In this document: piece after piece, positions 1-64,000 of the stretch
How positions within the stretch are numbered: the stretch's first letter is position 1
Layout of the letters: each line of letters begins with the position of its first letter
Assembly: GCA_029248745.1 (NCBI GenBank)
Contig: JAQWIT010000009.1
Coordinates: forward strand, 1 to 64,000
Length of the DNA stretch: 64,000 nucleotides
DNA from: Gammaproteobacteria bacterium
GTDB lineage: Bacteria > Pseudomonadota > Gammaproteobacteria > Nitrosococcales > Methylophagaceae
Direction of reading: 5' to 3'
Notes under the pieces: generated by a model
What the model saw: only the letters and a program-made list of their open reading frames with translations
Told to the model about the DNA's origin: nothing
The model's database searches: none
Program-made: the position numbers and the translations under genes

Positions 1-1
1 T

Positions 2-181
2 TACTTCACAGAGTTTACTGTGGCGCTTATCCCACCTTTATACCATATGGTTATGAAGAAAAAACTCGCTACATGGGACAGAGACTTCGCTACTGAAGGC
101 GAATTAGAAATCGCTGCTAGAATCAATACTCAAGCTGGCTACAATATGCCAGAGGGTCATGATTCATACAGCCCTATCTAA
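2..181 (+). CDS. XylM/AlkB-like membrane di-iron hydroxylase, C-terminal fragment (cut by window edge)
   Basis: Only the last 59 codons are present; the gene begins upstream of the window. The segment has a hydrophobic stretch ending in ALIPPLYHMVM, then KLATWDRDFAT and an Asn/Ala-Gly tail. From memory, this matches the C-terminus of xylene monooxygenase XylM (IPPLWF, then KLRDWDQRYAT). These integral membrane enzymes use a histidine-coordinated di-iron centre and take electrons from a [2Fe-2S] ferredoxin, and a ferredoxin gene follows at 261. The iron ligands lie upstream and cannot be checked. The substrate (aromatic methyl group, alkane or alkene) is unknown. A membrane fatty acid desaturase of the same superfamily is the main alternative. 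Confidence 0.7.
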   Translation, partial: YFTEFTVALIPPLYHMVMKKKLATWDRDFATEGELEIAARINTQAGYNMPEGHDSYSPI

Positions 182-193
182 GCAGACCTCTTA

Positions 194-230
194 ATGGGCT
201 CGGAGATACCTCCGGGCCCATCTTTTATTA
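194..230 (+). terminator. Strong hairpin between hydroxylase and ferredoxin genes
   Basis: A 12-bp stem (194-205 with 210-221, one G-U pair) closes an ATAC loop and is followed by CTTTTATTA. It has the form of an intrinsic terminator, yet it sits between two genes that probably work together. It may be a partial attenuator or RNA-processing hairpin that lets the two genes be expressed at different levels. Confidence 0.7.
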
Positions 231-260
231 TCATGGACATTAACTACATAGGAAGCAGAC

Positions 261-563
261 ATGTTTGGTTTATTTACTAAAAAGAAAGACTACGACGCTA
301 CCGTAAACTCGACAGAAACAATTACTGTCAAAGCCGGTGAAAATTTATTGAAAACAGCACTCGATGCTGGTTTAGCATGGCCACATGATTGCAGAGTGGG
401 TAGCTGCGGTACATGCAAATGTAAATTGGTCGGAGGCAAAATCACACCGACTTCAGATTTCGCTTACACATTAGAAGCTGATGAGCTGCAAGATGGCTAT
501 ATTTTGGCTTGTCAGACACGCCTGAAAAAGGATATCAAGGTTGAAGTAGAACTTCTCTCATAG
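261..563 (+). CDS. Plant-type [2Fe-2S] ferredoxin
   Basis: A 100-residue soluble electron carrier. The cluster ligands are visible as Cys44, Cys49, Cys52 and Cys84 (C-X4-C-X2-C, then a distant Cys in ILACQT), the plant/XylA ferredoxin pattern. Unlike XylA it has no fused FAD/NAD(P) reductase domain, so a separate reductase is needed. It lies 80 bp after a XylM-like hydroxylase and is probably its electron donor. RBS-like AGGAAG precedes the ATG. The N-terminus MFGLFTKKKD closely resembles that of the glutathione transferase starting at 46458 (MFGLFKKKNK), both in residues and in bases. Confidence 0.9.
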   Translation: MFGLFTKKKDYDATVNSTETITVKAGENLLKTALDAGLAWPHDCRVGSCGTCKCKLVGGKITPTSDFAYTLEADELQDGYILACQTRLKKDIKVEVELLS

Positions 564-565
564 CA

Positions 566-822
566 CCTTAATTCGTAAAACACTTGGCTATAATCGCCTC
601 CTGTCATTGAGCTTAGCAATACAGTTCTACCAGCGTTCACTGGTTCTAAGTATGAACCCCCAGCATCAGGTGGGTAACAGATGCAGTAGTAGGTTAAGAC
701 CTTTCTTCCCTCCCTCTTAAAGGCTACTACCGCCTGGCACTCGATAAGGGCCATCCCCCGAATTCATTAGATCTGACGGTTATTCTGACATTAGACGATG
801 TAGATGCAAAACGACCATTTCT
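566..822. other. Non-coding stretch with predicted RNA structure
   Basis: I see no convincing gene. A TATAAT box lies at 589-594 without a good -35. Downstream are several inverted repeats: a CCAG/CTGG stem, GGTTC/GAACC, and a longer imperfect stem pairing 686-699 with 715-730 around a pyrimidine-rich loop. With the hairpin at 823-885 as a terminator, this could be a small RNA gene. It could also be debris left by loss of the 5' part of the TonB receptor gene. I match it to no known riboswitch or RNA family. Confidence 0.3.
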
Positions 823-885
823 GTGATAGTACAAGCAAAAAAGGGCAGCCTGAACAGGCTGCCCTTTTTTTGCTTGTACTATCAC
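823..885. terminator. 29-bp near-perfect inverted repeat, bidirectional terminator form
   Basis: The left arm (823-851) and right arm (856-885) are complementary over 29 bp apart from one extra T, around a GAAC loop. The core is a GC stem (GGGCAGCCT/AGGCTGCCC) flanked by A6 and T7, the classic bidirectional terminator. The outer 14 bp each side are an additional perfect repeat, more than a terminator needs. The repeat abuts the broken end of the receptor remnant, so it could also mark an insertion or deletion junction. Confidence 0.8.
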
Positions 886-1455
886 GAAAATGAGCAGTTC
901 AATCTTTCTGCTGCTTTGTGGACTTTAGAACTCGACTCAGAACTCTTATTTGTTGGCGATGCGGGTAATACTGAAGCTGACAGACCTTCTCGCCGTTCTG
1001 GTATTGAAATCGCCGCTTATTACTGGCTAAACGATGTACTCAGCACAGATCTAGAACTGTCTTGGACCCGTTCTCGTTTTACACGCGGTGAAGCAGGCGA
1101 AGATAACTGTATCATGGGGTCGTTACCTTTTATTGCCAGCTTAGGGATGCACTATCAACCCACCTCTGTTTGGGATATGAATGTCAGATTACGTCACTTC
1201 GGTGAACGTACACTGGATTCCTTCAACGATGAAAGACCTTCATCATTGACCGTCGTTAACTTTGGTAGTCATTACAAAATTCAGAATGTCACATTAGGTG
1301 TAGATGTGTTGAACATCCTCGACAGCGAAGATCATGATATAGATTATTTGTATGAGTCTAGATTGCCATGCGAGGCTGCTGCAGGTGTCACCGATCGTCA
1401 CTTTCATCCTATCGAGCCGCGTACCGTTGGATTTTCTCTGAATTACGCCTTTTAA
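886..1455 (+). pseudogene. TonB-dependent outer membrane receptor remnant, C-terminal part only
   Basis: The reading frame keeps about 190 residues of a TonB-dependent receptor beta-barrel: SELLFVGDAGNTE, RPSRRSGIE, a FGERTLDSFNDE-like strand, DVLNILDS and the terminal FHPIEPRTVGFSLNYAF ending in Phe, the usual outer membrane signature. The signal peptide, plug and most of the 22-strand barrel are missing. The only upstream start codons lie inside the hairpin at 823-885. The receptor cannot function as it stands. The surviving frame has no internal stop, so the truncation may be recent. The ligand cannot be told. Confidence 0.85.
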
Positions 1456-1481
1456 ATAGGCTTTCCTCTTCCGCATAAAAT

Positions 1482-1515
1482 AAAAAACCCCAGTAGCGTG
1501 AGCTACTGGGGTTTC
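1482..1515 (-). terminator. Intrinsic terminator after tRNA-Leu
   Basis: A 10-bp stem (CCCCAGTAGC with GCTACTGGGG, 1488-1497 and 1502-1511) with a GTGA loop. On the minus strand it is followed by TTTTTTATTTTAT, so it ends the tRNA-Leu transcript. The A/T flanks let it also act weakly on the plus strand. Confidence 0.8.
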
Positions 1516-1523
1516 ATATTTGT

Positions 1524-1610
1524 TGGTACCTAGGGCCGGAATCGAACCGGCACGGCCGTGAAGCCGAGGGATTTTAAGTCCCTTGTGTCTACCAATTTCA
1601 CCACCCAGGC
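1524..1610 (-). tRNA. tRNA-Leu (anticodon UAA)
   Basis: An 87-nt class II tRNA with a long variable arm and encoded CCA end. The anticodon loop reads ACTTAAAAT, giving anticodon TAA. The acceptor stem pairs fully with a G-U at the first position, and the GGTTCGATTCC T-arm is intact. It stands alone with its own terminator. Confidence 0.95.
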
Positions 1611-1732
1611 AACTCGATAATTATACAGAAGCTTTGTCCGTTTGTTTATCCCTTTTTAACAATTTGTTGACTAATTGTTAAAGAAAAAGGGCTAATATAC
1701 TTTTTATCGTATTGATTTCAACAGCTTCGCCA

Positions 1733-2404
1733 TTAAACGGTAAAGCGATGTCCCCTTTCTGGGTTTGCTTGTAAATGTTCTTGGTGTTTCTGAATAATAG
1801 GTAAGACTTCTTCTGGTGAATCGACAAGGTAAAAGAGCTCCAAATCCTCTTCACTAATGCAGCCTTGTTTTAGTACTTCCGCTTTCAGCCAATCGAGTAA
1901 ACCACTCCAAAATGAAGTGCCATATAAAATGATGGGAAAATCGATAATTTTTTTGGTTTGGATCAACGTAATCGCTTCAAAAAACTCATCTAAGGTGCCA
2001 AAACCGCCAGGTAAAACGACATAGCCCATTGAATATTTAACAAACATCAATTTCCTTACAAAGAAGTAACGAAAAGATAAACTGATATCCTGAGTTTCAT
2101 TTGGTGATTGCTCAAAAGGTAACTCGATATTGAGCCCTACCGATCGGCCTCCTTGTCCGAATGCACCTTTGTTAGCAGCTTCCATAATACTTGGCCCACC
2201 ACCACTAATGACTGAAAATTTAGCCTGAGATAACTCTTGTGCTACTTTTACTGCGTCTTGATAATAAGATGATGTCTCCGGTAACCGAGCACTGCCGAAA
2301 ATTGATACAGCAGGCCCTAAATCATTGAGCGTTTCAATGCCATCAATTAATTCCGATTGGATACGAAAAACACGCCATGATTCTGAGGTTTTAAGGTTTT
2401 CCAT
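1733..2404 (-). CDS. LOG-family nucleotide phosphoribohydrolase (TIGR00730 type)
   Basis: A 223-residue Rossmann-fold cytosolic protein of the Lonely Guy family. It shows the glycine-rich GGGPSIMEAANKGA near residue 70 and the diagnostic PGGFGTLDEFFE near residue 135, which bind the phosphate and ribose of AMP-like substrates. Family members hydrolyse nucleoside 5'-monophosphates (cytokinin riboside monophosphate in plants) to free base and ribose phosphate. In bacteria the physiological role is often nucleotide turnover. It is divergent from purD, an arrangement compatible with a nucleotide role but not proof of it. Confidence 0.85.
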   Translation of the reverse strand: MENLKTSESWRVFRIQSELIDGIETLNDLGPAVSIFGSARLPETSSYYQDAVKVAQELSQAKFSVISGGGPSIMEAANKGAFGQGGRSVGLNIELPFEQSPNETQDISLSFRYFFVRKLMFVKYSMGYVVLPGGFGTLDEFFEAITLIQTKKIIDFPIILYGTSFWSGLLDWLKAEVLKQGCISEEDLELFYLVDSPEEVLPIIQKHQEHLQANPERGHRFTV

Positions 2405-2591
2405 TTATCTCTCTAATCTATAGTTGTCAAAGGGGTTTCTGTCCTAACGACAATAAAGAAAACCGAATCGCTTTGCAAACGCATTCCTCGCTTGCTACGG
2501 GCCAAATACCTTACAATTTCAAAGGTTAAATTCAGTTATGACCCCATCTAAGGTATGATAGGCGATTTACTTTGATTGTCTGGCAGGTGTT

Positions 2592-3875
2592 ATGAAGGTT
2601 TTAGTTGTTGGTGGCGGTGGCCGCGAGCATGCATTAGCATGGAAATTGATCCAATCTCCGCGTTGTGAACACGTTTATGTTGCGCCCGGAAATCCCGGCA
2701 CCCATGCTGAAGCTAATATGACAAATGTTGCCATTGGTGTTGAAGACATTGATCAATTGGTGACTTTTGCCCAAGAGAATGGCATTGATTTAACCGTTAT
2801 TGGCCCTGAAGTGCCATTGGTCATGGGAATCGTTGACGCCCTTGAAAGTGCTGGTTTGCGTTGTTTTGGCCCTTCAAAAGAAGCGGCGCAATTGGAAGCC
2901 TCCAAGAGTTTTACAAAAGATTTTCTCGCCCGGCACGCTATTCCGACGGCTGCTTACCAAGTATTTTCAGAAACAGCACCTGCGATTGCCTATATCCAAG
3001 AGCAAGGCGCACCTATTGTTGTTAAAGCCGATGGCTTAGCCGCAGGCAAAGGCGTTATTGTGGCTATGGCAGAACAGGAAGCGATTGATGCCGTTAACGA
3101 TATGTTATCTGGTAATGCTTTTGGTGAAGCCGGTCATCGCGTCGTTATTGAAGAATTTATGACAGGTGAAGAAGCCAGTTTTATTGTGATGGTTGATGGT
3201 GAAAATATCCTGCCTTTAGCCACTTCACAAGATCATAAAGCCAGAGATAATGGTGATAAAGGCCCTAATACGGGTGGGATGGGGGCGTATTCTCCAGCAC
3301 CTGTTGTGACACAAGTTATTCACGATCGGATAATGTCTGAGGTCATTGAGCCTACAGTCAAAGGCATGGCTTCAGATGGACGACCATACACGGGCTTTCT
3401 TTATGCTGGCTTGATGATCGATCAGCATGGTGCACCCCGTGTTGTTGAATACAACTGTCGTTTTGGCGATCCTGAAACACAGCCAATAATGATGCGTTTG
3501 CAGTCCGATCTTATTCCTTTATGTGAGGCAGCCCTTGATGGTCAATTGAACACCGTTGATGTGAAATGGGATCCTCGTGCTGCAGTCGGTGTGGTGTTAG
3601 CCGCGGGTGGTTATCCTGAAGCTTACCGTAAAGGTGATGTGATCCAAGGCCTTGATGCGAATACCGATGCTGATTGCAAAGTCTTTCATGCTGGTACGAC
3701 AGCAAATGGTACTGATGTCGTCACTGCCGGTGGCCGTGTTTTATGTGCAACAGCATTGGGCGACTCGGTCGCTTCAGCACAAACAAAAGCCTATACCATG
3801 ATTAATGATATCAATTGGCCTGATATGTATTACCGGACTGATATCGCTTATCGTGCGATCGCTCGTCAAGCTTAA
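2592..3875 (+). CDS. purD: Phosphoribosylamine--glycine ligase
   Basis: The 427-residue cytosolic GAR synthetase joins glycine to phosphoribosylamine with ATP, the second step of purine synthesis. The N-terminal VLVVGGGGREHALAW, the HHxG-like ASQDHKARDNGDKGPNTGGMGAY segment split around residue 215, and the ATP-grasp KADGLAAGKGVIV near residue 145 are all present; the length is normal for the family. The usual partner purH is not adjacent. It is followed after 14 bp by tsaC and hemF on the same strand, so the three are probably cotranscribed. Confidence 0.97.
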   Translation: MKVLVVGGGGREHALAWKLIQSPRCEHVYVAPGNPGTHAEANMTNVAIGVEDIDQLVTFAQENGIDLTVIGPEVPLVMGIVDALESAGLRCFGPSKEAAQLEASKSFTKDFLARHAIPTAAYQVFSETAPAIAYIQEQGAPIVVKADGLAAGKGVIVAMAEQEAIDAVNDMLSGNAFGEAGHRVVIEEFMTGEEASFIVMVDGENILPLATSQDHKARDNGDKGPNTGGMGAYSPAPVVTQVIHDRIMSEVIEPTVKGMASDGRPYTGFLYAGLMIDQHGAPRVVEYNCRFGDPETQPIMMRLQSDLIPLCEAALDGQLNTVDVKWDPRAAVGVVLAAGGYPEAYRKGDVIQGLDANTDADCKVFHAGTTANGTDVVTAGGRVLCATALGDSVASAQTKAYTMINDINWPDMYYRTDIAYRAIARQA

Positions 3876-3889
3876 GGCGCTCAAACGCA

Positions 3890-5352
<1,463 letters not shown>

Positions 5353-5368
5353 AGGCCAAACTATTCAG

Positions 5369-5606
5369 CTAATCTTCTGCTAAAGCATCAAACTCTTTTT
5401 GATTAGAATGTGACCATTCTTTCAATAATTCAGGGTCTTGCATCATGGCCATAATTTGTTGCATTGCTGCGAGGTGTTCCGTATCTTGTTTTTGAAACAA
5501 TTTCCATTCCATGCGCCATACTCATTTCGGCCATTTCTTCAAAAGAGTCAGCTGTAAAGGCTTTATCACATGCTCCACCAAATTTCCTACAAGTCATTGT
5601 TTTCAT
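5369..5606 (-). pseudogene. DUF1059-like small cytosolic protein, broken by one extra base
   Basis: Starting at ATG 5606, behind a GGGGGA ribosome site, the frame reads MKTMTCRKFGGACDKAFTAD then EEMAEMSMAHGMEI and goes out of frame. Moving one base restores EMFQKQDTEHLAAMQQIMA down to a stop at 5369. The region is 238 nt, one base more than a whole number of codons. The extra base is most simply a T in the ATTG of the GGAAATTG stretch. The intact protein would be about 78 residues, resembling short DUF1059-type proteins with Cys-rich N-termini. A sequencing error cannot be excluded. Confidence 0.6.
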
Positions 5607-5702
5607 AGTTTTTATCCCCCTTCAGTAAAATACCTGCTTTTATCAAGTTAAACTCTACGATGTACGCCTGTATTTTTAAAAGTACTTTACCTGTAAAAAG
5701 AC

Positions 5703-6658
5703 GATTTATCTCTCACCAATGAACAATTTGAACAATTGGCCCATCATGACAGCCTCACCGACCTAATTAACGACAATTACTTTTCTAGACGGTTACAAGA
5801 ATGCATCGGGTTTCTGAACGACAACAGCAAGAAATCTCTGTGCTATTCATTCATTTAGATAAGTTCAAGCATATTAATGACACTTATGGACACCCGATTG
5901 GTGACCAAGTGATTGTTACAGCGAGTAAAGCCCTCAAGAAAATTGCCCGTGCTAAAGATGTAGTCGCACGGTTTAGCGGGGATGAATTTGTTTTTATTGT
6001 GCATGATAGTACTGCTAATGATGCAAGCCATGTCGCGAGACGCATACTCAATATCTTTACAACTCCCTTAGATATAAATGACGTTTCTTTGTATATCTCT
6101 CCCAGTATTGGTATCGCACGTTTTCCCAAAAATGGCCAAACGCCCACGGCCTTATTAAAAAATGCTGATACTGAAATGTGTCGTGCTAAACATGATGGGC
6201 GTAATGACTATTCCTATTATTCAGCAGAGTTAACTACTGAAGTGACACGCCGTGTCCATCTCGAGAATATGTTGCGTGATGCATTAGTAAAAGAAGAATT
6301 CTCCTCCGGTTCCAGCTTCAAGTCGATACACTGCATGAGCGCATTTACGGTGTCGATGTTTTATTGCGTTGGCATCAAGCTGATGAGGGCTTCATTCCTC
6401 CCGACCTTCTTATACCCATCGCTGAAGAAAGTGGACAAATCTATGACATCGAAAAATGGGTATTAGAGCAGTCTTGCCAGTTTATGCAACGATTACTTGC
6501 CAAAGGCTATGACCTTGATCATATTTCGGTTGATGTCTCGGGTAATCAATCCAAGATAAGCGGTTCATTTCTGATGTTTCCCAAATCCTTAGTGATACCG
6601 AGCTACTAAGCCTATCACTACAGATGAATTACTCACTTCATTAAAACAACCGCACTAA
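5703..6658 (+). pseudogene. GGDEF-EAL cyclic-di-GMP protein, multiply frameshifted remnant
   Basis: The domain order is clear but spread over several frames. QLAHHDSLTDLIND starts the GGDEF domain in one frame. A shift near 5800 leads to ISVLFIHLDKFKHINDTYGH, an RAKD inhibitory-site motif five residues before SGDEF, and the domain end in the next frame. A second shift near 6300 leads to the EAL start, where the signature reads DVLLRW. A third near 6550 leads to IQDKRFISDVSQILSDTELL. Most of the EAL domain is deleted, and a tail like TTDELLTSLKQPH ends at 6658. The original made or degraded c-di-GMP; this copy cannot. Confidence 0.85.
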
Positions 6659-6695
6659 TTTTAAAATAAAATGGAACCTTCCAAAGTTGCTTAAA

Positions 6696-7784
6696 TTATT
6701 CTTCATTCGATAAGGAAGCTAACTGATCGGCTTGATATTCATTAATCAACGGCTCGATGACTTGCTCTAAATCACCTTCCATCACTTCTGCCAATTTATA
6801 AAGCGTTAAATTGATGCGGTGATCCGTCATACGTCCTTGTGGATAGTTATAAGTACGAATACGCTCGCTGCGATCACCACTACCCACTTGTAATTTACGT
6901 GTTTCGGCTTGTTCAGAATCAATTTTTTCTTGTTGCTCAGACATAATACGTGACTGCAAGACTGACATAGCTTGGGCACGATTTTTATGTTGCGAGCGTT
7001 GGTCCTGACATTCCACTACGATGCCTGTTGGAATATGGGTAATACGAATAGCTGAGTCTGTCTTATTAACATGCTGACCACCAGCACCTGATGCACGGAA
7101 CGTATCGACCCGTAAATCTGCCGGATTAATATCAATCTCATCTAACTCATCCGCTTCTGGCATGATGGCGACAGTACAAGCTGAAGTATGAATACGACCT
7201 TGTGACTCAGTCTCTGGCACGCGTTGCACTCGATGACCGCCAGATTCAAATTTCAGTCTTGAATAAGCACCATCACCGACAATTTTAATGACAACTTCTT
7301 TATAGCCTCCATGCTCACCTTCCTGGGCATTTATGAGTTCAACACCCCATCTTCGACCCTCGGCATATCTGCTATACATACGATAGAGATCACCAGCAAA
7401 AATAGCTGCTTCATCTCCACCCGTTCCGGCCCGTACTTCGAGGAAAATATTACGCTGATCATTTGGGTCTTTTGGCAATAATAGTTTCTGCAAAACAAGT
7501 TCTAATTCTTGCTCACTTTTTTCAGCTTCAGCCAATTCCTCTTTAGCCATTTCACGCATTTCTTCATCGTCTTCTTCCATCATCATTTTGGCATCGTCGA
7601 TGGCAGTAAGACTGTTTTTATAAGCCGTGAAGTTGGAAACAACCGGCTCGAGTTGGGCATATTCTTGAGACAAAGAACGGAATTTATTTTGGTCTGCCAT
7701 GGTGTCAGGCTCAGCCAATAACCCACTGATTTCCTCGTGGCGTTCTACCAAGGTTTCGAGCTTATGTTTTATCGATTCTTTCAC
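6696..7784 (-). CDS. prfA: Peptide chain release factor 1
   Basis: A 362-residue translation factor that recognises UAA and UAG and triggers peptide release. The catalytic GGQ is at residues 235-237 in [12 protein letters not shown], and the stop-codon reading PxT-type tripeptide is PET at 190-192. Full family length. It follows hemA by 5 bp in a hemA-prfA operon common in gammaproteobacteria. The usual third gene, prmC, which methylates the GGQ glutamine, is not next; a dead GGDEF/EAL gene lies there instead. Confidence 0.97.
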
Positions 7785-7789
7785 TGATT

Positions 7790-9043
7790 TTAATCCTTGA
7801 GATTGAACAGGTTTCTCGCTGCTTCAATCAGATTGTTATCTACATCTGAACCGGACTGGCGAAGCTGCCTGCTCGGTTCATGCAGTAATTTGTTGGTGAG
7901 TGTTCTGGCTAATTCATCGAGCACTTGCTCAGGGGATGTGCCTTGTTCTAGTTGTTTCTTTGCCTTTTGAAGTAAGTGATTACTTTCTTCTTCTGCATTT
8001 TTCCGTATAGCCCTTATAATTGGAACGGCGTCTTGGGTGCGCAGCCAGCTGATAAAATGTTCAACCTGGCTATCAATGATTTCTTCTGCTTGTAAGGCTG
8101 CATCACGGCGTGATTGTAAATTTTCTTCTATGATGTCGTGCAAATCATCGACACAATATAAATAGATATCTTCTAGGTTGCCCACTTCAGGTTCAATGTC
8201 TCGAGGAACCGCAATATCTACCATAAAAATGGGGCGGCGTTTTCGCTCTTTTAATGCGCGCTCAACAGCTCCCTTTCCTAATATCGGTAACTGACTTGCT
8301 GTCGAACTAATGACAATATCAGCCTCCGCAATATGGGCTGGCATCTCGCTGAGATTAATGGCATAGCCCTCAACTTGTGTTGCCAAATGATGCGCCCTTT
8401 CAATCGTACGGTTGGCAATAATAATTCGGCCAATGCCATTGTCATAAAGATGTCTTGCTGCTAATTCAATCGTTTCACCCGCGCCAATTAAAAGCGCTGT
8501 TGAATCAGCCAAATTTGAGAAGATTTGTTTCGCTAAACTGACGGCAGCAAAAGCAACTGAAACAGGGCTATTACCAATCGCTGTATCGGTCCGAACTTGC
8601 TTGGCAACCGTGAAAGCATGTTGGAATAATCTGCCCAATGATTTACCGACAGAATCATGATTTAAAGCATCGCTGTAGGCCGTCTTGATTTGCCCCAAAA
8701 TTTGCGGCTCACCCAAGACCATAGAATCAAGACCACAGGCAACGCGAAGTAAATGACGAATTACGTCACTGCCTTGGTGCTGATATAAATAGTTATCAAG
8801 GGTTTTAGCTTCTGCTCGATGGTATCGGTGTAGCCACTCTCCTACGTCGATTGCATCTTCATCCTCGAGATGACAATAAATTTCTGTCCTATTACACGTT
8901 GAAACGATAACGGCTTCAACAACACCTGGGGCCGCTTTTAGTGCATAGAGTGCACCGGGTAATGTCTCAGCATTAAAGGCAATATTTTCACGAATATCTA
9001 CCGGTGCTGTCGTGTGATTAACCCCATAGGCAACAAGCTGCAT
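7790..9043 (-). CDS. hemA: Glutamyl-tRNA reductase
   Basis: A 417-residue NADPH-dependent enzyme that reduces glutamyl-tRNA to glutamate-1-semialdehyde, the first committed step of C5 tetrapyrrole synthesis. The catalytic Cys50 lies in [11 protein letters not shown]. The NADPH domain ([17 protein letters not shown] near residue 185) and the C-terminal dimerisation helix are present. It reads divergently from the TPR lipoprotein gene across about 280 bp that must hold both promoters. Together with hemF it accounts for two haem steps in this window. Confidence 0.97.
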
Positions 9044-9328
9044 CTGTTCTACTCGTCTTGCTGACTGTTTTGGAGAAGTAATTGTTTATAAGCGTGCGTC
9101 GATCTAGCCATCTCAATAGATTGAAAAACCCTATTGTGAAGGCTGTTATTAACGCTTAAGATAAGGCGTCTTGGCATAAAATCTAAAGTCATGACTGGCT
9201 TGGATATGTCTTTGATGATGGTCTAAGTCAAATGCTGTTAAACTTGCAGCAGTTAATTAATTTTTGTTGTCTGTTTATTGAGTGCAATGGAGCATTCTAA
9301 CAAAATCAATCAGTCAGGTCGTTTTATT

Positions 9329-11095
9329 ATGGATTTATCGCAAGCAATGTGGAAGAAATTTAACCGTTCTACACAGCAAGTTATGCTCGTCAGCTCTTTG
9401 GTTTTTCTCTCCGCTTGTTCTACTGTACCATCTGAAACACTCCTCCCCGCTGATGATTCCCTTGCGAATATTACACCTAAAGTTGTTGATGAAAAACCAT
9501 TAGAGACCGCTCCTTTAACCGCAGAGTTAACTTACCTTATTCTGACTGCAGAAGTGGCAGCACAACGCGGTGATGTCATCAGTGCTGATGAGTTATATAA
9601 CCGTGCCTCAGGCTTAATAAAGTCACCAAAACTCGCTAGCCGCTCAACTCAGATAGCCAACTTCACGCGTGATGAAAAACGTATTGATCGCGCATTAAAC
9701 CGCTGGGTGGAAGTTGATCCCACTGATGCTGATATCTATATGCTTAAGGCCCCTTTCTTACTCATCAAGGGCAAATATAATGAAGTGCCACCTGCGGTTA
9801 ATAAAGCGATTTCCCTTAGACCGGATAAAACTGATGCCTATCTCAGTCGCTTAACAGACAATTTAAGTAAAATTGTTAAGGCTGAACCAGCGCTCAATAT
9901 CTTCTCTCAGTTAGACAGCTACCAAGAAAAAAACATTGGAGCCCTTTACCAATATGCTCGGTTGGCTTCCTACTACCAACAATATGATAAAGCGCTGCCA
10001 GCGATTGACGCCGTTCTCGATCAACAATCTGATTTTGATGATGCTTTAATTTTGAAAGCGAAAGTTTTGCAACGCTTAGGGCGCGGAGAAGATGCTTTAG
10101 ATTCCATTAAACCAGCAGCAATAAAACGGAATGCCAATCGTTTTCTTCGTTTTACTTATGGCCAGTTACTCGGCGAGAACAACTATATCTCTTCATCTCG
10201 CGAGGTTTTTGAACAACTGTATGAAGAGAAAAATGATCCCGATATTGCCTTTGCCCTGGGTGTTATTGCTATCGAGCAAAAAGAAGGAGAGAAAGCCAAA
10301 ACTTATTTTAACCGTTTACTCGATTTAGGCGATCCCGGTCAGCGAGCGGCTTACTTTCTTGGCCTTGCTGAAAAACTAAATGGCAATATCGAACAAGCCA
10401 TTGTGTGGTTTACATCTGTTCCGAATAACAATCCTCGTTTCCAAGCAGCTCAAACCCATTATGTCACCTTACTGGCTGATAACGGTGCCATGGCTAAAGC
10501 GCGACAACATTTGGCTGATATTCGGACTGCTAATCCTAAGTTGTCAGTACAATATTATTTGTTTGAATCTTCTTTTTTAAGAGAACGTGGGCTAGAACAA
10601 GCGTCTTTCGATGTTCTTGATGAGGCGATTGCCTCTCACCCCGATAATATTGATTTACTCTATGGCCGTGCGATGGCTGCTGAATCCATTGATCGTATTG
10701 ATTTACTCGAGCGTGATCTTCGCGCTATCTTGGTAATTGACCCCAAGCATGCTCAAACATTAAATGCATTAGGCTATACCCTCACTGATCGTACCGGTCG
10801 TCATGACGAGGCTTTAATTCTGATCAACCAAGCTTTAGCCATTTCCCCAAGTGACCCTTTTTATCTTGATAGCTTGGGTTGGGTTTACTATCGTTTGGGA
10901 GATTTAGATAAAGCTCTCTATTATTTAAAACAAGCGGTAGAGATTCAAAATGATCCTGAGTTTTTAGCACACCTTGGTGAGGTACTTTGGAAACAAGGTG
11001 AACAAGGTCAAGCAAAAGCAGTTTGGCAACGAGGCTTAAAATTTGATGCCGGCAATGAGCTACTCCAAGAAACTATGCAGCAATTTGGACTCTAA
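9329..11095 (+). CDS. TPR-repeat lipoprotein
   Basis: A protein of about 588 residues with a lipoprotein signal peptide (VFLSAC lipobox, about 30 residues from the chosen start) followed by many tetratricopeptide repeats, clearest in the C-terminal third (ALGYTLTDRTGRHDEALIL, LGWVYYRLGDLDKALYYL). Such proteins sit on the inner face of the outer membrane as scaffolds. A gene of this type directly before lolB and ispE is common in gammaproteobacteria. The start is uncertain: the frame opens at 9278, and ATG 9347 would give a more typical signal peptide length. No strong ribosome site decides it. Confidence 0.85.
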   Translation: MDLSQAMWKKFNRSTQQVMLVSSLVFLSACSTVPSETLLPADDSLANITPKVVDEKPLETAPLTAELTYLILTAEVAAQRGDVISADELYNRASGLIKSPKLASRSTQIANFTRDEKRIDRALNRWVEVDPTDADIYMLKAPFLLIKGKYNEVPPAVNKAISLRPDKTDAYLSRLTDNLSKIVKAEPALNIFSQLDSYQEKNIGALYQYARLASYYQQYDKALPAIDAVLDQQSDFDDALILKAKVLQRLGRGEDALDSIKPAAIKRNANRFLRFTYGQLLGENNYISSSREVFEQLYEEKNDPDIAFALGVIAIEQKEGEKAKTYFNRLLDLGDPGQRAAYFLGLAEKLNGNIEQAIVWFTSVPNNNPRFQAAQTHYVTLLADNGAMAKARQHLADIRTANPKLSVQYYLFESSFLRERGLEQASFDVLDEAIASHPDNIDLLYGRAMAAESIDRIDLLERDLRAILVIDPKHAQTLNALGYTLTDRTGRHDEALILINQALAISPSDPFYLDSLGWVYYRLGDLDKALYYLKQAVEIQNDPEFLAHLGEVLWKQGEQGQAKAVWQRGLKFDAGNELLQETMQQFGL

Positions 11096-11099
11096 CCCG

Positions 11100-11714
11100 A
11101 TGACCTTGTATCGTTCCATTGCTATTAGCATAGCTGTTTTACTCATGACAGCTTGTTCACCACTGCGGCAACAACCCACGACTTTTACCATTAACCCTGA
11201 CTTAGTTTGGCAAGAACGCCAAATTGAATTACGTCAATTGAAACAATGGGAAATTCGGGGCAGAACAGCTATCACGCAGGGAGATGAGGCCTGGAATGCG
11301 GGTTTAAACTGGCGAGAAAATACCGGCATTTATCGTATTAAGTTAATGGGGCCTTTTTCACAAGGTGGCATTCATTTAGATGGCACACCCGAACAAGTCG
11401 TTTTAACTTTATCAGATGGTGAAATGCTTACTGCGGCCACACCAGAAGCCTTATTAACTAATACGTTTAATTTGAAATTTCCTGTCAGTGCGCTGCGTGA
11501 TTGGGTGAGGGGATTACCTTATGATGGCACAGCATACCAAGCGTTAGAAATTGATGTTCAAGGCCGGCTCAAACATCTTGAACAACAAGAATGGACTGTT
11601 GATTATCAACGCTATGAAACCTATGACCAACAGCAAATGCCATCTAAAATTTTTATCTCTCACCCTGAATTTAGTTTACGTTTAGTGGTCAATAACTGGA
11701 AGGATGTGAAGTGA
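11100..11714 (+). CDS. lolB: Outer membrane lipoprotein insertion factor LolB
   Basis: A 204-residue lipoprotein that takes lipoproteins from LolA and inserts them into the outer membrane. The signal peptide ends at LLMTAC. The mature part shows [20 protein letters not shown] and a beta-rich fold ending NNWKDV, as in LolB. I chose ATG 11100, four bases after the preceding stop, rather than upstream codons that would put residues before the signal peptide. The gene overlaps ispE by four bases (GTGA), the conserved lolB-ispE arrangement. Confidence 0.92.
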
Positions 11715-12541
11715 CTGCATGGCCAGCCCCAGCAAAAATTAACCTCTTCTTACACATCACTGGTCAACGCGATGATAGTTACCATTTATTACAAACCGCT
11801 TTTCAATTCTTAGATTATGGTGATGTCTTACAGTTTGAAGTCCATGATAACCCGTCAATCTCTCTCTCACCCGCCATTGATGGTGTCGATGACGAAGAAA
11901 ATTTAATCATTCGTGCTGCTCGAGTACTGCAAGCTAGTGCTAACATCCAGCAAGGCGTTAATATTACGATTGAAAAACGTTTACCCATTGGTGGTGGGCT
12001 TGGTGGTGGCAGTTCTAATGCTGCAACGACATTGCTTGCGCTTAATCAGCTTTGGCAATGCCATTTATCAAAAACTGAATTAGCACAGCTGGGTTTAACA
12101 CTGGGCGCAGATGTCCCCATTTTCCTTCATGGCGAAGCTGCTTGGGCCGAAGGGGTTGGCGAACAGTTAAGTCCAATTTCCCCTCCTGAACCCTGGTATG
12201 CCGTGATTGCACCTGATTGTCATGTCTCTACTGCCGAAGTATTTTCGTCGCAAGAATTGACACGCGATTGCGAACCTATCACAATATCGCGCTTCCTTTC
12301 GGGGGAAGGCAGAAATATCTGTGAAGACGTGGTTACAAAGCTCTATCCTCAAGTGTCAGAGGCTTTAAGTTGGTTAGGTCAATATGGCAAAGCACGTATG
12401 ACAGGGACAGGCGCATGTATCTTCGCAAGTTTTGACAGCCGTGCTCAAGCACAGCAAGTTATTACTGCCATACCGGCACATTGGCAAGGTTTTGTAGCAA
12501 AAGGTTGCAATTGTTCGCCTTTATCTACAATTAGGCTTTAA
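11711..12541 (+). CDS. ispE: 4-diphosphocytidyl-2-C-methyl-D-erythritol kinase
   Basis: A 276-residue GHMP kinase of the MEP isoprenoid pathway. It shows [20 protein letters not shown] at the N-terminus, the ATP-binding [18 protein letters not shown] near residue 93, and the C-terminal [16 protein letters not shown]. The start is GTG, coupled to the end of lolB. It is followed by tRNA-Gln and prs, the usual gammaproteobacterial order. Confidence 0.96.
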
Positions 12542-12590
12542 AAAATTAAGCCATTTTGACGACAAGATGTTAAAATTATGTTTCATCAGT

Positions 12591-12665
12591 TGGGGTATCG
12601 CCAAGCGGTAAGGCACAAGGTTTTGATCCTTGCATTCCCAGGTTCGAATCCTGGTACCCCAGCCA
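12591..12665 (+). tRNA. tRNA-Gln (anticodon UUG)
   Basis: A 75-nt tRNA with encoded CCA; acceptor TGGGGTA pairs with TACCCCA and the anticodon loop GTTTTGATC gives TTG. The discriminator is G, usual for tRNA-Gln. It lies between ispE and prs, as in many gammaproteobacteria. Confidence 0.96.
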
Positions 12666-12701
12666 TTTTTTTGTTTCTGACAGAGAACTCGGCAGCCTAC
12701 C

Positions 12702-13688
12702 GTGAGCAATAATAGCTTTTTTCAACGCCAGCAACGTACTGCTGATAGTAATCTTATGGTCTTCACGGGTAATGCTAACCCTGAGTTGTCCTCCGCTATC
12801 GCCCGCTTCCTTAATGTCCCACTAGGCAAAGCCACCGTCGAATCCTTTAGTGACGGCGAAATCATGGTTGAAATTCTCGACAATGTCCGTGGTAAAGACG
12901 TCTTTATAGTCCAGCCTACTTGCATGCCAGCCAATGATAACCTGATGGAATTGATGGTAATGACCGATGCGATTCGCCGTGCTTCTGCCAAGCGGATTAC
13001 CCTGGTCATACCTTATTTGGGTTATTCACGCCAAGATCGTCGTCCTCGCTCTGCCCGTGTTGCCATCACTGCTAAAGTGGTTGCCAATATGCTGACTGGT
13101 GCAGGTGCCGATCGTATTTTGACGGTAGATTTACATGCCGATCAGATTCAAGGCTTTTTTGAATGTCCCGTTGATAATATTTATGCGTCACCTGTGTTAT
13201 TAGGTGATATCTGGAAACACAAGTACCAAGATTTAGTGGTAGTTTCACCTGATGTCGGTGGTGTTGTCCGCGCGCGTGCTTTAGCAAAACTGTTAGATGT
13301 TGAGTTGGCAATTATTGATAAACGTCGTCCACAAGCCAATGTCGCAAAAGTCATGCATATTATTGGTGAAGTTGAAAATCGTGTTTGTATTCTCATCGAT
13401 GATATGGTCGATACCGCCGGTACCTTATGTGCTGCAGCCGAAGCCCTGAAAGAACAAGGAGCCGGGCGTGTCGTTGCATATTGTACTCACCCTGTGCTTT
13501 CTGGACCGGCTGTTAATAATATTGAAAGCTCTGTGCTTGATGAATTAGTCATTACTGATACCATCCCATTACGCCCAGATGCACAAAAATGTGATAAAAT
13601 TCGACCGCTAAGCATTGTTGAAATGCTCGGAGAGGCCATATACCGGATCAATACCGAAGAGTCTGTAAGCTCTCTGTATATGGATTAA
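12702..13688 (+). CDS. prs: Ribose-phosphate pyrophosphokinase
   Basis: The enzyme makes PRPP from ribose-5-phosphate and ATP for nucleotide, His and Trp synthesis. It shows [18 protein letters not shown] near residue 108, [28 protein letters not shown] and the PRPP loop [15 protein letters not shown] near residue 231. From the GTG at 12702 it has 328 residues, with about 15 extra at the N-terminus compared with E. coli Prs. ATG 12756 ([11 protein letters not shown]) would give the standard length. I kept the longer frame because no ribosome site near 12756 is evident. Confidence 0.95.
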
Positions 13689-13743
13689 CACACAGCTAAA
13701 GCTGTACGTTCAAGATGCTGACCCTGGTCGCGGGGAGGCAAAC

Positions 13744-13766
13744 GCCGCCATTTTGGCGGCATTTTT
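13744..13766 (+). terminator. Intrinsic terminator after prs
   Basis: A 7-bp stem GCCGCCA/TGGCGGC with a TTT loop followed by ATTTTT. It ends the prs transcript just before rplY. Confidence 0.8.
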
Positions 13767-13808
13767 AATGGGTAATCAAAAAGTTGCCCATGCTTTTTGG
13801 AGAACACA

Positions 13809-14495
13809 ATGGAAAATTTATTCGAAGTTCAAGCTGAACTCCGTACTGATGGTGGGAAAGGTGCGAGCCGCCGCCTCCGTCACGCCGGTAAGGTGCCAGC
13901 TATTATTTATGGTGGTAGTGATGCACCAATGTCAGTCTCTATTGACCACAACCGTTTTTTACGTCATTTGCAAGAAGAAGCGTTTTATGCACATATCTTA
14001 ACGTTTGTTGTCGATGGTAAAAAACAACAAGTTGTTTTGAAAGACTTACAACGTCACCCTGCTAAAGACACTAAGATTATGCATGCCGATTTCTTGCGTA
14101 TCGATGCAAATCATGCGATGACTATGACTGTTCAATTACACTTCTTGGCTGAAGATGTTGCGCCTGGCGTTAAAGCAGGTGGTTTGGTTTCTCACTTAAT
14201 GACAGATGTTGAAATCTCTTGTTTACCAAAAGATTTACCTGAATACATCGAAGTTGATGTATCTGCGTTAGACTTAGATCAAAGTATTCATTTGTCAGAA
14301 ATTGCTTTACCTGAAGGCGTTACATTAACGGCTTTATCACATGCGTCAGATGAGCAACTAGAAGAAGGTGAACATTCTTCTTACGACCAAGCTGTTGTGA
14401 ATATTCACACACCGCGTGTTGTTGTCGAAGAAGAAGTAGAATCAGCTGAAGATGGTGCAGCTACTGAAGGTGAAGAGGAAGCGACTGAAGAATAA
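13809..14495 (+). CDS. rplY: 50S ribosomal protein L25/general stress protein Ctc
   Basis: A 228-residue two-domain L25 protein. The N-terminal 5S rRNA-binding domain contains RHAGKVPAIIYGG and FLRIDA, and the C-terminal TL5/Ctc beta domain carries ISCLPKDLPEYIEVDVS; the tail is very acidic. The ATG at 13809 follows TTGGAG with 6-bp spacing, which rules out the TTG at 13797 because it overlaps that ribosome site. The rplY-pth-ychF order is conserved. Confidence 0.95.
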   Translation: MENLFEVQAELRTDGGKGASRRLRHAGKVPAIIYGGSDAPMSVSIDHNRFLRHLQEEAFYAHILTFVVDGKKQQVVLKDLQRHPAKDTKIMHADFLRIDANHAMTMTVQLHFLAEDVAPGVKAGGLVSHLMTDVEISCLPKDLPEYIEVDVSALDLDQSIHLSEIALPEGVTLTALSHASDEQLEEGEHSSYDQAVVNIHTPRVVVEEEVESAEDGAATEGEEEATEE

Positions 14496-14517
14496 CTGGG
14501 TCGCTCGAGGATGACTT

Positions 14518-15096
14518 ATGGCTAACTGGTTAATCGCCGGGTTGGGTAACCCAGGTCCTCAATATGAACACACCCGACATAATGTTGGGTTTTGGTGGCT
14601 GGATCAACTTGCCCGTGAGATGTCAACATCATTTAGTGTTGAAAATAAATTTCACGGTCAGTTGGCCCAGTGCCAATCATCTCATGATAAACTTTTCTTG
14701 CTTAAACCCCTCATTTTTATGAACCGCAGTGGCCAAGCAGTTTCTGTTTTAGCTAACTTCTATAAGATTCCTGCTGATCATATTTTAGTGATTCACGATG
14801 AACTAGACTTACCTACCGGTACAGCAAAGTTCAAGCGTGGCGGCGGTCATGGTGGACATAATGGTTTACGTGACATTATTTCTACAATAGGTAGTAAAGA
14901 CTTTTTGCGTTGTCGTCTGGGTATTGACCACCCTGGCGATAGCCGTTTGGTCTCAAACTATGTACTGAGTAAGCCTTCTATATCAGATAAACAAAATATT
15001 GAACTCGCTATTGATAATTCGTTGCACGTTATACCTGACGTCTTATCTGGTGACCTCGAGAAAGCCATGCATTGGCTACATTCACAAAACGCTTAA
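14518..15096 (+). CDS. pth: Peptidyl-tRNA hydrolase
   Basis: A 192-residue monomeric enzyme that cleaves peptidyl-tRNA released from stalled ribosomes. Active-site features are visible: GLGNPGPQYEHTRHNVGF with the catalytic His and early Asn, FMNRSGQAV, and IHDELDLPTGTAKFKRGGG followed by GHNGLRDI. Length and order are normal. It lies 22 bp after rplY and 46 bp before ychF. Confidence 0.97.
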   Translation: MANWLIAGLGNPGPQYEHTRHNVGFWWLDQLAREMSTSFSVENKFHGQLAQCQSSHDKLFLLKPLIFMNRSGQAVSVLANFYKIPADHILVIHDELDLPTGTAKFKRGGGHGGHNGLRDIISTIGSKDFLRCRLGIDHPGDSRLVSNYVLSKPSISDKQNIELAIDNSLHVIPDVLSGDLEKAMHWLHSQNA

Positions 15097-15142
15097 TTAT
15101 TACTATTTTTCCTCTGGAAAAAGAGGCTGTTGAGGACAAATC

Positions 15143-16234
15143 ATGGGATTTAAATGTGGCATTGTTGGTTTACCAAATGTAGGGAAATCTACGCTGTTTA
15201 ATGCTTTGACTCAGGCAGGCATTGAAGCACAAAACTACCCGTTTTGTACCATCGAACCCAATGTTGGTATTGTCCCAGTACCCGATCCTAGGCTTGAGGC
15301 CTTAGCTAATATTGTTAGCCCTGAACGCATCTTACCCACTACAATGGAATTCGTTGATATTGCTGGATTAGTAGCAGGTGCCTCAAAAGGGGAAGGCTTA
15401 GGTAATAAATTTTTGGCCAATATTCGTGAAACCGATGCAGTAGCACATGTTGTTCGTTGCTTTGAAGATGAAAATGTTGTCCACGTAGCTGGCAAAGTGT
15501 CACCGTTAGATGATATTGAAGTCATTAATACTGAACTGGCTTTAGCTGATTTAGAAAGTGTTGAAAAAGCCATTACCAAAACAGCACGTGACGCCAAAGG
15601 AGGCGACAAAGAGGCCAAAGCCCGCCTCGATTTGCTTAATCAAATGCGTGATCACCTCGATCAAGGTTTAGCTGTTCGCAGTATGGGCTTAGACGAAGAT
15701 CAACGCGCTCTGTTAAGAGAAGTTCATCTCTTAACCATCAAGCCAACTATGTATATCGCTAATGTTGCAGAAGATGGTTTTGACAACAACCCGGCTTTAG
15801 ATACCTTGAACCAGCATGCTGAGTCCGAAGGTGCCACTGTCGTCGTCATCTGCGCGGCTATTGAATCTGAAATGGCAGAGCTTGAAGATGATGAAAAACT
15901 AGCCTTTTTAGAGGACTTAGGTCTTGAAGAGCCCGGCTTAAATCGCGTTATTCGAAGTGGCTATAGTCTACTAGATTTACACACTTACCTAACAGCGGGC
16001 GTTAAAGAGGTCCGCGCTTGGACTGTTGCCATTGGCGCCACAGCACCTCAGGGTGCTGGTGTGATTCATACTGACTTTGAGAAAGGCTTTATCCGTGCAG
16101 AAGTGATTAGCTATGATGACTATGTCGAGTACAATGGCGAAGCGGGTGCTAAAGATGCCGGGAAATGGCGCCTAGAAGGCAAGGATTACATCATTCAAGA
16201 TGGTGATGTAATGCATTATCGATTCAACGTTTAG
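15143..16234 (+). CDS. ychF: Redox-regulated ATPase YchF (OLA1 family)
   Basis: A 363-residue P-loop protein of the Obg/TRAFAC class that prefers ATP. It shows [18 protein letters not shown] (P-loop), [19 protein letters not shown] (switch II), a coiled-coil insert near residues 125-200 and a C-terminal TGS domain ending [15 protein letters not shown]. It binds ribosomes and takes part in stress responses. The position after pth is standard. Confidence 0.97.
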
Positions 16235-16339
16235 TGGTAATTCAGCCATTTCTCTCCCCATCTTAAAAGTAATTATCCAGCTGGTCGGTAAATAACTTGA
16301 TATTTAAGGTGTGGCATCGTAAAATGCCCTGCTTCTCAT

Positions 16340-16416
16340 GGCTATGTAGCTCAGTTGGTTAGAGCACATCACTCATAATGATGGGGTCGGTGGTTCGAAT
16401 CCACCCATAGCCACCA
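16340..16416 (+). tRNA. tRNA-Met (elongator, anticodon CAU)
   Basis: A 77-nt tRNA with encoded CCA and loop CTCATAA. The body (GGCTATGTAGCTCAG, anticodon stem ATCA/TGAT, GGTTCGAATCC) resembles E. coli metT, so it is elongator Met rather than initiator or Ile2. Confidence 0.93.
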
Positions 16417-16463
16417 CAATTCTCCTAACAGCTCTTTTCACTTGAAGTTATAGCTGATTTCTT

Positions 16464-16928
16464 ATGTTCCATATTGCCCTTCACGAACCTCGCATCGCAC
16501 CTAATACTGGCAATATTATTCGCTTGTCTGCTAACAATGGCTGCCAATTACATTTGATTGAACCCTTAGGATTTGGTCTTGAGGAAAAGCAATTACGGCG
16601 TGCTGGCCTAGACTATCATGACCTAACCAATGTCAGCCGTTATGCCAATTATGCACACTTCATAAAAGCGATGGGGGAACGACGCATTTTTGCCTGTACG
16701 ACGAAAGGCTCACAACATTACCATCATGTCACGTATCAAGCTGACGATGTCTTATTATTTGGCTCAGAGACCTCGGGATTACCTGATGAAATTATCAACA
16801 GTGTACCGACAGAGCAACGCATTCGCATTCCCATGCAAGAATCAAATCGTAGCTTAAACTTATCAAACTCGGTTGCTGTGATTAGTTACGAGGCGTGGCG
16901 ACAACATAACTTCGTGGGCGGAAGTTAA
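16464..16928 (+). CDS. trmL: tRNA (cytidine(34)-2'-O)-methyltransferase
   Basis: A 154-residue minimal SPOUT methyltransferase that 2'-O-methylates the wobble base of tRNA-Leu isoacceptors. Typical stretches are [48 protein letters not shown] near residue 95 and [20 protein letters not shown] forming the C-terminal knot. It lies just after tRNA-Met and converges on mltD with a 3-bp gap. Confidence 0.95.
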
Positions 16929-16931
16929 GTT

Positions 16932-18542
16932 TTAAATACTGTTAGCAACAAAGAGTTTTAGTGTTTGGCCAGGTTTTAATAATGCTCTCGTACTTAAGCC
17001 GTTCCATTCTCTCACTTGTGCAACACTGACATCGAATTGCTTAGAAATCTTCCAAAGTGAATCACCACTTTTAATCTGGTAATCGATCGCCGTTGTATTC
17101 TTTGCCGTTTTTTGTGCGTTTGGAGACCATACTGTCAGTTTCTGACCTAGGCTTAATATATCTCTGGGCACTTTGCCATTCCAACTTGTTAACTGCCTGA
17201 CCCCGACATTATAAGCATTAGCTAAATCCCACCAAGTATCACCTTTTCTGACAGTGTGAATCACCTTCTTACTATTTTTCGGCTTTTTAGCGACTCTTCT
17301 CTTTGCCAATTTATTTTGGCTAACAAAGTCGCTCACTTTACCCACTGACATCGGGATCAATAAATGTCGGCCGGCACGGATATTATTATTGGCTAATTTA
17401 TTAGTCTTTTTTAATACTGCTGTCGTTGTTTTGTATTTTCTCGCGATAACGCTTAAAGATTCACCCTGCTTTATCTTATGACGTTGCCACTGCATGCGAT
17501 CTTTTGCTGGTAATGCAGCTAAGTTACGTTTGAAGTGATCGATTTTTTCAACGGGTAAGGTCAGTTGATGTGGCCCACCGGGTTGCGTCGCCCAATAATT
17601 GAAACCTGGATTGAATTGGTAAAGCTCATCACTCGATATATCCGCTAATTTTGCAGCTAATGCGAGATCTATTTGAGAGCCTATTCCCACCACGGCAAAG
17701 GCGGGTTTATTGTCTAGCGGTTTTAACGTTAAGCCATATTGGCCTGGCTGGAAGACAAGGTGAGAAACAGCCATTAATTTAGGGACATAGGCCGTCGTCT
17801 CAGCGGGTAAATCTAATGACCAGAAGTCAGTATCTTTGCCGGCCTTTTTGTTTCGTTTAATCGCTCGACCAACGGTGCCTTCTCCTGCATTATATGCCGC
17901 GAGTGCTAATTGCCAATCGCCAAAGTAACCATGTAATTTTTGTAAATAATCTAAAGCCGCATCGGTTGAAGCAACAATATCTCTGCGCCCGTCATACCAA
18001 CCGTTTTGTTCGAGCCCAAAAACTTTACCTGTCGCAGGCATAAATTGCCATAAACCCGCTGCACCGCTTCTCGAGTAAACATAAGGTTTGAAGCCACTCT
18101 CAACCACTGGCAATAAGGCAATTTCCATTGGCATGTTACGTTTATCGAGTTCTGACACGATGTAATGTAAATAAGGCCTAGCCCGTTCTATCACGGTATG
18201 AAGGTATTGCGGGTTTTTCAAAAACCGGTCTAATTGCTGCTGTGTTGGCTTATTTAAAGGCAACCCAGGCGTCATCGTGAATCCGGCTCTCACTCGCTGC
18301 CAAACATCACTTTCCGGCACTACACTCTTTGCGGAAAATGTATTTTCAATTTCTTCCTGTACTGTACCGTAGCTATCTTGCCAATTTGACTTTCTTTCCG
18401 CTGTTTCTTGTTCTGACACAACATCAATACTTAGCTCTACTGAGGCTTCTTTAACATCGGGGGAAGTTGCACTACAGGCTGCCAAGATAAAGAGGAAGAG
18501 CCCGATTAAAGTGACGGACCTTATATTAAAAAGACTTTTCAT
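16932..18542 (-). CDS. mltD: Membrane-bound lytic murein transglycosylase D
   Basis: A 536-residue lipoprotein (ILAAC lipobox, Cys23) that cleaves peptidoglycan glycan strands to 1,6-anhydromuropeptides. The SLT domain spans about residues 125-245, with catalytic Glu148 in LPVVESGFKPY and then SGAAGLWQFMPATG and LALAAYNAGEG. Three LysM peptidoglycan-binding repeats follow near 348-392, 430-473 and 489-531. The length fits MltD with three LysM modules. Confidence 0.94.
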   Translation of the reverse strand: MKSLFNIRSVTLIGLFLFILAACSATSPDVKEASVELSIDVVSEQETAERKSNWQDSYGTVQEEIENTFSAKSVVPESDVWQRVRAGFTMTPGLPLNKPTQQQLDRFLKNPQYLHTVIERARPYLHYIVSELDKRNMPMEIALLPVVESGFKPYVYSRSGAAGLWQFMPATGKVFGLEQNGWYDGRRDIVASTDAALDYLQKLHGYFGDWQLALAAYNAGEGTVGRAIKRNKKAGKDTDFWSLDLPAETTAYVPKLMAVSHLVFQPGQYGLTLKPLDNKPAFAVVGIGSQIDLALAAKLADISSDELYQFNPGFNYWATQPGGPHQLTLPVEKIDHFKRNLAALPAKDRMQWQRHKIKQGESLSVIARKYKTTTAVLKKTNKLANNNIRAGRHLLIPMSVGKVSDFVSQNKLAKRRVAKKPKNSKKVIHTVRKGDTWWDLANAYNVGVRQLTSWNGKVPRDILSLGQKLTVWSPNAQKTAKNTTAIDYQIKSGDSLWKISKQFDVSVAQVREWNGLSTRALLKPGQTLKLFVANSI

Positions 18543-18588
18543 GACTGCGCATTATAGGTGAGTTAGTCCCAGTTGTCTTTTAAGTCTG

Positions 18589-19830
18589 TCACACTGTTTT
18601 ACGGTGCCCGCTTGGTTGCCAAGATGGCGCAATCACGTTCGGCATTTCAGAACGGGTAATCAAGCGAGATGGCGCAATGGCAAATTCGCCAAACTTCTCA
18701 TTAATACCGTCCACTGTTTGATTAATTTTTTCACGTTGTGGTGATGGTTTCCTCTGCTCAAACAAGTCGGCTTGTTTTTCTGACTGTAGATTTAAAGCGA
18801 CGATGCGTACCTGCCATACCCCTTGCCCCTGCCAATATTGCTCTAAAAATGTACAACATAAATAAAATATTTGTCTGCCATCATCTGTCGGATAAACCGT
18901 CGTTGCTTTACTAGATAACCAGCCTTGATATTTTGTTTTTAGACTAATGATGAACAATTTAGATTCAAAGCCATATTGGCGTAAACGTGCTGCTAATTTT
19001 TCTGCCATATGCTGATAATAAGTCAAAATAATATGACGATCTGTCGTTTCGGGTGGCATGTTTTTACCGTGACCCATTGTTTTTGGTGGCTTAATATTGG
19101 TGCTCACTTTTTCTGGATCTTGCCCTTGGGCCATCAACCAAATACGACGACCAGGATTACCATAACGTTTCGCTAATATGCTGATTGGCAATTTTTTCAT
19201 ATCACGACATCGGAAGATGCCATATCGTGCTAAAAACCCGGCTACTCCTTTATTAATACCGCTAAGTGCAGAAATAGGATGGCATGCTAAGAAACGTTCG
19301 GCATCTGTAGGGTTTACTATCGTTAAGCCATCTGGCTTATGTTGTTTAGCTGCAAATTTGGCCGTTGTCTTATCGCCACTGACACCCACTGAACAATATA
19401 AACCAGAAATATCGTAGACTACTTTTTTAATACGTCGCCCAATACTCAACGGCGATCCCAGTAAGCTCTGGCAGTGAGTGATATCTAGAAAGGCTTCATC
19501 AACCGAGTAAATTTCTACATCAGGTGTTATTTGTTGTAAGGCCCCCATAATGTTTGTGGAAAGAGCGGCATAACGGTCCGGTCTAGAAGGGGCTTGAATA
19601 AGATCAGGACATAATTCACGGGCTTTATTCAGCCGCATACCTGTTTTAATGCCAAAGGCCCGAGCTTCATAGGAAGAGGTAATAATCGTGGTGCCCAATA
19701 AACCATTGGTGACGGCAACAGGTCGTTTTCGCCAGGCAGCATTATCTAATTGCTCGACTGCAGCAAAAAAGCAATTCATATCGACTAATGCAATTGCCCT
19801 CACCCATGGTGGTTCCGACGAGTTTGCCAT
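18589..19830 (-). CDS. umuC: Y-family DNA polymerase V catalytic subunit, UmuC-like
   Basis: A 413-residue translesion polymerase. Metal-binding residues are Asp17 in ALVDMNCFFAAVEQ and Asp111-Glu112 in YSVDEAFLDI. The motif QADLF near residue 355 fits the QxxLF beta-clamp binding site. The SOS-mutagenesis role is established for the family. It lies 12 bp after a LexA-like gene on the same strand and is probably cotranscribed with it. There is no separate umuD. Confidence 0.92.
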   Translation of the reverse strand: MANSSEPPWVRAIALVDMNCFFAAVEQLDNAAWRKRPVAVTNGLLGTTIITSSYEARAFGIKTGMRLNKARELCPDLIQAPSRPDRYAALSTNIMGALQQITPDVEIYSVDEAFLDITHCQSLLGSPLSIGRRIKKVVYDISGLYCSVGVSGDKTTAKFAAKQHKPDGLTIVNPTDAERFLACHPISALSGINKGVAGFLARYGIFRCRDMKKLPISILAKRYGNPGRRIWLMAQGQDPEKVSTNIKPPKTMGHGKNMPPETTDRHIILTYYQHMAEKLAARLRQYGFESKLFIISLKTKYQGWLSSKATTVYPTDDGRQIFYLCCTFLEQYWQGQGVWQVRIVALNLQSEKQADLFEQRKPSPQREKINQTVDGINEKFGEFAIAPSRLITRSEMPNVIAPSWQPSGHRKTV

Positions 19831-19842
19831 CGCCTTCTTGAC

Positions 19843-20445
19843 TCAATAAGTCCGTAATTGGCCGACAATGACACCTTGTATGCTAATACGTTCTGCAGGC
19901 AAAGTAACGGGTTCATAGTGTTCATTTGCAGGCATTAAAGTAATGGTTTCATCGTCGTTGAAAAGCACTGTTTTTAATGTCGCATCAAAGCCATCTACTA
20001 ATGCAACGACAATATCGCCATGGTTTGCCATTTGTTGGGACTGTACGACCACCCAATCACCTGACATGATGGCTTTATCGATCATGGAATCGCCATTGAC
20101 TTTCAATACAAAGCGACCTTTACCCGCGAACATACCGCCTAGATCGATCTCATCTTCATCAGGAACCGCTTCAATCAAACGACCTGCTGCTATTTTTCCC
20201 ATCACGGGTAATTTAACGGTTGTTTCTAATGGTTCTGTTTCTTTGCTCAAACTTAAGCCACGCGAACGGCCCACCGAACGGGTGATTAACCCTTCATTCA
20301 CAAGTGCTTGAATATAGTTGTGCACCGACCCTTGTGACGATAAGCCAATGCCAAGCGCTACTTCAGATAACAGCGGTGAACGGTCGTGCTCTCTAATATA
20401 TCTAACAATAAAGTCGTAAGTATCTTGTTGGCGTTCTGTTAACAT
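19843..20445 (-). CDS. lexA: LexA repressor
   Basis: A 200-residue SOS repressor-protease. The N-terminal winged helix (residues 1-65) contains SPLLSEVALGIGLSSQGSVH. The self-cleavage site is Ala87-Gly88 in GKIAAGRLIEA, with catalytic Ser120 (NGDSM) and Lys158 (ATLKTV), so autoproteolysis should work. Full DNA-binding domain and length favour LexA over UmuD. I see no standard CTGT-N8-ACAG box just upstream; the operator may differ because the recognition helix is unlike that of E. coli. Operon with umuC. Confidence 0.92.
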   Translation of the reverse strand: MLTERQQDTYDFIVRYIREHDRSPLLSEVALGIGLSSQGSVHNYIQALVNEGLITRSVGRSRGLSLSKETEPLETTVKLPVMGKIAAGRLIEAVPDEDEIDLGGMFAGKGRFVLKVNGDSMIDKAIMSGDWVVVQSQQMANHGDIVVALVDGFDATLKTVLFNDDETITLMPANEHYEPVTLPAERISIQGVIVGQLRTY

Positions 20446-20535
20446 TTCTCGGCCTTCTTATGATTGAGAAAATAATAAGAAGAAAATATAGAGAAAATTT
20501 GACGCTTGATCAAGCATTTTCGTTATTTATGCCAT

Positions 20536-21349
20536 TTAACGAATACTTTTTGATGTTACTACAATCATTTTTTCGACCTGCATATCTTCCGAGGTATACG
20601 GCACACTGCCTGTTCCTAGTTCTGAATGACGTAAACCTGCGAATGGCATCCAATCGACACGGAAGGCTGTATGCTCATCGAACATTACAGCAGATGCGGC
20701 TAAACGATCAGCAATATACATCGCTTATCGATATCTGAACTATAGACTGAGGCTTGGAAAGCCACATCGAGGCTATTCGCCTCTGCAATGGCTTGATCAA
20801 CATTATCATATGGGTAGACACAGACAATCGGACCAAATATTTCTGCATTCGATACTTTACTGTCCTTAGGCGGATTAAATAACACTGTCGGTGCATAACA
20901 ATGATTTGCAATGTTTCCCCACCACACAGTACTTCCGTTCCCGCATCGACGGCTTCTTGCACCCACGACGTAACGCGATCCACTTCACCTGCTCTAATTA
21001 ATGGGCCGACTTCTGTTTTGTCAGATAACGGATTACCAACAAACATGTTTTGAGCAGCAACAGCTAATTTATCTGCTACTACTCTTACTATCGACTGATG
21101 TACAAAGAGTCTTTGTACTGATACACAGACTTGGCCCGCATGGTAAAAGCCACCTTTCGCTAGCGAAGGAATCGCACTTTCAATGTCAGCATCTGCTGTC
21201 ATTACAACAGGTGCAACACCACGGTGCTCCATGGCACACCGTGTTCCAGCTGCTAATTTAGAGCGTAAATACCAACCTACTTTCGCGCTACCGATAAAAC
21301 TGAAGTTAGTGATTATTAAGGTGCGAAGAGGGGCTTCCTGCTCAACCAT
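20536..21349 (-). pseudogene. NAD(P)-dependent aldehyde dehydrogenase, truncated and frameshifted
   Basis: The remnant covers the C-terminal half of an aldehyde dehydrogenase. In the first frame are FIGSAKVGWYLRSKLAAG, a HRGVAPVVM segment, the catalytic Cys in HAGQVCVSVQR, and TEVGPLIRAGEVDR. A shift near 20905 moves to a second frame with VSNAEIFGPIVCVYPY. Another near 20720 moves to a third with MPFAGLRHSELGTGSV up to the stop. The N-terminal Rossmann half, including the GxGxxG region, is missing. Part of the gene survives as recognisable sequence only. Confidence 0.88.
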
Positions 21350-21458
21350 ATCAACGGCTATGTATTATAAATAGTATTTTTGCGTATTTTATGCAAGAGT
21401 GAGATAAGCCTTTGTAAAACTCATAATTCCTCTCAATATTGCCTATTAACTGCCTCTG

Positions 21459-22070
21459 CTATCTTGTGATAATCGTCCTAAAAGTTAGATTAATACGCGA
21501 TGTTTGTTCCGTCTTTGTAATGGGTAAACAATGAAGCCAGTATTGCTGTGTATCGCCTTTCATCACTAACAAGCTGCCATGCTCGAGCACAATTGAAATA
21601 GCTTGCTTTGTTGACTTGTGTTTAAACGAAAACTTTCTTTCTGCCCCAAGACTCAACGAAGCAATGGCACCATACTTTTTAAGTTCTTTTTCACCATCAC
21701 TATGCCATGCCATGCCTTCACTGCCATTGTGATAGAGGTTAAGTAGGCAGCTATTATATGTTTCAGCTGTGTGGTGCTCAACTTGTTTTTTTAACTCCAG
21801 TAACACCGCAGCCCATGGCAAAGCGGTTTTAGTGACTTTTGAATATGTATAGGAAAAAGGTGCACTTGCATACCAAGCGACTTTGCGCTTTGTTATAATT
21901 TCTTTGCCAAAAATAATGGCCCGATCGTTTTGCCAAGCAATGTCATTCAGCAAGGCTTGGTAATAACGGTCAGCTTCTGATTGGCTTAATATCGTGCCGT
22001 GATAATTAACGATGCCATCACACGGCACTATGTTAATTGTGTGTTGTTCCGCTTGCCCGAACAGGTCCAT
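21459..22070 (-). CDS. AlkB-type 2-oxoglutarate/Fe(II) DNA repair dioxygenase
   Basis: A 203-residue cytosolic enzyme that oxidatively removes alkyl groups such as 1-methyladenine and 3-methylcytosine from nucleic acid. Iron ligands are His123, Asp125 (AWHSDGEKE) and His180 (WLHCLP). The 2-oxoglutarate-binding arginines are Arg192 and Arg198 in SRINLTFR. The NLYHNGSEGMAWHSD region resembles the short ALKBH2/3-like subtype. It is the last gene of a four-gene operon with a VOC protein and a split photolyase, suggesting a DNA-damage unit. Confidence 0.92.
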   Translation of the reverse strand: MDLFGQAEQHTINIVPCDGIVNYHGTILSQSEADRYYQALLNDIAWQNDRAIIFGKEIITKRKVAWYASAPFSYTYSKVTKTALPWAAVLLELKKQVEHHTAETYNSCLLNLYHNGSEGMAWHSDGEKELKKYGAIASLSLGAERKFSFKHKSTKQAISIVLEHGSLLVMKGDTQQYWLHCLPITKTEQTSRINLTFRTIITR

Positions 22071-22077
22071 AACTTGT

Positions 22078-22443
22078 TTATGTCAGCCCTGACTGGTTTT
22101 CAATCGTTTCGGTGGGTAATGTCATCATTTCAACATGATTACCATCAATGTCTTTAATGTAGACTGAGCTAGTGCCATCACGGTGTGGCACTGCATTGCC
22201 ATAGCTTGAGATATCATCGCTGACAATCGCAAAGTGTTGTGGGTGTTGTTCTGGTAACACGAGTGCCAATGATATATTGGCAAAGTCTAACATCGCCCAG
22301 CTTTTATCTTGGTATTGTATTTTACAGGTGTAATGCTTCGTATACCAATCTACTGCTTTGCTTACATCATTTACCTGAACAGCTATATGGTGGATTGTGT
22401 CTCTAGAGTCTACATTAATATCTTTTGTTTTGTCGTCATTCAT
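22078..22443 (-). CDS. VOC/glyoxalase-fold protein
   Basis: A 121-residue single vicinal-oxygen-chelate domain. It shows IHHIAVQVNDVSKAVDWY at the start of the first beta-alpha-beta-beta-beta module and IKDIDGNHVEMM at the end of the second; possible metal ligands are the His pair near residue 18, His68 and the C-terminal Glu. Substrate unknown. The start overlaps the stop of the upstream photolyase-domain gene (ATGA), and alkB follows after 7 bp, so it is translated in the same DNA-damage unit. Confidence 0.8.
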   Translation of the reverse strand: MNDDKTKDINVDSRDTIHHIAVQVNDVSKAVDWYTKHYTCKIQYQDKSWAMLDFANISLALVLPEQHPQHFAIVSDDISSYGNAVPHRDGTSSVYIKDIDGNHVEMMTLPTETIENQSGLT

Positions 22444-22865
22444 AAGTTTTTACCTGCATCTTCTAACAGCGCTGTTTTCTTGGCTTTGCTCCAATATTTA
22501 AAGAAACGTTTTACATCAGAGTTTGGTGTCATAGAAAAGGGTTTACTCCTTATTGTTTCGACTGCAACACCTTTTGCCAGTTGCTTGATGAGATGATTTA
22601 TTTCGGTATCGGCTGTATAAGGTGTAATGATTTTTTGTGGTCGCATCTCCGTAAAGATTTCTAGAGTATTACCCTGCACTATCTGTATTGGCATTTCACA
22701 CAGCGATTCGTATATAAATACCAGCCTTTTCAGACTATAAGCACGCTGTTTGAAATAACCATCATCCCAGATAAAAAAACATGGGGTGCCAGCATTAGGA
22801 AGTTCAAATAATGGGTGACTTATACTCAACCCCTTATCGTGTAACCAAATAATTGTGTCAATCAT
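22440..22865 (-). CDS. Stand-alone photolyase N-terminal (alpha/beta antenna) domain protein
   Basis: About 141 residues matching only the N-terminal Rossmann-like domain of cryptochrome/photolyase proteins: IIWLHDKGLSISHP corresponds to the usual WFRxDLRxxDNP strand, and PCFFIWDD, VQGNTLEIF and ITPYTADTEI follow as in antenna domains. The catalytic FAD domain is encoded separately by the gene just upstream, which it overlaps by 8 bp from this start (ATG 22865, behind a GAGAG ribosome site). An upstream ATG at 22880 would lengthen the overlap. Domain order along the operon is reversed relative to a normal photolyase. Confidence 0.72.
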   Translation of the reverse strand: MIDTIIWLHDKGLSISHPLFELPNAGTPCFFIWDDGYFKQRAYSLKRLVFIYESLCEMPIQIVQGNTLEIFTEMRPQKIITPYTADTEINHLIKQLAKGVAVETIRSKPFSMTPNSDVKRFFKYWSKAKKTALLEDAGKNL

Positions 22866-23664
22866 GTCTATCTCTCTCAACTAGATTTGGAAATAAAAGT
22901 TCGGTTAATTGCTGATAGCTGGCATCTAAGATAGCATTATGTTCTGATGACATATCTACTTGCATACCAAAATACTTGTCAACGTTTTCCAGATTAAAGA
23001 TGTAAGGCTTATTACTAAAAGTGCTGGCAACCCATTGCCAAGACAAATTATTACTAGCTTCATCACCGTCGAGTAAATGACTGAGAAACCATTTAGCGCC
23101 TGCTTGCCATTTAATTCTTCTGAAGTGAACGATATAGCTTGCTATGTACATACGGGTATGGTTATGGAGATAACCTGTATTGATTAGATCTTCGATAAAC
23201 CAGTCAATACAGGCAATACCCGTATTGGCTGACGTAATATCATCTGGTAATATCTCTGCATAATCTTGTGGCTTAAAGCCAGTTTTATACGGCTCAACAT
23301 CTTTCCAAACCCATTCTGGATGATGTTCTGCAACACGCTGCCAAAAGTCTCTCCAGGCTAGTTCCTGCACAAACTTTATGATTTGTTCTGGTTGACTACA
23401 GTGTCTCAATGCCTCATTTCTGATTTGATTTAGGTCAATGATGCCATGATGAACATAAGGTGACAGTCGAGTAATTTTTCCATCAGAAAAATTTCTGGTA
23501 TTGCCATAATTAATGGGATCGATTGCTTGTAATTTTTCTAGCCCTTGACTGAGTCCACCCTTAATTTCAGATGCATCACCTTCAGCCCATGGTGCCAGCT
23601 TTTGAACATAGTTTACTAATGCTTGTCTATTCTCAAATTGGTTTTGTAGGTTACGCATACACAT
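22858..23664 (-). CDS. Stand-alone photolyase/cryptochrome FAD-binding domain protein
   Basis: A 268-residue protein equivalent to the C-terminal helical catalytic domain of DNA photolyases. Signatures include RLSPYVHHGIID, ELAWRDFWQRVAEHHPE, TGYLHNHTRMYIASYIVHF, and DGDEASNNLSWQWVAST around the flavin N5 region. It has no antenna domain; a separate antenna-like protein follows. Light-driven repair of pyrimidine dimers is the family function. Whether this short form repairs DNA alone, needs its partner, or is a photoreceptor is unknown. First gene of the photolyase-VOC-alkB operon. Confidence 0.88.
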   Translation of the reverse strand: MCMRNLQNQFENRQALVNYVQKLAPWAEGDASEIKGGLSQGLEKLQAIDPINYGNTRNFSDGKITRLSPYVHHGIIDLNQIRNEALRHCSQPEQIIKFVQELAWRDFWQRVAEHHPEWVWKDVEPYKTGFKPQDYAEILPDDITSANTGIACIDWFIEDLINTGYLHNHTRMYIASYIVHFRRIKWQAGAKWFLSHLLDGDEASNNLSWQWVASTFSNKPYIFNLENVDKYFGMQVDMSSEHNAILDASYQQLTELLFPNLVERDRHD

Positions 23665-23810
23665 CCCAGTCCATTATTTGAATGACTTTGACAACTTTTC
23701 TATCGTCTTGTTCAACATTAAATGACTTTAATGACTAACTTACTATAACTAATGAAATTTTCATGTCTTCTGTTTGACAGACTAAAACACAAATCATTAT
23801 TAGGTTTGGC

Positions 23811-24155
23811 ATGGAAGTGAGCAATATTGCTGTTTTTGGAAGTTCGGGTTCTTTGGGTAACGCCTTTACAAAGCATTTCGCAGTGCAATATCCAGAAGCC
23901 GTTATCTATGCTTTTTCATGTTGAGAACAAGCGTTTGATAACGCAAACGTGTTATCACATAGCCTCAATTATCAAGATGAGGGCGCTACAGAAAAAGCCA
24001 TTATCGCAGCAACTGCTAAGCAACCGTTTGATATCGTAATTGTTGCTACTGCTGTGTCATATGATGATGTTGTGACACCAGAAAAATCACTCAAGCAGTT
24101 ATCCATCCAACGGAGCTACAGGCACAACCCTCATAACCATTCGATCTGTGTATGA
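23811..24155 (+). pseudogene. Short-chain dehydrogenase, truncated with in-frame stop
   Basis: The frame opens with NIAVFGSSGSLGNAFTKHF, an SDR cofactor-binding motif (GxxGxxG-like). It is interrupted by TGA after YAFSC and continues in the same frame with EQAFDNANVLSHSLNY, PFDIVIVATAVSYDD and EKSLKQLSI. It then leaves the SDR pattern and stops. The Tyr-Lys active-site half is missing. The parent resembled CsgA-like SDRs, often found with photolyase genes, so it may once have belonged with the neighbouring repair cluster (inference). Confidence 0.8.
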
Positions 24156-24476
24156 AGGCCTGAAATTTCATTGAAACCTTTATCCATTGAATACACCACA
24201 CAAGATACGCTCTAGTGTGATCAAATTGTGAAAAGGGAAAAGGTATCTCAACTGTTTGACAAGGAGCGGGGGGACTGTCATCTTGGCGTAGCTATGTGAG
24301 TACCCGCCCGCATGGATAGCTGAATTTATATACCTTTACTTTAGTAGTTATTCCGAAAAAAGGAGAAAGAATTATCATCAATTTATCATTTCGGGATAAA
24401 TTCGAATCGGTTGTTGTCTTAGGTGGTGTAGTATATTCGCACAACGTTGTAATCAAACAAAGTCAGGAGCATCAAA
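24156..24476. other. Intergenic stretch, promoter region of the next gene
   Basis: I see no gene. It presumably holds debris of the SDR 3' end and the promoter of the exported protein at 24477. A TATATT box near 24432 and an SD-like CAGGAG before the ATG are the only signals I can point to. Confidence 0.4.
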
Positions 24477-25136
24477 ATGAAAAAAATTATCTTTAGAATC
24501 GCACCCGTAATGATTCTCGGCATGGCACTCAATACCCATGCATTAGCAGAACAGTCAGTGAACGCAGCACATGCACATATCGGGCATGTAATGACCCATT
24601 GGAATGACACACCATCCAATCATGGGCTTCTTCCAGTCGCCATGAAAGAAGGAGAAATTGCAGCAGCACACGCGGCCCTAGCAGCCAAATCCTCAAATGA
24701 CCTATCTGCAATGAAATTGCATGCAAGACACGTCCGCCATGCCATCGATACTTCATACGAAGCATCAGGTCCAGGTGTGGGCTATGGGCTAATTAAAGCA
24801 GCCAACGGCGCTATTAAACATACCACCATTGCCAGCAAATCTGATGGTGCTTCACAAGCAGTTAAAACACACACAGATCATGTTGTCACCTCATTAGGCA
24901 ACTCCATTGCGCGCAGCAGAATGGCATTGTATGCAGCCCAAGGTGTACTCATCTCGACCTCACCAGAACAAGCTGCACCTCACGCCGCTAAAATGGCAGA
25001 ACTGACACAAGCTGCTATAGAAGGCGCGGATGCTAATGGCGATGGTTCAGTCAGCTGGCATGCACACGAAGGCGGTCTTAAAGTGGCAAGTCAGCACATG
25101 TCTGTCATGATGGATGCTGAGGGTATGAAATACTAA
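24477..25136 (+). CDS. Exported His/Ala-rich protein of unknown function
   Basis: A 219-residue protein I do not recognise. It has a Sec signal peptide (MKKIIFRIAPVMI to ALAE, cleavage near residue 25). The mature part is alanine-rich and probably helical, with many histidines in amphipathic spacing (AAHAHIGHVMTHW, MKLHARHVRHAID, THTDHVV). Near the C-terminus DANGDGSVSW resembles the start of a calcium-binding EF-hand loop, but no Glu stands at position 12. Possible roles are a periplasmic metal-binding or sensing protein. No neighbour gives a firm hint. Confidence 0.75.
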   Translation: MKKIIFRIAPVMILGMALNTHALAEQSVNAAHAHIGHVMTHWNDTPSNHGLLPVAMKEGEIAAAHAALAAKSSNDLSAMKLHARHVRHAIDTSYEASGPGVGYGLIKAANGAIKHTTIASKSDGASQAVKTHTDHVVTSLGNSIARSRMALYAAQGVLISTSPEQAAPHAAKMAELTQAAIEGADANGDGSVSWHAHEGGLKVASQHMSVMMDAEGMKY

Positions 25137-25213
25137 AAGACTCTAAACTCCCTTATCGGTTGTTTTATTTCGGTTCCGAGTCTAGCTAGGTGAGGAGCCG
25201 AAAGAATAGCAAT

Positions 25214-25243
25214 GCGAGCAGGTGCTGGTTCTCGCCTCTTTTT
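25214..25243 (+). terminator. Possible terminator
   Basis: A short GCGAG/CTCGC stem with a 12-base loop followed by CTCTTTTT, 80 bp after the exported protein gene. The stem is short, so this is tentative. Confidence 0.3.
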
Positions 25244-25426
25244 CGAACAACTGCTCACTATTCTGTCAGGCTGACATAGAGTTTTTATTATTATTTTGTG
25301 GTACCTTTGTGTATTCAATAAATCGCACCTTATAATGATAGAAGTAAAGAGAATTTAAGTGATGACCAAAAGTCTTATAAATGCAAAAGAGCAATCATTA
25401 CTAGCTAATAAGGCCTCAGTAGGACA

Positions 25427-25618
25427 ATGAAGCGAATAATAGCTTGGTTAGGCGTCGCGATGTTCCTCCCATTTTTTTTATGGTTAGCACTTGGGTTTAC
25501 AGATCTCGTTCCGTCAATGATAGATATATTCGGTGTTGTTGGCCTTCGGACGCCCGCAGCATTCACAATCGCTGGCTTATTAATAGCTGCGATAGGTTTC
25601 TATGAGGAGTTAGAGTAA
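25427..25618 (+). CDS. Small membrane protein, two helices
   Basis: A 63-residue protein with two predicted transmembrane helices (WLGVAMFLPFFLWLAL and AAFTIAGLLIAAIGFY) joined by a short loop, ending in acidic EELE. I recognise no family. It is the first of three tiny membrane protein genes on the same strand within 600 bp. GGACA precedes the ATG as a weak ribosome site. Confidence 0.55.
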   Translation: MKRIIAWLGVAMFLPFFLWLALGFTDLVPSMIDIFGVVGLRTPAAFTIAGLLIAAIGFYEELE

Positions 25619-25642
25619 ACATTTGTCTAACACTCGAAAAAG

Positions 25643-25665
25643 ATGTAATGTAATGTAACGTAATG
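25643..25665. repeat. ATGTA pentamer micro-repeat
   Basis: Three perfect ATGTA units and one ACGTA unit in tandem, between the first and second small membrane protein genes. It is prone to slippage but has no evident function. Confidence 0.6.
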
Positions 25666-25689
25666 CTGATTTAATCAGAAAGGTCTTAA

Positions 25690-25875
25690 ATGTTCAAAAT
25701 ATCTGACTTATTTATACTCCTCGCTGTGGGTGTTTCATTCGCAGTATCTGGACTGCTATGGTTCGAAGGTTTCAAAACAGAAGGATTGTTTACTGCAATA
25801 TGGGTTCCATCAATCCTAGCTTTTGGAATTTATTTTAAACTCTCAAGCATCATATCCAAAAAAGGAAAGCAATGA
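25690..25875 (+). CDS. Small membrane protein, two helices
   Basis: A 61-residue protein with helices at about residues 5-24 (LFILLAVGVSFAVSGLLWF) and 32-50 (FTAIWVPSILAFGIYF), then a basic tail KKGKQ. No family recognised. Its stop overlaps the start of the next small gene by four bases (ATGA), evidence that both are translated as a pair. AGAAAGG lies 9 bp before the ATG. Confidence 0.55.
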   Translation: MFKISDLFILLAVGVSFAVSGLLWFEGFKTEGLFTAIWVPSILAFGIYFKLSSIISKKGKQ

Positions 25876-26012
25876 TTTCAGAAAACTTGTTCATCATAGC
25901 CATAGGAGTGTTTGTACTTATGGTGATCGGTCTGGGGTTGACAATCATTGAGTTTCGTCAGAATGAACAAAGAATAGAGGAAGATTCAAAAAAAGGGCAC
26001 AAAAACAAGTAG
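25872..26012 (+). CDS. Small single-helix membrane protein
   Basis: A 46-residue frame, MISENLFIIAIGVFVLM and on, with one transmembrane helix (about residues 6-27) and a strongly charged tail (EFRQNEQRIEED, then Lys-rich). Its start is coupled by an ATGA overlap to the preceding gene, which argues it is real despite its size. No family recognised; the shape resembles small accessory subunits of membrane complexes. Confidence 0.5.
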   Translation: MISENLFIIAIGVFVLMVIGLGLTIIEFRQNEQRIEEDSKKGHKNK

Positions 26013-26717
26013 AAGCCTTTAGATGTTTCCTCTACGTTGATTGGTACTCGAATAAAATGCAGTAAGCCCACCACTTACGAAAGATTTATCCGTCTACCCC
26101 ATGTCAGAATACTAAAAGAAATACTCACAGAACCGGTATAAGGTATTTTTGCTGTGGTTAACGGTGCGTATTTCATATCCCAAGACCCCGCATAAGAGTT
26201 ACTTTTTTACATCATTAACAAGGAATTGTGTAGTTACATAAGCTCCTAGATGTATTGAATGTACCTATGTCATCCAGCTTTAGAAAATGACACTCTTTCG
26301 AACTGTGCAACAGGCATAGCTATAATAACCATGTAATATGCTAGAAGAGAGGTGATCCAAGTTTAATAATCACCTAGTTAATAACTCGAGTTCTCATATT
26401 TAAGTGTGAAGTCTTTTCTCGATTCATGCCCCCCCAAGCTGGCACACCAAAATACTCCATAGTCACAGTACCAGCATGCATACAAAAGAAGTGAATTTAA
26501 ATGAGTATTATTGGTTGTGCCGGTTAGAATAAAAAATCAGATTATGAAAACTTTCTCTATTTCACTAAGAGCTTGTGAAAATCTATCTTAAACAGATGAT
26601 CTCCTTCCAGAGAGCAGGGCAAAAATATTCACCTAAAACTAGAAGCTTGGATTGCTTATAGGCATTACATATACCAACAGGTACGGATATGACAATGTTC
26701 TCTACTTTCACTTTTAG
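26013..26717. other. 700-bp stretch with no gene seen
   Basis: Very AT-rich with many stops in all frames. I find no tRNA, clear repeat or recognisable remnant. It lies between the small membrane protein genes and the convergent flavoprotein gene and may be decayed sequence. Confidence 0.5.
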
Positions 26718-27770
26718 TTATATCTTTTTCGAATTACCAGCCATAGGTCGGTGAGCAAAAACACCTTTCTCTTCGAACTCACTTGTGAGATCTGAAACTA
26801 AGTGCTGTGCACTTTTGTATGCGGCTTCGATACGGCCGTGAACCAACGCATCACCACAGACAGCAATTGCTGATTGATAGTCTATAAGATGATTACTCCC
26901 AGAATATCTGGGAGCATTGGCAAATAGCCATCTTTTAACATCACTAGATTTTATTGATTCTTGTTCAATTCTAGTTATACCTTGCAAACACTCCAATAAA
27001 TGATGCTTTATTTGCTCTAAATCATCGTTGAGATGAAATTGTGCCCACTTGTTAGTGGAGTGGACGATTACTGACGGTTCAGCAGTCCTGTTGCATTTGC
27101 TACTGTTTTTAGATATCCAGCTTATATCATGGTTGCGAACCAACGCTGCAATAAAGCCAAAGTCTATATCCTCACTGAGTGCTGCTCGGAGTGTAAAACA
27201 AGGCTGCATTTTTATACTGGATAAAGTTGTCTGGAATTGATGACTGGGAGGTAATAATGCACGTGCTTGCTCGGGAGGGATAGCTATGACAAGCCAGTCA
27301 AAGATCCCTAGTGTGGTTTTATTAGAGTGTAGCTGCCATCCTTTTGTTTTTTTTACAATCTTGGTCACTGGTGTTTCGTAATGGATTTTAAGAGGCTTAG
27401 CCAACCATTCTGGGATTGCAGCCATATTTGGTGTACCAACATAATGAGGATAGTTGTCATCCCAATTTCGTTCTGAACAGACTGTCTTGTGATCAAACTC
27501 TATAAAGCGACCACACCAAGTATCAACGACTCTCTGCGCTCTCATTTCGTCAATTAATGCTTGTAACGATGCCGTCTTTACAGTGAAAAATTGTGCTCCA
27601 TAATCAAAGTCAGCACCGTTAATTACTTTGCTTGCCATTCTACCGCCGGGCCTATCTGCTTTTTCAAAAACTGTAACAGCGTTTTCGCCCAACCACATAG
27701 CAATTTCACGAGCTACCGTCAGTCCGCTTATACCAGAGCCAATAACTGCGAGGTGGATTTTCTCTCTCAC
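26718..27770 (-). CDS. FAD-dependent amine oxidase/renalase-like oxidoreductase
   Basis: A 350-residue flavoprotein. The N-terminal dinucleotide fold is clear (LAVIGSGISGLTVAREIA), followed by the GG-doublet ADRPGGRMAS and DFDYGAQFFTV, typical of COG3380 renalase-like proteins. The C-terminal FAD motif reads IAVCGDALVHGRIEAAYKSA. The substrate in bacteria is mostly unknown. Transcribed 12 bp after the GPx-like gene, so the two probably form an operon. In other bacteria such flavoproteins occur near photolyase clusters, which fits the nearby repair genes only loosely. Confidence 0.85.
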   Translation of the reverse strand: MREKIHLAVIGSGISGLTVAREIAMWLGENAVTVFEKADRPGGRMASKVINGADFDYGAQFFTVKTASLQALIDEMRAQRVVDTWCGRFIEFDHKTVCSERNWDDNYPHYVGTPNMAAIPEWLAKPLKIHYETPVTKIVKKTKGWQLHSNKTTLGIFDWLVIAIPPEQARALLPPSHQFQTTLSSIKMQPCFTLRAALSEDIDFGFIAALVRNHDISWISKNSSKCNRTAEPSVIVHSTNKWAQFHLNDDLEQIKHHLLECLQGITRIEQESIKSSDVKRWLFANAPRYSGSNHLIDYQSAIAVCGDALVHGRIEAAYKSAQHLVSDLTSEFEEKGVFAHRPMAGNSKKI

Positions 27771-27782
27771 GTTTTTACCCCG

Positions 27783-28337
27783 TTAATGTGAACCCCGTAC
27801 ATTTGATAATGCGGTCTCAATAGCTGTTGTTAATTCGTCCGAATCCGGAGTAATATGGCTAGGGAAGTGGGTCACATTATTTCTATCATAACTCACTAGA
27901 TACTTGTTGAAATTCCAATTTGGCTCTTCTGTCTTCTTGTTGAGCTCTGTAAATACGGGGTTAGCTGTTCGTCCCTTGACAGAGCTTGGGGCAATCATCA
28001 TGAAAGTTACACCATAGTTTAAGCGGCATACTCGAGATGCTTCTTTTTCAGTTGAGGCTTCCTGATTAAAATCATTACTGGTAAATCCAATCAAGAATAA
28101 TCCTTGACCATGATATTTCTGATGCAATGACTCTAGGCCTTCAAACTGTTTTGTGTAGCCACAGTAACTCGCTGTGTTAATGATTAGCAGAGTTTTTTCA
28201 AAAGCTGCCTCACACAAATTGATGGTTTCATTTGAGTGAAGCTTTTTAAGATCGTGATCTAGAAAATCAGGGCAGTCTGCAACAGCGAGGGATGAAGATA
28301 ATAAAAACAGTATTAGTAGTGTTGTCTGTTTGAACAT
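27783..28337 (-). CDS. Exported glutathione peroxidase-family protein
   Basis: A 184-residue thioredoxin-fold peroxidase with a Sec signal peptide (residues 1-20, ending LAVA). The peroxidatic residue is Cys59 in NTASYCGYT, not selenocysteine. The family signatures FTSNDFNQE and WNFNKYLV near residue 140 are present. It probably reduces peroxides in the periplasm using a thiol partner. First gene of a two-gene operon with the renalase-like flavoprotein. Confidence 0.87.
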   Translation of the reverse strand: MFKQTTLLILFLLSSSLAVADCPDFLDHDLKKLHSNETINLCEAAFEKTLLIINTASYCGYTKQFEGLESLHQKYHGQGLFLIGFTSNDFNQEASTEKEASRVCRLNYGVTFMMIAPSSVKGRTANPVFTELNKKTEEPNWNFNKYLVSYDRNNVTHFPSHITPDSDELTTAIETALSNVRGSH

Positions 28338-28474
28338 GAATTTCCCGTTTTGAGTAATTTTGGTGTTTGGATACTAGTATAGTATTGTTCTAGAATATAT
28401 GTCACATCAAGACTTGATGGAGAGTTCGAGATACAGCCGCACCCCGGCATAAAAACACTTAAAATAAAGACAAA

Positions 28475-28495
28475 AACCGGCAGACAAGCCGATTA
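28475..28495 (-). terminator. Possible terminator of the rpsU-rpoD-tRNA-Ile2 transcript
   Basis: On the minus strand a CGGC/GCCG stem with a 6-base loop is followed by GGTTTTTGTCTTTATTTT, about 100 bp after tRNA-Ile2. The stem is only 4 bp, extended by weak pairs, so the call is tentative. Confidence 0.4.
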
Positions 28496-28594
28496 CGGGT
28501 GACCTATGGGTGACACGGAGAAAAAAGACATTATTAACATCACATTACTACCGACAAACAACAGAAAAAATAATATTTATCATTGACTTAAACT

Positions 28595-28671
28595 TGGTGG
28601 GCCCACCAGGACTTGAACCTGGGACCAATCGATTATGAGTCGACTGCTCTAACCAACTGAGCTATGGGCCC
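28595..28671 (-). tRNA. tRNA-Ile2 (CAU anticodon, lysidine-type)
   Basis: A 77-nt tRNA with encoded CCA. The anticodon is CAT, but the body (acceptor GGGCCCA, anticodon stem CGACT/AATCG, GGTTCAAGTCC) resembles E. coli ileX rather than a methionine tRNA. It therefore should decode AUA after TilS converts C34 to lysidine. It starts 7 bp after the rpoD stop, matching the rpoD-ileX neighbourhood of E. coli. Confidence 0.9.
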
Positions 28672-28678
28672 GAAACGT

Positions 28679-30472
28679 TTAATTATCGGTATCCAAGAAG
28701 CTGCGAAGCTGATCTGAGCGTGTTGGGTGACGCAATTTACGCAAGGCTTTCGCTTCAATTTGACGGATACGTTCGCGCGTCACATCAAATTGTTTACCGA
28801 CTTCTTCTAAAGTATGGTCGGTGTTCATATCAATACCGAAACGCATACGTAACACTTTTGCTTCGCGCTCTGTTAAACCACCTAGCATGCCTTGTGTTGC
28901 TTCTCTCAAGCCTTCGATCATCGCTGAGTCTTGCGGTGACATAACATTCACATCTTCAACAAAATCACCTAAGTGTGAATCTTCGTCATCACCTATGGGG
29001 GTTTCCATCGAAATCGGCTCTTTAGATATTTTCAGTACTTTCCGCACCTTATCTTCAGGCATATCTACCCGCTCTGCTAATTCTTCTGGTGTCGGTTCAC
29101 GACCCATTTCTTGGAGCATTTGACGGGCAATACGATTCAATTTGTTGATGGTTTCAATCATGTGAACCGGAATACGAATCGTCCGTGCTTGATCAGCAAT
29201 CGAGCGTGTAATCGCTTGGCGAATCCACCATGTCGCATAGGTTGAGAATTTGTACCCACGTTGATATTCAAATTTATCAACGGCTTTCATCAAGCCGATA
29301 TTACCTTCCTGGATCAAATCTAGGAATTGCAAACCACGGTTGGTATATTTTTTCGCAATCGAAATAACAAGGCGTAAATTCGCCTCAACCATTTCTTTCT
29401 TAGCACGTCTCGCTTTAGCTTCAGAAATCGACATTTGACGACTGATCTCTTTGATTTCAGCAATCTCCATATCACGCTCTTCTGCCAATGCGGCCATGAT
29501 TTTTTGACCTTCTAACACTTTGTCTAGGTTCTTCTTAATCGTTGAAGAATAGTGTTTTTTGGCTCGGATATGTTTATCTGTCCACTCTAAATTCACTTCA
29601 TTGCCGGTGAATGAATCAATGAAATCACGACGATTCATCCGTGCCTGTTCAACAACAATTTTTGCGATGCTGCGCTCTTGCTTACGAATCACTTCAATGG
29701 TTTCACCCATTAAATCATTAAGGAAGATTAACGTTTTTGGCGTTAATTTAAACTCCATAAATAAGCTGCTTACCCCTTCACTGAACAAGGCTAGTTTGGC
29801 ATCGCCTTCTGTTTTTGCTTTAGTTGCTTTGTCATTCGCGACTCGCAAGGCTTCGAAGCGTTCACGTGCTTCTTCTGGATCAACTCCAGTAGCAGCCTCA
29901 TCCTCTTCTTCATCTACCGGTGCAGCCGCTGCGGCAGCAGCCTGTGCCTCGATTTCTTCTTCTGGCAAGATAAAGCCCTTGATGAGCTCATTCAAGCGCA
30001 TTTCCCCTGCTTCAACCGCATCATAAAGCTCTAAGAAGTTGGCAACACATGGAGGGTAAGTCGACAACATATATAGACTTTCACGTAAGCCAGCTTCAAT
30101 CCGTTTTGCAATAACGATTTCGCCTTCACGTGTTAGCAGTTCAACAGAACCCATTTCACGCATGTACATGCGAACTGGATCGGTTGTACGGCCAAATTCA
30201 CCATCAGAACTCGCCAATACGGCTGCCGCTTCTTCTGCAGATACTTCATCACCTGATGAGGCCGCTTCCGCCAAGCGTTCCATCTCATCAGTATCCATAC
30301 CATCTTCATGAACCATAATGCCAAGATCACTGAACATACCAATGATATCTTCAATTTGATCGGCATCAACTAAATCTTCTGGCAAGTGATCATTTATCTC
30401 GCCATAGGTTAGATAGCCACGCTCTTTTCCTAGGGTGATAAGCGCTTTAATGCGGGATTGTTGATCTTTCAT
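28679..30472 (-). CDS. rpoD: RNA polymerase primary sigma factor (sigma-70)
   Basis: A 597-residue housekeeping sigma factor. Region 1.1 is N-terminal. Region 1.2 includes [16 protein letters not shown]. An acidic, alanine-rich stretch near residues 170-200 precedes the non-conserved region. Region 2 shows [35 protein letters not shown] and [15 protein letters not shown], and region 4.2 is [19 protein letters not shown]. It closes the rpsU-yqeY-dnaG-rpoD macromolecular synthesis operon. Confidence 0.98.
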
Positions 30473-30571
30473 TTGACCTCTTTGTTCATCATGACAGACA
30501 AATAGTGATAACCAACTATTATAACTATAAGCTACTAATCTTGCACGTTTTTTGATGCGCAGATTTTAGGG

Positions 30572-32308
30572 CTATCGCTTCATTCGTGACGCTAGCTGTT
30601 GTATTTCCTGTCGTTCTTGTTCTGTTAACTGGCTTAATCCTTTTGCCATCAAAAATTCATGGCGTAATTCTAGCGCTTCTTCTTGTAGTTGTTCGACCAC
30701 ACCCACCAGCTCATGTTGCAATGCCTCAGGGCTCAAATCGAGTGTTTGGATCGCTAGTTTCTTTAAATGTTCGCCATGTTCTGTATCTCTGGCGCGCTCT
30801 AGCAATGCTGCCGTATTTAAATGGGGCTGCTGATGTAAGGTTTCAAGTAGTTCGACTAAAACAGATACACCCGCCCGTGACAATGCGCTGATTTTATCGA
30901 ATTCACCAACTGATGCGTGGAGTTCTGGATGTTGTAATAAAATGGTAATTGCCATTCTAATAGGCGAAATACCGCTTGAAGTAGGGGCTGCTTTTTTCAC
31001 CTCAATTTGTGGTGTTGGCGCTTTTTCTAAATGCTTATGCAATACCGATGTGCTGGTTTGTGCTCGCTCGGCTAGGCGCTGCTCAAACATCTCACGATAG
31101 ACTCCTGTGGGGATATGACGTAGGTAAGGCCTGGCAACTTCAACCAGCCTAGCCCTGCCATCCATCGAGTCTATGTCGACACGACTCTCTAAACTCTCAA
31201 AAAAGAAATCAGAATAACTTTTTGCTTGCTCGACTAAACCATTAAATGCCTCAGCTCCCTGCTGTTTCACGAGGGTATCTGGATCCTCACCATCCGGTAA
31301 GAACATAAATTTAAGCTGATGATTACCCCCCAGCATCGGTAAAGCATTTTCTGCAGCACGCCACGCCGCTTCCCGGCCGGCCCTATCGCCATCAAAACAA
31401 AATACCACTTCAGGAGCACTTCTCTGTAATTGTTTAAGGTGTTCTGGTGTCGTCGCAGTCCCTAATGTCGCTACGGCGTTGGTAATGCCTTTTTCAGCTA
31501 AGGCAATCACATCCATATAGCCCTCGACAATCACAATCCGGCTCAATTGCCGGTTGGCTTTACGTGCCCGGTACAAACCATAAAGTTCATGCCCTTTATG
31601 GAAGACAGGTGTTTCAGGTGAATTAAGGTATTTGGGCGTACTGTCATCTAACACTCGACCACCAAAACCAATCACACGCCCTCGCCGATCGCAGATTGGA
31701 AACATTACCCTGTTACGAAAGCGGTCGTATGTCCGACCTTTATCATTGCTACTCAATAGACCTGCTTCAGTTAGCTGTTTGATAGCCTGCTGATTGCTAC
31801 CAAATGTTTTCAATACATTATCCCAACCATCGGGTGCCATGCCGATATTGAAGTGATCTACTGTGTTTGCCGAAAGACCTCTTCGTTTAAGATAGGCAAC
31901 AAATTCATCCCGCTTTGGATGCGTTTGCAATTGATGAACATAATACTGGCTGACTTTGTCTAGTAAGTCATATAGGTTCTGTTTGGCTGGATTAGGCGCT
32001 AAAGATTTCGTTGTTGGCACCGTCATACCCACGGATTCAGCCAATTCATGAATAGCTTCAGGGAAGCTCATTTGATCGTATTCCATCAAAAACCCAATGG
32101 CCGTGCCATGGGCCCCGCAGCCAAAGCAATGATAAAATTGCTTTTCTGGACTAACGGTAAATGAGGGTGTCTTTTCGTTATGGAAGGGGCAACACGCTTG
32201 TAGATTCTTACCCGCTTTCTTTAATGGAACGCGTGCATCTATGACGTCCGTGATATCAACACGGGTCAATAAATCATCAATAAATTGTGGGGGTATTTGA
32301 CCGGCCAT
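30572..32308 (-). CDS. dnaG: DNA primase
   Basis: A 578-residue replication primase. The N-terminal zinc-binding domain shows CCPFHNEKTPSF and YHCFGCGAHG. The RNA polymerase domain contains the TOPRIM metal motif EGYMDVIAL near 265 and FDGDRAGREAAWRAA near 310. The C-terminal DnaB-binding domain follows. Length is normal. Second-last protein gene of the rpsU operon. Confidence 0.97.
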   Translation of the reverse strand: MAGQIPPQFIDDLLTRVDITDVIDARVPLKKAGKNLQACCPFHNEKTPSFTVSPEKQFYHCFGCGAHGTAIGFLMEYDQMSFPEAIHELAESVGMTVPTTKSLAPNPAKQNLYDLLDKVSQYYVHQLQTHPKRDEFVAYLKRRGLSANTVDHFNIGMAPDGWDNVLKTFGSNQQAIKQLTEAGLLSSNDKGRTYDRFRNRVMFPICDRRGRVIGFGGRVLDDSTPKYLNSPETPVFHKGHELYGLYRARKANRQLSRIVIVEGYMDVIALAEKGITNAVATLGTATTPEHLKQLQRSAPEVVFCFDGDRAGREAAWRAAENALPMLGGNHQLKFMFLPDGEDPDTLVKQQGAEAFNGLVEQAKSYSDFFFESLESRVDIDSMDGRARLVEVARPYLRHIPTGVYREMFEQRLAERAQTSTSVLHKHLEKAPTPQIEVKKAAPTSSGISPIRMAITILLQHPELHASVGEFDKISALSRAGVSVLVELLETLHQQPHLNTAALLERARDTEHGEHLKKLAIQTLDLSPEALQHELVGVVEQLQEEALELRHEFLMAKGLSQLTEQERQEIQQLASRMKR

Positions 32309-32380
32309 ATTTAGTCTTTATAGCCGTAAATGTTATCTAAGCCAAGTTCAGCCTTGATTGAACTCAACTAACTCGCCGTT

Positions 32381-32842
32381 TTACGACGTGAGTGCTGCCT
32401 TGACCAGACCACTTACAGCGCTCATATCAGCACGGCCTTGCATTTGTGGTCTTAGTAAGTTCATCACCATGCCCATCTCTTTCGGGCTTGTAGCACCTGC
32501 TTTTGCAATTGTTTCTACAATGGCGGTAGCAATTTCATCATTGGTCATGGCTGTTGGCATGAACTCTTCGATGATGGCTAATTCCGCCACTTCAATTTCA
32601 GCTAAGTCATCGCGACCCGCATCTTCGAATTGTTTAAGAGAGTCGCGGCGCTGCTTACACATTTTTGTCAAAATAGCGATAATGCCATCGTCATCTACAT
32701 CAGTACGATTATCGACTTCGATTTGTTTTATCGCTGCGGTGATTTGGCGCAGTGTTGCAAGACGGTCTTTTTCTTTGGCGCGCATGGCAGCCTTGACACT
32801 GTCTTGGATAGTCAGCTTTAGTGGAGTTGCTTCAGCAGGCAT
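32381..32842 (-). CDS. GatB/YqeY-domain protein
   Basis: A 153-residue YqeY-like protein, homologous to the tRNA-binding tail domain of GatB. It shows DRLATLRQITAAIKQIEVD near residue 26, YqeY-typical FMPTAMTNDEI near 95, and KEMGMVMNLLRPQMQGRAD near the C-terminus. Role uncertain, perhaps tRNA-related. It sits between rpsU and dnaG, the conserved place in gammaproteobacteria. Confidence 0.92.
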   Translation of the reverse strand: MPAEATPLKLTIQDSVKAAMRAKEKDRLATLRQITAAIKQIEVDNRTDVDDDGIIAILTKMCKQRRDSLKQFEDAGRDDLAEIEVAELAIIEEFMPTAMTNDEIATAIVETIAKAGATSPKEMGMVMNLLRPQMQGRADMSAVSGLVKAALTS

Positions 32843-32859
32843 CTTAAATCTTTGCTGCT

Positions 32860-33075
32860 TTAGTACATGCGAATGCGACGAGCGCTTTCACGTGATGTTT
32901 TCTTTTGATGACGTTTCACAGCCGCTGCAGCAGCACGTTTACGTACTGTTGTTGGCTTTTCATACGCTTCGCGTGCTCTTGCTTCTGCAACAGTACCGGC
33001 TTTCTCACAAGCACGTTTGAAGCGACGTAAAGCAATATCAAATGGTTCGTTTTCTTTTAAGCGAACTGATGGCAT
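32860..33075 (-). CDS. rpsU: 30S ribosomal protein S21
   Basis: A 71-residue very basic protein that helps mRNA selection at initiation. [20 protein letters not shown] and the Ala/Lys-rich tail ending RRIRMY are characteristic. First gene of the macromolecular synthesis operon, divergent from tsaD across about 140 bp that must contain both promoters. Confidence 0.97.
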
Positions 33076-33214
33076 ATTTGTTTCCTGAACTATAATTTTG
33101 TGGAAAAGCCCTCAATTGTACGAAAGATCTGACAGAAAGAAAATACCTTCCTGCACTTTCTTTTAAAAAAGGCATAATATAACGATATTTTTTGCGTTGA
33201 GAAAATAACGAAAC

Positions 33215-34225
33215 ATGCGTGTATTGGGTATCGAGTCTTCTTGTGATGAAACTGGCATTGCACTTTATGATACTGAGCAAGGCTTATTATCACATGCTTT
33301 ATATAGTCAAATAGAACTGCATGCCGAATATGGCGGTGTTGTGCCTGAGCTCGCTTCACGCGATCATATCCGTAAGACACTCCCTCTCATCGAAGAAGTC
33401 TTAATGAAAGCAGGTTTAACGCAACAGGATATTGATGCCGTTGCCTATACTGCTGGGCCCGGTCTAGTCGGCGCTCTACTGGTCGGCGCAGCTATTGGGC
33501 GTAGTATGGCTTGGGCTTTAAATGTACCTGCGCTGGCCATCAATCATATGGAAGGTCATTTACTGTCCCCCTTGTTAGAAGACAACCCACCTGCTTTCCC
33601 ATTCGTTTCTTTATTGGTCTCCGGTGGACACACTTTGTTAGTCGACGTGAAGGGTGTTGGCGAATACACCGTTTTGGGTGAATCGATTGATGATGCCGTG
33701 GGTGAAGCGTTTGATAAGACCGCGAAAATGCTTGGGCTGGGTTACCCGGGCGGGCCTATTTTAGCGATACTTGCGGAAAAAGGGATTGCAGATAAATACA
33801 CCTTCCCTCGTCCAATGATGAATCGTCCTGGTTTAGATTTTAGTTTTAGTGGCCTGAAGACGTTTACGATGAATACCTGGCTTAACAGCGAACAAACTGA
33901 ACAAGATAAAGCAGATATTGCCCTCGCCTTCCAAACCGCAGCAGTTGAAACCCTGACATTGAAATGTAAGCGCGCTATGGTTCAAACAGGTCACCATACC
34001 TTAGTTGTTGCAGGTGGCGTGAGTGCTAATCTTGCTCTAAGAACGCGTTTAGATGGTATGCCTAATATGACCGTGTATTACCCACGACAAGCTTTTTGTA
34101 GTGACAATGGTGCAATGATTGCTTTTGCCGGTGCTATGCGTCAAAAAGCGTTAGTGCCGAGTGATAAGCCCCCCACTTTTTCTGCACGCCCACGCTGGCC
34201 GTTAAATGAGCTCAGCCCACCTTAA
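33215..34225 (+). CDS. tsaD: tRNA threonylcarbamoyladenosine transferase subunit TsaD
   Basis: A 336-residue ASKHA-fold protein that, with TsaB and TsaE, transfers threonylcarbamoyl from the TsaC product to A37 of tRNAs. It shows [18 protein letters not shown], the metal motif NHMEGHL near residue 110, [12 protein letters not shown] and [12 protein letters not shown]. Divergent from rpsU and convergent with plsY, which it overlaps by 4 bp. The standard tsaD-rpsU arrangement is conserved. Confidence 0.97.
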
Positions 34226-34815
34226 GATTTGGATTCTTCACCAGACAGTAATCGCTTAATATTGCCACTGTGACGGAGCAATAGCATCCCGACCATCACT
34301 AGAACGATCCAGCGTGCGGCCAAATCGTCTACAAACCAAATACTATAAAGCGGCGCAAGTGATGCTGCGATGATAGCTGACAAAGACGAGATCCTTGAAA
34401 TAGCAAAGACAACTAACCAGCTCAGTAGAATACTGCCTGCTAGCAGCAATGATAATGCTAGGAAACCACCTAATGCTGTGGCGACACCTTTTCCTCCTTT
34501 GAATTGGAAAAAAAGTGGATAAAGATGGCCTAGAAAAGCAGCAAAAGCCGTAGCTGCCAACCATACCGTATCGAGCACCAGTAAGCTCGCGATAACGACA
34601 GGTAAAATACCTTTCACAACATCGAAAATTAATACGGTTGCAGCGAGTTTTTTACCCCCAAACCTTAAAACATTCGTTGCGCCGGGGTTACCTGAACCTT
34701 GCGATCTCGGATCGGGCAGGCCGGCTAATTTACACAGCACAATCGCGCTGTTGAGTGAGCCGATAAGATATGCCCCAATCAATACACTGATTGGCAGAGT
34801 CAATGTTTCAAGCAT
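34222..34815 (-). CDS. plsY: Acyl-phosphate glycerol-3-phosphate acyltransferase
   Basis: An inner-membrane enzyme of about 197 residues with five predicted helices. It transfers acyl from acyl-phosphate to glycerol-3-phosphate, the first step of phospholipid synthesis. The conserved loops [17 protein letters not shown] and [10 protein letters not shown] are present. I chose ATG 34815 ([11 protein letters not shown]), which puts the first helix at the N-terminus as in the family; the frame opens 12 codons earlier. tsaD-plsY-folB is the usual neighbourhood. Confidence 0.93.
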
Positions 34816-34885
34816 GATATGATGCAGCCTAAAATTTAATGATTGCGCCATTATAGGGCCATTTCAACAAAGACACGCAGACAAT

Positions 34886-35236
34886 ATGGATAAAATTTTT
34901 CTTAATGACCTGAAAATAGACACTGTAATTGGTGTTTTCGATTGGGAACGACAAATCAAACAGACACTGCGCTTTGATATTGAAATAGATTACGACATTC
35001 GGCCTGCTGCTACCAGCGATGATATCGCTGACACCATGGACTATGGTTCGATTGCAAAAACGGTTGTCGGCTTTGTTGAACAAAGTGACTATCAACTCAT
35101 CGAAACCTTAGCTGAAGATCTCGCTGCCCTTTTACTGACTGAATTTTCTATTCCAAGCATTACCCTATCGGTTACGAAACCGGTCAAACTCTACGGCCAA
35201 AACTACGCCAAAATTGTTATTGAACGATCGACTTGA
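34886..35236 (+). CDS. folB: Dihydroneopterin aldolase
   Basis: A 116-residue enzyme that converts dihydroneopterin to 6-hydroxymethyl-dihydropterin in folate synthesis. It shows LKIDTVIGVFDWERQIKQ, DYGSIAKTV, LIETLAEDLA with the substrate-binding Glu, and KPVKLYGQNYAKIVIERS. Length is normal. The stop overlaps the folK start by one base. Confidence 0.94.
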   Translation: MDKIFLNDLKIDTVIGVFDWERQIKQTLRFDIEIDYDIRPAATSDDIADTMDYGSIAKTVVGFVEQSDYQLIETLAEDLAALLLTEFSIPSITLSVTKPVKLYGQNYAKIVIERST

Positions 35237-35754
35237 TGCAAATAGACCATAAAGCGGGCTACCTTATGGGTGTTGGTAGCAATTTATCTCCACACCAAAA
35301 TATTGCCCAAATTATTGAAGAACTGTTGCAACAGTTTTCTCAGTTGAGTCTAAGTCGCGTTCTACATATTCCACCTGTAGGTATGAATAGTCAGCACGAC
35401 TTCCTCAATATGGCTGTCTTTATCGAAACTGATATAGCAAAAACAGAGTTAAAGGCATTTTGTAATGATTTGGAAACGCAGTTAGGTCGAGATCGGAATG
35501 ATCCTGCGAGTAAAATAAAAGATCGCGCAGCTGATTTAGATATTTTATTTCAGATCACTCATAACGATGATTTTCAGCGGCCTGCCAATAGCATTACTGA
35601 TGAATATTTTCTTTATCCTGTCATCGACGAACTGTTAGCTTATTTATCCAACAGGCCCTTTCGCTCTTTACAAGCTGGCGTTGAGATCAAAATTGATGAC
35701 TTAACGTTTGGAGAGACGGCGACCACCATCAACCGGAATACTACAGCCGGTTAG
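35236..35754 (+). CDS. folK: 2-amino-4-hydroxy-6-hydroxymethyldihydropteridine pyrophosphokinase
   Basis: A 172-residue enzyme that adds pyrophosphate to the FolB product. Signatures are MGVGSNLSPHQNIAQII, QHDFLNMAVFIET and KDRAADLDILFQ (usually GPRTLDLDIL). ATG 35236 is coupled to the folB stop; the alternative TTG at 35233 is less likely. The C-terminus overlaps folM tail-to-tail by 54 bp and is longer than the minimal family length. Confidence 0.88.
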   Translation: MQIDHKAGYLMGVGSNLSPHQNIAQIIEELLQQFSQLSLSRVLHIPPVGMNSQHDFLNMAVFIETDIAKTELKAFCNDLETQLGRDRNDPASKIKDRAADLDILFQITHNDDFQRPANSITDEYFLYPVIDELLAYLSNRPFRSLQAGVEIKIDDLTFGETATTINRNTTAG

Positions 35755-36435
35755 GAATGCGTTGCTCAGAATACTTTTAACGGCCAAGTAAACCGGCTCT
35801 GGCCCACCCTCTTTTTTCAACAAGGTTTCATCCAGCATTTGATTCACGGTTGCTTCTGCATGTGATGGTGTAAACAGTACAGGTCCTGGTGCGACGGCAT
35901 TGACTTTAATCTTTGGTCCCCACTTTTTAGCTAATGCTAGCGTCATATTGTGTAAACCCGCCTTAGTCGTGCCGTAAATATCAAAATCTGCCGTTGGATT
36001 CTCCACATTAATATCCGTGATATGAATAATGTCCGAAGGATCATCGCCCTCGCCCACCATCATTGTTTGTAAGCTCTGATTAACTAAAAAGGGGGCCATC
36101 ATATGAATAGTAAAAAACTGTTGATATTGCTTCGCCGCCTCCTGCACATCCTCTGATGTCGGCTCAAACGAAGAAGCATTATGAACGATCGCTCTAAACT
36201 GCTGACAATGCAATTTCAATTGTTCAACAAAAACCAAAATAGCCTCACTATTTGATAAATCAGCCTGTATTGTTGTTACACCTAATTTAGTTAAGGCTTG
36301 GATCTCTGGCGTCAGCGTACGATAATGCGCTATCACGGTATAACCGTCCTGGTGTAAGCGTTGGGCAATATGATGCCCTACACGCCTCCCAGCACCGGTC
36401 ACCAACACTGCATTTTTTAATAACTGACTTGCCAT
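35701..36435 (-). CDS. folM: Pteridine/dihydromonapterin reductase-like SDR
   Basis: A 244-residue short-chain dehydrogenase. The cofactor site is VTGAGRRVGHHIAQRL, with the RR typical of NADPH-dependent pteridine reductases. The active site shows Tyr-X3-Lys in YGTTKAGLHN; the C-terminus is GCSIPVDGGRRLS. The FolM family reduces dihydromonapterin or dihydrofolate. Next to folB and folK, a pterin role is well supported by context. ATG 36435 shares its CATG with the divergent gene at 36434, and AAGGAT lies 10 bp upstream. Confidence 0.87.
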   Translation of the reverse strand: MASQLLKNAVLVTGAGRRVGHHIAQRLHQDGYTVIAHYRTLTPEIQALTKLGVTTIQADLSNSEAILVFVEQLKLHCQQFRAIVHNASSFEPTSEDVQEAAKQYQQFFTIHMMAPFLVNQSLQTMMVGEGDDPSDIIHITDINVENPTADFDIYGTTKAGLHNMTLALAKKWGPKIKVNAVAPGPVLFTPSHAEATVNQMLDETLLKKEGGPEPVYLAVKSILSNAFLTGCSIPVDGGRRLSKR

Positions 36436-37609
36436 GACTGTTTCTGATCCTTTGTTGAATATTGACCCCATTGCTCAGGCGCATAGTGATCGATTATTCG
36501 CTGTCATTCAACAGCGTATTGCCGATGCCGGAGGAAAAATACCTTTTGCTGATTATATGCAACTTTGTCTCCATACGCCCGGTTTAGGATACTACAGCGC
36601 TGGCAGCCAAAAATTTGGAAAGCATGGCGACTATACGACCGCGCCAGAAATTTCACCCTTGTTTTCTCAAACCCTTGCTCGCCATATTCAGGATATCCGC
36701 CAGCAACTATCGGAGTTTAATCTACTCGAATTTGGTGCTGGCAGCGGCAAAATGGCCGCTGATATTCTGTTGCAACTCGAACGAGATAAGGCCTTACCTG
36801 ATCATTATTACATTATTGAAGCAAGTGCTGACTTACAATATAGACAGCGAGAATACTTATCATCAACCATTCCCAACCTATTTGAAAAGGTTATTTGGCT
36901 CGACCAGTTGCCAGCGCAATTCGTCGGTGTCATTGTCGCCAATGAGGTCTGCGATGCTATGCCACTTCATCGCTTACACTTTAGCCAAGATGCCTGGCAA
37001 GAATGTCATATCACGATCAATAATGGTGTTTTAGAGTGGGTAGATGGTCCGCTAAGTAATGCCTCTTTAAAACAACGTACAGAACTCATTTCGCAACATC
37101 ATGACCAAACTGAATTTTTTGCTGAAGTGAATTTAGCGGCAGAAGGGTGGGTGGCAAGCTTGGCCGATTGTCTTCAGCAGGGGGCGATATTTATCATTGA
37201 CTATGGTCACGACCGCGCTAGTTATTATCACCCAGAACGCAGTCAAGGTACCTTGATGTGTTATGTCCAACATCATGGGCATGACAACCCCCTTATATTG
37301 CCTGGCCTACAAGATATTACCAGCCATGTTGAATTTACGGCTTTAGCGGAAATGGCACTGTCATGTGGACTTGATGTTGAAGGATTTCAGACCCAAGCTG
37401 ATTTTTTATTAGCAGGGGGGATTATTGAATTACTGGCAGCGCAATCATCTGGTGATGTGACTTTGGATTCATTTTCCCAGACCACCGCTATCAAGCGGCT
37501 GACATTACCGTCTGAAATGGGGGAGAGCTTTAAAGCATTGACGCTAACTAAGGGATTGCCTGAGTTGTTGCCACGACTTCGGTTGGCGGATCGAAGATAT
37601 AGTCTTTGA
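36434..37609 (+). CDS. MidA/NDUFAF7-family SAM-dependent methyltransferase
   Basis: A 391-residue protein of COG1565. It shows GGKIPFADYMQLCLHTPGLGYY, FGKHGDYTTAPEISPLFSQ, the SAM-binding LLEFGAGSGKMAADIL near residue 98, and FIIDYGHDRASYYHP. The mitochondrial homologue methylates an arginine of the complex I subunit NDUFS2; bacterial targets are mostly unstudied. The start overlaps the divergent folM start within a single CATG, so the ribosome sites must lie inside the opposite genes; no SD-like sequence is visible for this one. Confidence 0.9.
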   Translation: MTVSDPLLNIDPIAQAHSDRLFAVIQQRIADAGGKIPFADYMQLCLHTPGLGYYSAGSQKFGKHGDYTTAPEISPLFSQTLARHIQDIRQQLSEFNLLEFGAGSGKMAADILLQLERDKALPDHYYIIEASADLQYRQREYLSSTIPNLFEKVIWLDQLPAQFVGVIVANEVCDAMPLHRLHFSQDAWQECHITINNGVLEWVDGPLSNASLKQRTELISQHHDQTEFFAEVNLAAEGWVASLADCLQQGAIFIIDYGHDRASYYHPERSQGTLMCYVQHHGHDNPLILPGLQDITSHVEFTALAEMALSCGLDVEGFQTQADFLLAGGIIELLAAQSSGDVTLDSFSQTTAIKRLTLPSEMGESFKALTLTKGLPELLPRLRLADRRYSL

Positions 37610-37642
37610 ACATCCGTTTTCTTCTAGATTCGCTCGAAACTA

Positions 37643-38659
37643 CTAAGGAACCGTTTCCGGTTTCTGCTCCCGACATAACAGCGCCTGCACCGCCTGCCGA
37701 GGATCATTACCCTCAAACAAAATTTTATACACTTGCTCCACAATCGGCATTTCAATACCCGCTTGTTTGGCACGCATCAAGACTTCTTTGGCAGCATTCA
37801 TGCCTTCAACCGTTTTGCCGACTTCCGTCACCGCTTCATCAACGGTCAAACCCCGGCCGATCGCCAAACCTAACTGACGGTTACGGCTTTGATTATCAGT
37901 ACAAGTCAGGATTAAGTCACCCACACCTGATAGGCCAATCATGGTTTCTATTTCTGCTCCTAAGCTGGCTGCTAAGCGGAGTATTTCTGCCATACCTCGC
38001 GTAATTAAAGCCGCTCTGGCATTGGCACCATAACCCAAGCCATCAGAGATACCCGCACCAATGGCCAAGATGTTTTTAACTGTGCCGCCTACTTGAACGC
38101 CTTGCACATCTGCAGTGGTGTAGACACGCAGAGTAGGGCGGTGCATTGCGGCTGCTAAGTCTTGGAAGAAGGCTTGATCTTTCGATGCTACGGTCATTGC
38201 GGTTGGTAAGTCTTTGGCGACTTCCATCGCAAAAGAAGGACCTGAAATAACCGCTAAGGGATGGTTATCACCTAAAATATCAGCCGCTGTGTCGTAGAGA
38301 AAACGGCCAGTTTTAGGTGTTAGCCCTTTGGTTGCCCAGCTGAGTGGTGTACCCGCCTTTAACATTGGTTCAATCGTCTCTAACATACCTGCAAAGGCGA
38401 CACTCGGAACAGAGACTAAAACATGTTTAGCTCTCTGGACGGCTTGTTCGAGATCAGTAACGACTTCTAAGCTGGCAGGGAAAGGAACATTAGGCAGATA
38501 ACGCTCGTTGCTATGACTTTGCTGCATGGCTTTGAGGTGATCCTCATTTCGGCCCCAAAGCAATACTTGATGGCCATTTCTGGCCATGGCAATCGCCAAT
38601 GCTGATCCCCATGCACCAGCCCCAATCACTAATGTAGGTATCAACATTGCGTTTGTCAT
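37643..38659 (-). CDS. gpsA: NAD(P)-dependent glycerol-3-phosphate dehydrogenase
   Basis: A 338-residue enzyme making sn-glycerol-3-phosphate for phospholipids. It shows VIGAGAWGSALAIAMARNGH (dinucleotide fold), SVPSVAFAGML, ATKGL, the catalytic Lys in GTVKNILAIGAG, and GLSGVGDLILTC. A short N-terminal extension (MTNA) may be spurious since MLIPTLVIG would suffice. The gpsA-secB-grx-rhodanese set is a conserved gammaproteobacterial operon read in the order rhodanese to gpsA. Confidence 0.96.
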   Translation of the reverse strand: MTNAMLIPTLVIGAGAWGSALAIAMARNGHQVLLWGRNEDHLKAMQQSHSNERYLPNVPFPASLEVVTDLEQAVQRAKHVLVSVPSVAFAGMLETIEPMLKAGTPLSWATKGLTPKTGRFLYDTAADILGDNHPLAVISGPSFAMEVAKDLPTAMTVASKDQAFFQDLAAAMHRPTLRVYTTADVQGVQVGGTVKNILAIGAGISDGLGYGANARAALITRGMAEILRLAASLGAEIETMIGLSGVGDLILTCTDNQSRNRQLGLAIGRGLTVDEAVTEVGKTVEGMNAAKEVLMRAKQAGIEMPIVEQVYKILFEGNDPRQAVQALLCREQKPETVP

Positions 38660-38668
38660 AGACGTTTC

Positions 38669-39148
38669 CTAGTGTGTCGTTTGTTGTTCCGCGGTTTGCT
38701 TCGCTTGTTGTACTTGATTCATATATAAAGCATCGAAGTTAACAGGTGCTAAAACCAATTGTGGGAAGCCCCCTTTCAGGACGAGATCTGAAATCACTTC
38801 ACGCACATAAGGGAATAGGATATTGGGGCAATGGCTACCAATAATCGGACCCATTTCTTCGTTACTATAACCCATCAAAGAAAAGACGCCAGCTTGTTTG
38901 ACTTCAATCAAGAAAGCCGTCTTATCACCTAATTTTGCTGTGACTGTCGTAACCAATGTGATGTCATGATTATTGTCATCTAATTGTTTGTATTCGTTGG
39001 TTAGCTGTAAATCTAGTTCTGGTTTCCACTCTTCACGGAAAATTTCCGGTGAATTTGGTGTTTCAAATGACATATCTTTAGTATAAATCTTTTGAATCGC
39101 AAATTGCGGTTGAGCTTTTTGTTCTGCTGCGCCATTTTCTTCGGCCAT
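38669..39148 (-). CDS. secB: Protein-export chaperone SecB
   Basis: A 159-residue tetrameric chaperone that keeps preproteins unfolded and hands them to SecA. It shows FAIQKIYTKDMSFETPNSP, GVFSLMGYSNEEM and CPNILFPYVREVISDLV, the family core, with a Gln/Ala-rich acidic tail. Second from last in the operon, between grx and gpsA. Confidence 0.96.
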   Translation of the reverse strand: MAEENGAAEQKAQPQFAIQKIYTKDMSFETPNSPEIFREEWKPELDLQLTNEYKQLDDNNHDITLVTTVTAKLGDKTAFLIEVKQAGVFSLMGYSNEEMGPIIGSHCPNILFPYVREVISDLVLKGGFPQLVLAPVNFDALYMNQVQQAKQTAEQQTTH

Positions 39149-39172
39149 GATGCTTCCTTAATAGTGTGAGGG

Positions 39173-39430
39173 TTAAGATGCAGCCAAAAGGCCGTCTAAT
39201 TTTTTAGCACGATCGAGTCCTAACAGATCGGTATAACCGCCTACAGACTGATCGTTGATAAAGATTTGTGGGACCGTCCGTTGACGGCTTTTAGTCATCA
39301 TTTCTTGGCGTTTTACTGGGTTTTTATCCACACGAATTTCGTTGTAGCTAACCCCTTTACGTTCCAACAGCTGCTTAGCCATGACACAATACGGACACTG
39401 TGCGGTAGAGTATATGTCGACTTTTGCCAT
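39173..39430 (-). CDS. grxC: Glutaredoxin 3
   Basis: An 85-residue dithiol glutaredoxin with active site CPYC (residues 13-16), the cis-proline TVPQIFIN and GGYTDL for glutathione binding. It reduces protein disulfides and mixed disulfides with glutathione. In operon with rhodanese and secB. Given the GST genes in this window, it is another sign of an active glutathione economy. Confidence 0.96.
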   Translation of the reverse strand: MAKVDIYSTAQCPYCVMAKQLLERKGVSYNEIRVDKNPVKRQEMMTKSRQRTVPQIFINDQSVGGYTDLLGLDRAKKLDGLLAAS

Positions 39431-39457
39431 AGCTTTTGCCTTTTTCTAAATGATGAA

Positions 39458-39877
39458 TTAGCTAAATAGGGGCAACTTGGCATCTTTCCAAGTATTTAAG
39501 CCACCTTTTAAAACATAAATATCTGCCACACCATGAGTTTGTAACTGTTTAACAACGACACTGGTGTTTTGGCCTATTGCAGGCACAATGATCACTGGTT
39601 TTGCAGTTTCTTTCATTGATGCTGTCCCCGCTGTAAATTCAGATAAGGGCATATTAATTGAGTCAGCAATATGCTCTTTCTCAAACTCTACTTTGGCTCG
39701 GGTATCTATAAACACCCCTTTCTTCTGATTCACAACCTGAATGGCTTGTGCGGTGTTAACCGCTATTGCACCGCCCATATTACTACTGATGACACTACCA
39801 ATTAGAAATGCTGACAGCCCAAAGAAGAGAGCCCACAGTATCCAGTGATTAACAACAAATTCCCCAAAATTTTCCAT
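39458..39877 (-). CDS. Membrane-anchored rhodanese-like protein without catalytic Cys
   Basis: A 139-residue protein with one N-terminal transmembrane helix (WILWALFFGLSAFLIG) and a rhodanese fold: GVFIDTRAKVEFEKEHIADS and YVLKGGLNTWKDAKLP. The active-site loop, usually with Cys in VVYCxxGxR, reads IIVPAIGQNTS and has no cysteine, so sulfur transfer is unlikely. ATG 39877 is preferred because upstream codons add a non-family extension. First gene before grxC, secB and gpsA; the same arrangement is known as yibN-grxC-secB-gpsA in E. coli. Confidence 0.88.
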   Translation of the reverse strand: MENFGEFVVNHWILWALFFGLSAFLIGSVISSNMGGAIAVNTAQAIQVVNQKKGVFIDTRAKVEFEKEHIADSINMPLSEFTAGTASMKETAKPVIIVPAIGQNTSVVVKQLQTHGVADIYVLKGGLNTWKDAKLPLFS

Positions 39878-40017
39878 ATTCAACCTTGTTATACAACTAT
39901 GCCATGATAGATGGAGCCTATCATTCGTTCCAAAACGTCTTATAATACACGGCATCATCACGCATTTATACGTATTAAGATGATCTCACACCGTGCCATC
40001 AATATTGAGGAGTTTTC

Positions 40018-41553
40018 ATGAATCAGTCTCATCGCCCACTAGCCCTGATTATTCTTGACGGATGGGGTTATAGTGAGACGCCTCAACACAATGCTATTCA
40101 TGCTGCTAAGACACCTGTCTGGGACAGTCTTTGGAGCGAATATCCGCACACTTTAATCAGTGCATCTGGTGAAGGTGTAGGGCTGCCGGGCGATCAAGTG
40201 GGTAACTCTGAGGTAGGTCATTTAAACATTGGGGCAGGGCGGGTTGTCTGTCAAGAATATACTCGCGTCAGCTTGGCGGTACGGGATCAGTCGTTTTTTT
40301 ATAATACGACTTTATTAGGCGCTGTTAATTACGCTAAGCAGGCTGGTAAAGCAGTACACATTATGGGGCTGCTTTCTCCCGGCGGTGTTCATAGTCATGA
40401 AGAACATATTCAGGCCATGGTTGAGATGGCTGTCAAACAAGGTGTTGAAAACGTCTATGTCCATGCCTTTTTAGATGGCCGTGATACACCACCGAGAAGT
40501 GCTCAAGCATCTATCGAGGCCATGGAGGCCAAATTCGCTGCATTAGGCCGTGGTCAATTTGCCTCGTTAATCGGCCGTTTTTATGCCATGGATCGCGATC
40601 AACGTTGGGAGCGTGTTGAAACAGCTTATAACTTACTCACCGATGGTGTTGCTGAATTTCAGGCCGACACTGCCACAGATGGCTTGGCCATGGCTTATGA
40701 TCGGGATGAAAATGATGAGTTTGTCCAGGCAACACGGATTGGCACTGATGTCATCAAAATGGAAGAAGGCGATGCTGTCGTCTTTATGAATTTTCGTTCT
40801 GATCGTGCCCGTGAATTAACGCTGGCCTTGACCGATCCTGAATTCTCAGAGTTTGCTCAAGCTCGGCCTTTAAACCTAGCTTCTGTTGTGACACTAACAG
40901 AATATAAGAGTGATTTTACGAACCCTATCGCGTTTCCTTCCGAGTCCCTCGATAATGTCTTGGGTGCCTATTTGGCCGATCAAGGTAAGCGCCAATTACG
41001 TATTTCTGAAACAGAGAAATATGCGCATGTCACCTTTTTCTTCAATGGCGGACAAGAAAAGCCTTTTGAAGGAGAAGACCGGATTTTGATTCCTTCCCCA
41101 CGAGTTAAAACTTACGATATGCAGCCTGCTATGGCGGCGCCTGAAGTGGCAGAGAAATTAGTTGAAGCCATTCATAGCGATCAATACGATGCCATTATGT
41201 GTAATTTTGCCAATGCCGATATGGTCGGTCACAGTGGTGAATTTGATGCTGCCGTTGAAGCGATTGAAGCTTTAGACACGGCATTAGGTCAAGTCTGGGA
41301 TGCGCTAAAAGCGGTTGGCGGTGAAATGATAGTCACAGCCGATCATGGTAATGCTGAGTTAATGAGAAATGAAGCAACAGGCCAAGCCCACACAGCACAC
41401 ACAAGTAACCCAGTTCCCCTTATTTTTGCTGGACGGCCAGGGCAGTGTTCAGCACAAGGGACTTTATCTGATATTGCACCGACAATGTTATCTCTGATGG
41501 GACTACCTATCCCCGACGAAATGGGTAAACATCTCCTTGTTAACTTAAGCTAA
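40018..41553 (+). CDS. gpmI: 2,3-bisphosphoglycerate-independent phosphoglycerate mutase
   Basis: A 511-residue manganese-dependent glycolytic enzyme of the alkaline phosphatase superfamily. Asp15 (ILDGWGY) and the nucleophile Ser64 ([14 protein letters not shown]) are present, as are [14 protein letters not shown] and the C-terminal metal motif [12 protein letters not shown]. Full length. First gene of gpmI-envC-ctpA, a conserved order. Confidence 0.97.
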
Positions 41554-41574
41554 AAGCATACGCTAGCGTTCTTT

Positions 41575-42711
41575 ATGCCATTACACCGCCTCTTTTGTTA
41601 TTTGTGTTTGTTGCTTTTCACAGCATCAGGATTGCAGGCTGAACCTAACTCAGCCCAACGCCTTGAGGAAGTGCAGACTGAAATTGAGTCACTTTCTAAT
41701 GCCTTAGATAAGGATAAAAAAGCCCGCGCTAAACTCAACCGCCAGCTCAAGCAGCAAAGCAAAGCTGTTTCAACGCTAAACCGTGAATTACGCACATTAG
41801 GTATGCAGCTTAAACAAAAGCGTCGACAGCTTAGCCAGCTTGAAAGAGAGCAAGATGCTTTTCGTCAATCTCATGCTAAACAATTGAAGGCCTTAAACAG
41901 TCAGCTGAGAGCGGCTTATTTGAACACTCAGCCTCATTATTTGAAAGTTTTACTCAACCAACAATCTCCTAACAAACTGAGTCGTTCAAGTACCTATTTC
42001 CATTATTTTCACGAAGCACGTCAAACGCGGCTGACGGCTATTAGTGATAGCTTAAAAACCCTTGATAACAATAAAACAAACTTACTAGCAGCGCGCCAAG
42101 AGCAACGCTTGTTATACGAAAAAAGACAGGCTCGACAAAAACAATTAACAGCACAGAATGCACAACGTCTTGCCACGGCTAAACAGCTTGATCAACGCGT
42201 CAACTCTCAAGGTGCGCGAGTCGCTTCTTTAGTGGAAGAAGCTCAAGCTTTAAAAGCTTTGCTTGAGTCTTTGGCAGAGCAAGCACCAGCAGAAGCCATC
42301 TCAACGAGACCTTTCGGCCAATTGAAAGGGCGGCTGACTTGGCCCGTTAATGGCAAAGTCATTGCCCGTTACGGAGATTCACGAAAGCTCGGACAATTAA
42401 CTTGGCAAGGCATTATGATTAAATCTGCCATTGGCAAGGAGATTCGCTCTGCTGCTGCTGGACGCGTGGTATTTTCAGACTGGCTTCGTGGTTTCGGCTT
42501 ATTGCTTATTATTGACCATGGTGATAAATATATGACCCTATATGGCAATAATCAAAGCTTGCTTAAAGAGGTCGGTGACACCGTTACTGCCGGTGAATTG
42601 GTCGCATTAAGTGGTGAACAGGGTGTTAAACAATACGCCGGGCTTTACTTTGAGCTTCGCCATCAAGGCAACCCAACTGATCCAGTCAAATGGCTTGGTA
42701 AACGCAGTTAA
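41575..42711 (+). CDS. envC: Murein hydrolase activator EnvC
   Basis: A 378-residue periplasmic protein. A signal peptide (residues 1-22) precedes a long coiled coil (about 25-220) and a C-terminal LytM/M23 fold. The LytM zinc ligands are degenerate (WQGIMIK in place of the first His motif, GLYFELR near the end), as expected for EnvC, which activates the AmiA/AmiB amidases at the septum and does not cut peptidoglycan itself. It lies between gpmI and ctpA. Confidence 0.92.
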   Translation: MPLHRLFCYLCLLLFTASGLQAEPNSAQRLEEVQTEIESLSNALDKDKKARAKLNRQLKQQSKAVSTLNRELRTLGMQLKQKRRQLSQLEREQDAFRQSHAKQLKALNSQLRAAYLNTQPHYLKVLLNQQSPNKLSRSSTYFHYFHEARQTRLTAISDSLKTLDNNKTNLLAARQEQRLLYEKRQARQKQLTAQNAQRLATAKQLDQRVNSQGARVASLVEEAQALKALLESLAEQAPAEAISTRPFGQLKGRLTWPVNGKVIARYGDSRKLGQLTWQGIMIKSAIGKEIRSAAAGRVVFSDWLRGFGLLLIIDHGDKYMTLYGNNQSLLKEVGDTVTAGELVALSGEQGVKQYAGLYFELRHQGNPTDPVKWLGKRS

Positions 42712-42733
42712 TAATGAATTTTAGGGAAAGGTT

Positions 42734-44056
42734 ATGAGTTTTTTGAGACGAGATATTGGTTTGATTTCTGCGGGTGCGATTTTAGGCGCCTCGCTGATCT
42801 TTGGCCAAATGGTATTTGCCGATAATCAAAGTAATCGCCCTGATATTCCACTAGAAGATCTCCGCGCTTTCTCTGAAATTTTTGGTCGTATCAAAAATAA
42901 TTATGTTGAACCTGTCGACGATAAAGAGTTATTGCAGAATGCTATTCGAGGCATGTTATCTGGCCTAGATCCCCATTCAACTTACCTTGATCTAGAAGAT
43001 TTTAAACAACTTCGTGAGGGTACATCTGGCGAATTTGGCGGGCTTGGTATTGAAGTGACTATGGAAGATGGTTTTGTCCGTGTCGTATCGCCAATTGATG
43101 ATACGCCTGCTGCAAAAGCAGGGTTACAAGCAGGTGACTTGATTATTCGACTAGGCGAAACACCGGTAAAAGGGCTGTTGCTACGTGATGCTGTCGATAT
43201 TATGCGTGGTAAACCAGGAACAGATTTAGAGCTAACCATTATCCGTGAAGGTGCGGATAAACCTCTCAAAGTCTCCTTAACACGCGCTGTCATCAAAGTA
43301 AGAAGTGTCCGTTCTCGCACACTTGAACCAGGTTATGGCTATGTCCGTATTAGCACATTCCAACAACGTACCGGTGAAAGCCTCAATGAAGCGATTGAAA
43401 CACTGAAAAAGGACAATGACGGTACTTTGAATGGTCTTGTCTTGGACTTACGTAATAACCCTGGTGGCTTACTTAATGCCGCTGTTGAAGTGTCTGATAG
43501 TTTCATCACGAAGGGTCTGATTGTTTATACCGACGGCCGTATTCCGGATTCAAAACAAAAATTCAGCGCTAAACCCCGCGATATTTTAAAAGGTGCGCCA
43601 CTTATCGTGCTTGTGAATGGTGGTTCAGCTTCAGCATCAGAGATTGTTGCAGGTGCATTACAAGATCATCACCGTGCTGTTATTTTAGGCTCTAAAACCT
43701 TTGGTAAAGGCTCTGTTCAAACAGTGATGCCTTTAACAGACAGTACTGCTGTTAAGATGACAACAGCCCGCTATTTCACACCATCTGGTCGGTCGATTCA
43801 AGCGGAAGGCATTGTGCCGGACATTACGATTGATCGTGTTAAAGTGACTACAAGTGAAAATGCTGATTTTGAGCCTCTACGTGAACAAGATTTATCAAAA
43901 CATATTTCAAATGGTAACGGCAAAACAGACGAAGAGATTCCCAAAGAAGCTGCAAAAGAAAAAGCAGATGATGCGCCTTTAGCTGTGACTGACTATACGC
44001 TATCTGAAGCGCTCAACTTATTGAAGGGGATTCATATCCTGAACCGTTCAAAATGA
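42734..44056 (+). CDS. Carboxy-terminal processing protease (S41)
   Basis: A 440-residue secreted or membrane-tethered peptidase. A hydrophobic N-terminus is followed by a PDZ domain (GGLGIEVTMEDGFVRVVSP, about residues 95-180) and the S41 catalytic core, with Ser in NGGSASASEIVAGAL and Lys in KTFGKGSVQTV. The C-terminal linker is Lys/Glu-rich. It degrades or trims periplasmic proteins. Ends the gpmI-envC-ctpA block. Confidence 0.95.
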   Translation: MSFLRRDIGLISAGAILGASLIFGQMVFADNQSNRPDIPLEDLRAFSEIFGRIKNNYVEPVDDKELLQNAIRGMLSGLDPHSTYLDLEDFKQLREGTSGEFGGLGIEVTMEDGFVRVVSPIDDTPAAKAGLQAGDLIIRLGETPVKGLLLRDAVDIMRGKPGTDLELTIIREGADKPLKVSLTRAVIKVRSVRSRTLEPGYGYVRISTFQQRTGESLNEAIETLKKDNDGTLNGLVLDLRNNPGGLLNAAVEVSDSFITKGLIVYTDGRIPDSKQKFSAKPRDILKGAPLIVLVNGGSASASEIVAGALQDHHRAVILGSKTFGKGSVQTVMPLTDSTAVKMTTARYFTPSGRSIQAEGIVPDITIDRVKVTTSENADFEPLREQDLSKHISNGNGKTDEEIPKEAAKEKADDAPLAVTDYTLSEALNLLKGIHILNRSK

Positions 44057-44119
44057 TACATTATTAGTTGTTGCTGGGTATTAGTTGCCCAGCCTCTCTC
44101 AAAAAGGAAAGAGATTGTT

Positions 44120-44920
44120 ATGTCGGCTTCTGAACTCGCTACTCTATCAATTTCGTTAGTTGAGCTCTCTACCACACAACATAAAACCATCGCTTCTCAT
44201 TTAAATGGGGAGGGTATCGTCCAGATTAATAGTGTCGACAGTGGCGAAGAAGCTATTCATTTTATTCAGAAATATCCGCCCGACCTAGTCATCAGTGCAA
44301 TGCATTTACCTGACACGTCCGCCATGGAATTGTTAGCTAAATTACAGCCTTCCGTGCATTACGATGCGCTTAACTTTATGTTGATTTCGAGCTAAACCCC
44401 GTTTAGTGCACTTAACCCTATTCGCCAGGCAGGCGTTGTTGGCATTCTTCCTAAGCCTTTTGCACACCAAGATTTGCTACGCGCTTTAAGAACCACTCTA
44501 GATTACATCCACCCAAAAGAACTGGCCTTAGCCAATTATCATGCTGATGAACTCAATGTCCTTGTTGTAGACGACAGTATGGCTGCGAGAAATCATATTG
44601 CTCGTGTACTAGGGGATATCGGTATAGAAAGCATAACAAAGGCTGAAAATGGCCTTGACTCCATTGCTAAGCTATCAGATGAAGACTTTGACCTAATTAT
44701 CACCGAGCTCAATATGCACGGAATGGATGGCCAGCAGCTCATCGAACATGTATGACATGAAATGGGCAACACCTACATTCCCATTTTGATGGTTACCAGT
44801 GAGCATGATGCTGCCCGATTGAGTAGTGGCCAACAATCTGGTGTTTCCGCTATTTGTGATAAGCCTTTTGAGCCTCAGACCGTTCGTGAAATTCTATTTC
44901 GTGTTTTAGACGAAGCTTAA
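44120..44920 (+). pseudogene. Two-receiver-domain response regulator with two in-frame stops
   Basis: A 266-residue frame with no frameshift carries two receiver domains. It is interrupted by TAA at 44393 (LMLISS-stop-TPFSAL) and TGA at 44753 (LIEHV-stop-HEMGN). Each stop is one base from a sense codon. The second domain keeps VLVVDDSMAARNHI and a terminal CDKPFEP. The usual phosphoacceptor Asp is Ala in the first (LVISAMHLP) and Glu in the second (IITELNMHGMDG), so phosphorelay was already compromised. An AGGAAAG ribosome site precedes the ATG. Confidence 0.85.
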
Positions 44921-44930
44921 ATAACAGGCA

Positions 44931-44961
44931 AAAAAATAGGCCGCCTGAGCGACCTATTTTT
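44931..44961. terminator. Bidirectional terminator between dead regulator and GST operon
   Basis: A stem of AAAAATAGG plus CCGC with the matching GCGACCTATTTTT, loop CTGA, one C-A mismatch. It serves the GST gene ending at 44983 on the minus strand and the regulator on the plus strand. Its core (AGGCCGC...GCGACCT) recurs in the hairpin at 46818 after the other GST pair. Confidence 0.75.
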
Positions 44962-44982
44962 AAACTTCTTTTTGAAAATGGC

Positions 44983-45771
44983 TTAGAACTCACCACACTC
45001 AATATCAGCAATCGTTTTAGACTTAATATCTTCTAGAGAAGGCATAAAGTCATACGCTACAATATCTTGGCCTGAATAGCTCTTATGTGTTTTGATTTTT
45101 TCAAACCATCCTTTCACATTTGGACGAGAATTTAACATTTCCTCTTCACCAATTACAGATAATAAGTGTAAGTATGCAGTGAAATGAATGTCGACATAGC
45201 TAAATTCACCAACAATGTATTCTGATGCAATTTTTGCATCCAATGCATCTAACGGCGTAGCAAGCCCAGCACGTGCAGCATCAACAGCCGCATTATCAGC
45301 TGCATAACTTGCATCGCCCATCGGGCCGATGACAAGTTCTTGCATTAATGTTTCGACATGAGGTTGTACTTCAGTACGACCTACATCCATCCAGTAGTTT
45401 TGATCTGCTAATACTTCAGCGTTACGTGGCGCTAAGAAACGGCCTAAACCACGGCCTTCAACAAACACCGATGTGCCATTTTCTCCAGTCACAATATAAT
45501 CAGCTTCTTTCAAAGCAGGCATAATGCCCAGTGGTGAAATTTTACGGTAATCCTCCGTGTCTTGCTGTTTGGCTGACATATCAACCACGGCAGACTCAAC
45601 TTCAATCCCCTTTTCAGCCGCTGTTAACATGACTTTTAATGTATCAGGATGACCAGGGAAGCCCAATAGTTGCATAACGTACTGGGTCTTTTTCATCTCA
45701 CCATCACTACCGTAACGGTCATCGGCATCTAATGCTTTTGCAGCAGAACCAAAATGAAATAAATCACTCAT
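44983..45771 (-). CDS. Glutathione transferase-like protein with conserved N-terminal extension (copy 1, long type)
   Basis: A 262-residue GST-fold protein. The first 28 residues (FGSAAKALDADDRYGSDGE and flanks) are an extension not usual in GSTs but almost identical in the paralogue at 46874. The thioredoxin-like domain follows (KVMLTAAEKGIEVESAVVDM, SPLGIMPAL with the cis-Pro). The C-terminal helical domain shows YIVGEFSYVDIHFTAYLHL and ends ECGEF. The N-terminal catalytic Ser/Tyr/Cys is not obvious (LLGFPGHPDT). It presumably binds or uses glutathione; substrate unknown. Good GGAGG ribosome site. Second gene of the pair with 45796. Confidence 0.8.
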   Translation of the reverse strand: MSDLFHFGSAAKALDADDRYGSDGEMKKTQYVMQLLGFPGHPDTLKVMLTAAEKGIEVESAVVDMSAKQQDTEDYRKISPLGIMPALKEADYIVTGENGTSVFVEGRGLGRFLAPRNAEVLADQNYWMDVGRTEVQPHVETLMQELVIGPMGDASYAADNAAVDAARAGLATPLDALDAKIASEYIVGEFSYVDIHFTAYLHLLSVIGEEEMLNSRPNVKGWFEKIKTHKSYSGQDIVAYDFMPSLEDIKSKTIADIECGEF

Positions 45772-45795
45772 TCTTTTTTCCTCCAGATAAGCCGA

Positions 45796-46458
45796 TTAAG
45801 CAGCTTTTAATTGTTTTTGTTTAATGTCTTCAAGTGATGGCAAACTAGCGTAGCTCGGACGCTGCTTAACTTTGTCATACCAAGCTTTAGTATTTGGACG
45901 TAAATCAATCATGTCTTGCTTACCAGCCAACACTAGAAAGTGGGCTACGGCTGTCCAATGAACATCTGCATGACTGTAATCGCCAACGATGAATTTTTTA
46001 CCTGTTAATGCACTATCAAATGCATTCAAGTTGGTTTCAATAATCGCTTCAGCATCGGCAGCGACATCACTTCCAAAAGCAGCTGCTTTAACTAAAGACT
46101 CGACAGATGCGGCCACAATTTCAGACACTTGCCACCAGTAGTTTTGATGACCAAAGTGTTGTGCTTTCTTCGGGTTCATGAACCCTTTACCGCGCGTATC
46201 AAGGTAAGCTAAACCTGCTTCAGCACCAATGGCAACAGCATCGCCTTCTTGTAAATAAGGGTGCTTACCAAATGGTGATAGGGCACGATACTCTGCTTGG
46301 TCTTGTTCACCTGCTTGTGTATCAAGTAACTCTATTTCCAATTTGACTTGCTTTTCACCTGCCATGATTAAGCATTTAACTGTACTTAAGTCTCCTGGAA
46401 ACCCTCGTAGTTTCATGCCTGTTTCTGCTTTATTTTTCTTTTTAAAAAGCCCAAACAT
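45796..46458 (-). CDS. Glutathione transferase-like protein (copy 1, short type)
   Basis: A 220-residue GST-fold protein lacking the DADDRYGS extension of its neighbours. It starts MFGLFKKKNK, nearly the same as the ferredoxin at 261. It then shows a thioredoxin-like domain (LRGFPGDLSTVKCLIMAGEK, SPFGKHPYLQ) and the C-terminal helical domain (IVGDYSHADVHWTAVAHFL), ending LPSLEDIKQKQLKAA. First gene of a two-gene operon with the long GST downstream (24-bp gap). The C-terminal part is closely related to the fusion ORF at 47690, showing that the pair was duplicated. Confidence 0.8.
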   Translation of the reverse strand: MFGLFKKKNKAETGMKLRGFPGDLSTVKCLIMAGEKQVKLEIELLDTQAGEQDQAEYRALSPFGKHPYLQEGDAVAIGAEAGLAYLDTRGKGFMNPKKAQHFGHQNYWWQVSEIVAASVESLVKAAAFGSDVAADAEAIIETNLNAFDSALTGKKFIVGDYSHADVHWTAVAHFLVLAGKQDMIDLRPNTKAWYDKVKQRPSYASLPSLEDIKQKQLKAA

Positions 46459-46718
46459 TTTATTACCTCTTTTTCGTTAATATACTGAGCCAGTCACTTA
46501 GCTTTCATGCTTAAATTCAGTTTGATGACTGGTCCTACCCTAAAATTTAGTCGTACTTAAAAATGTGGACGCCATCCTGAAATGTATTTGAATGGCCAGA
46601 TATCGCTGAACAATAGCAAAGATCTGCTCTCTCTGACTAGTATCACTTGTGTTTTGAAATGTTACGCTGCGGTTTTAAATACCGAGTTCAGCATAGGTAG
46701 GATAGGAGGTAATTGAAA

Positions 46719-46775
46719 ATGAGACGATTCCGCTGAGGATTTATTATCCTTGTGTTTTGTCTTTTTTTTGGCTAG
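46719..46775 (+). pseudogene. Possible start of a lost exported or membrane protein
   Basis: A consensus AGGAGG (46704-46709) precedes ATG 46719 by 9 bp. The frame reads MRRFR, then TGA, then GFIILVFCLFFG and TAG. Basic residues followed by a hydrophobic segment have the form of a signal peptide or first membrane helix; CGA to TGA would explain the first stop. It may equally be chance. Opposite in strand to the flanking GST genes. Confidence 0.3.
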
Positions 46776-46817
46776 TTGTGTTTGATTTTTGCGCAGTGTG
46801 TTCGAACGTTTTCATAA

Positions 46818-46846
46818 GATCAGGCCGCTTAAGGTGCGACCTGATC
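46818..46846 (-). terminator. Hairpin after the second GST pair
   Basis: A GATCAGG/CCTGATC stem continues after one mismatch with CGC/GCG around a 7-base loop. No T-run follows on the minus strand, so it is not a strong terminator. The core matches that of the hairpin at 44931, supporting duplication of the whole GST cassette. Confidence 0.5.
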
Positions 46847-46873
46847 CAATGAATCGTTTTTTATCTGTTGAAT

Positions 46874-47665
46874 TTAGAATTCACCACATTCAACATCTTT
46901 CATGATTTTCGCTTTGATTTCATCCAAAGTTGGTAGGAAATCATAGCTAATGATATCTTGGCCTGAGAAGCTCTTATGCGCTTTGATGCGCTCGAACCAA
47001 GCTCTGAGATTACTGTGTTTAGCCAAAAGGACGCCTTCACCCAAAATAGTCAATAGGTGAATGTAAATCGTCCAATGGATATCTGCATATGAATATTGAC
47101 CTACAACGAACTCATTAGATTGCAATTGATCATCAAAGGCATCTAATGAATCCGCTAGTGCTTCACGCGCTGCGTTGATTGCCGCATCATCAGAAGCAAA
47201 GCTAGGATCTGCCATTTGGCCACACACTTTTTGCGTCATTAATGCTTCAACATGGGGTTGTACTTCTTCTTTACCCACTTCCATCCAATACATTTCCGTT
47301 GCTAAAACCGCAGCATTACGTGGTGCAAGTCTGTTACCTAGACCACGTCCCTCTATAAAGACGGCGACGCCTGATTCTCCAGCGATGGTGTAGTAAGCTT
47401 CTTTCAATGCCGGTGTTAAACCAAATGGTGAGATCGCACGGTAATCCGCGCTGTCTTGCTCATCTTTTGTCATGTCTAAAATACCGCTTTCAACTTCGAT
47501 ACCTTTTTCTGCTGCTGTTAACAAACATTTCAATGTATCCACATCACCCGGGAATCCGAGTAATTGCATGATGTATTGGGTTTTTTTCATTTCACCGTCA
47601 CTTCCGTAACGATCATCTGCATCTAGTGCTTTAGCAGCAGAGCCATAATGAAATAAATCAGCCAT
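46874..47665 (-). CDS. Glutathione transferase-like protein with conserved N-terminal extension (copy 2, long type)
   Basis: A 263-residue paralogue of the gene at 44983. The N-terminal YGSAAKALDADDRYGSDGEM is the same apart from Phe to Tyr, the thioredoxin-like part shows KCLLTAAEKGIEVESGILDM and SPFGLTPAL, and the protein ends KDVECGEF. The helical domain has FVVGQYSYADIHWTIYIHL. Strong GAGGAG ribosome site. It follows the XylM-GST fusion gene by 24 bp, the same spacing as in the other pair, and is probably cotranscribed with it. Function inferred only from the fold. Confidence 0.8.
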   Translation of the reverse strand: MADLFHYGSAAKALDADDRYGSDGEMKKTQYIMQLLGFPGDVDTLKCLLTAAEKGIEVESGILDMTKDEQDSADYRAISPFGLTPALKEAYYTIAGESGVAVFIEGRGLGNRLAPRNAAVLATEMYWMEVGKEEVQPHVEALMTQKVCGQMADPSFASDDAAINAAREALADSLDAFDDQLQSNEFVVGQYSYADIHWTIYIHLLTILGEGVLLAKHSNLRAWFERIKAHKSFSGQDIISYDFLPTLDEIKAKIMKDVECGEF

Positions 47666-47689
47666 TTTGTTTCTCCTCTTTAGTGATGA

Positions 47690-48205
47690 TCAGGCGACTG
47701 ATCTAAGTTGTTTGTTTTTGACATCATCAAGTGATGGTAAGCCTACATAACTACTGCGGGCTTTCACTCTGTCAAACCAAGCATTGAGGTTGCTACGTGA
47801 TGAGATCATGTCTTGCTCTCCCACTAATGTCAGCATATGCGCAACGGCTGTCCAATGGACGTCTGCAAATGAATATTCACCGACGATATATTCTTTGTTA
47901 TCGATGAAAGTATTTAATTCATCTCGCCAAACCAATGAAAGCTGTAATAAAACAAAAATGGGGTACTGTGCATACATCATGGCGTTTAATAACCACGGTA
48001 CGCCATTGAGTTCACCATCCTCATCGACACCCGCAGGGTCTAATTTTACTGGTAATAGACTGGTAGCCCAATCTAGCACTATCGCTGATGCGAACATGGC
48101 TACCCCTAGCCATGTATATATTCCACCGTATACGATGCCTAGCATCGCAATAACGATCAGTAACGGTGTTAAAAAATATCTTAGATTAATGATTACTTTA
48201 TTCAT
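47690..48205 (-). CDS. Fusion ORF: XylM-like N-terminus joined to GST C-terminal domain (copy 2, short type)
   Basis: A 171-residue frame of two parts. Residues 1 to about 93 match the N-terminus of XylM-like di-iron hydroxylases: NLRYFLTPLLIVIAMLGIVY, YTWLGVAMFASAIVLD, a LLPVKLDPAG loop and MYAQYPIFVLLQLSLVW, with about three membrane helices. From about residue 95 it is the helical domain of the short GST: IDNKEYIVGEYSFADVHW through LPSLDDVKNKQLRSVA. The hydroxylase histidines and the whole GST thioredoxin fold are missing. The start at 48205 has GGAGGG 7 bp upstream. Probably the product of a deletion or recombination; activity unlikely unless it acts as a membrane anchor. Confidence 0.8.
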   Translation of the reverse strand: MNKVIINLRYFLTPLLIVIAMLGIVYGGIYTWLGVAMFASAIVLDWATSLLPVKLDPAGVDEDGELNGVPWLLNAMMYAQYPIFVLLQLSLVWRDELNTFIDNKEYIVGEYSFADVHWTAVAHMLTLVGEQDMISSRSNLNAWFDRVKARSSYVGLPSLDDVKNKQLRSVA

Positions 48206-48517
48206 TAATTTTCCCTCCAAAGTCAATTAAAAATGTCCACCTCGGCCTCTATGAACCGTTGTAACCGGTGACAAACGTACCTATGAAGTTTTCGCGACAC
48301 ATATATGTATTAGACACATTTTATATGTGGTTATTTATCCCTATAAATAGTAAATGTATTTAACCCTTTGAAAACAAGGTAATTTAGCCCTAGTAATTTA
48401 TGGAATATTAGCTGTTTTTTTCGTTTATTTTTAATGTGAAATACTTTTCTCCCGTTACAAATTCTCGACTGTTCCGCTGGGTTATTCTCTCTGAGAAACA
48501 AATGGTAAACTGGGCCT
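48206..48517. other. Divergent promoter region
   Basis: 312 bp between the fusion gene and the LysE gene. AT-rich, with the inverted repeat at 48298-48329. No gene is seen. It must hold promoters for both directions. Confidence 0.5.
48298..48329. promoter_or_regulatory. Inverted repeat, possible operator
   Basis: CACATATA and TATATGTG face each other across 16 bp; the left half also contains ACATATATGT, itself a palindrome. The site lies about 95-125 bp upstream of the XylM-GST fusion gene and could bind a dimeric regulator of the GST cassette. Confidence 0.35.
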
Positions 48518-49144
48518 ATGGTTGACGTAGATTCCTTATTTCTATTTGTCTCGACATCTTTCTTTTTTGCGATTGCACCTGGCCCAGATAATGTCTATGT
48601 CTTGACTCAGTCGGCCCTGCATAACTGGCGTGCCGGTTTATTTATTACGCTTGGCTTATGCACTGGTTTAATCGTGCATTCATTAGCGGTTGTGTTTGGC
48701 CTATCAGCCCTTATTTTTGCCTCTCCCTTAGCTTTTAATGCGATTAAATTCCTTGGCGTTGCCTACTTAATTTATTTAGCTTGGCAGGTTTTTCATGCCA
48801 AAACGTTATCCCTAGAAACAAAAAATTCTTTTGTATTAAGCCATGGTCAGCTTTATCGCCGAGGCATCATCATGAACCTCGTTAACCCGAAGATCACACT
48901 ATTTTTTATTGCTTTTTTACCGCAATTTGTTGATATGGCTGATTCGAATGTCACAGGACAACTTTTATTGTTAAGTGGCCTTTTTATTGTTATCGCATTT
49001 CTCGTTATGACTAGTATCGCGTTGATTTCAGACTCTCTAAGTCCCTGTCTGAGCGATTCCCCAGGCGTTCAGAAAGCCCTACACACCTTAACTGGTCTTG
49101 TCCTATTAGCCCTAGCATTTCACCTTGCATCGCTGACAATATGA
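48518..49144 (+). CDS. LysE/RhtB-family amino acid exporter
   Basis: A 208-residue inner membrane protein with about six helices. The N-terminal FAIAPGPDNVYVLTQSALH is the family signature, and GIIMNLVNPKITLFFIAFLP is the second conserved stretch. The family exports amino acids such as homoserine, threonine or lysine; the substrate here is unknown. Followed after 38 bp by a dead DUF924 gene on the same strand. Confidence 0.92.
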   Translation: MVDVDSLFLFVSTSFFFAIAPGPDNVYVLTQSALHNWRAGLFITLGLCTGLIVHSLAVVFGLSALIFASPLAFNAIKFLGVAYLIYLAWQVFHAKTLSLETKNSFVLSHGQLYRRGIIMNLVNPKITLFFIAFLPQFVDMADSNVTGQLLLLSGLFIVIAFLVMTSIALISDSLSPCLSDSPGVQKALHTLTGLVLLALAFHLASLTI

Positions 49145-49182
49145 ATACATTCGCTTCCTTATTTGGTTACACAACATAGACA

Positions 49183-49724
49183 ATGACTTCTTACCAACCT
49201 GTTCTTGATTTTTGGTTTACACAATGTCGGCCAGAGCAATGGTGGCAAAAGAGTGCTGTTTTTGAACAATTCATCCGAGACAAATTTGCCTCGCTGCAAG
49301 TGCAAGCCAAACAATGTGTGTTGTGTCATTGGAGAACGAAAGGGTGGGGGCGTTTAGCTGAAATACTCATCTTGGATCAATTTTCTAGAAATTTATACCG
49401 CGATTCGCCCCTGCTTTTACTTGTGATGCAATGGCACTGACGTTTGCATAAGAAGCGGTGGCATTGGGCATTGATAAACAACTTTCAGTACAAGTACGCA
49501 CTTTTCTTTATATGCCTTGCATGCATAGCGAGTCTCTCGAAATACATGCCATAGCTATCCCACTATTTGAACAGAATAATAATCCCGATACACTCGAGTT
49601 CGAAATGAAACATCAACGAATCATCGAACACTTTAGTCGCTACCCAGACCTTAATGCTGTGTTAAAAAGGCTTTCTACTGAAGCAGAGTTAGCCTTTTTG
49701 CAACAGCCCAACGCGGGGTTCTAA
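49183..49724 (+). pseudogene. DUF924-family protein, frameshifted with a nonsense codon
   Basis: The first part reads VLDFWFTQCRPEQWW and ILILDQFSRNLYRDSP. A frameshift near 49412 moves to PAFTCDAMALTFA, then TAA (probably from CAA, Gln), then EAVALGIDKQLS, LYMPCMHSESLEI and LEFEMKHQRIIEHFSRYPD. The order of motifs matches DUF924 (DFWF, LDQFxRNxYR, FLYMPxxHSE, RYPHRN). Both lesions are small. The 3' end overlaps the convergent mfnB gene by 36 bp. Confidence 0.85.
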
Positions 49725-50411
49725 CGCCTCTGCGTTTAATATTGCTTGTTGGATCTGCATTGCTAATGAAAGTTCGATTTGCGTTGTTCGTTGATGATTT
49801 CGGCAAAGGGCACTCCGAAAGCCAAGGTAATCAGCACCTAAACATTGTAGTTCAGCAACATCTCCACAGCGTAGTGCACCTGCTAAACCGCATAACATAT
49901 CCTGTCGTTTCACTTTATCAATAAACTCGCAAAGCCGGGTAATAGGCCAATGTTCTAATAAATGCTGGCCATCTTTGCTTGCCGTATCGACCATCACGCC
50001 TGTGAAACCATACCGTTTTAGTATTGGCACGACATTCTGAACCGGCATCTTGTCAGCAAATAAAACAGCAATCACAGGCACAGACAATTGTTGGATTGTC
50101 GTTGCCATTTCTGCAAGACAATCTGTCAAATGTTGATCGGGGAAAAGGCCAACTTTGACATAATCAATTCCCGTTGTTGCCATGGCCTGCATCGCAGGGT
50201 TAATAATCTCTGCTTGCATCGGCAAGTCGCCAATTGTGGCACTGGTTAAACAACGCTTGGCAATAAAGTCGATGATACTTGCCACTGACACCGCATTTAA
50301 AGCCCCTAAAGCACCTTCTGACGGATTTTTTATATCTAATATGTCTGGTAGTGACGGTAAGAGGATTTTTGCCTCGTCAAGCGATTGTATGCTTGCTAGC
50401 CATTTAGTCAT
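49689..50411 (-). CDS. mfnB: (5-formylfuran-3-yl)methyl phosphate synthase
   Basis: A 240-residue TIM-barrel protein of the MfnB (formerly DUF556) family, which condenses two glyceraldehyde-3-phosphate molecules into the furan precursor of methanofuran. The signature DIKNPSEGALGAL, with the catalytic Lys28, is present, as are IDYVKVGLFPD and LGADYLGFRSALC. In bacteria it makes methanofuran analogues for the formyltransferase-hydrolase step of formaldehyde oxidation. Last gene of a four-gene operon; overlaps the previous gene by 8 bp. Confidence 0.9.
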   Translation of the reverse strand: MTKWLASIQSLDEAKILLPSLPDILDIKNPSEGALGALNAVSVASIIDFIAKRCLTSATIGDLPMQAEIINPAMQAMATTGIDYVKVGLFPDQHLTDCLAEMATTIQQLSVPVIAVLFADKMPVQNVVPILKRYGFTGVMVDTASKDGQHLLEHWPITRLCEFIDKVKRQDMLCGLAGALRCGDVAELQCLGADYLGFRSALCRNHQRTTQIELSLAMQIQQAILNAEALEPRVGLLQKG

Positions 50412-50988
50412 TTGTTAACGCTATCCCATGTTTCTCTATTTTATCCATTAACCAGCCCCAAGCTTCAAGCTCATTGTCACCTGCTGTTTTATCAATGGCT
50501 ATTTTAAGGTAATCAATTTCTTGCTGAATTTTTTCCGCCGGCAGCATTTGTAGGCGGCTGGTTAATACCGCCGCTTCTATTACTGCGTTCTGTGCCCGAT
50601 TAAAGCCACGAAAGGAGGCATGTGTCACTTCAGTGATAATACTGCCCGTGAATTTAGCGCGCGGATCACTGTCTTCAAAATCAGTCAATTCAAGCTCAAT
50701 ATGAGAAAGGGCTTGCTCAAGATACTGACATTCTATTTGCAGGCAGGGCAGGGTTGGCCAGTTTCTACGCCCTGTTAATGCACCTGCAAAGACCCTGACA
50801 TCATCAGTAAAGTTGACCGTACACTGACGATGCTGCTTCAAATTATTATAAGTTGCCGAAGGCTTAAAAGGCTGAATCACAATCTGCCCATCCACTTCAG
50901 TTATACCCATCGGCGCCGCGTGGGCCTCACCTTCTTCGGATAAGGTGATCACGATAACTTCATGAATCTTTTTATTCTGCTGTGCCAC
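50404..50988 (-). CDS. DUF447-family protein of the methanopterin cluster
   Basis: A 194-residue protein with a split-barrel flavin-binding-like N-terminus (IVITLSEEGEAHAAPMGITE, CTVNFTDDVRVFAGALTG) and a helical C-terminus. DUF447 genes occur in archaea and in bacteria with tetrahydromethanopterin-linked C1 metabolism; the function is not firmly known. It overlaps the upstream gene by 17 bp and mfnB by 8 bp, so translation is tightly coupled. Confidence 0.85.
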   Translation of the reverse strand: MAQQNKKIHEVIVITLSEEGEAHAAPMGITEVDGQIVIQPFKPSATYNNLKQHRQCTVNFTDDVRVFAGALTGRRNWPTLPCLQIECQYLEQALSHIELELTDFEDSDPRAKFTGSIITEVTHASFRGFNRAQNAVIEAAVLTSRLQMLPAEKIQQEIDYLKIAIDKTAGDNELEAWGWLMDKIEKHGIALTND

Positions 50989-52396
50989 ATTTCCTTCCTG
51001 ATTTATTTCTGGTTGTCATGGTTGAGCCTTCAGCTTTTTGTTGGCTCAGATCTTGTTCTTCAACAGTCGTTGCACACCCCCAAGCCAATTCTTCATCTTG
51101 GGTATAGCGCTTACCTAATTGCCAAGCAATTTGTGCTCTAGCTAATTCTGCTCCTAGGTAAAATGCGTGCCCTGTGTCTTCTTTTAGATCTAATTTTGGG
51201 TAAAAATCGAAAGGGTCTGACGCTTGCATCAAGCCATCACGATTAAACATATAAATCCCTTGCTCTGCCACTTTAATTCGATAATTTGGATCTTTGATAT
51301 TTGACGCTAATGCAGCAATATCTTGTGCATTATCAGGAAACGGGCGGCGCTCATGTGCCACCAGCAAATCATTGGTCAAATCCCTCGGCAAGCTACTATC
51401 TTGCTTGGCTGCATACATCATTCTACGAGACACATCGGCCTCTTTAATAGCCCGACGCGTATGAGGGCTTACTTCTGTTGCTAATACATTGTTAATCCCT
51501 AGTTCCGAAATAATGCCAAATAGCAGGGCATTAACGCCTGACGTGTCTGCATCCGTTAATTCTGTCAGATTCCCCACACCCATCATCATCTCAGCTTCAG
51601 GGTATTTTTCTCGTAATTGGTGATAGCGGACAATAGAGTTAGTCAAACCGAAATGAATGGGATCCAAAATCGGATCAGCAATCCAAGGGCGATTAATCTT
51701 ATCCATCGCTTCCATTGCACGCTCTAATGACGCCAATGAACCCGGTTCAGCAGGTACTATAATAGGGACCGCATCCGTTTCTTCAGCTAAGTGGTAAGTC
51801 GTTTCCGTCAAACTCAATAAATAATCCGCACCCGCTTTACCAGCACGCTTTAAATCATCTAAGGCTAAGGAATCGACGCTGACTTTAAACCCTGCCTCAT
51901 GAAGTGCGACTATAGCTTCTTCCATCTGAGGGAATGGTTCTTGTGGCAAACAGCCAATGTCTATGACGTCAGCACCTGCTTCACGATAGTATTCTGCACG
52001 CGCAACTATACCCTCAATATCTCGCTCTGGCGCATCAACTATTTCAGCAAAAATATTAACGTCGTATCGACTCAAATCAGGTTGTTTCCTTTCTCGGCCG
52101 AAATAAATTGGCAAATCTTTTACTTCTTCGGGACCGCGAACTATCGCTACCCCTAATTGCTCACTTAATACCGATAAATCACCTCGGCAACGGCCAGGCA
52201 CAATCACTTCTTTACACCCGGCATAATGCTCAGGTTTTAAGCGACGGGCAATCATTTTATCCGTCATCAAAGCGGCAACTGACAGCCCCAGTTCATGTAT
52301 TTGATAATTGAAAGGCAATGGTGCCATTTCATCTAATACTTTCTGTAAACTGGGTATGGCAAGTTTACCTGTCAAAAATAACAGCTTGTCAGCCAT
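50972..52396 (-). CDS. Dihydropteroate synthase-like protein (methanopterin-linked, DUF6513 type)
   Basis: A 474-residue protein. The central part is a TIM-barrel related to dihydropteroate synthase: EYYREAGADVIDIGCLPQE, FKVSVDSLALDDLKRAGKAG, and WIADPILDPIHFGL. The N-terminal 130 residues and a C-terminal domain are specific to archaeal and methylotroph homologues. It probably acts in assembly of tetrahydromethanopterin, joining the pterin to an arylamine, by analogy with DHPS. The activity of bacterial members is not settled. Four bp after the flavoprotein gene. Confidence 0.85.
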   Translation of the reverse strand: MADKLLFLTGKLAIPSLQKVLDEMAPLPFNYQIHELGLSVAALMTDKMIARRLKPEHYAGCKEVIVPGRCRGDLSVLSEQLGVAIVRGPEEVKDLPIYFGRERKQPDLSRYDVNIFAEIVDAPERDIEGIVARAEYYREAGADVIDIGCLPQEPFPQMEEAIVALHEAGFKVSVDSLALDDLKRAGKAGADYLLSLTETTYHLAEETDAVPIIVPAEPGSLASLERAMEAMDKINRPWIADPILDPIHFGLTNSIVRYHQLREKYPEAEMMMGVGNLTELTDADTSGVNALLFGIISELGINNVLATEVSPHTRRAIKEADVSRRMMYAAKQDSSLPRDLTNDLLVAHERRPFPDNAQDIAALASNIKDPNYRIKVAEQGIYMFNRDGLMQASDPFDFYPKLDLKEDTGHAFYLGAELARAQIAWQLGKRYTQDEELAWGCATTVEEQDLSQQKAEGSTMTTRNKSGRKCGTAE

Positions 52397-52400
52397 TTTC

Positions 52401-52949
52401 TTAGTTTATCTCATCCAACCGTAATGCCAATGCTGCCAATAATTTTTCTGGGTTTTCAACCACCGTTGTCGCTTCGAAAGCGCGTAATTTATGTGTGTGT
52501 GCCAAATCGACTTCTCTTGGCCAGACTCTCACAATACGATCAGGGGCGGGGGTATCAATTTCTGGCTCGGTGTCACAAGCTAGCACAATGCTAGGAATGC
52601 GGCACTTTCCCGCTTGTGCATAGACATTTGTCACTAAGGTGTCAGAAAAACCCAATACCATTTTAGCCACGGTATTCGACGTCGCAGGCGCGACGACCAA
52701 CGTGTGGTAATCTCCGCGGTAAAATAAGCCAACGGGGGGTGAGCTCGCCGCGCGGTCTCGATAAACCCGGCCTTTTTCATTAATGCCTTTCGGATCATGA
52801 CCATACATCCGCACTACTTCTTCGCCAGCACGGCTATAAAACAAATCGACATCCTCGAACTCACGCACTATCTCTATGCATTCATCGAGATAATGGCCTG
52901 AGCCCGTTATTGCCCAGGCTAAACGCGGTTTTTCTGGTCGTGCTTGCAT
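52401..52949 (-). CDS. Dihydromethanopterin reductase-like flavoprotein (DmrB/AfpA type)
   Basis: A 182-residue flavoprotein of the HFCD/PPC-decarboxylase fold. The N-terminus LAWAITGSGHYLDECIEI binds FMN, and LVVAPATSNTVAKMVLGFSD is the second flavin-binding stretch, as in DmrB and archaeoflavoprotein AfpA. Homologues reduce dihydromethanopterin to tetrahydromethanopterin. First gene of the four-gene operon, divergent from NDH-2. With the other three genes it marks H4MPT-linked formaldehyde oxidation. Confidence 0.85.
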   Translation of the reverse strand: MQARPEKPRLAWAITGSGHYLDECIEIVREFEDVDLFYSRAGEEVVRMYGHDPKGINEKGRVYRDRAASSPPVGLFYRGDYHTLVVAPATSNTVAKMVLGFSDTLVTNVYAQAGKCRIPSIVLACDTEPEIDTPAPDRIVRVWPREVDLAHTHKLRAFEATTVVENPEKLLAALALRLDEIN

Positions 52950-53057
52950 TATTCCATCGTGCCTTTCTATTTGATCTTGCTACCAGTTTGACAGACTCTT
53001 ATGCCCGAGTAAAAAATTATGATCATTGTTAAATACACCATATACGTAGTATTACGT

Positions 53058-53073
53058 GTTATATTAATATAAC
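53058..53073. promoter_or_regulatory. 16-bp perfect palindrome before NDH-2
   Basis: GTTATATTAATATAAC reads identically on both strands, 23 bp before the NDH-2 start and in the region shared with the divergent methanopterin operon. It could be an operator. I match it to no named regulator. Upstream TACGTAGTATTACGTG adds a second imperfect repeat. Confidence 0.4.
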
Positions 53074-53096
53074 TATTTGTAATGGAGTTTCTGTTA

Positions 53097-54416
53097 ATGT
53101 TATCGTCAGAGAGTAGTGTTCCTAAAGTCATCGTTGTTGGCGGTGGTGCAGGCGGTCTAGAATTAGTGACGAAATTAGGCCGCAAACTTGGTAAAAAGGG
53201 GAAGGCTGAAGTCACGTTAGTCGATAATACTCGGACCCATATTTGGAAGCCCTTACTCCATGAAGTCGCAGCAGGTACACTTGATTCTCATCAAGATGAA
53301 ATTGAGTACTTAGGTCAAGCAAGTTATAGCGGTTTTGGCTTTCGACTCGGTAAAATGGATGGCCTAGATCGCGATAATAAGACCATTTCACTTGCGCCCA
53401 CTATCAATGCTGAAGGGATAGAAATTATTCCACGTCGCACATTTCATTATGATTATCTCGTTATCGCAGTAGGTAGTATCAGCCATGACTTTGGCATCAA
53501 GGGCGTAGCCGAGCATTGTTTATTTCTTGATACCACAACACAAGCTGAAAACTTTCAAAGCCAATTGTTGGAATCTTACGTTCGAGCCCATACACAAGGG
53601 CGGCCACTTGATGAAGGACAGTTGGATATTGCCATCGTTGGGGCGGGTGCAACAGGTGTCGAGCTCAGTGCTCAATTGCATGAGGTCTCACACCTCTTAA
53701 CCACTTATGGGTTGGATGAAGTCAAGCCGGCCGATGTCAAAATCAGTATCATTGAAGCTGCGGATCGTCTTTTGCCCGGCTTACCTGAGAAGTTATCTAA
53801 AGCCACTGAGCTTGAACTCGGCAAATTAGGAGTCAGTATACTCACCAATGAGCGTGTCGTGGAAGTGACAGCAGATGACATCAAGATGGAAAGTGGGAGA
53901 GTAATACCGGCAGCCATTAAAGTCTGGGCTGCAGGTATAAAGGCACCGACATTCCTAAATGATCTTGGCCTAGCGACTAATCACATTAATCAAATTGAAG
54001 TGAAACAGAGCCTACATAGCGTGACAGACGATGATATCTATGCCATTGGGGACTGTGCTGCTTGTGAATGGGTAGGACAAGAGGGTAATGTGCCGCCACG
54101 TGCCCAAGCAGCCCACCAGATGGCCTTATTAACCTATAAGTCTATTTCACGTCGTTTAGCGGGTAAGTCAATACCCGATTATCACTACCATGATCATGGT
54201 TCACTGGTTTCTTTGGGTAAATATAGTACCGTCGGTAATATGATGGGGAACCTGTCTAAAGGCAGTTTGATGATCGAAGGCTTTTTAGCACGCATGATGT
54301 ACCTATCACTATATAAAATGCATCAAGTTGCCTTATTCGGTTTTTTCCGTGTGGGTATGCTGTCTTTATCTCACCTCTTTAGACGAAGCGTACACCCCAA
54401 AATTAAGTTACATTAG
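53097..54416 (+). CDS. Type II NADH dehydrogenase (NDH-2)
   Basis: A 439-residue single-subunit, non-proton-pumping NADH:quinone oxidoreductase bound to the inner membrane face. The FAD site is VIVVGGGAGGLELVTKLG, the NADH site AIVGAGATGVELSAQL near residue 180, and IYAIGDCAAC lies near 315; the C-terminus has amphipathic helices for membrane contact. ATG 53097 is preferred because GGAG precedes it by 9 bp; the frame opens 5 codons earlier with no such site. Confidence 0.94.
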   Translation: MLSSESSVPKVIVVGGGAGGLELVTKLGRKLGKKGKAEVTLVDNTRTHIWKPLLHEVAAGTLDSHQDEIEYLGQASYSGFGFRLGKMDGLDRDNKTISLAPTINAEGIEIIPRRTFHYDYLVIAVGSISHDFGIKGVAEHCLFLDTTTQAENFQSQLLESYVRAHTQGRPLDEGQLDIAIVGAGATGVELSAQLHEVSHLLTTYGLDEVKPADVKISIIEAADRLLPGLPEKLSKATELELGKLGVSILTNERVVEVTADDIKMESGRVIPAAIKVWAAGIKAPTFLNDLGLATNHINQIEVKQSLHSVTDDDIYAIGDCAACEWVGQEGNVPPRAQAAHQMALLTYKSISRRLAGKSIPDYHYHDHGSLVSLGKYSTVGNMMGNLSKGSLMIEGFLARMMYLSLYKMHQVALFGFFRVGMLSLSHLFRRSVHPKIKLH

Positions 54417-54434
54417 GACCTGATTTCTCTCCGC

Positions 54435-54467
54435 AATAAAAAGGCCCGATATACGGGCCTTTTTATT
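54435..54467. terminator. Bidirectional terminator between NDH-2 and gyrB
   Basis: A 14-bp perfect stem (AATAAAAAGGCCCG with CGGGCCTTTTTATT) and a 5-base loop. A- and T-runs on both sides let it end both convergent transcripts. Confidence 0.88.
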
Positions 54468-54484
54468 ACTTTGTTGTGTCAAAT

Positions 54485-56917
<2,433 letters not shown>

Positions 56918-56994
56918 TTAAGATCAATTATTGCACTTGATCTTTCTATTTTACTCTTTATATTACTTTGTTGGTAGTGAGCACCCTATTCACA

Positions 56995-58074
56995 TTAAAC
57001 CAGCTGGCCATGTTTCACGTGAAATGCAGAAAAAACAGGGTTTGATTCGGCAATCCGAGCAAGTGAACTGTCAGTACTGGTAATGAATGTTTGCACGTGC
57101 AGGCTAACCAATTCATTCAAAATAATCTCTTGGTGTGATGCATCAAGTTCTGAACTAATATCGTCGATTAATAGAATACTCTTAAGCTTATTTTCTTCTT
57201 GTCGGTCCATTGTTTTGATCTGAGCCATACACAATGCAATGAAAAACAGTTTTTGCTGGCCTCTAGAAAAAACTTCACTGGGTTCATAGCCGTCGATTTT
57301 GAAAGTCCAGTCAGCTGCATGACAACCCGAACGTGTATAACCCAATTGTTTATCTCTCTCTATTGTGGTGGTAATCGCTTCGCTTAAGTTCTTGTCTTTT
57401 GGCCAACCGCTTCGATAGCTTAAAGAAAACGACTTACCACTATAATTTGGGCACAAACGTGAGAAAATGATTTCGAACTCTATCAGTAATCGCTCTAAGC
57501 GTTTTATCCTTTGCTTACTAATTTTTTCACCATGAAAAATTAAATGTGGGTCCCATAGCTGGATTTCATTATTTTTCTTATGTTGCCTGATAGCACTATT
57601 GCGCTGTTGTATTATTTTTTTATACGACAACCAATGAAAATTGAAGCTCGGTTCCACGTGAAACAACCCCCAATCTAGTAGCTGTCTACGATACCTTGGC
57701 CCTTGTTCAAAAAACTGATGACAATTGGCAGGGATAAACTGTAATGGCAATTGAAGTACTAAATCAGAACGTTTTTTTAGTGGTGCATTGTTCAACCTAA
57801 TTTCTAAGCCCTTAGGTAGACTGTACTGCAGGCCGATTGGTGTCTGGTGACCTACAGTTTTGGCAATGACTTGTAATGCCTGCTGTTCAAACTGAATCAG
57901 TTGCTTTAACGATCGTGTTCGAAAAGAGCGTCCAAGTGCAAGTAAGTGTATTGCCTCTAGAATACTGGTTTTACCTGCAGCATTCTCACCCAGCAACAAA
58001 TTAATGCCGGGTGAGGGCATAAAATAAAGCGCTGAGATATTACGCAATTGTTTAATGGTTAATTCAGCCAGCAC
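56995..58074 (-). CDS. recF: DNA replication and repair protein RecF
   Basis: A 359-residue SMC-like ATPase of the RecFOR gap-repair pathway. The Walker A is LLLGENAAGKTSILEAI near residue 27; the signature EVFSRGQQKLFFIAL and Walker B SILLIDDISSELDASHQE are in the C-terminal third. In most relatives it follows dnaA and dnaN. Here oxyR lies upstream in the opposite direction, so the dnaA-dnaN half of the block is elsewhere. Confidence 0.94.
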   Translation of the reverse strand: MLAELTIKQLRNISALYFMPSPGINLLLGENAAGKTSILEAIHLLALGRSFRTRSLKQLIQFEQQALQVIAKTVGHQTPIGLQYSLPKGLEIRLNNAPLKKRSDLVLQLPLQFIPANCHQFFEQGPRYRRQLLDWGLFHVEPSFNFHWLSYKKIIQQRNSAIRQHKKNNEIQLWDPHLIFHGEKISKQRIKRLERLLIEFEIIFSRLCPNYSGKSFSLSYRSGWPKDKNLSEAITTTIERDKQLGYTRSGCHAADWTFKIDGYEPSEVFSRGQQKLFFIALCMAQIKTMDRQEENKLKSILLIDDISSELDASHQEIILNELVSLHVQTFITSTDSSLARIAESNPVFSAFHVKHGQLV

Positions 58075-58244
58075 TGTATTGTTTTATCCTAGAACGTGTT
58101 GCTCTGACATAATAAAGACTTCACTGTACTGTATAAACCTCTTTGTATAAAGGCAAGATTTACGAGTCATTGACATTGTTTCTTGAAGCTTTATTATAAA
58201 GATAAAAATGTTTGTTTAAAGGCTTTTAATAGGATTTAACGATT

Positions 58245-59147
58245 ATGAATTTACCGACACTACGTCAGTTAAAATACCTAACCGCAGTGGTTTCACTCAA
58301 ACATTTTGGTAAAGCTGCTGAGCAATGCTTTGTCACACAATCAACACTAAGTGCAGGTATTCAAGATTTAGAAGCCCTATTAGGCGCCCCGCTTCTAGAG
58401 CGCACGAACCGTAAGGTTTTGGTCACGGCTTTGGGTCAAGAAGTCGCTGAACGTGCTCAACATATTCTCTCACTCGCTACTGACTTAGTTGATGTTGCTG
58501 AGTTAGAGAAAAACCCGCTCTCTGGACGCTTGCGCGTGGGCGTTATACCGAGTATCAGCCCATTTTTATTACCTAAAGCATTGCCAAACCTTCGTAAGAA
58601 AATGCCTCAAATTGAGCTGGTATTGATAGAGGAGCAGTCTGAGCGATTAATCAAACAGCTTAATGAAGGTGAGATTGATCTTGCTATCTTGGCGTTCCCA
58701 TTTGATATTGGAAAACTAGAACATACTATTTTCGCTGCTGAGACCTTTTGGGTCGCTTTACCTATTGATCATCCATTAGCTGACAGTGAAGGTATTGAGG
58801 CAACACGCTTGCCTGTTGATGACTTATTGTTATTGTCAGAAGGGCATTGCCTACGCGAACATGCGTTGAGTGCTTGTAGTCTTCCCTCTACGACGCAAAG
58901 AACCAGTATGCAGGGGACGAGCTTATATACGCTCATTGAAATGGTTGCTGGTGGCCTAGGTATTACATTAATTCCTGAAATGTCCATCACATCAGACATG
59001 GTGACCCACGCCGATATCAGTTTGAAGCCGTTACTTGCAAAACAAAAACCCGTCAGAGAGCTCGGCTTAGTTTGGCGTTCTAGTTATCGTTCTACAGCGG
59101 CAATTGATATTCTTTCAACGCATTTTGCCCAATCATTGGCACATTAA
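58245..59147 (+). CDS. oxyR: OxyR-type hydrogen peroxide-sensing LysR regulator
   Basis: A 300-residue LysR regulator. The N-terminal helix-turn-helix (LKYLTAVVSLKHFGKAAEQC and on) is followed by the effector domain. The peroxide-sensing pair appears as CLREHALSAC, two cysteines nine residues apart, equivalent to Cys199 and Cys208 of E. coli OxyR, preceded by the typical LSEGH. It likely controls catalase, peroxidase and iron genes. The 3' end overlaps the dead SCO gene. Confidence 0.92.
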   Translation: MNLPTLRQLKYLTAVVSLKHFGKAAEQCFVTQSTLSAGIQDLEALLGAPLLERTNRKVLVTALGQEVAERAQHILSLATDLVDVAELEKNPLSGRLRVGVIPSISPFLLPKALPNLRKKMPQIELVLIEEQSERLIKQLNEGEIDLAILAFPFDIGKLEHTIFAAETFWVALPIDHPLADSEGIEATRLPVDDLLLLSEGHCLREHALSACSLPSTTQRTSMQGTSLYTLIEMVAGGLGITLIPEMSITSDMVTHADISLKPLLAKQKPVRELGLVWRSSYRSTAAIDILSTHFAQSLAH

Positions 59148-59755
59148 GCTTTAGGGCCTGTTACTCTTTCATTAAACATGGCATAGACTCGGTTTTTCGG
59201 ATCAACAAGAAACGGGTGATGCTCTTAATCAATCTGGTAATAGCCACCGGCTAAATCTGTTCTTAAGTAAAGTGCAATAAATGTTTTGGACAATGCATCT
59301 ATCGACGCTTCTTCAGCTTCGATAATAGGAAATTTGAAGTTTTTTTGTGCGACTAATTTTGCTAAATTCCCTCTCTGGTTTTGTTCGCTATCTGAGTCAA
59401 TCACAGCGACAGCGATATCATTACTAGCAAAAGCAGATTGAAATTTTGCTAGTTTTTCAAAAGGTTCTACGCACTCGGGAAAGCAATTTGCATGACTAAA
59501 ATAAACGAAAGTCCATCTATCTTTAAACAGCATGTTAGTAAGTACTTGCTTATCGCCTATATATACTGCGGCAACACTTGTTTCACGTGGCGGAGAAGTA
59601 ATCGTATTTTGTAATTGAGCCGGTATAACGCGGTGGTCTTCGTGCATTAACCCCGTTCGGTTAAACTACAGCACCAATAAAAAACCAACAATAACGAGAT
59701 AAGTGAATAAAAAACACTTAGAATTAAGCCTTTGACAGCGTTTGCGATCAGCCAT
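59144..59755 (-). pseudogene. SCO1/SenC-type copper chaperone with two in-frame stops
   Basis: The frame of 204 codons is not shifted. A short basic start and membrane anchor (FTYLVIVGFLLVL) end in TAG at 59666-59668. The thioredoxin-like domain follows with the copper-binding CX3C motif in HANCFPECVEPF. A second stop, TAA at 59225-59227, cuts off EHHPFLVDPKNRVYAMF, which carries the third copper ligand His. Without the N-terminal anchor and the C-terminal His it should not work. SCO proteins load copper into cytochrome oxidase. Confidence 0.85.
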
Positions 59756-59815
59756 GTTCGTTTTCGCCAACTATTTTAAACGCACAATCCTAACATTTTC
59801 AGGATTACTCAGGTT

Positions 59816-61366
59816 ATGAGTGAGAAGCTTTTTAAATCCACTGCTGTTGTCAGCAGTATGACTTTTTTATCCAGAATTCTCGGCTTTATCCGGGATATCG
59901 TGATTGCGCGTCTCTTTGGTGCAGGAATGGGGACAGATGTGTTTTTTGTCGCCTTTAAAATTCCAAATTTCTTACGCCGTTTATTTGCTGAAGGCGCTTT
60001 TTCTCAAGCCTTTATCCCTGTGCTCGCCGAATATCGAGAAAAGGGTGATGGTGACCTAAAATCATTAATCGCAGCAACAAGTGGTACCTTGGCTAGCATT
60101 TTGTTCATCATAACCGCCATTGGCGTGATTGCCGCACCACTCATTATTATGGTTTTTGCACCCGGTTTTATTGATGAACCAGAAAAGCTCGACTTAGCTG
60201 GTGATTTACTCAAAATCACTTTTCCTTATTTATTTTTTATTTCATTGACCGCCCTTGCTGGCTCAATTTTAAACAGTTTTGGTCAATTTGCCGTCCCCGC
60301 TTTTACGCCAGTTTTTCTTAATATTGCTTTAATTGGCTCGGCTATTTGGTTATCGCCTTATTTTGACCAGCCGGTCACTGCGTTGGCGTGGGGAGTCTTT
60401 ATTGGTGGGGTTATCCAATTATTATTCCAAATCCCCTTTTTAATTGGAATTAAGCAGTTACCACGGCCACGGTGGAACACACAAAACAGCGGTGTTAAGA
60501 AAATATTTAAACTGATGGTGCCTGCCATGTTCGGTGTTTCGGTATCGCAAATTAATTTATTACTCGATACCTTATTAGCCTCATTTTTAGTAACAGGGAG
60601 TATCTCTTGGCTGTATTACTCTGATCGGCTAGTTGAGTTTCCACTAGGGGTATTTGGTATCGCGCTAGCCACTGTTATTTTGCCCAGTTTATCCAAGAAG
60701 CATGCTTCAGCTTCTGCCAATGCCTTTTCTAATACCATTGATTGGGCTTTACGCTGGGTCTTCATCATTGCCACACCGGCCGCTTTGGGCCTCATCTTTT
60801 TGGCTGAGCCATTACTCCTCACTTTATTCCAATACGGCGCTTTTACAAGCGAACATGCTTACCAAGCCTCTCTGAGCTTAATGGCATATGGCTTAGGTTT
60901 GCTGCCCTTTATTTTTATTAAAGTGTTAGCTCCAGGCTATTATGCGAGACAGGATACGAAAACACCGGTCAAGATCGGCATCATTGCCATGGTGGTGAAT
61001 ATGGTTCTCAATATCATTCTGATGCTGCAATTTGCCCATGTTGGCCTAGCGCTCGCAACAGCATTATCAGCCGCTTTAAATGCCGGGATGTTATACAGAG
61101 GTTTAAGGAAAGAGGGCATTTACCAACCTCGTACTGGCTGGATGCGGTTTTCGCTCAAACTCTTACTGCCTAACCTTGGCTTACTGATGACCTTATACTG
61201 GTTAAATCCCAACCTGACACAATGGCTTGCAGCGTCAGGTTGGGATAGAAGTTTAATGCTATTAGGTGTTATTGCCGCTGCCGCCGCTGTCTATTTTGTC
61301 TTGCTACGCTTGGTCGGAATTCGGATTAGGCAATTGCTCAAACCCATGCCAACGGACATCAATTAA
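59816..61366 (+). CDS. murJ: Lipid II flippase MurJ
   Basis: A 516-residue membrane protein of the MVF/MOP superfamily with about 14 helices. It moves undecaprenyl-linked peptidoglycan precursor across the inner membrane. The N-terminus shows SRILGFIRDIVIARLFGAG and TDVFFVAFKIPNFLRRLFAE, and VLAPGYYARQDTKTPVKI is the conserved loop near residue 370. Convergent with the MBL protein gene at a 4-bp gap. Confidence 0.95.
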   Translation: MSEKLFKSTAVVSSMTFLSRILGFIRDIVIARLFGAGMGTDVFFVAFKIPNFLRRLFAEGAFSQAFIPVLAEYREKGDGDLKSLIAATSGTLASILFIITAIGVIAAPLIIMVFAPGFIDEPEKLDLAGDLLKITFPYLFFISLTALAGSILNSFGQFAVPAFTPVFLNIALIGSAIWLSPYFDQPVTALAWGVFIGGVIQLLFQIPFLIGIKQLPRPRWNTQNSGVKKIFKLMVPAMFGVSVSQINLLLDTLLASFLVTGSISWLYYSDRLVEFPLGVFGIALATVILPSLSKKHASASANAFSNTIDWALRWVFIIATPAALGLIFLAEPLLLTLFQYGAFTSEHAYQASLSLMAYGLGLLPFIFIKVLAPGYYARQDTKTPVKIGIIAMVVNMVLNIILMLQFAHVGLALATALSAALNAGMLYRGLRKEGIYQPRTGWMRFSLKLLLPNLGLLMTLYWLNPNLTQWLAASGWDRSLMLLGVIAAAAAVYFVLLRLVGIRIRQLLKPMPTDIN

Positions 61367-61370
61367 TCCA

Positions 61371-62321
61371 TTAAAAGCTATCTAGCTCTAGCTCTTGGAA
61401 AATACGGCCCGCATTCTTTTTAGCCAATTCTTCAAAGGTATCTAAATGTCGGTAAGCTGACTGATCAATTTGATACGCTTCATCGAGCCCTAAGTCGTCG
61501 TCTAGCAGCTTTCTAGCCTCATCTTGTAGGTAGATTAGGTAATCTTTAGTTTCTCGTGTCACGGTCGCCATATCCGTTGGTTCCCCATGGCCGGGAATGA
61601 CATGTCTAGCGCCTGTCGCTACAAATAAGTCAAATGTCTCTACCCATTTCAATGTCTCGGTTTCTGGGAAGATGGGTAACATCCGTTGATGAAATGCCAT
61701 GTCCCCTGCGATGATAACGTCTTGCTTTGGTAAATACAGTGAAATATCACCTGCTGAGTGAGCTGGGCCAAAATAAATCAGTTCAATAGGAATATCTCCT
61801 AAATGAATTGTTGATCGTTCTGAAAAGCTGATATCAGGCATAACCAATGTCGTATCAAGGCCACGGTCTTTGTTATACCCCATCATCCCTTCCAGCTCAT
61901 CAACACCGTACTTTTCTATCTCAGCAATCGCATCGTCATGGGCAATAATCTTTACGCCCAATTGTCGCCAGTAAATACTACCTAGCATGGCATGGCCCTG
62001 ACCATTTTCCAACACGACATAGCGAATGGGTTGATCTGTCACTTTCTTTATTTCATCATGTAGCGCTTTCGCTAATAAATAAGAGGCGCCAGCATTAACG
62101 ACAAGAACACCATCATTACTAACAATAAAGCTCAGATTATTATTATGACCCGCATTCTCATACGTTGGTGGCTGGGTAGCACCTATCGATGTCCATACAC
62201 CTGGCACCACTTCGACTGGCTTTGAATACAATTCAGATTCGGGATACCTATCGGCATCCGTATCAGCAAAACCATTGCTACTTAATGACAATAAGAGTGT
62301 GATGAGAGCAAGCATTCGCAT
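61371..62321 (-). CDS. Exported metallo-beta-lactamase-fold protein with altered first zinc motif
   Basis: A 316-residue protein with a signal peptide (residues 1-19). The MBL fold is clear: NNLSFIVSNDGVLVVNAG, then PAHSAGDISLYLP, IAGDMAFHQRM and VIPGHGEP, giving the second His, bridging Asp and last His. The first motif, normally HxHxDH, reads ENGQGHAMLG, keeping only the final His. Zinc site 1 is therefore incomplete. It resembles MBL proteins linked to quinoprotein/PQQ systems of methylotrophs, but no such gene is adjacent. Hydrolase activity is uncertain. Confidence 0.85.
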   Translation of the reverse strand: MRMLALITLLLSLSSNGFADTDADRYPESELYSKPVEVVPGVWTSIGATQPPTYENAGHNNNLSFIVSNDGVLVVNAGASYLLAKALHDEIKKVTDQPIRYVVLENGQGHAMLGSIYWRQLGVKIIAHDDAIAEIEKYGVDELEGMMGYNKDRGLDTTLVMPDISFSERSTIHLGDIPIELIYFGPAHSAGDISLYLPKQDVIIAGDMAFHQRMLPIFPETETLKWVETFDLFVATGARHVIPGHGEPTDMATVTRETKDYLIYLQDEARKLLDDDLGLDEAYQIDQSAYRHLDTFEELAKKNAGRIFQELELDSF

Positions 62322-62666
62322 AGGTTGATAATCCTTAAATTCATGAGTAAAAAGGGAGTCTGCTTTTTAAATAGCCTATTCCAAGTTATCAACAATTAAA
62401 ATAGGGTTTTTTAGTATTATTTTAGTTGACTCTCTGATATTGAACAAGTTCATACGTAAAATTACGACTTCGATTTTTTCCTTTTTACGAATATTGTAGC
62501 GAAGATAGCTACGTGCCAAACAAAGAGCCTAATATACACTCTATCGTACTAAAGTTTATCTATAATAGAACTTTACCTGTAAGTGAGCACTAACTTACAT
62601 ACCGTAGCCTCGCTGCACCTGCCATGGAGGCATTGTGCGTAATATAACTTGTGAGGAAGCCTGGTC
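62322..62666. other. Divergent promoter region
   Basis: 345 bp between the MBL gene and the acyl-CoA dehydrogenase gene. AT-rich, with no gene seen. A GTAGC/GCTAC repeat lies near 62500, and GAGGAAG before ATG 62667 is the ribosome site. Promoters for both genes are expected here. Confidence 0.5.
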
Positions 62667-63830
62667 ATGTATTCGGACGAATCTAAAATTCTTGAAACGG
62701 TTCAGGATATCAGCAGTACCATTATTGCCGAAAACACAGAGGCAGCAGATCGTCTTGCGCGCTGGCCTGAACGAAATATTCGCAGTTTTCAAAATGAAGG
62801 CCTCGGCGGCCTAACGATACCGGTCGAATATGGTGGCTTGGGCCATGGTACTAAGGTTCTAGCCAAAGTGTGTGAAAGCATTGGCCGATATTGTAGCAGT
62901 AGCGCGATTTGCTTTGGTATGCATGCTGTTGGTAGTGCAGTAATCGCGTCTAAAGCAACTGATTTTCAGCAAGAGAAATACCTCACGCCTATTTGCGAAG
63001 GCCAACATTTAACCAGTATTGCGCTGAGCGAAGCGGGCTCCGGCTCACAATTTTACTTGCCACAAACAAGTATGCAATATCACTCTGAATCGGAATACAA
63101 AATCAACGGCGCTAAAGCATTTGTGCTTAATGGCGGCGAAGCAGATTCTTACATTATTTCAGCTGTTGCTGAAGGTTCTGATACACCCGGTGAACAATTT
63201 AATTGCTTTATGGTCAATGCTGATGCTGTTGGACTTCAATGGGGCGAACGCTGGAAGGGCCTCGGCTTACGAGGCAATAGTAGTCGTGATTTATTCTTAA
63301 ATAATGTCAAAATCCCAGATAAAAACGTCTTAGGCCAGTTTGGCGATCAAATTTGGTATGTTTTTAATGTGATTACCCCCTATTTTTTAACGGCAATGGC
63401 TGGCACCTATTTAGGTATCGCCAAAGCCGCTATTGATGAAGTCACGAATCATATTAAAAACCGTGAAATTTCATTTAATGGCCGAGCCTTAGCCTCATCC
63501 TCTGTTATTCAATATCAATTAGGGTGTTTATGGGCTAAGTACGCTCGTTCTCGTGCATTGGTCTATTACGCAACGGAATGTTACGATATGGACCAAGGTA
63601 ACGCACTGATTGACTTATTTTCTGCTAAAGCAGAGGTTGCTGATGCGGCTATTGAGATCGTCAATGAATCAATGACACTCTGTGGCGGCTATGCTTACCG
63701 TGAGAAGTCAACTTTAGACCGATTATTGCGAGATGCGCGTGCAGCGCATGTCATGACGCCTACGACAGATATATTAAGGATTTGGACCGGTCGTTCGATA
63801 CTTGAACAGCCACTATTAGCAGATACATGA
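62667..63830 (+). CDS. Acyl-CoA dehydrogenase-family flavoprotein
   Basis: A 387-residue protein with the three ACAD domains: an N-terminal helical domain (GLGGLTIPVEYGGLG), a middle beta domain (SIALSEAGSGSQF, AKAFVLNGGEADSY) and a C-terminal helical domain (ESMTLCGGYAYREKSTLDRL). The stretch that usually carries the catalytic Glu as YEGT reads HVMTPTTDILRIW, so the base is not in the usual place; this variant may be another ACAD subfamily or a flavin monooxygenase relative. It overlaps the next gene by four bases. Confidence 0.88.
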   Translation: MYSDESKILETVQDISSTIIAENTEAADRLARWPERNIRSFQNEGLGGLTIPVEYGGLGHGTKVLAKVCESIGRYCSSSAICFGMHAVGSAVIASKATDFQQEKYLTPICEGQHLTSIALSEAGSGSQFYLPQTSMQYHSESEYKINGAKAFVLNGGEADSYIISAVAEGSDTPGEQFNCFMVNADAVGLQWGERWKGLGLRGNSSRDLFLNNVKIPDKNVLGQFGDQIWYVFNVITPYFLTAMAGTYLGIAKAAIDEVTNHIKNREISFNGRALASSSVIQYQLGCLWAKYARSRALVYYATECYDMDQGNALIDLFSAKAEVADAAIEIVNESMTLCGGYAYREKSTLDRLLRDARAAHVMTPTTDILRIWTGRSILEQPLLADT

Positions 63831-64000
63831 GCAGCAGAATATCATTACTCTCTACCGGTGAAGACCTACTTACTTATCTTAATAATAATCTCAGCGCTGG
63901 CGTCTTTCTAGAACACAACGATTTACCTCAAAACCTCTATGCCGCTTTAGAGCAAAGTTCTGGTGAACCTGACATTATCGTTCTAGGATTGAATGTAGAA
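63827..64000 (+). CDS. Unknown protein, N-terminal 58 residues (cut by window edge)
   Basis: The ATG overlaps the stop of the acyl-CoA dehydrogenase gene (ATGA), so the two are translationally coupled. The visible part reads MSSRISLLSTGEDLLTYLNN, then VFLEHNDLPQNLY and PDIIVLGLNVE. No signal peptide and no recognised family. The alternating hydrophobic DIIVLGLN suggests an alpha/beta fold. Confidence 0.6.
   Translation, partial: MSSRISLLSTGEDLLTYLNNNLSAGVFLEHNDLPQNLYAALEQSSGEPDIIVLGLNVE

What the first reader, a model, noticed from the sequence alone, without database searches (positions are those of the whole stretch)
47690..48205. Hybrid gene: XylM-like hydroxylase N-terminus fused to a GST C-terminal domain
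About 93 residues with the features of the XylM N-terminus run directly into the helical domain of a glutathione transferase, in one frame behind a strong ribosome site. The GST half is a close paralogue of the gene at 45796, so the junction (about 47926) lies where the GST thioredoxin domain should be. A hydroxylase gene and a GST gene must therefore once have been adjacent. The hybrid may be dead, or may be a membrane-anchored GST-like binding protein.
Basis: partly seen in the sequence, partly recalled or inferred. Interest (0 to 1): 0.8.

Follow-up and report, generated by a model that had tools for sequence, protein, structure and literature searches.

The report
Two-gene remnant fused by a deletion
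In this gammaproteobacterial genome a deletion of about 2,000 bases appears to have welded the start of a membrane hydroxylase gene to the end of a glutathione transferase gene, leaving a small in-frame hybrid that has lost both active sites and is most likely a relic.

Summary
One frame, complement(47690..48205), 171 codons behind GGAGGG, starts as a XylM/AlkB-type membrane hydroxylase and ends as a glutathione transferase (GST). Relatives explain it: 5 of the 29 genus genomes searched carry an intact hydroxylase (390-391 aa), a 67-aa hydrophobic ORF and an intact GST (GST-A) in this order. Hybrid residues 1-94 match the hydroxylase start (76-87%) and residues 95-171 the GST-A end (82-95%). 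The window lacks what is 1670-2246 bp there, with 1-2 bp of identity at the junction (47924/47923). The missing parts have only paralogues (67% or less) elsewhere in the assembly. All aligned diiron ligands, the GST thioredoxin domain and the first half of its helical domain are gone, so neither activity can remain. Both halves evolved under purifying selection on most of this branch, so the deletion is young or the frame is kept; I cannot tell which. Most likely it is a recent relic that still serves as first cistron before GST-B, under the old hydroxylase promoter. None of the 58 other genomes searched has the fusion. Reads could not be checked.

The parts
47690..48205 (-). hybrid open reading frame, 171 codons + stop
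47924..48205 (-). hydroxylase-derived part: codons 1-94, up to the end of the third predicted helix
   Evidence: 76-87% identical to residues 1-94 of intact hydroxylases in 5 relatives; helices 2-26, 29-49, 70-92 in a low-confidence model
47690..47923 (-). GST-A-derived part: last 77 codons + stop (end of helix 5 to the C-terminus; helix numbering recalled)
   Evidence: 82-95% identical to the ends of GST-A in 6 relatives
48213..48218 (-). ribosome binding site GGAGGG; GGAGG kept before the hydroxylase in the five relatives aligned
48465..48486 (-). operator-like element AATAACCCAGCGGAACAGTCGA of the former hydroxylase promoter; its 14-base core has one match in this assembly at up to 1 mismatch
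46874..47665 (-). GST-B, intact; next gene, 24 bp behind the hybrid stop
45796..46458 (-). GST-C, intact paralogue of GST-A
44983..45771 (-). GST-D, intact paralogue of GST-B

Best explanation
An ancestor of this genome had the arrangement of its relatives: hydroxylase - 67-aa hydrophobic ORF - GST-A - GST-B, with GST-C and GST-D behind. One deletion of roughly 1.7-2.2 kb, with hardly any homology at its ends, removed hydroxylase codons 95 to the end, the small ORF, and GST-A codons 1 to about 148. It happened to rejoin the two genes in frame (shown by comparison, if the assembly is right). The product would be three membrane helices followed by GST helices 6-8, without iron ligands and without a glutathione site, so it can be neither a hydroxylase nor a GST (shown by absence of the residues). 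It is most likely a recent relic that has not yet decayed, still read as the first cistron before GST-B from the old hydroxylase promoter; an in-frame hybrid spares GST-B the polar effect of a premature stop (inferred).
For: Collinear intact counterparts of both halves in 5 of 29 genus genomes. Interval absent here is 1670, 1736, 2144, 2217 and 2246 bp in those five; 1 bp of identity to the right and 0-1 to the left at the registered junction. Missing hydroxylase part: best own-genome matches 67% and 62%, both at contig ends and too distant to be the missing piece, plus two short tails at 46% and 44%; missing GST-A part: best 55%, which is GST-C. The junction 30-mer occurs once in the genome. 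The ten AlkB diiron ligands start at His137 of the paper's numbering (passages of PMC10113152); the corresponding histidine aligns with hydroxylase residue 142, beyond residue 94. Loss of this hydroxylase recurs: G012 keeps GST-A to GST-D without it. Omega on the G000 branch is best at about 0.07 for both halves together; omega 1 is worse by 2 delta lnL 13.6.
Against: No reads could be mapped, and the assembly is broken at several hydroxylase paralogues. Purifying selection on both halves is also what a kept, working hybrid would show. No expression data. No strain with an intermediate state is held.
Confidence: 0.8

Rival explanations
1. The hybrid is a kept new protein: a membrane-anchored GST C-terminal fragment that binds a ligand or a partner such as GST-B.
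For: Frame intact, ribosome site and promoter element kept, low omega in both halves.
Against: No glutathione site; the helical domain is cut at helix 5; no second genome has it (1 of 29 in the genus; 1 of 59 own and relatives); a three-helix anchor would leave the GST part on the other membrane side from the N-terminus (inference). The model is too poor to judge (mean pLDDT 47). Low omega is expected anyway if the deletion is recent: by my arithmetic up to about 14% of the branch can have been neutral.
Confidence: 0.11
2. Misassembly: two pieces of a normal locus, or of two strains, were joined in a metagenome assembly.
For: Hydroxylase paralogues sit at several contig ends. No 16S rRNA gene was found, as in many MAGs, but that search rang in only 9 of 14 control genomes, so its silence is weak. 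The relatives named are MAGs.
Against: Graph misjoins need a shared word; in the relatives the longest common word within 150 bases of the two ends is 7-8 bases in four and 13 in one, and 1-2 at the junction itself. The hydroxylase half is only 43-44% identical to the own paralogues. No contig end holds the missing parts. The in-frame join would be a 1-in-3 accident.
Confidence: 0.07
3. The first half is an unrelated membrane protein and the likeness to XylM is chance.
For: Pfam finds no family in residues 1-94 alone.
Against: 76-87% identity to the start of five full hydroxylases; the one of them tested (G011) carries FA_desaturase at 1e-24 and matches AlkB structures.
Confidence: 0.01

Closest known systems
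XylM / AlkB membrane diiron hydroxylases (Pfam FA_desaturase)
   Same: Residues 1-94 descend from the start of such a gene.
   Different: All aligned iron ligands and the C-terminal 300 residues are gone; the parent (G011 copy) is only about 31% identical to plasmid XylM.
Cytosolic glutathione transferases (parent, G003 copy, closest to GST F9, 6ezy, by phmmer)
   Same: Residues 95-171 are the end of such a protein, helices 6-8.
   Different: Thioredoxin domain, helix 4 and most of helix 5 are missing.
Natural AlkB-AlkG (rubredoxin) fusions, e.g. Fontimonas thermophila AlkBG (PMC10113152, passages seen)
   Same: A membrane hydroxylase gene fused to a neighbour of its pathway.
   Different: There the hydroxylase and its electron donor are both kept and were expressed and solved; here both partners are fragments.
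Chimeric ORFs left by deletions between neighbouring genes (recalled from general knowledge)
   Same: Start of one gene joined in frame to the end of a downstream gene, with near-zero homology at the junction.
   Different: Nothing essential; the parents here are unusual.

Membership tests
XylM/AlkB membrane hydroxylase | histidine/glutamate diiron ligands | tested here: not met
   all ligands aligned lie beyond parent residue 94
XylM/AlkB membrane hydroxylase | FA_desaturase (PF00487) match | tested here: not met
   no match in the hybrid; the G011 intact gene scores 1.1e-24
XylM/AlkB membrane hydroxylase | common descent of the N-terminus | tested here: met
Glutathione transferase | N-terminal thioredoxin-fold domain with the glutathione site | tested here: not met
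   absent; the part matching GST-A residues 1-148 is missing
Glutathione transferase | C-terminal helical domain | tested here: inconclusive
   only helices 6-8 remain; GST_C_3 17.6 bits, cut-off 21.6
Deletion-born chimeric ORF | both parents intact, collinear and nearby in relatives | tested here: met
   5 of 29 genus genomes
Deletion-born chimeric ORF | junction present in reads | not testable with these tools
   no reads held
Functional hydroxylase fusion (AlkB-AlkG kind) | both catalytic or redox domains whole | tested here: not met

The most novel reading that the evidence does not exclude
The deletion created a new gene that is now kept: a three-helix membrane anchor carrying the end of a GST helix bundle, used to dock the neighbouring GST-B/C/D proteins or a ligand at the membrane under the old hydroxylase promoter.
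Probability: 0.08. Interest if true: 0.6.

Novelty: new member of a known kind. Interest (0 to 1): 0.3.

Why it matters
It is a clear case, with both parents preserved in sister species, of two neighbouring genes joined in frame by one deletion. It shows that this lineage lost one hydroxylase subfamily while keeping three of the four GST genes next to it, which suggests that those GSTs do something without that hydroxylase. If the hybrid proved to be expressed and kept, it would be an observable early step of new-gene formation. The parent cluster itself looks uncharacterised in the searches I made and may deserve more attention than the hybrid.

Tried and rejected
Pfam gave one family set under its cut-offs and NCBIfam nothing for the hybrid; a plasmid search with it found nothing. 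16S search for naming the organism: none found, with only 9 of 14 controls ringing; I did not name the genus. Mixed alignments of N- and C-fragments misplaced the N-fragments, so the fold used the N-fragment alignment A2 only; the model is too weak for any conclusion and I did not run a fold search. Literature searches gave no title or abstract start that describes this fusion or this hydroxylase-GST locus; one search was made for AlkB structure. Only two papers were opened, by passages (PMC8371827; PMC10113152). I considered selection for the hybrid from low omega and rejected it as proof, because a young deletion gives the same value. Single-gene trees disagree with each other on the place of G000; the omega fits assume the concatenated topology (support 83-100). 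G018, G022 and G015 were left out of the tree and omega fits because they have no orthologous hydroxylase and no GST-A at this locus; G012 is absent from the hydroxylase-half fit; the controls had 7 (GST-B), 5 (GST-C), 5 (GST-D) and 6 (CtpA) taxa.

Full report
What is there. The minus strand of 47690-48205 holds a frame of 171 codons that starts at ATG 48205 behind GGAGGG (48213-48218) and stops at 47690. Pfam gives only sub-threshold GST matches, the best GST_C_3 for residues 98-150 (17.6 bits, cut-off 21.6), and nothing for the first half. In the own genome (1.73 Mb, 20 contigs; the window is C13:1-64000) the first half resembles other hydroxylase-type genes at 43-44% and the second half resembles GST-C at 58%.

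Where it comes from. A search of 59 genomes (own and relatives) gave matches in 10, all of the same genus; at E 1e-20, 9 of 29 genus genomes match. In five (G010, G016, G011, G003, G002) hybrid residues 1-94 match, at 87, 85, 84, 81 and 76%, the start of an intact hydroxylase of 390-391 aa. Residues 95-171 match, at 90, 86, 87, 95 and 82%, the end of an intact GST of 223-225 aa (GST-A) further downstream on the same strand. A search with the whole G011 hydroxylase finds this subfamily (87-100%) in the same 5 of 29, and paralogues at 58-63% in several genomes including the own. G012 has GST-A (88%) but no hydroxylase before it.

Flanks. In G010, G016, G003 and, as far as the stretch fetched goes, G011, the genes on the left are those of the window: a flavoprotein-like ORF, a dihydropteroate-synthase-like ORF and two further ORFs (names by likeness, not searched). 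On the right stand GST-B, then GST-C and GST-D in G010, G016, G003 and G012 (not in G011), then a CtpA-like protease gene. G002 differs: its contig starts 202 bp before the hydroxylase and behind GST-B it has a 129-aa and a 1008-aa ORF instead. In none of the 5 loci does the listed match cover both halves.

The junction. In the relatives the interval that the window lacks is 2246 (G010), 1670 (G016), 2217 (G011), 2144 (G003) and 1736 bp (G002). At the registered junction 1 base is shared to the right and 0-1 to the left. Within 150 bases of the two ends the longest common word is 7-8 bases in four relatives and 13 in G002, away from the junction. The window reads tggcga|gatgaatta: hydroxylase Trp93-Arg94, then Asp-Glu-Leu-Asn of GST-A. 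The 30-mer across it occurs once in the genome at up to 2 mismatches. The lost hydroxylase part (G011 letters) finds only paralogues at 67% (C14) and 62% (C17) plus two short contig-start tails at 46 and 44%; the lost GST-A part (G003 letters) finds only GST-C (55%), GST-D (40%), GST-B (39%) and a C12 GST (32%). So the missing piece was not found elsewhere in the assembly.

What was lost. The parent hydroxylase (G011 copy) has FA_desaturase at 1.1e-24, matches AlkB structures 8f6t and 8sbb and is 30.8% identical to XylM of P. putida plasmid NC_003350 over 97%; the best of 47 plasmid records is a Polaromonas 'fatty acid desaturase' at 31.2%. The AlkB paper (PMC10113152, passages; that 8f6t is its entry is my recollection) lists ten diiron ligands from His137 on; in the 8f6t chain, whose numbering seems shifted by 3, the first of these aligns with parent residue 142, well beyond residue 94. 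The parent GST-A (G003 copy) has weak GST_N (19.5 bits, cut-off 20.9) and GST_C (21.6, cut-off 20.7) matches and aligns over most of its length to GST F9, 6ezy. The part kept starts in the last turn of helix 5 (helix numbering recalled). Hence neither active site can exist. A fold of the hybrid gives three helices in the first part (2-26, 29-49, 70-92) and four in the second, at mean pLDDT 47, too low to use.

The small ORF and the promoter. The relatives also have, 60-96 bp behind the hydroxylase, a 67-aa ORF, hydrophobic by eye (5 of 5), which is missing in the window too. An operator-like element with the core AGCGGAAYAGTCGA stands before the hydroxylase in G010, G011, G003, G016 and before the hybrid; a second copy stands before GST-A in G010, G011, G003, and G012 has one there. 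In the window the 22-base form has one match at up to 3 mismatches, none expected. In the own assembly the core has one match, exact, at 48465-48478; the backward control pattern has four at up to one mismatch, so the core alone is not rare enough for a regulon search. The hybrid and probably GST-B now depend on the hydroxylase's promoter (inference). G016, and the short gap of G002, show no exact core between hydroxylase and GST-A, so that arrangement exists naturally.

Selection. Neither differs from the background (2 delta lnL 0.50 and 0.18), though both point estimates are higher. Controls on the same branch: GST-B 0.042, GST-C 0.090, GST-D 0.028, CtpA 0.026. Both halves together peak at 0.07, with a 95% interval of about 0.03-0.17 read from the grid. 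If the hybrid became neutral when it formed, my arithmetic allows up to about 14% of the branch since then. So the hybrid is either young or kept. The halves are short (94 and 77 codons), the branch is long, and no closer strain is held.

Verdict. Real sequence feature (about 0.93), origin by in-frame deletion near certain if the assembly is right, function most likely none. The locus has lost its hydroxylase elsewhere too: G012 lacks it with GST-A to GST-D kept, and the G018 stretch has neither hydroxylase nor GST-A and GST-B, while its GST-C and GST-D are broken. Several neighbouring G018 genes are also broken, so sequencing errors are possible there. That makes relic status the economical reading.

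Noticed in passing
L040:6052-6255 (G010), L042:5804-6007 (G011), L008:2572-2772 (own C12), L053:8203-8406 (G015): A 67-aa hydrophobic protein (M[SA]SFK...W...P.WA...PF.W or PY.W) accompanies hydroxylase genes of both subfamilies (8 copies aligned); Pfam finds no family for the G015 copy, the only one scanned. It may be an unrecognised small subunit of these hydroxylases.
   Followed up: partly
own C13 58000-70032 (L060), own C12:1-14000 (L058); parts of the same order in L051, L053, L062: Other hydroxylase copies sit beside a CbbQ/NorQ-type AAA protein and a VWA protein; a GST, a XylA-like ferredoxin reductase, the 67-aa protein, a FadL/TodX porin and then Sox-like genes (Mo oxidoreductase and 5'-nucleotidase families by Pfam; Sox names by likeness) follow on C12. 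The link of C13 end to C12 start is inferred from L051. It suggests a hydroxylase-GST route for a hydrophobic, perhaps sulfur-containing substrate.
   Followed up: partly
48465-48486; L040, L042, L043, L045: Element AATAACCMAGCGGAAYAGTCGA with further conserved blocks (GGGTTAAA, TAATACGTATAGG) occurs before the hydroxylase and again before GST-A in three relatives: probably a dedicated operator array. Recombination between its two copies could explain the clean hydroxylase loss in G012.
   Followed up: partly
window 2-151; own contigs C1 start, C12 start, C13 both ends, C14 end, C17 end: Pieces of hydroxylase paralogues lie at six contig ends, so similar hydroxylase copies seem to break this assembly; the window begins inside one.
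   Followed up: partly
44983-47665: GST-A/B and GST-C/D look like two tandem pairs (G010 GST-A to own GST-C 53%, own GST-B to GST-D 64% identical), so an ancestral GST pair was probably duplicated as a unit; the G011 and G002 stretches show only the first pair.
   Followed up: partly
PMC8371827, passages: The paper reports glutathione S-transferases among methylotrophy-related proteins expressed in North Sea bloom metaproteomes, with Methylophagaceae among the clades discussed; whether the GSTs of this locus are among them was not checked.
   Followed up: no
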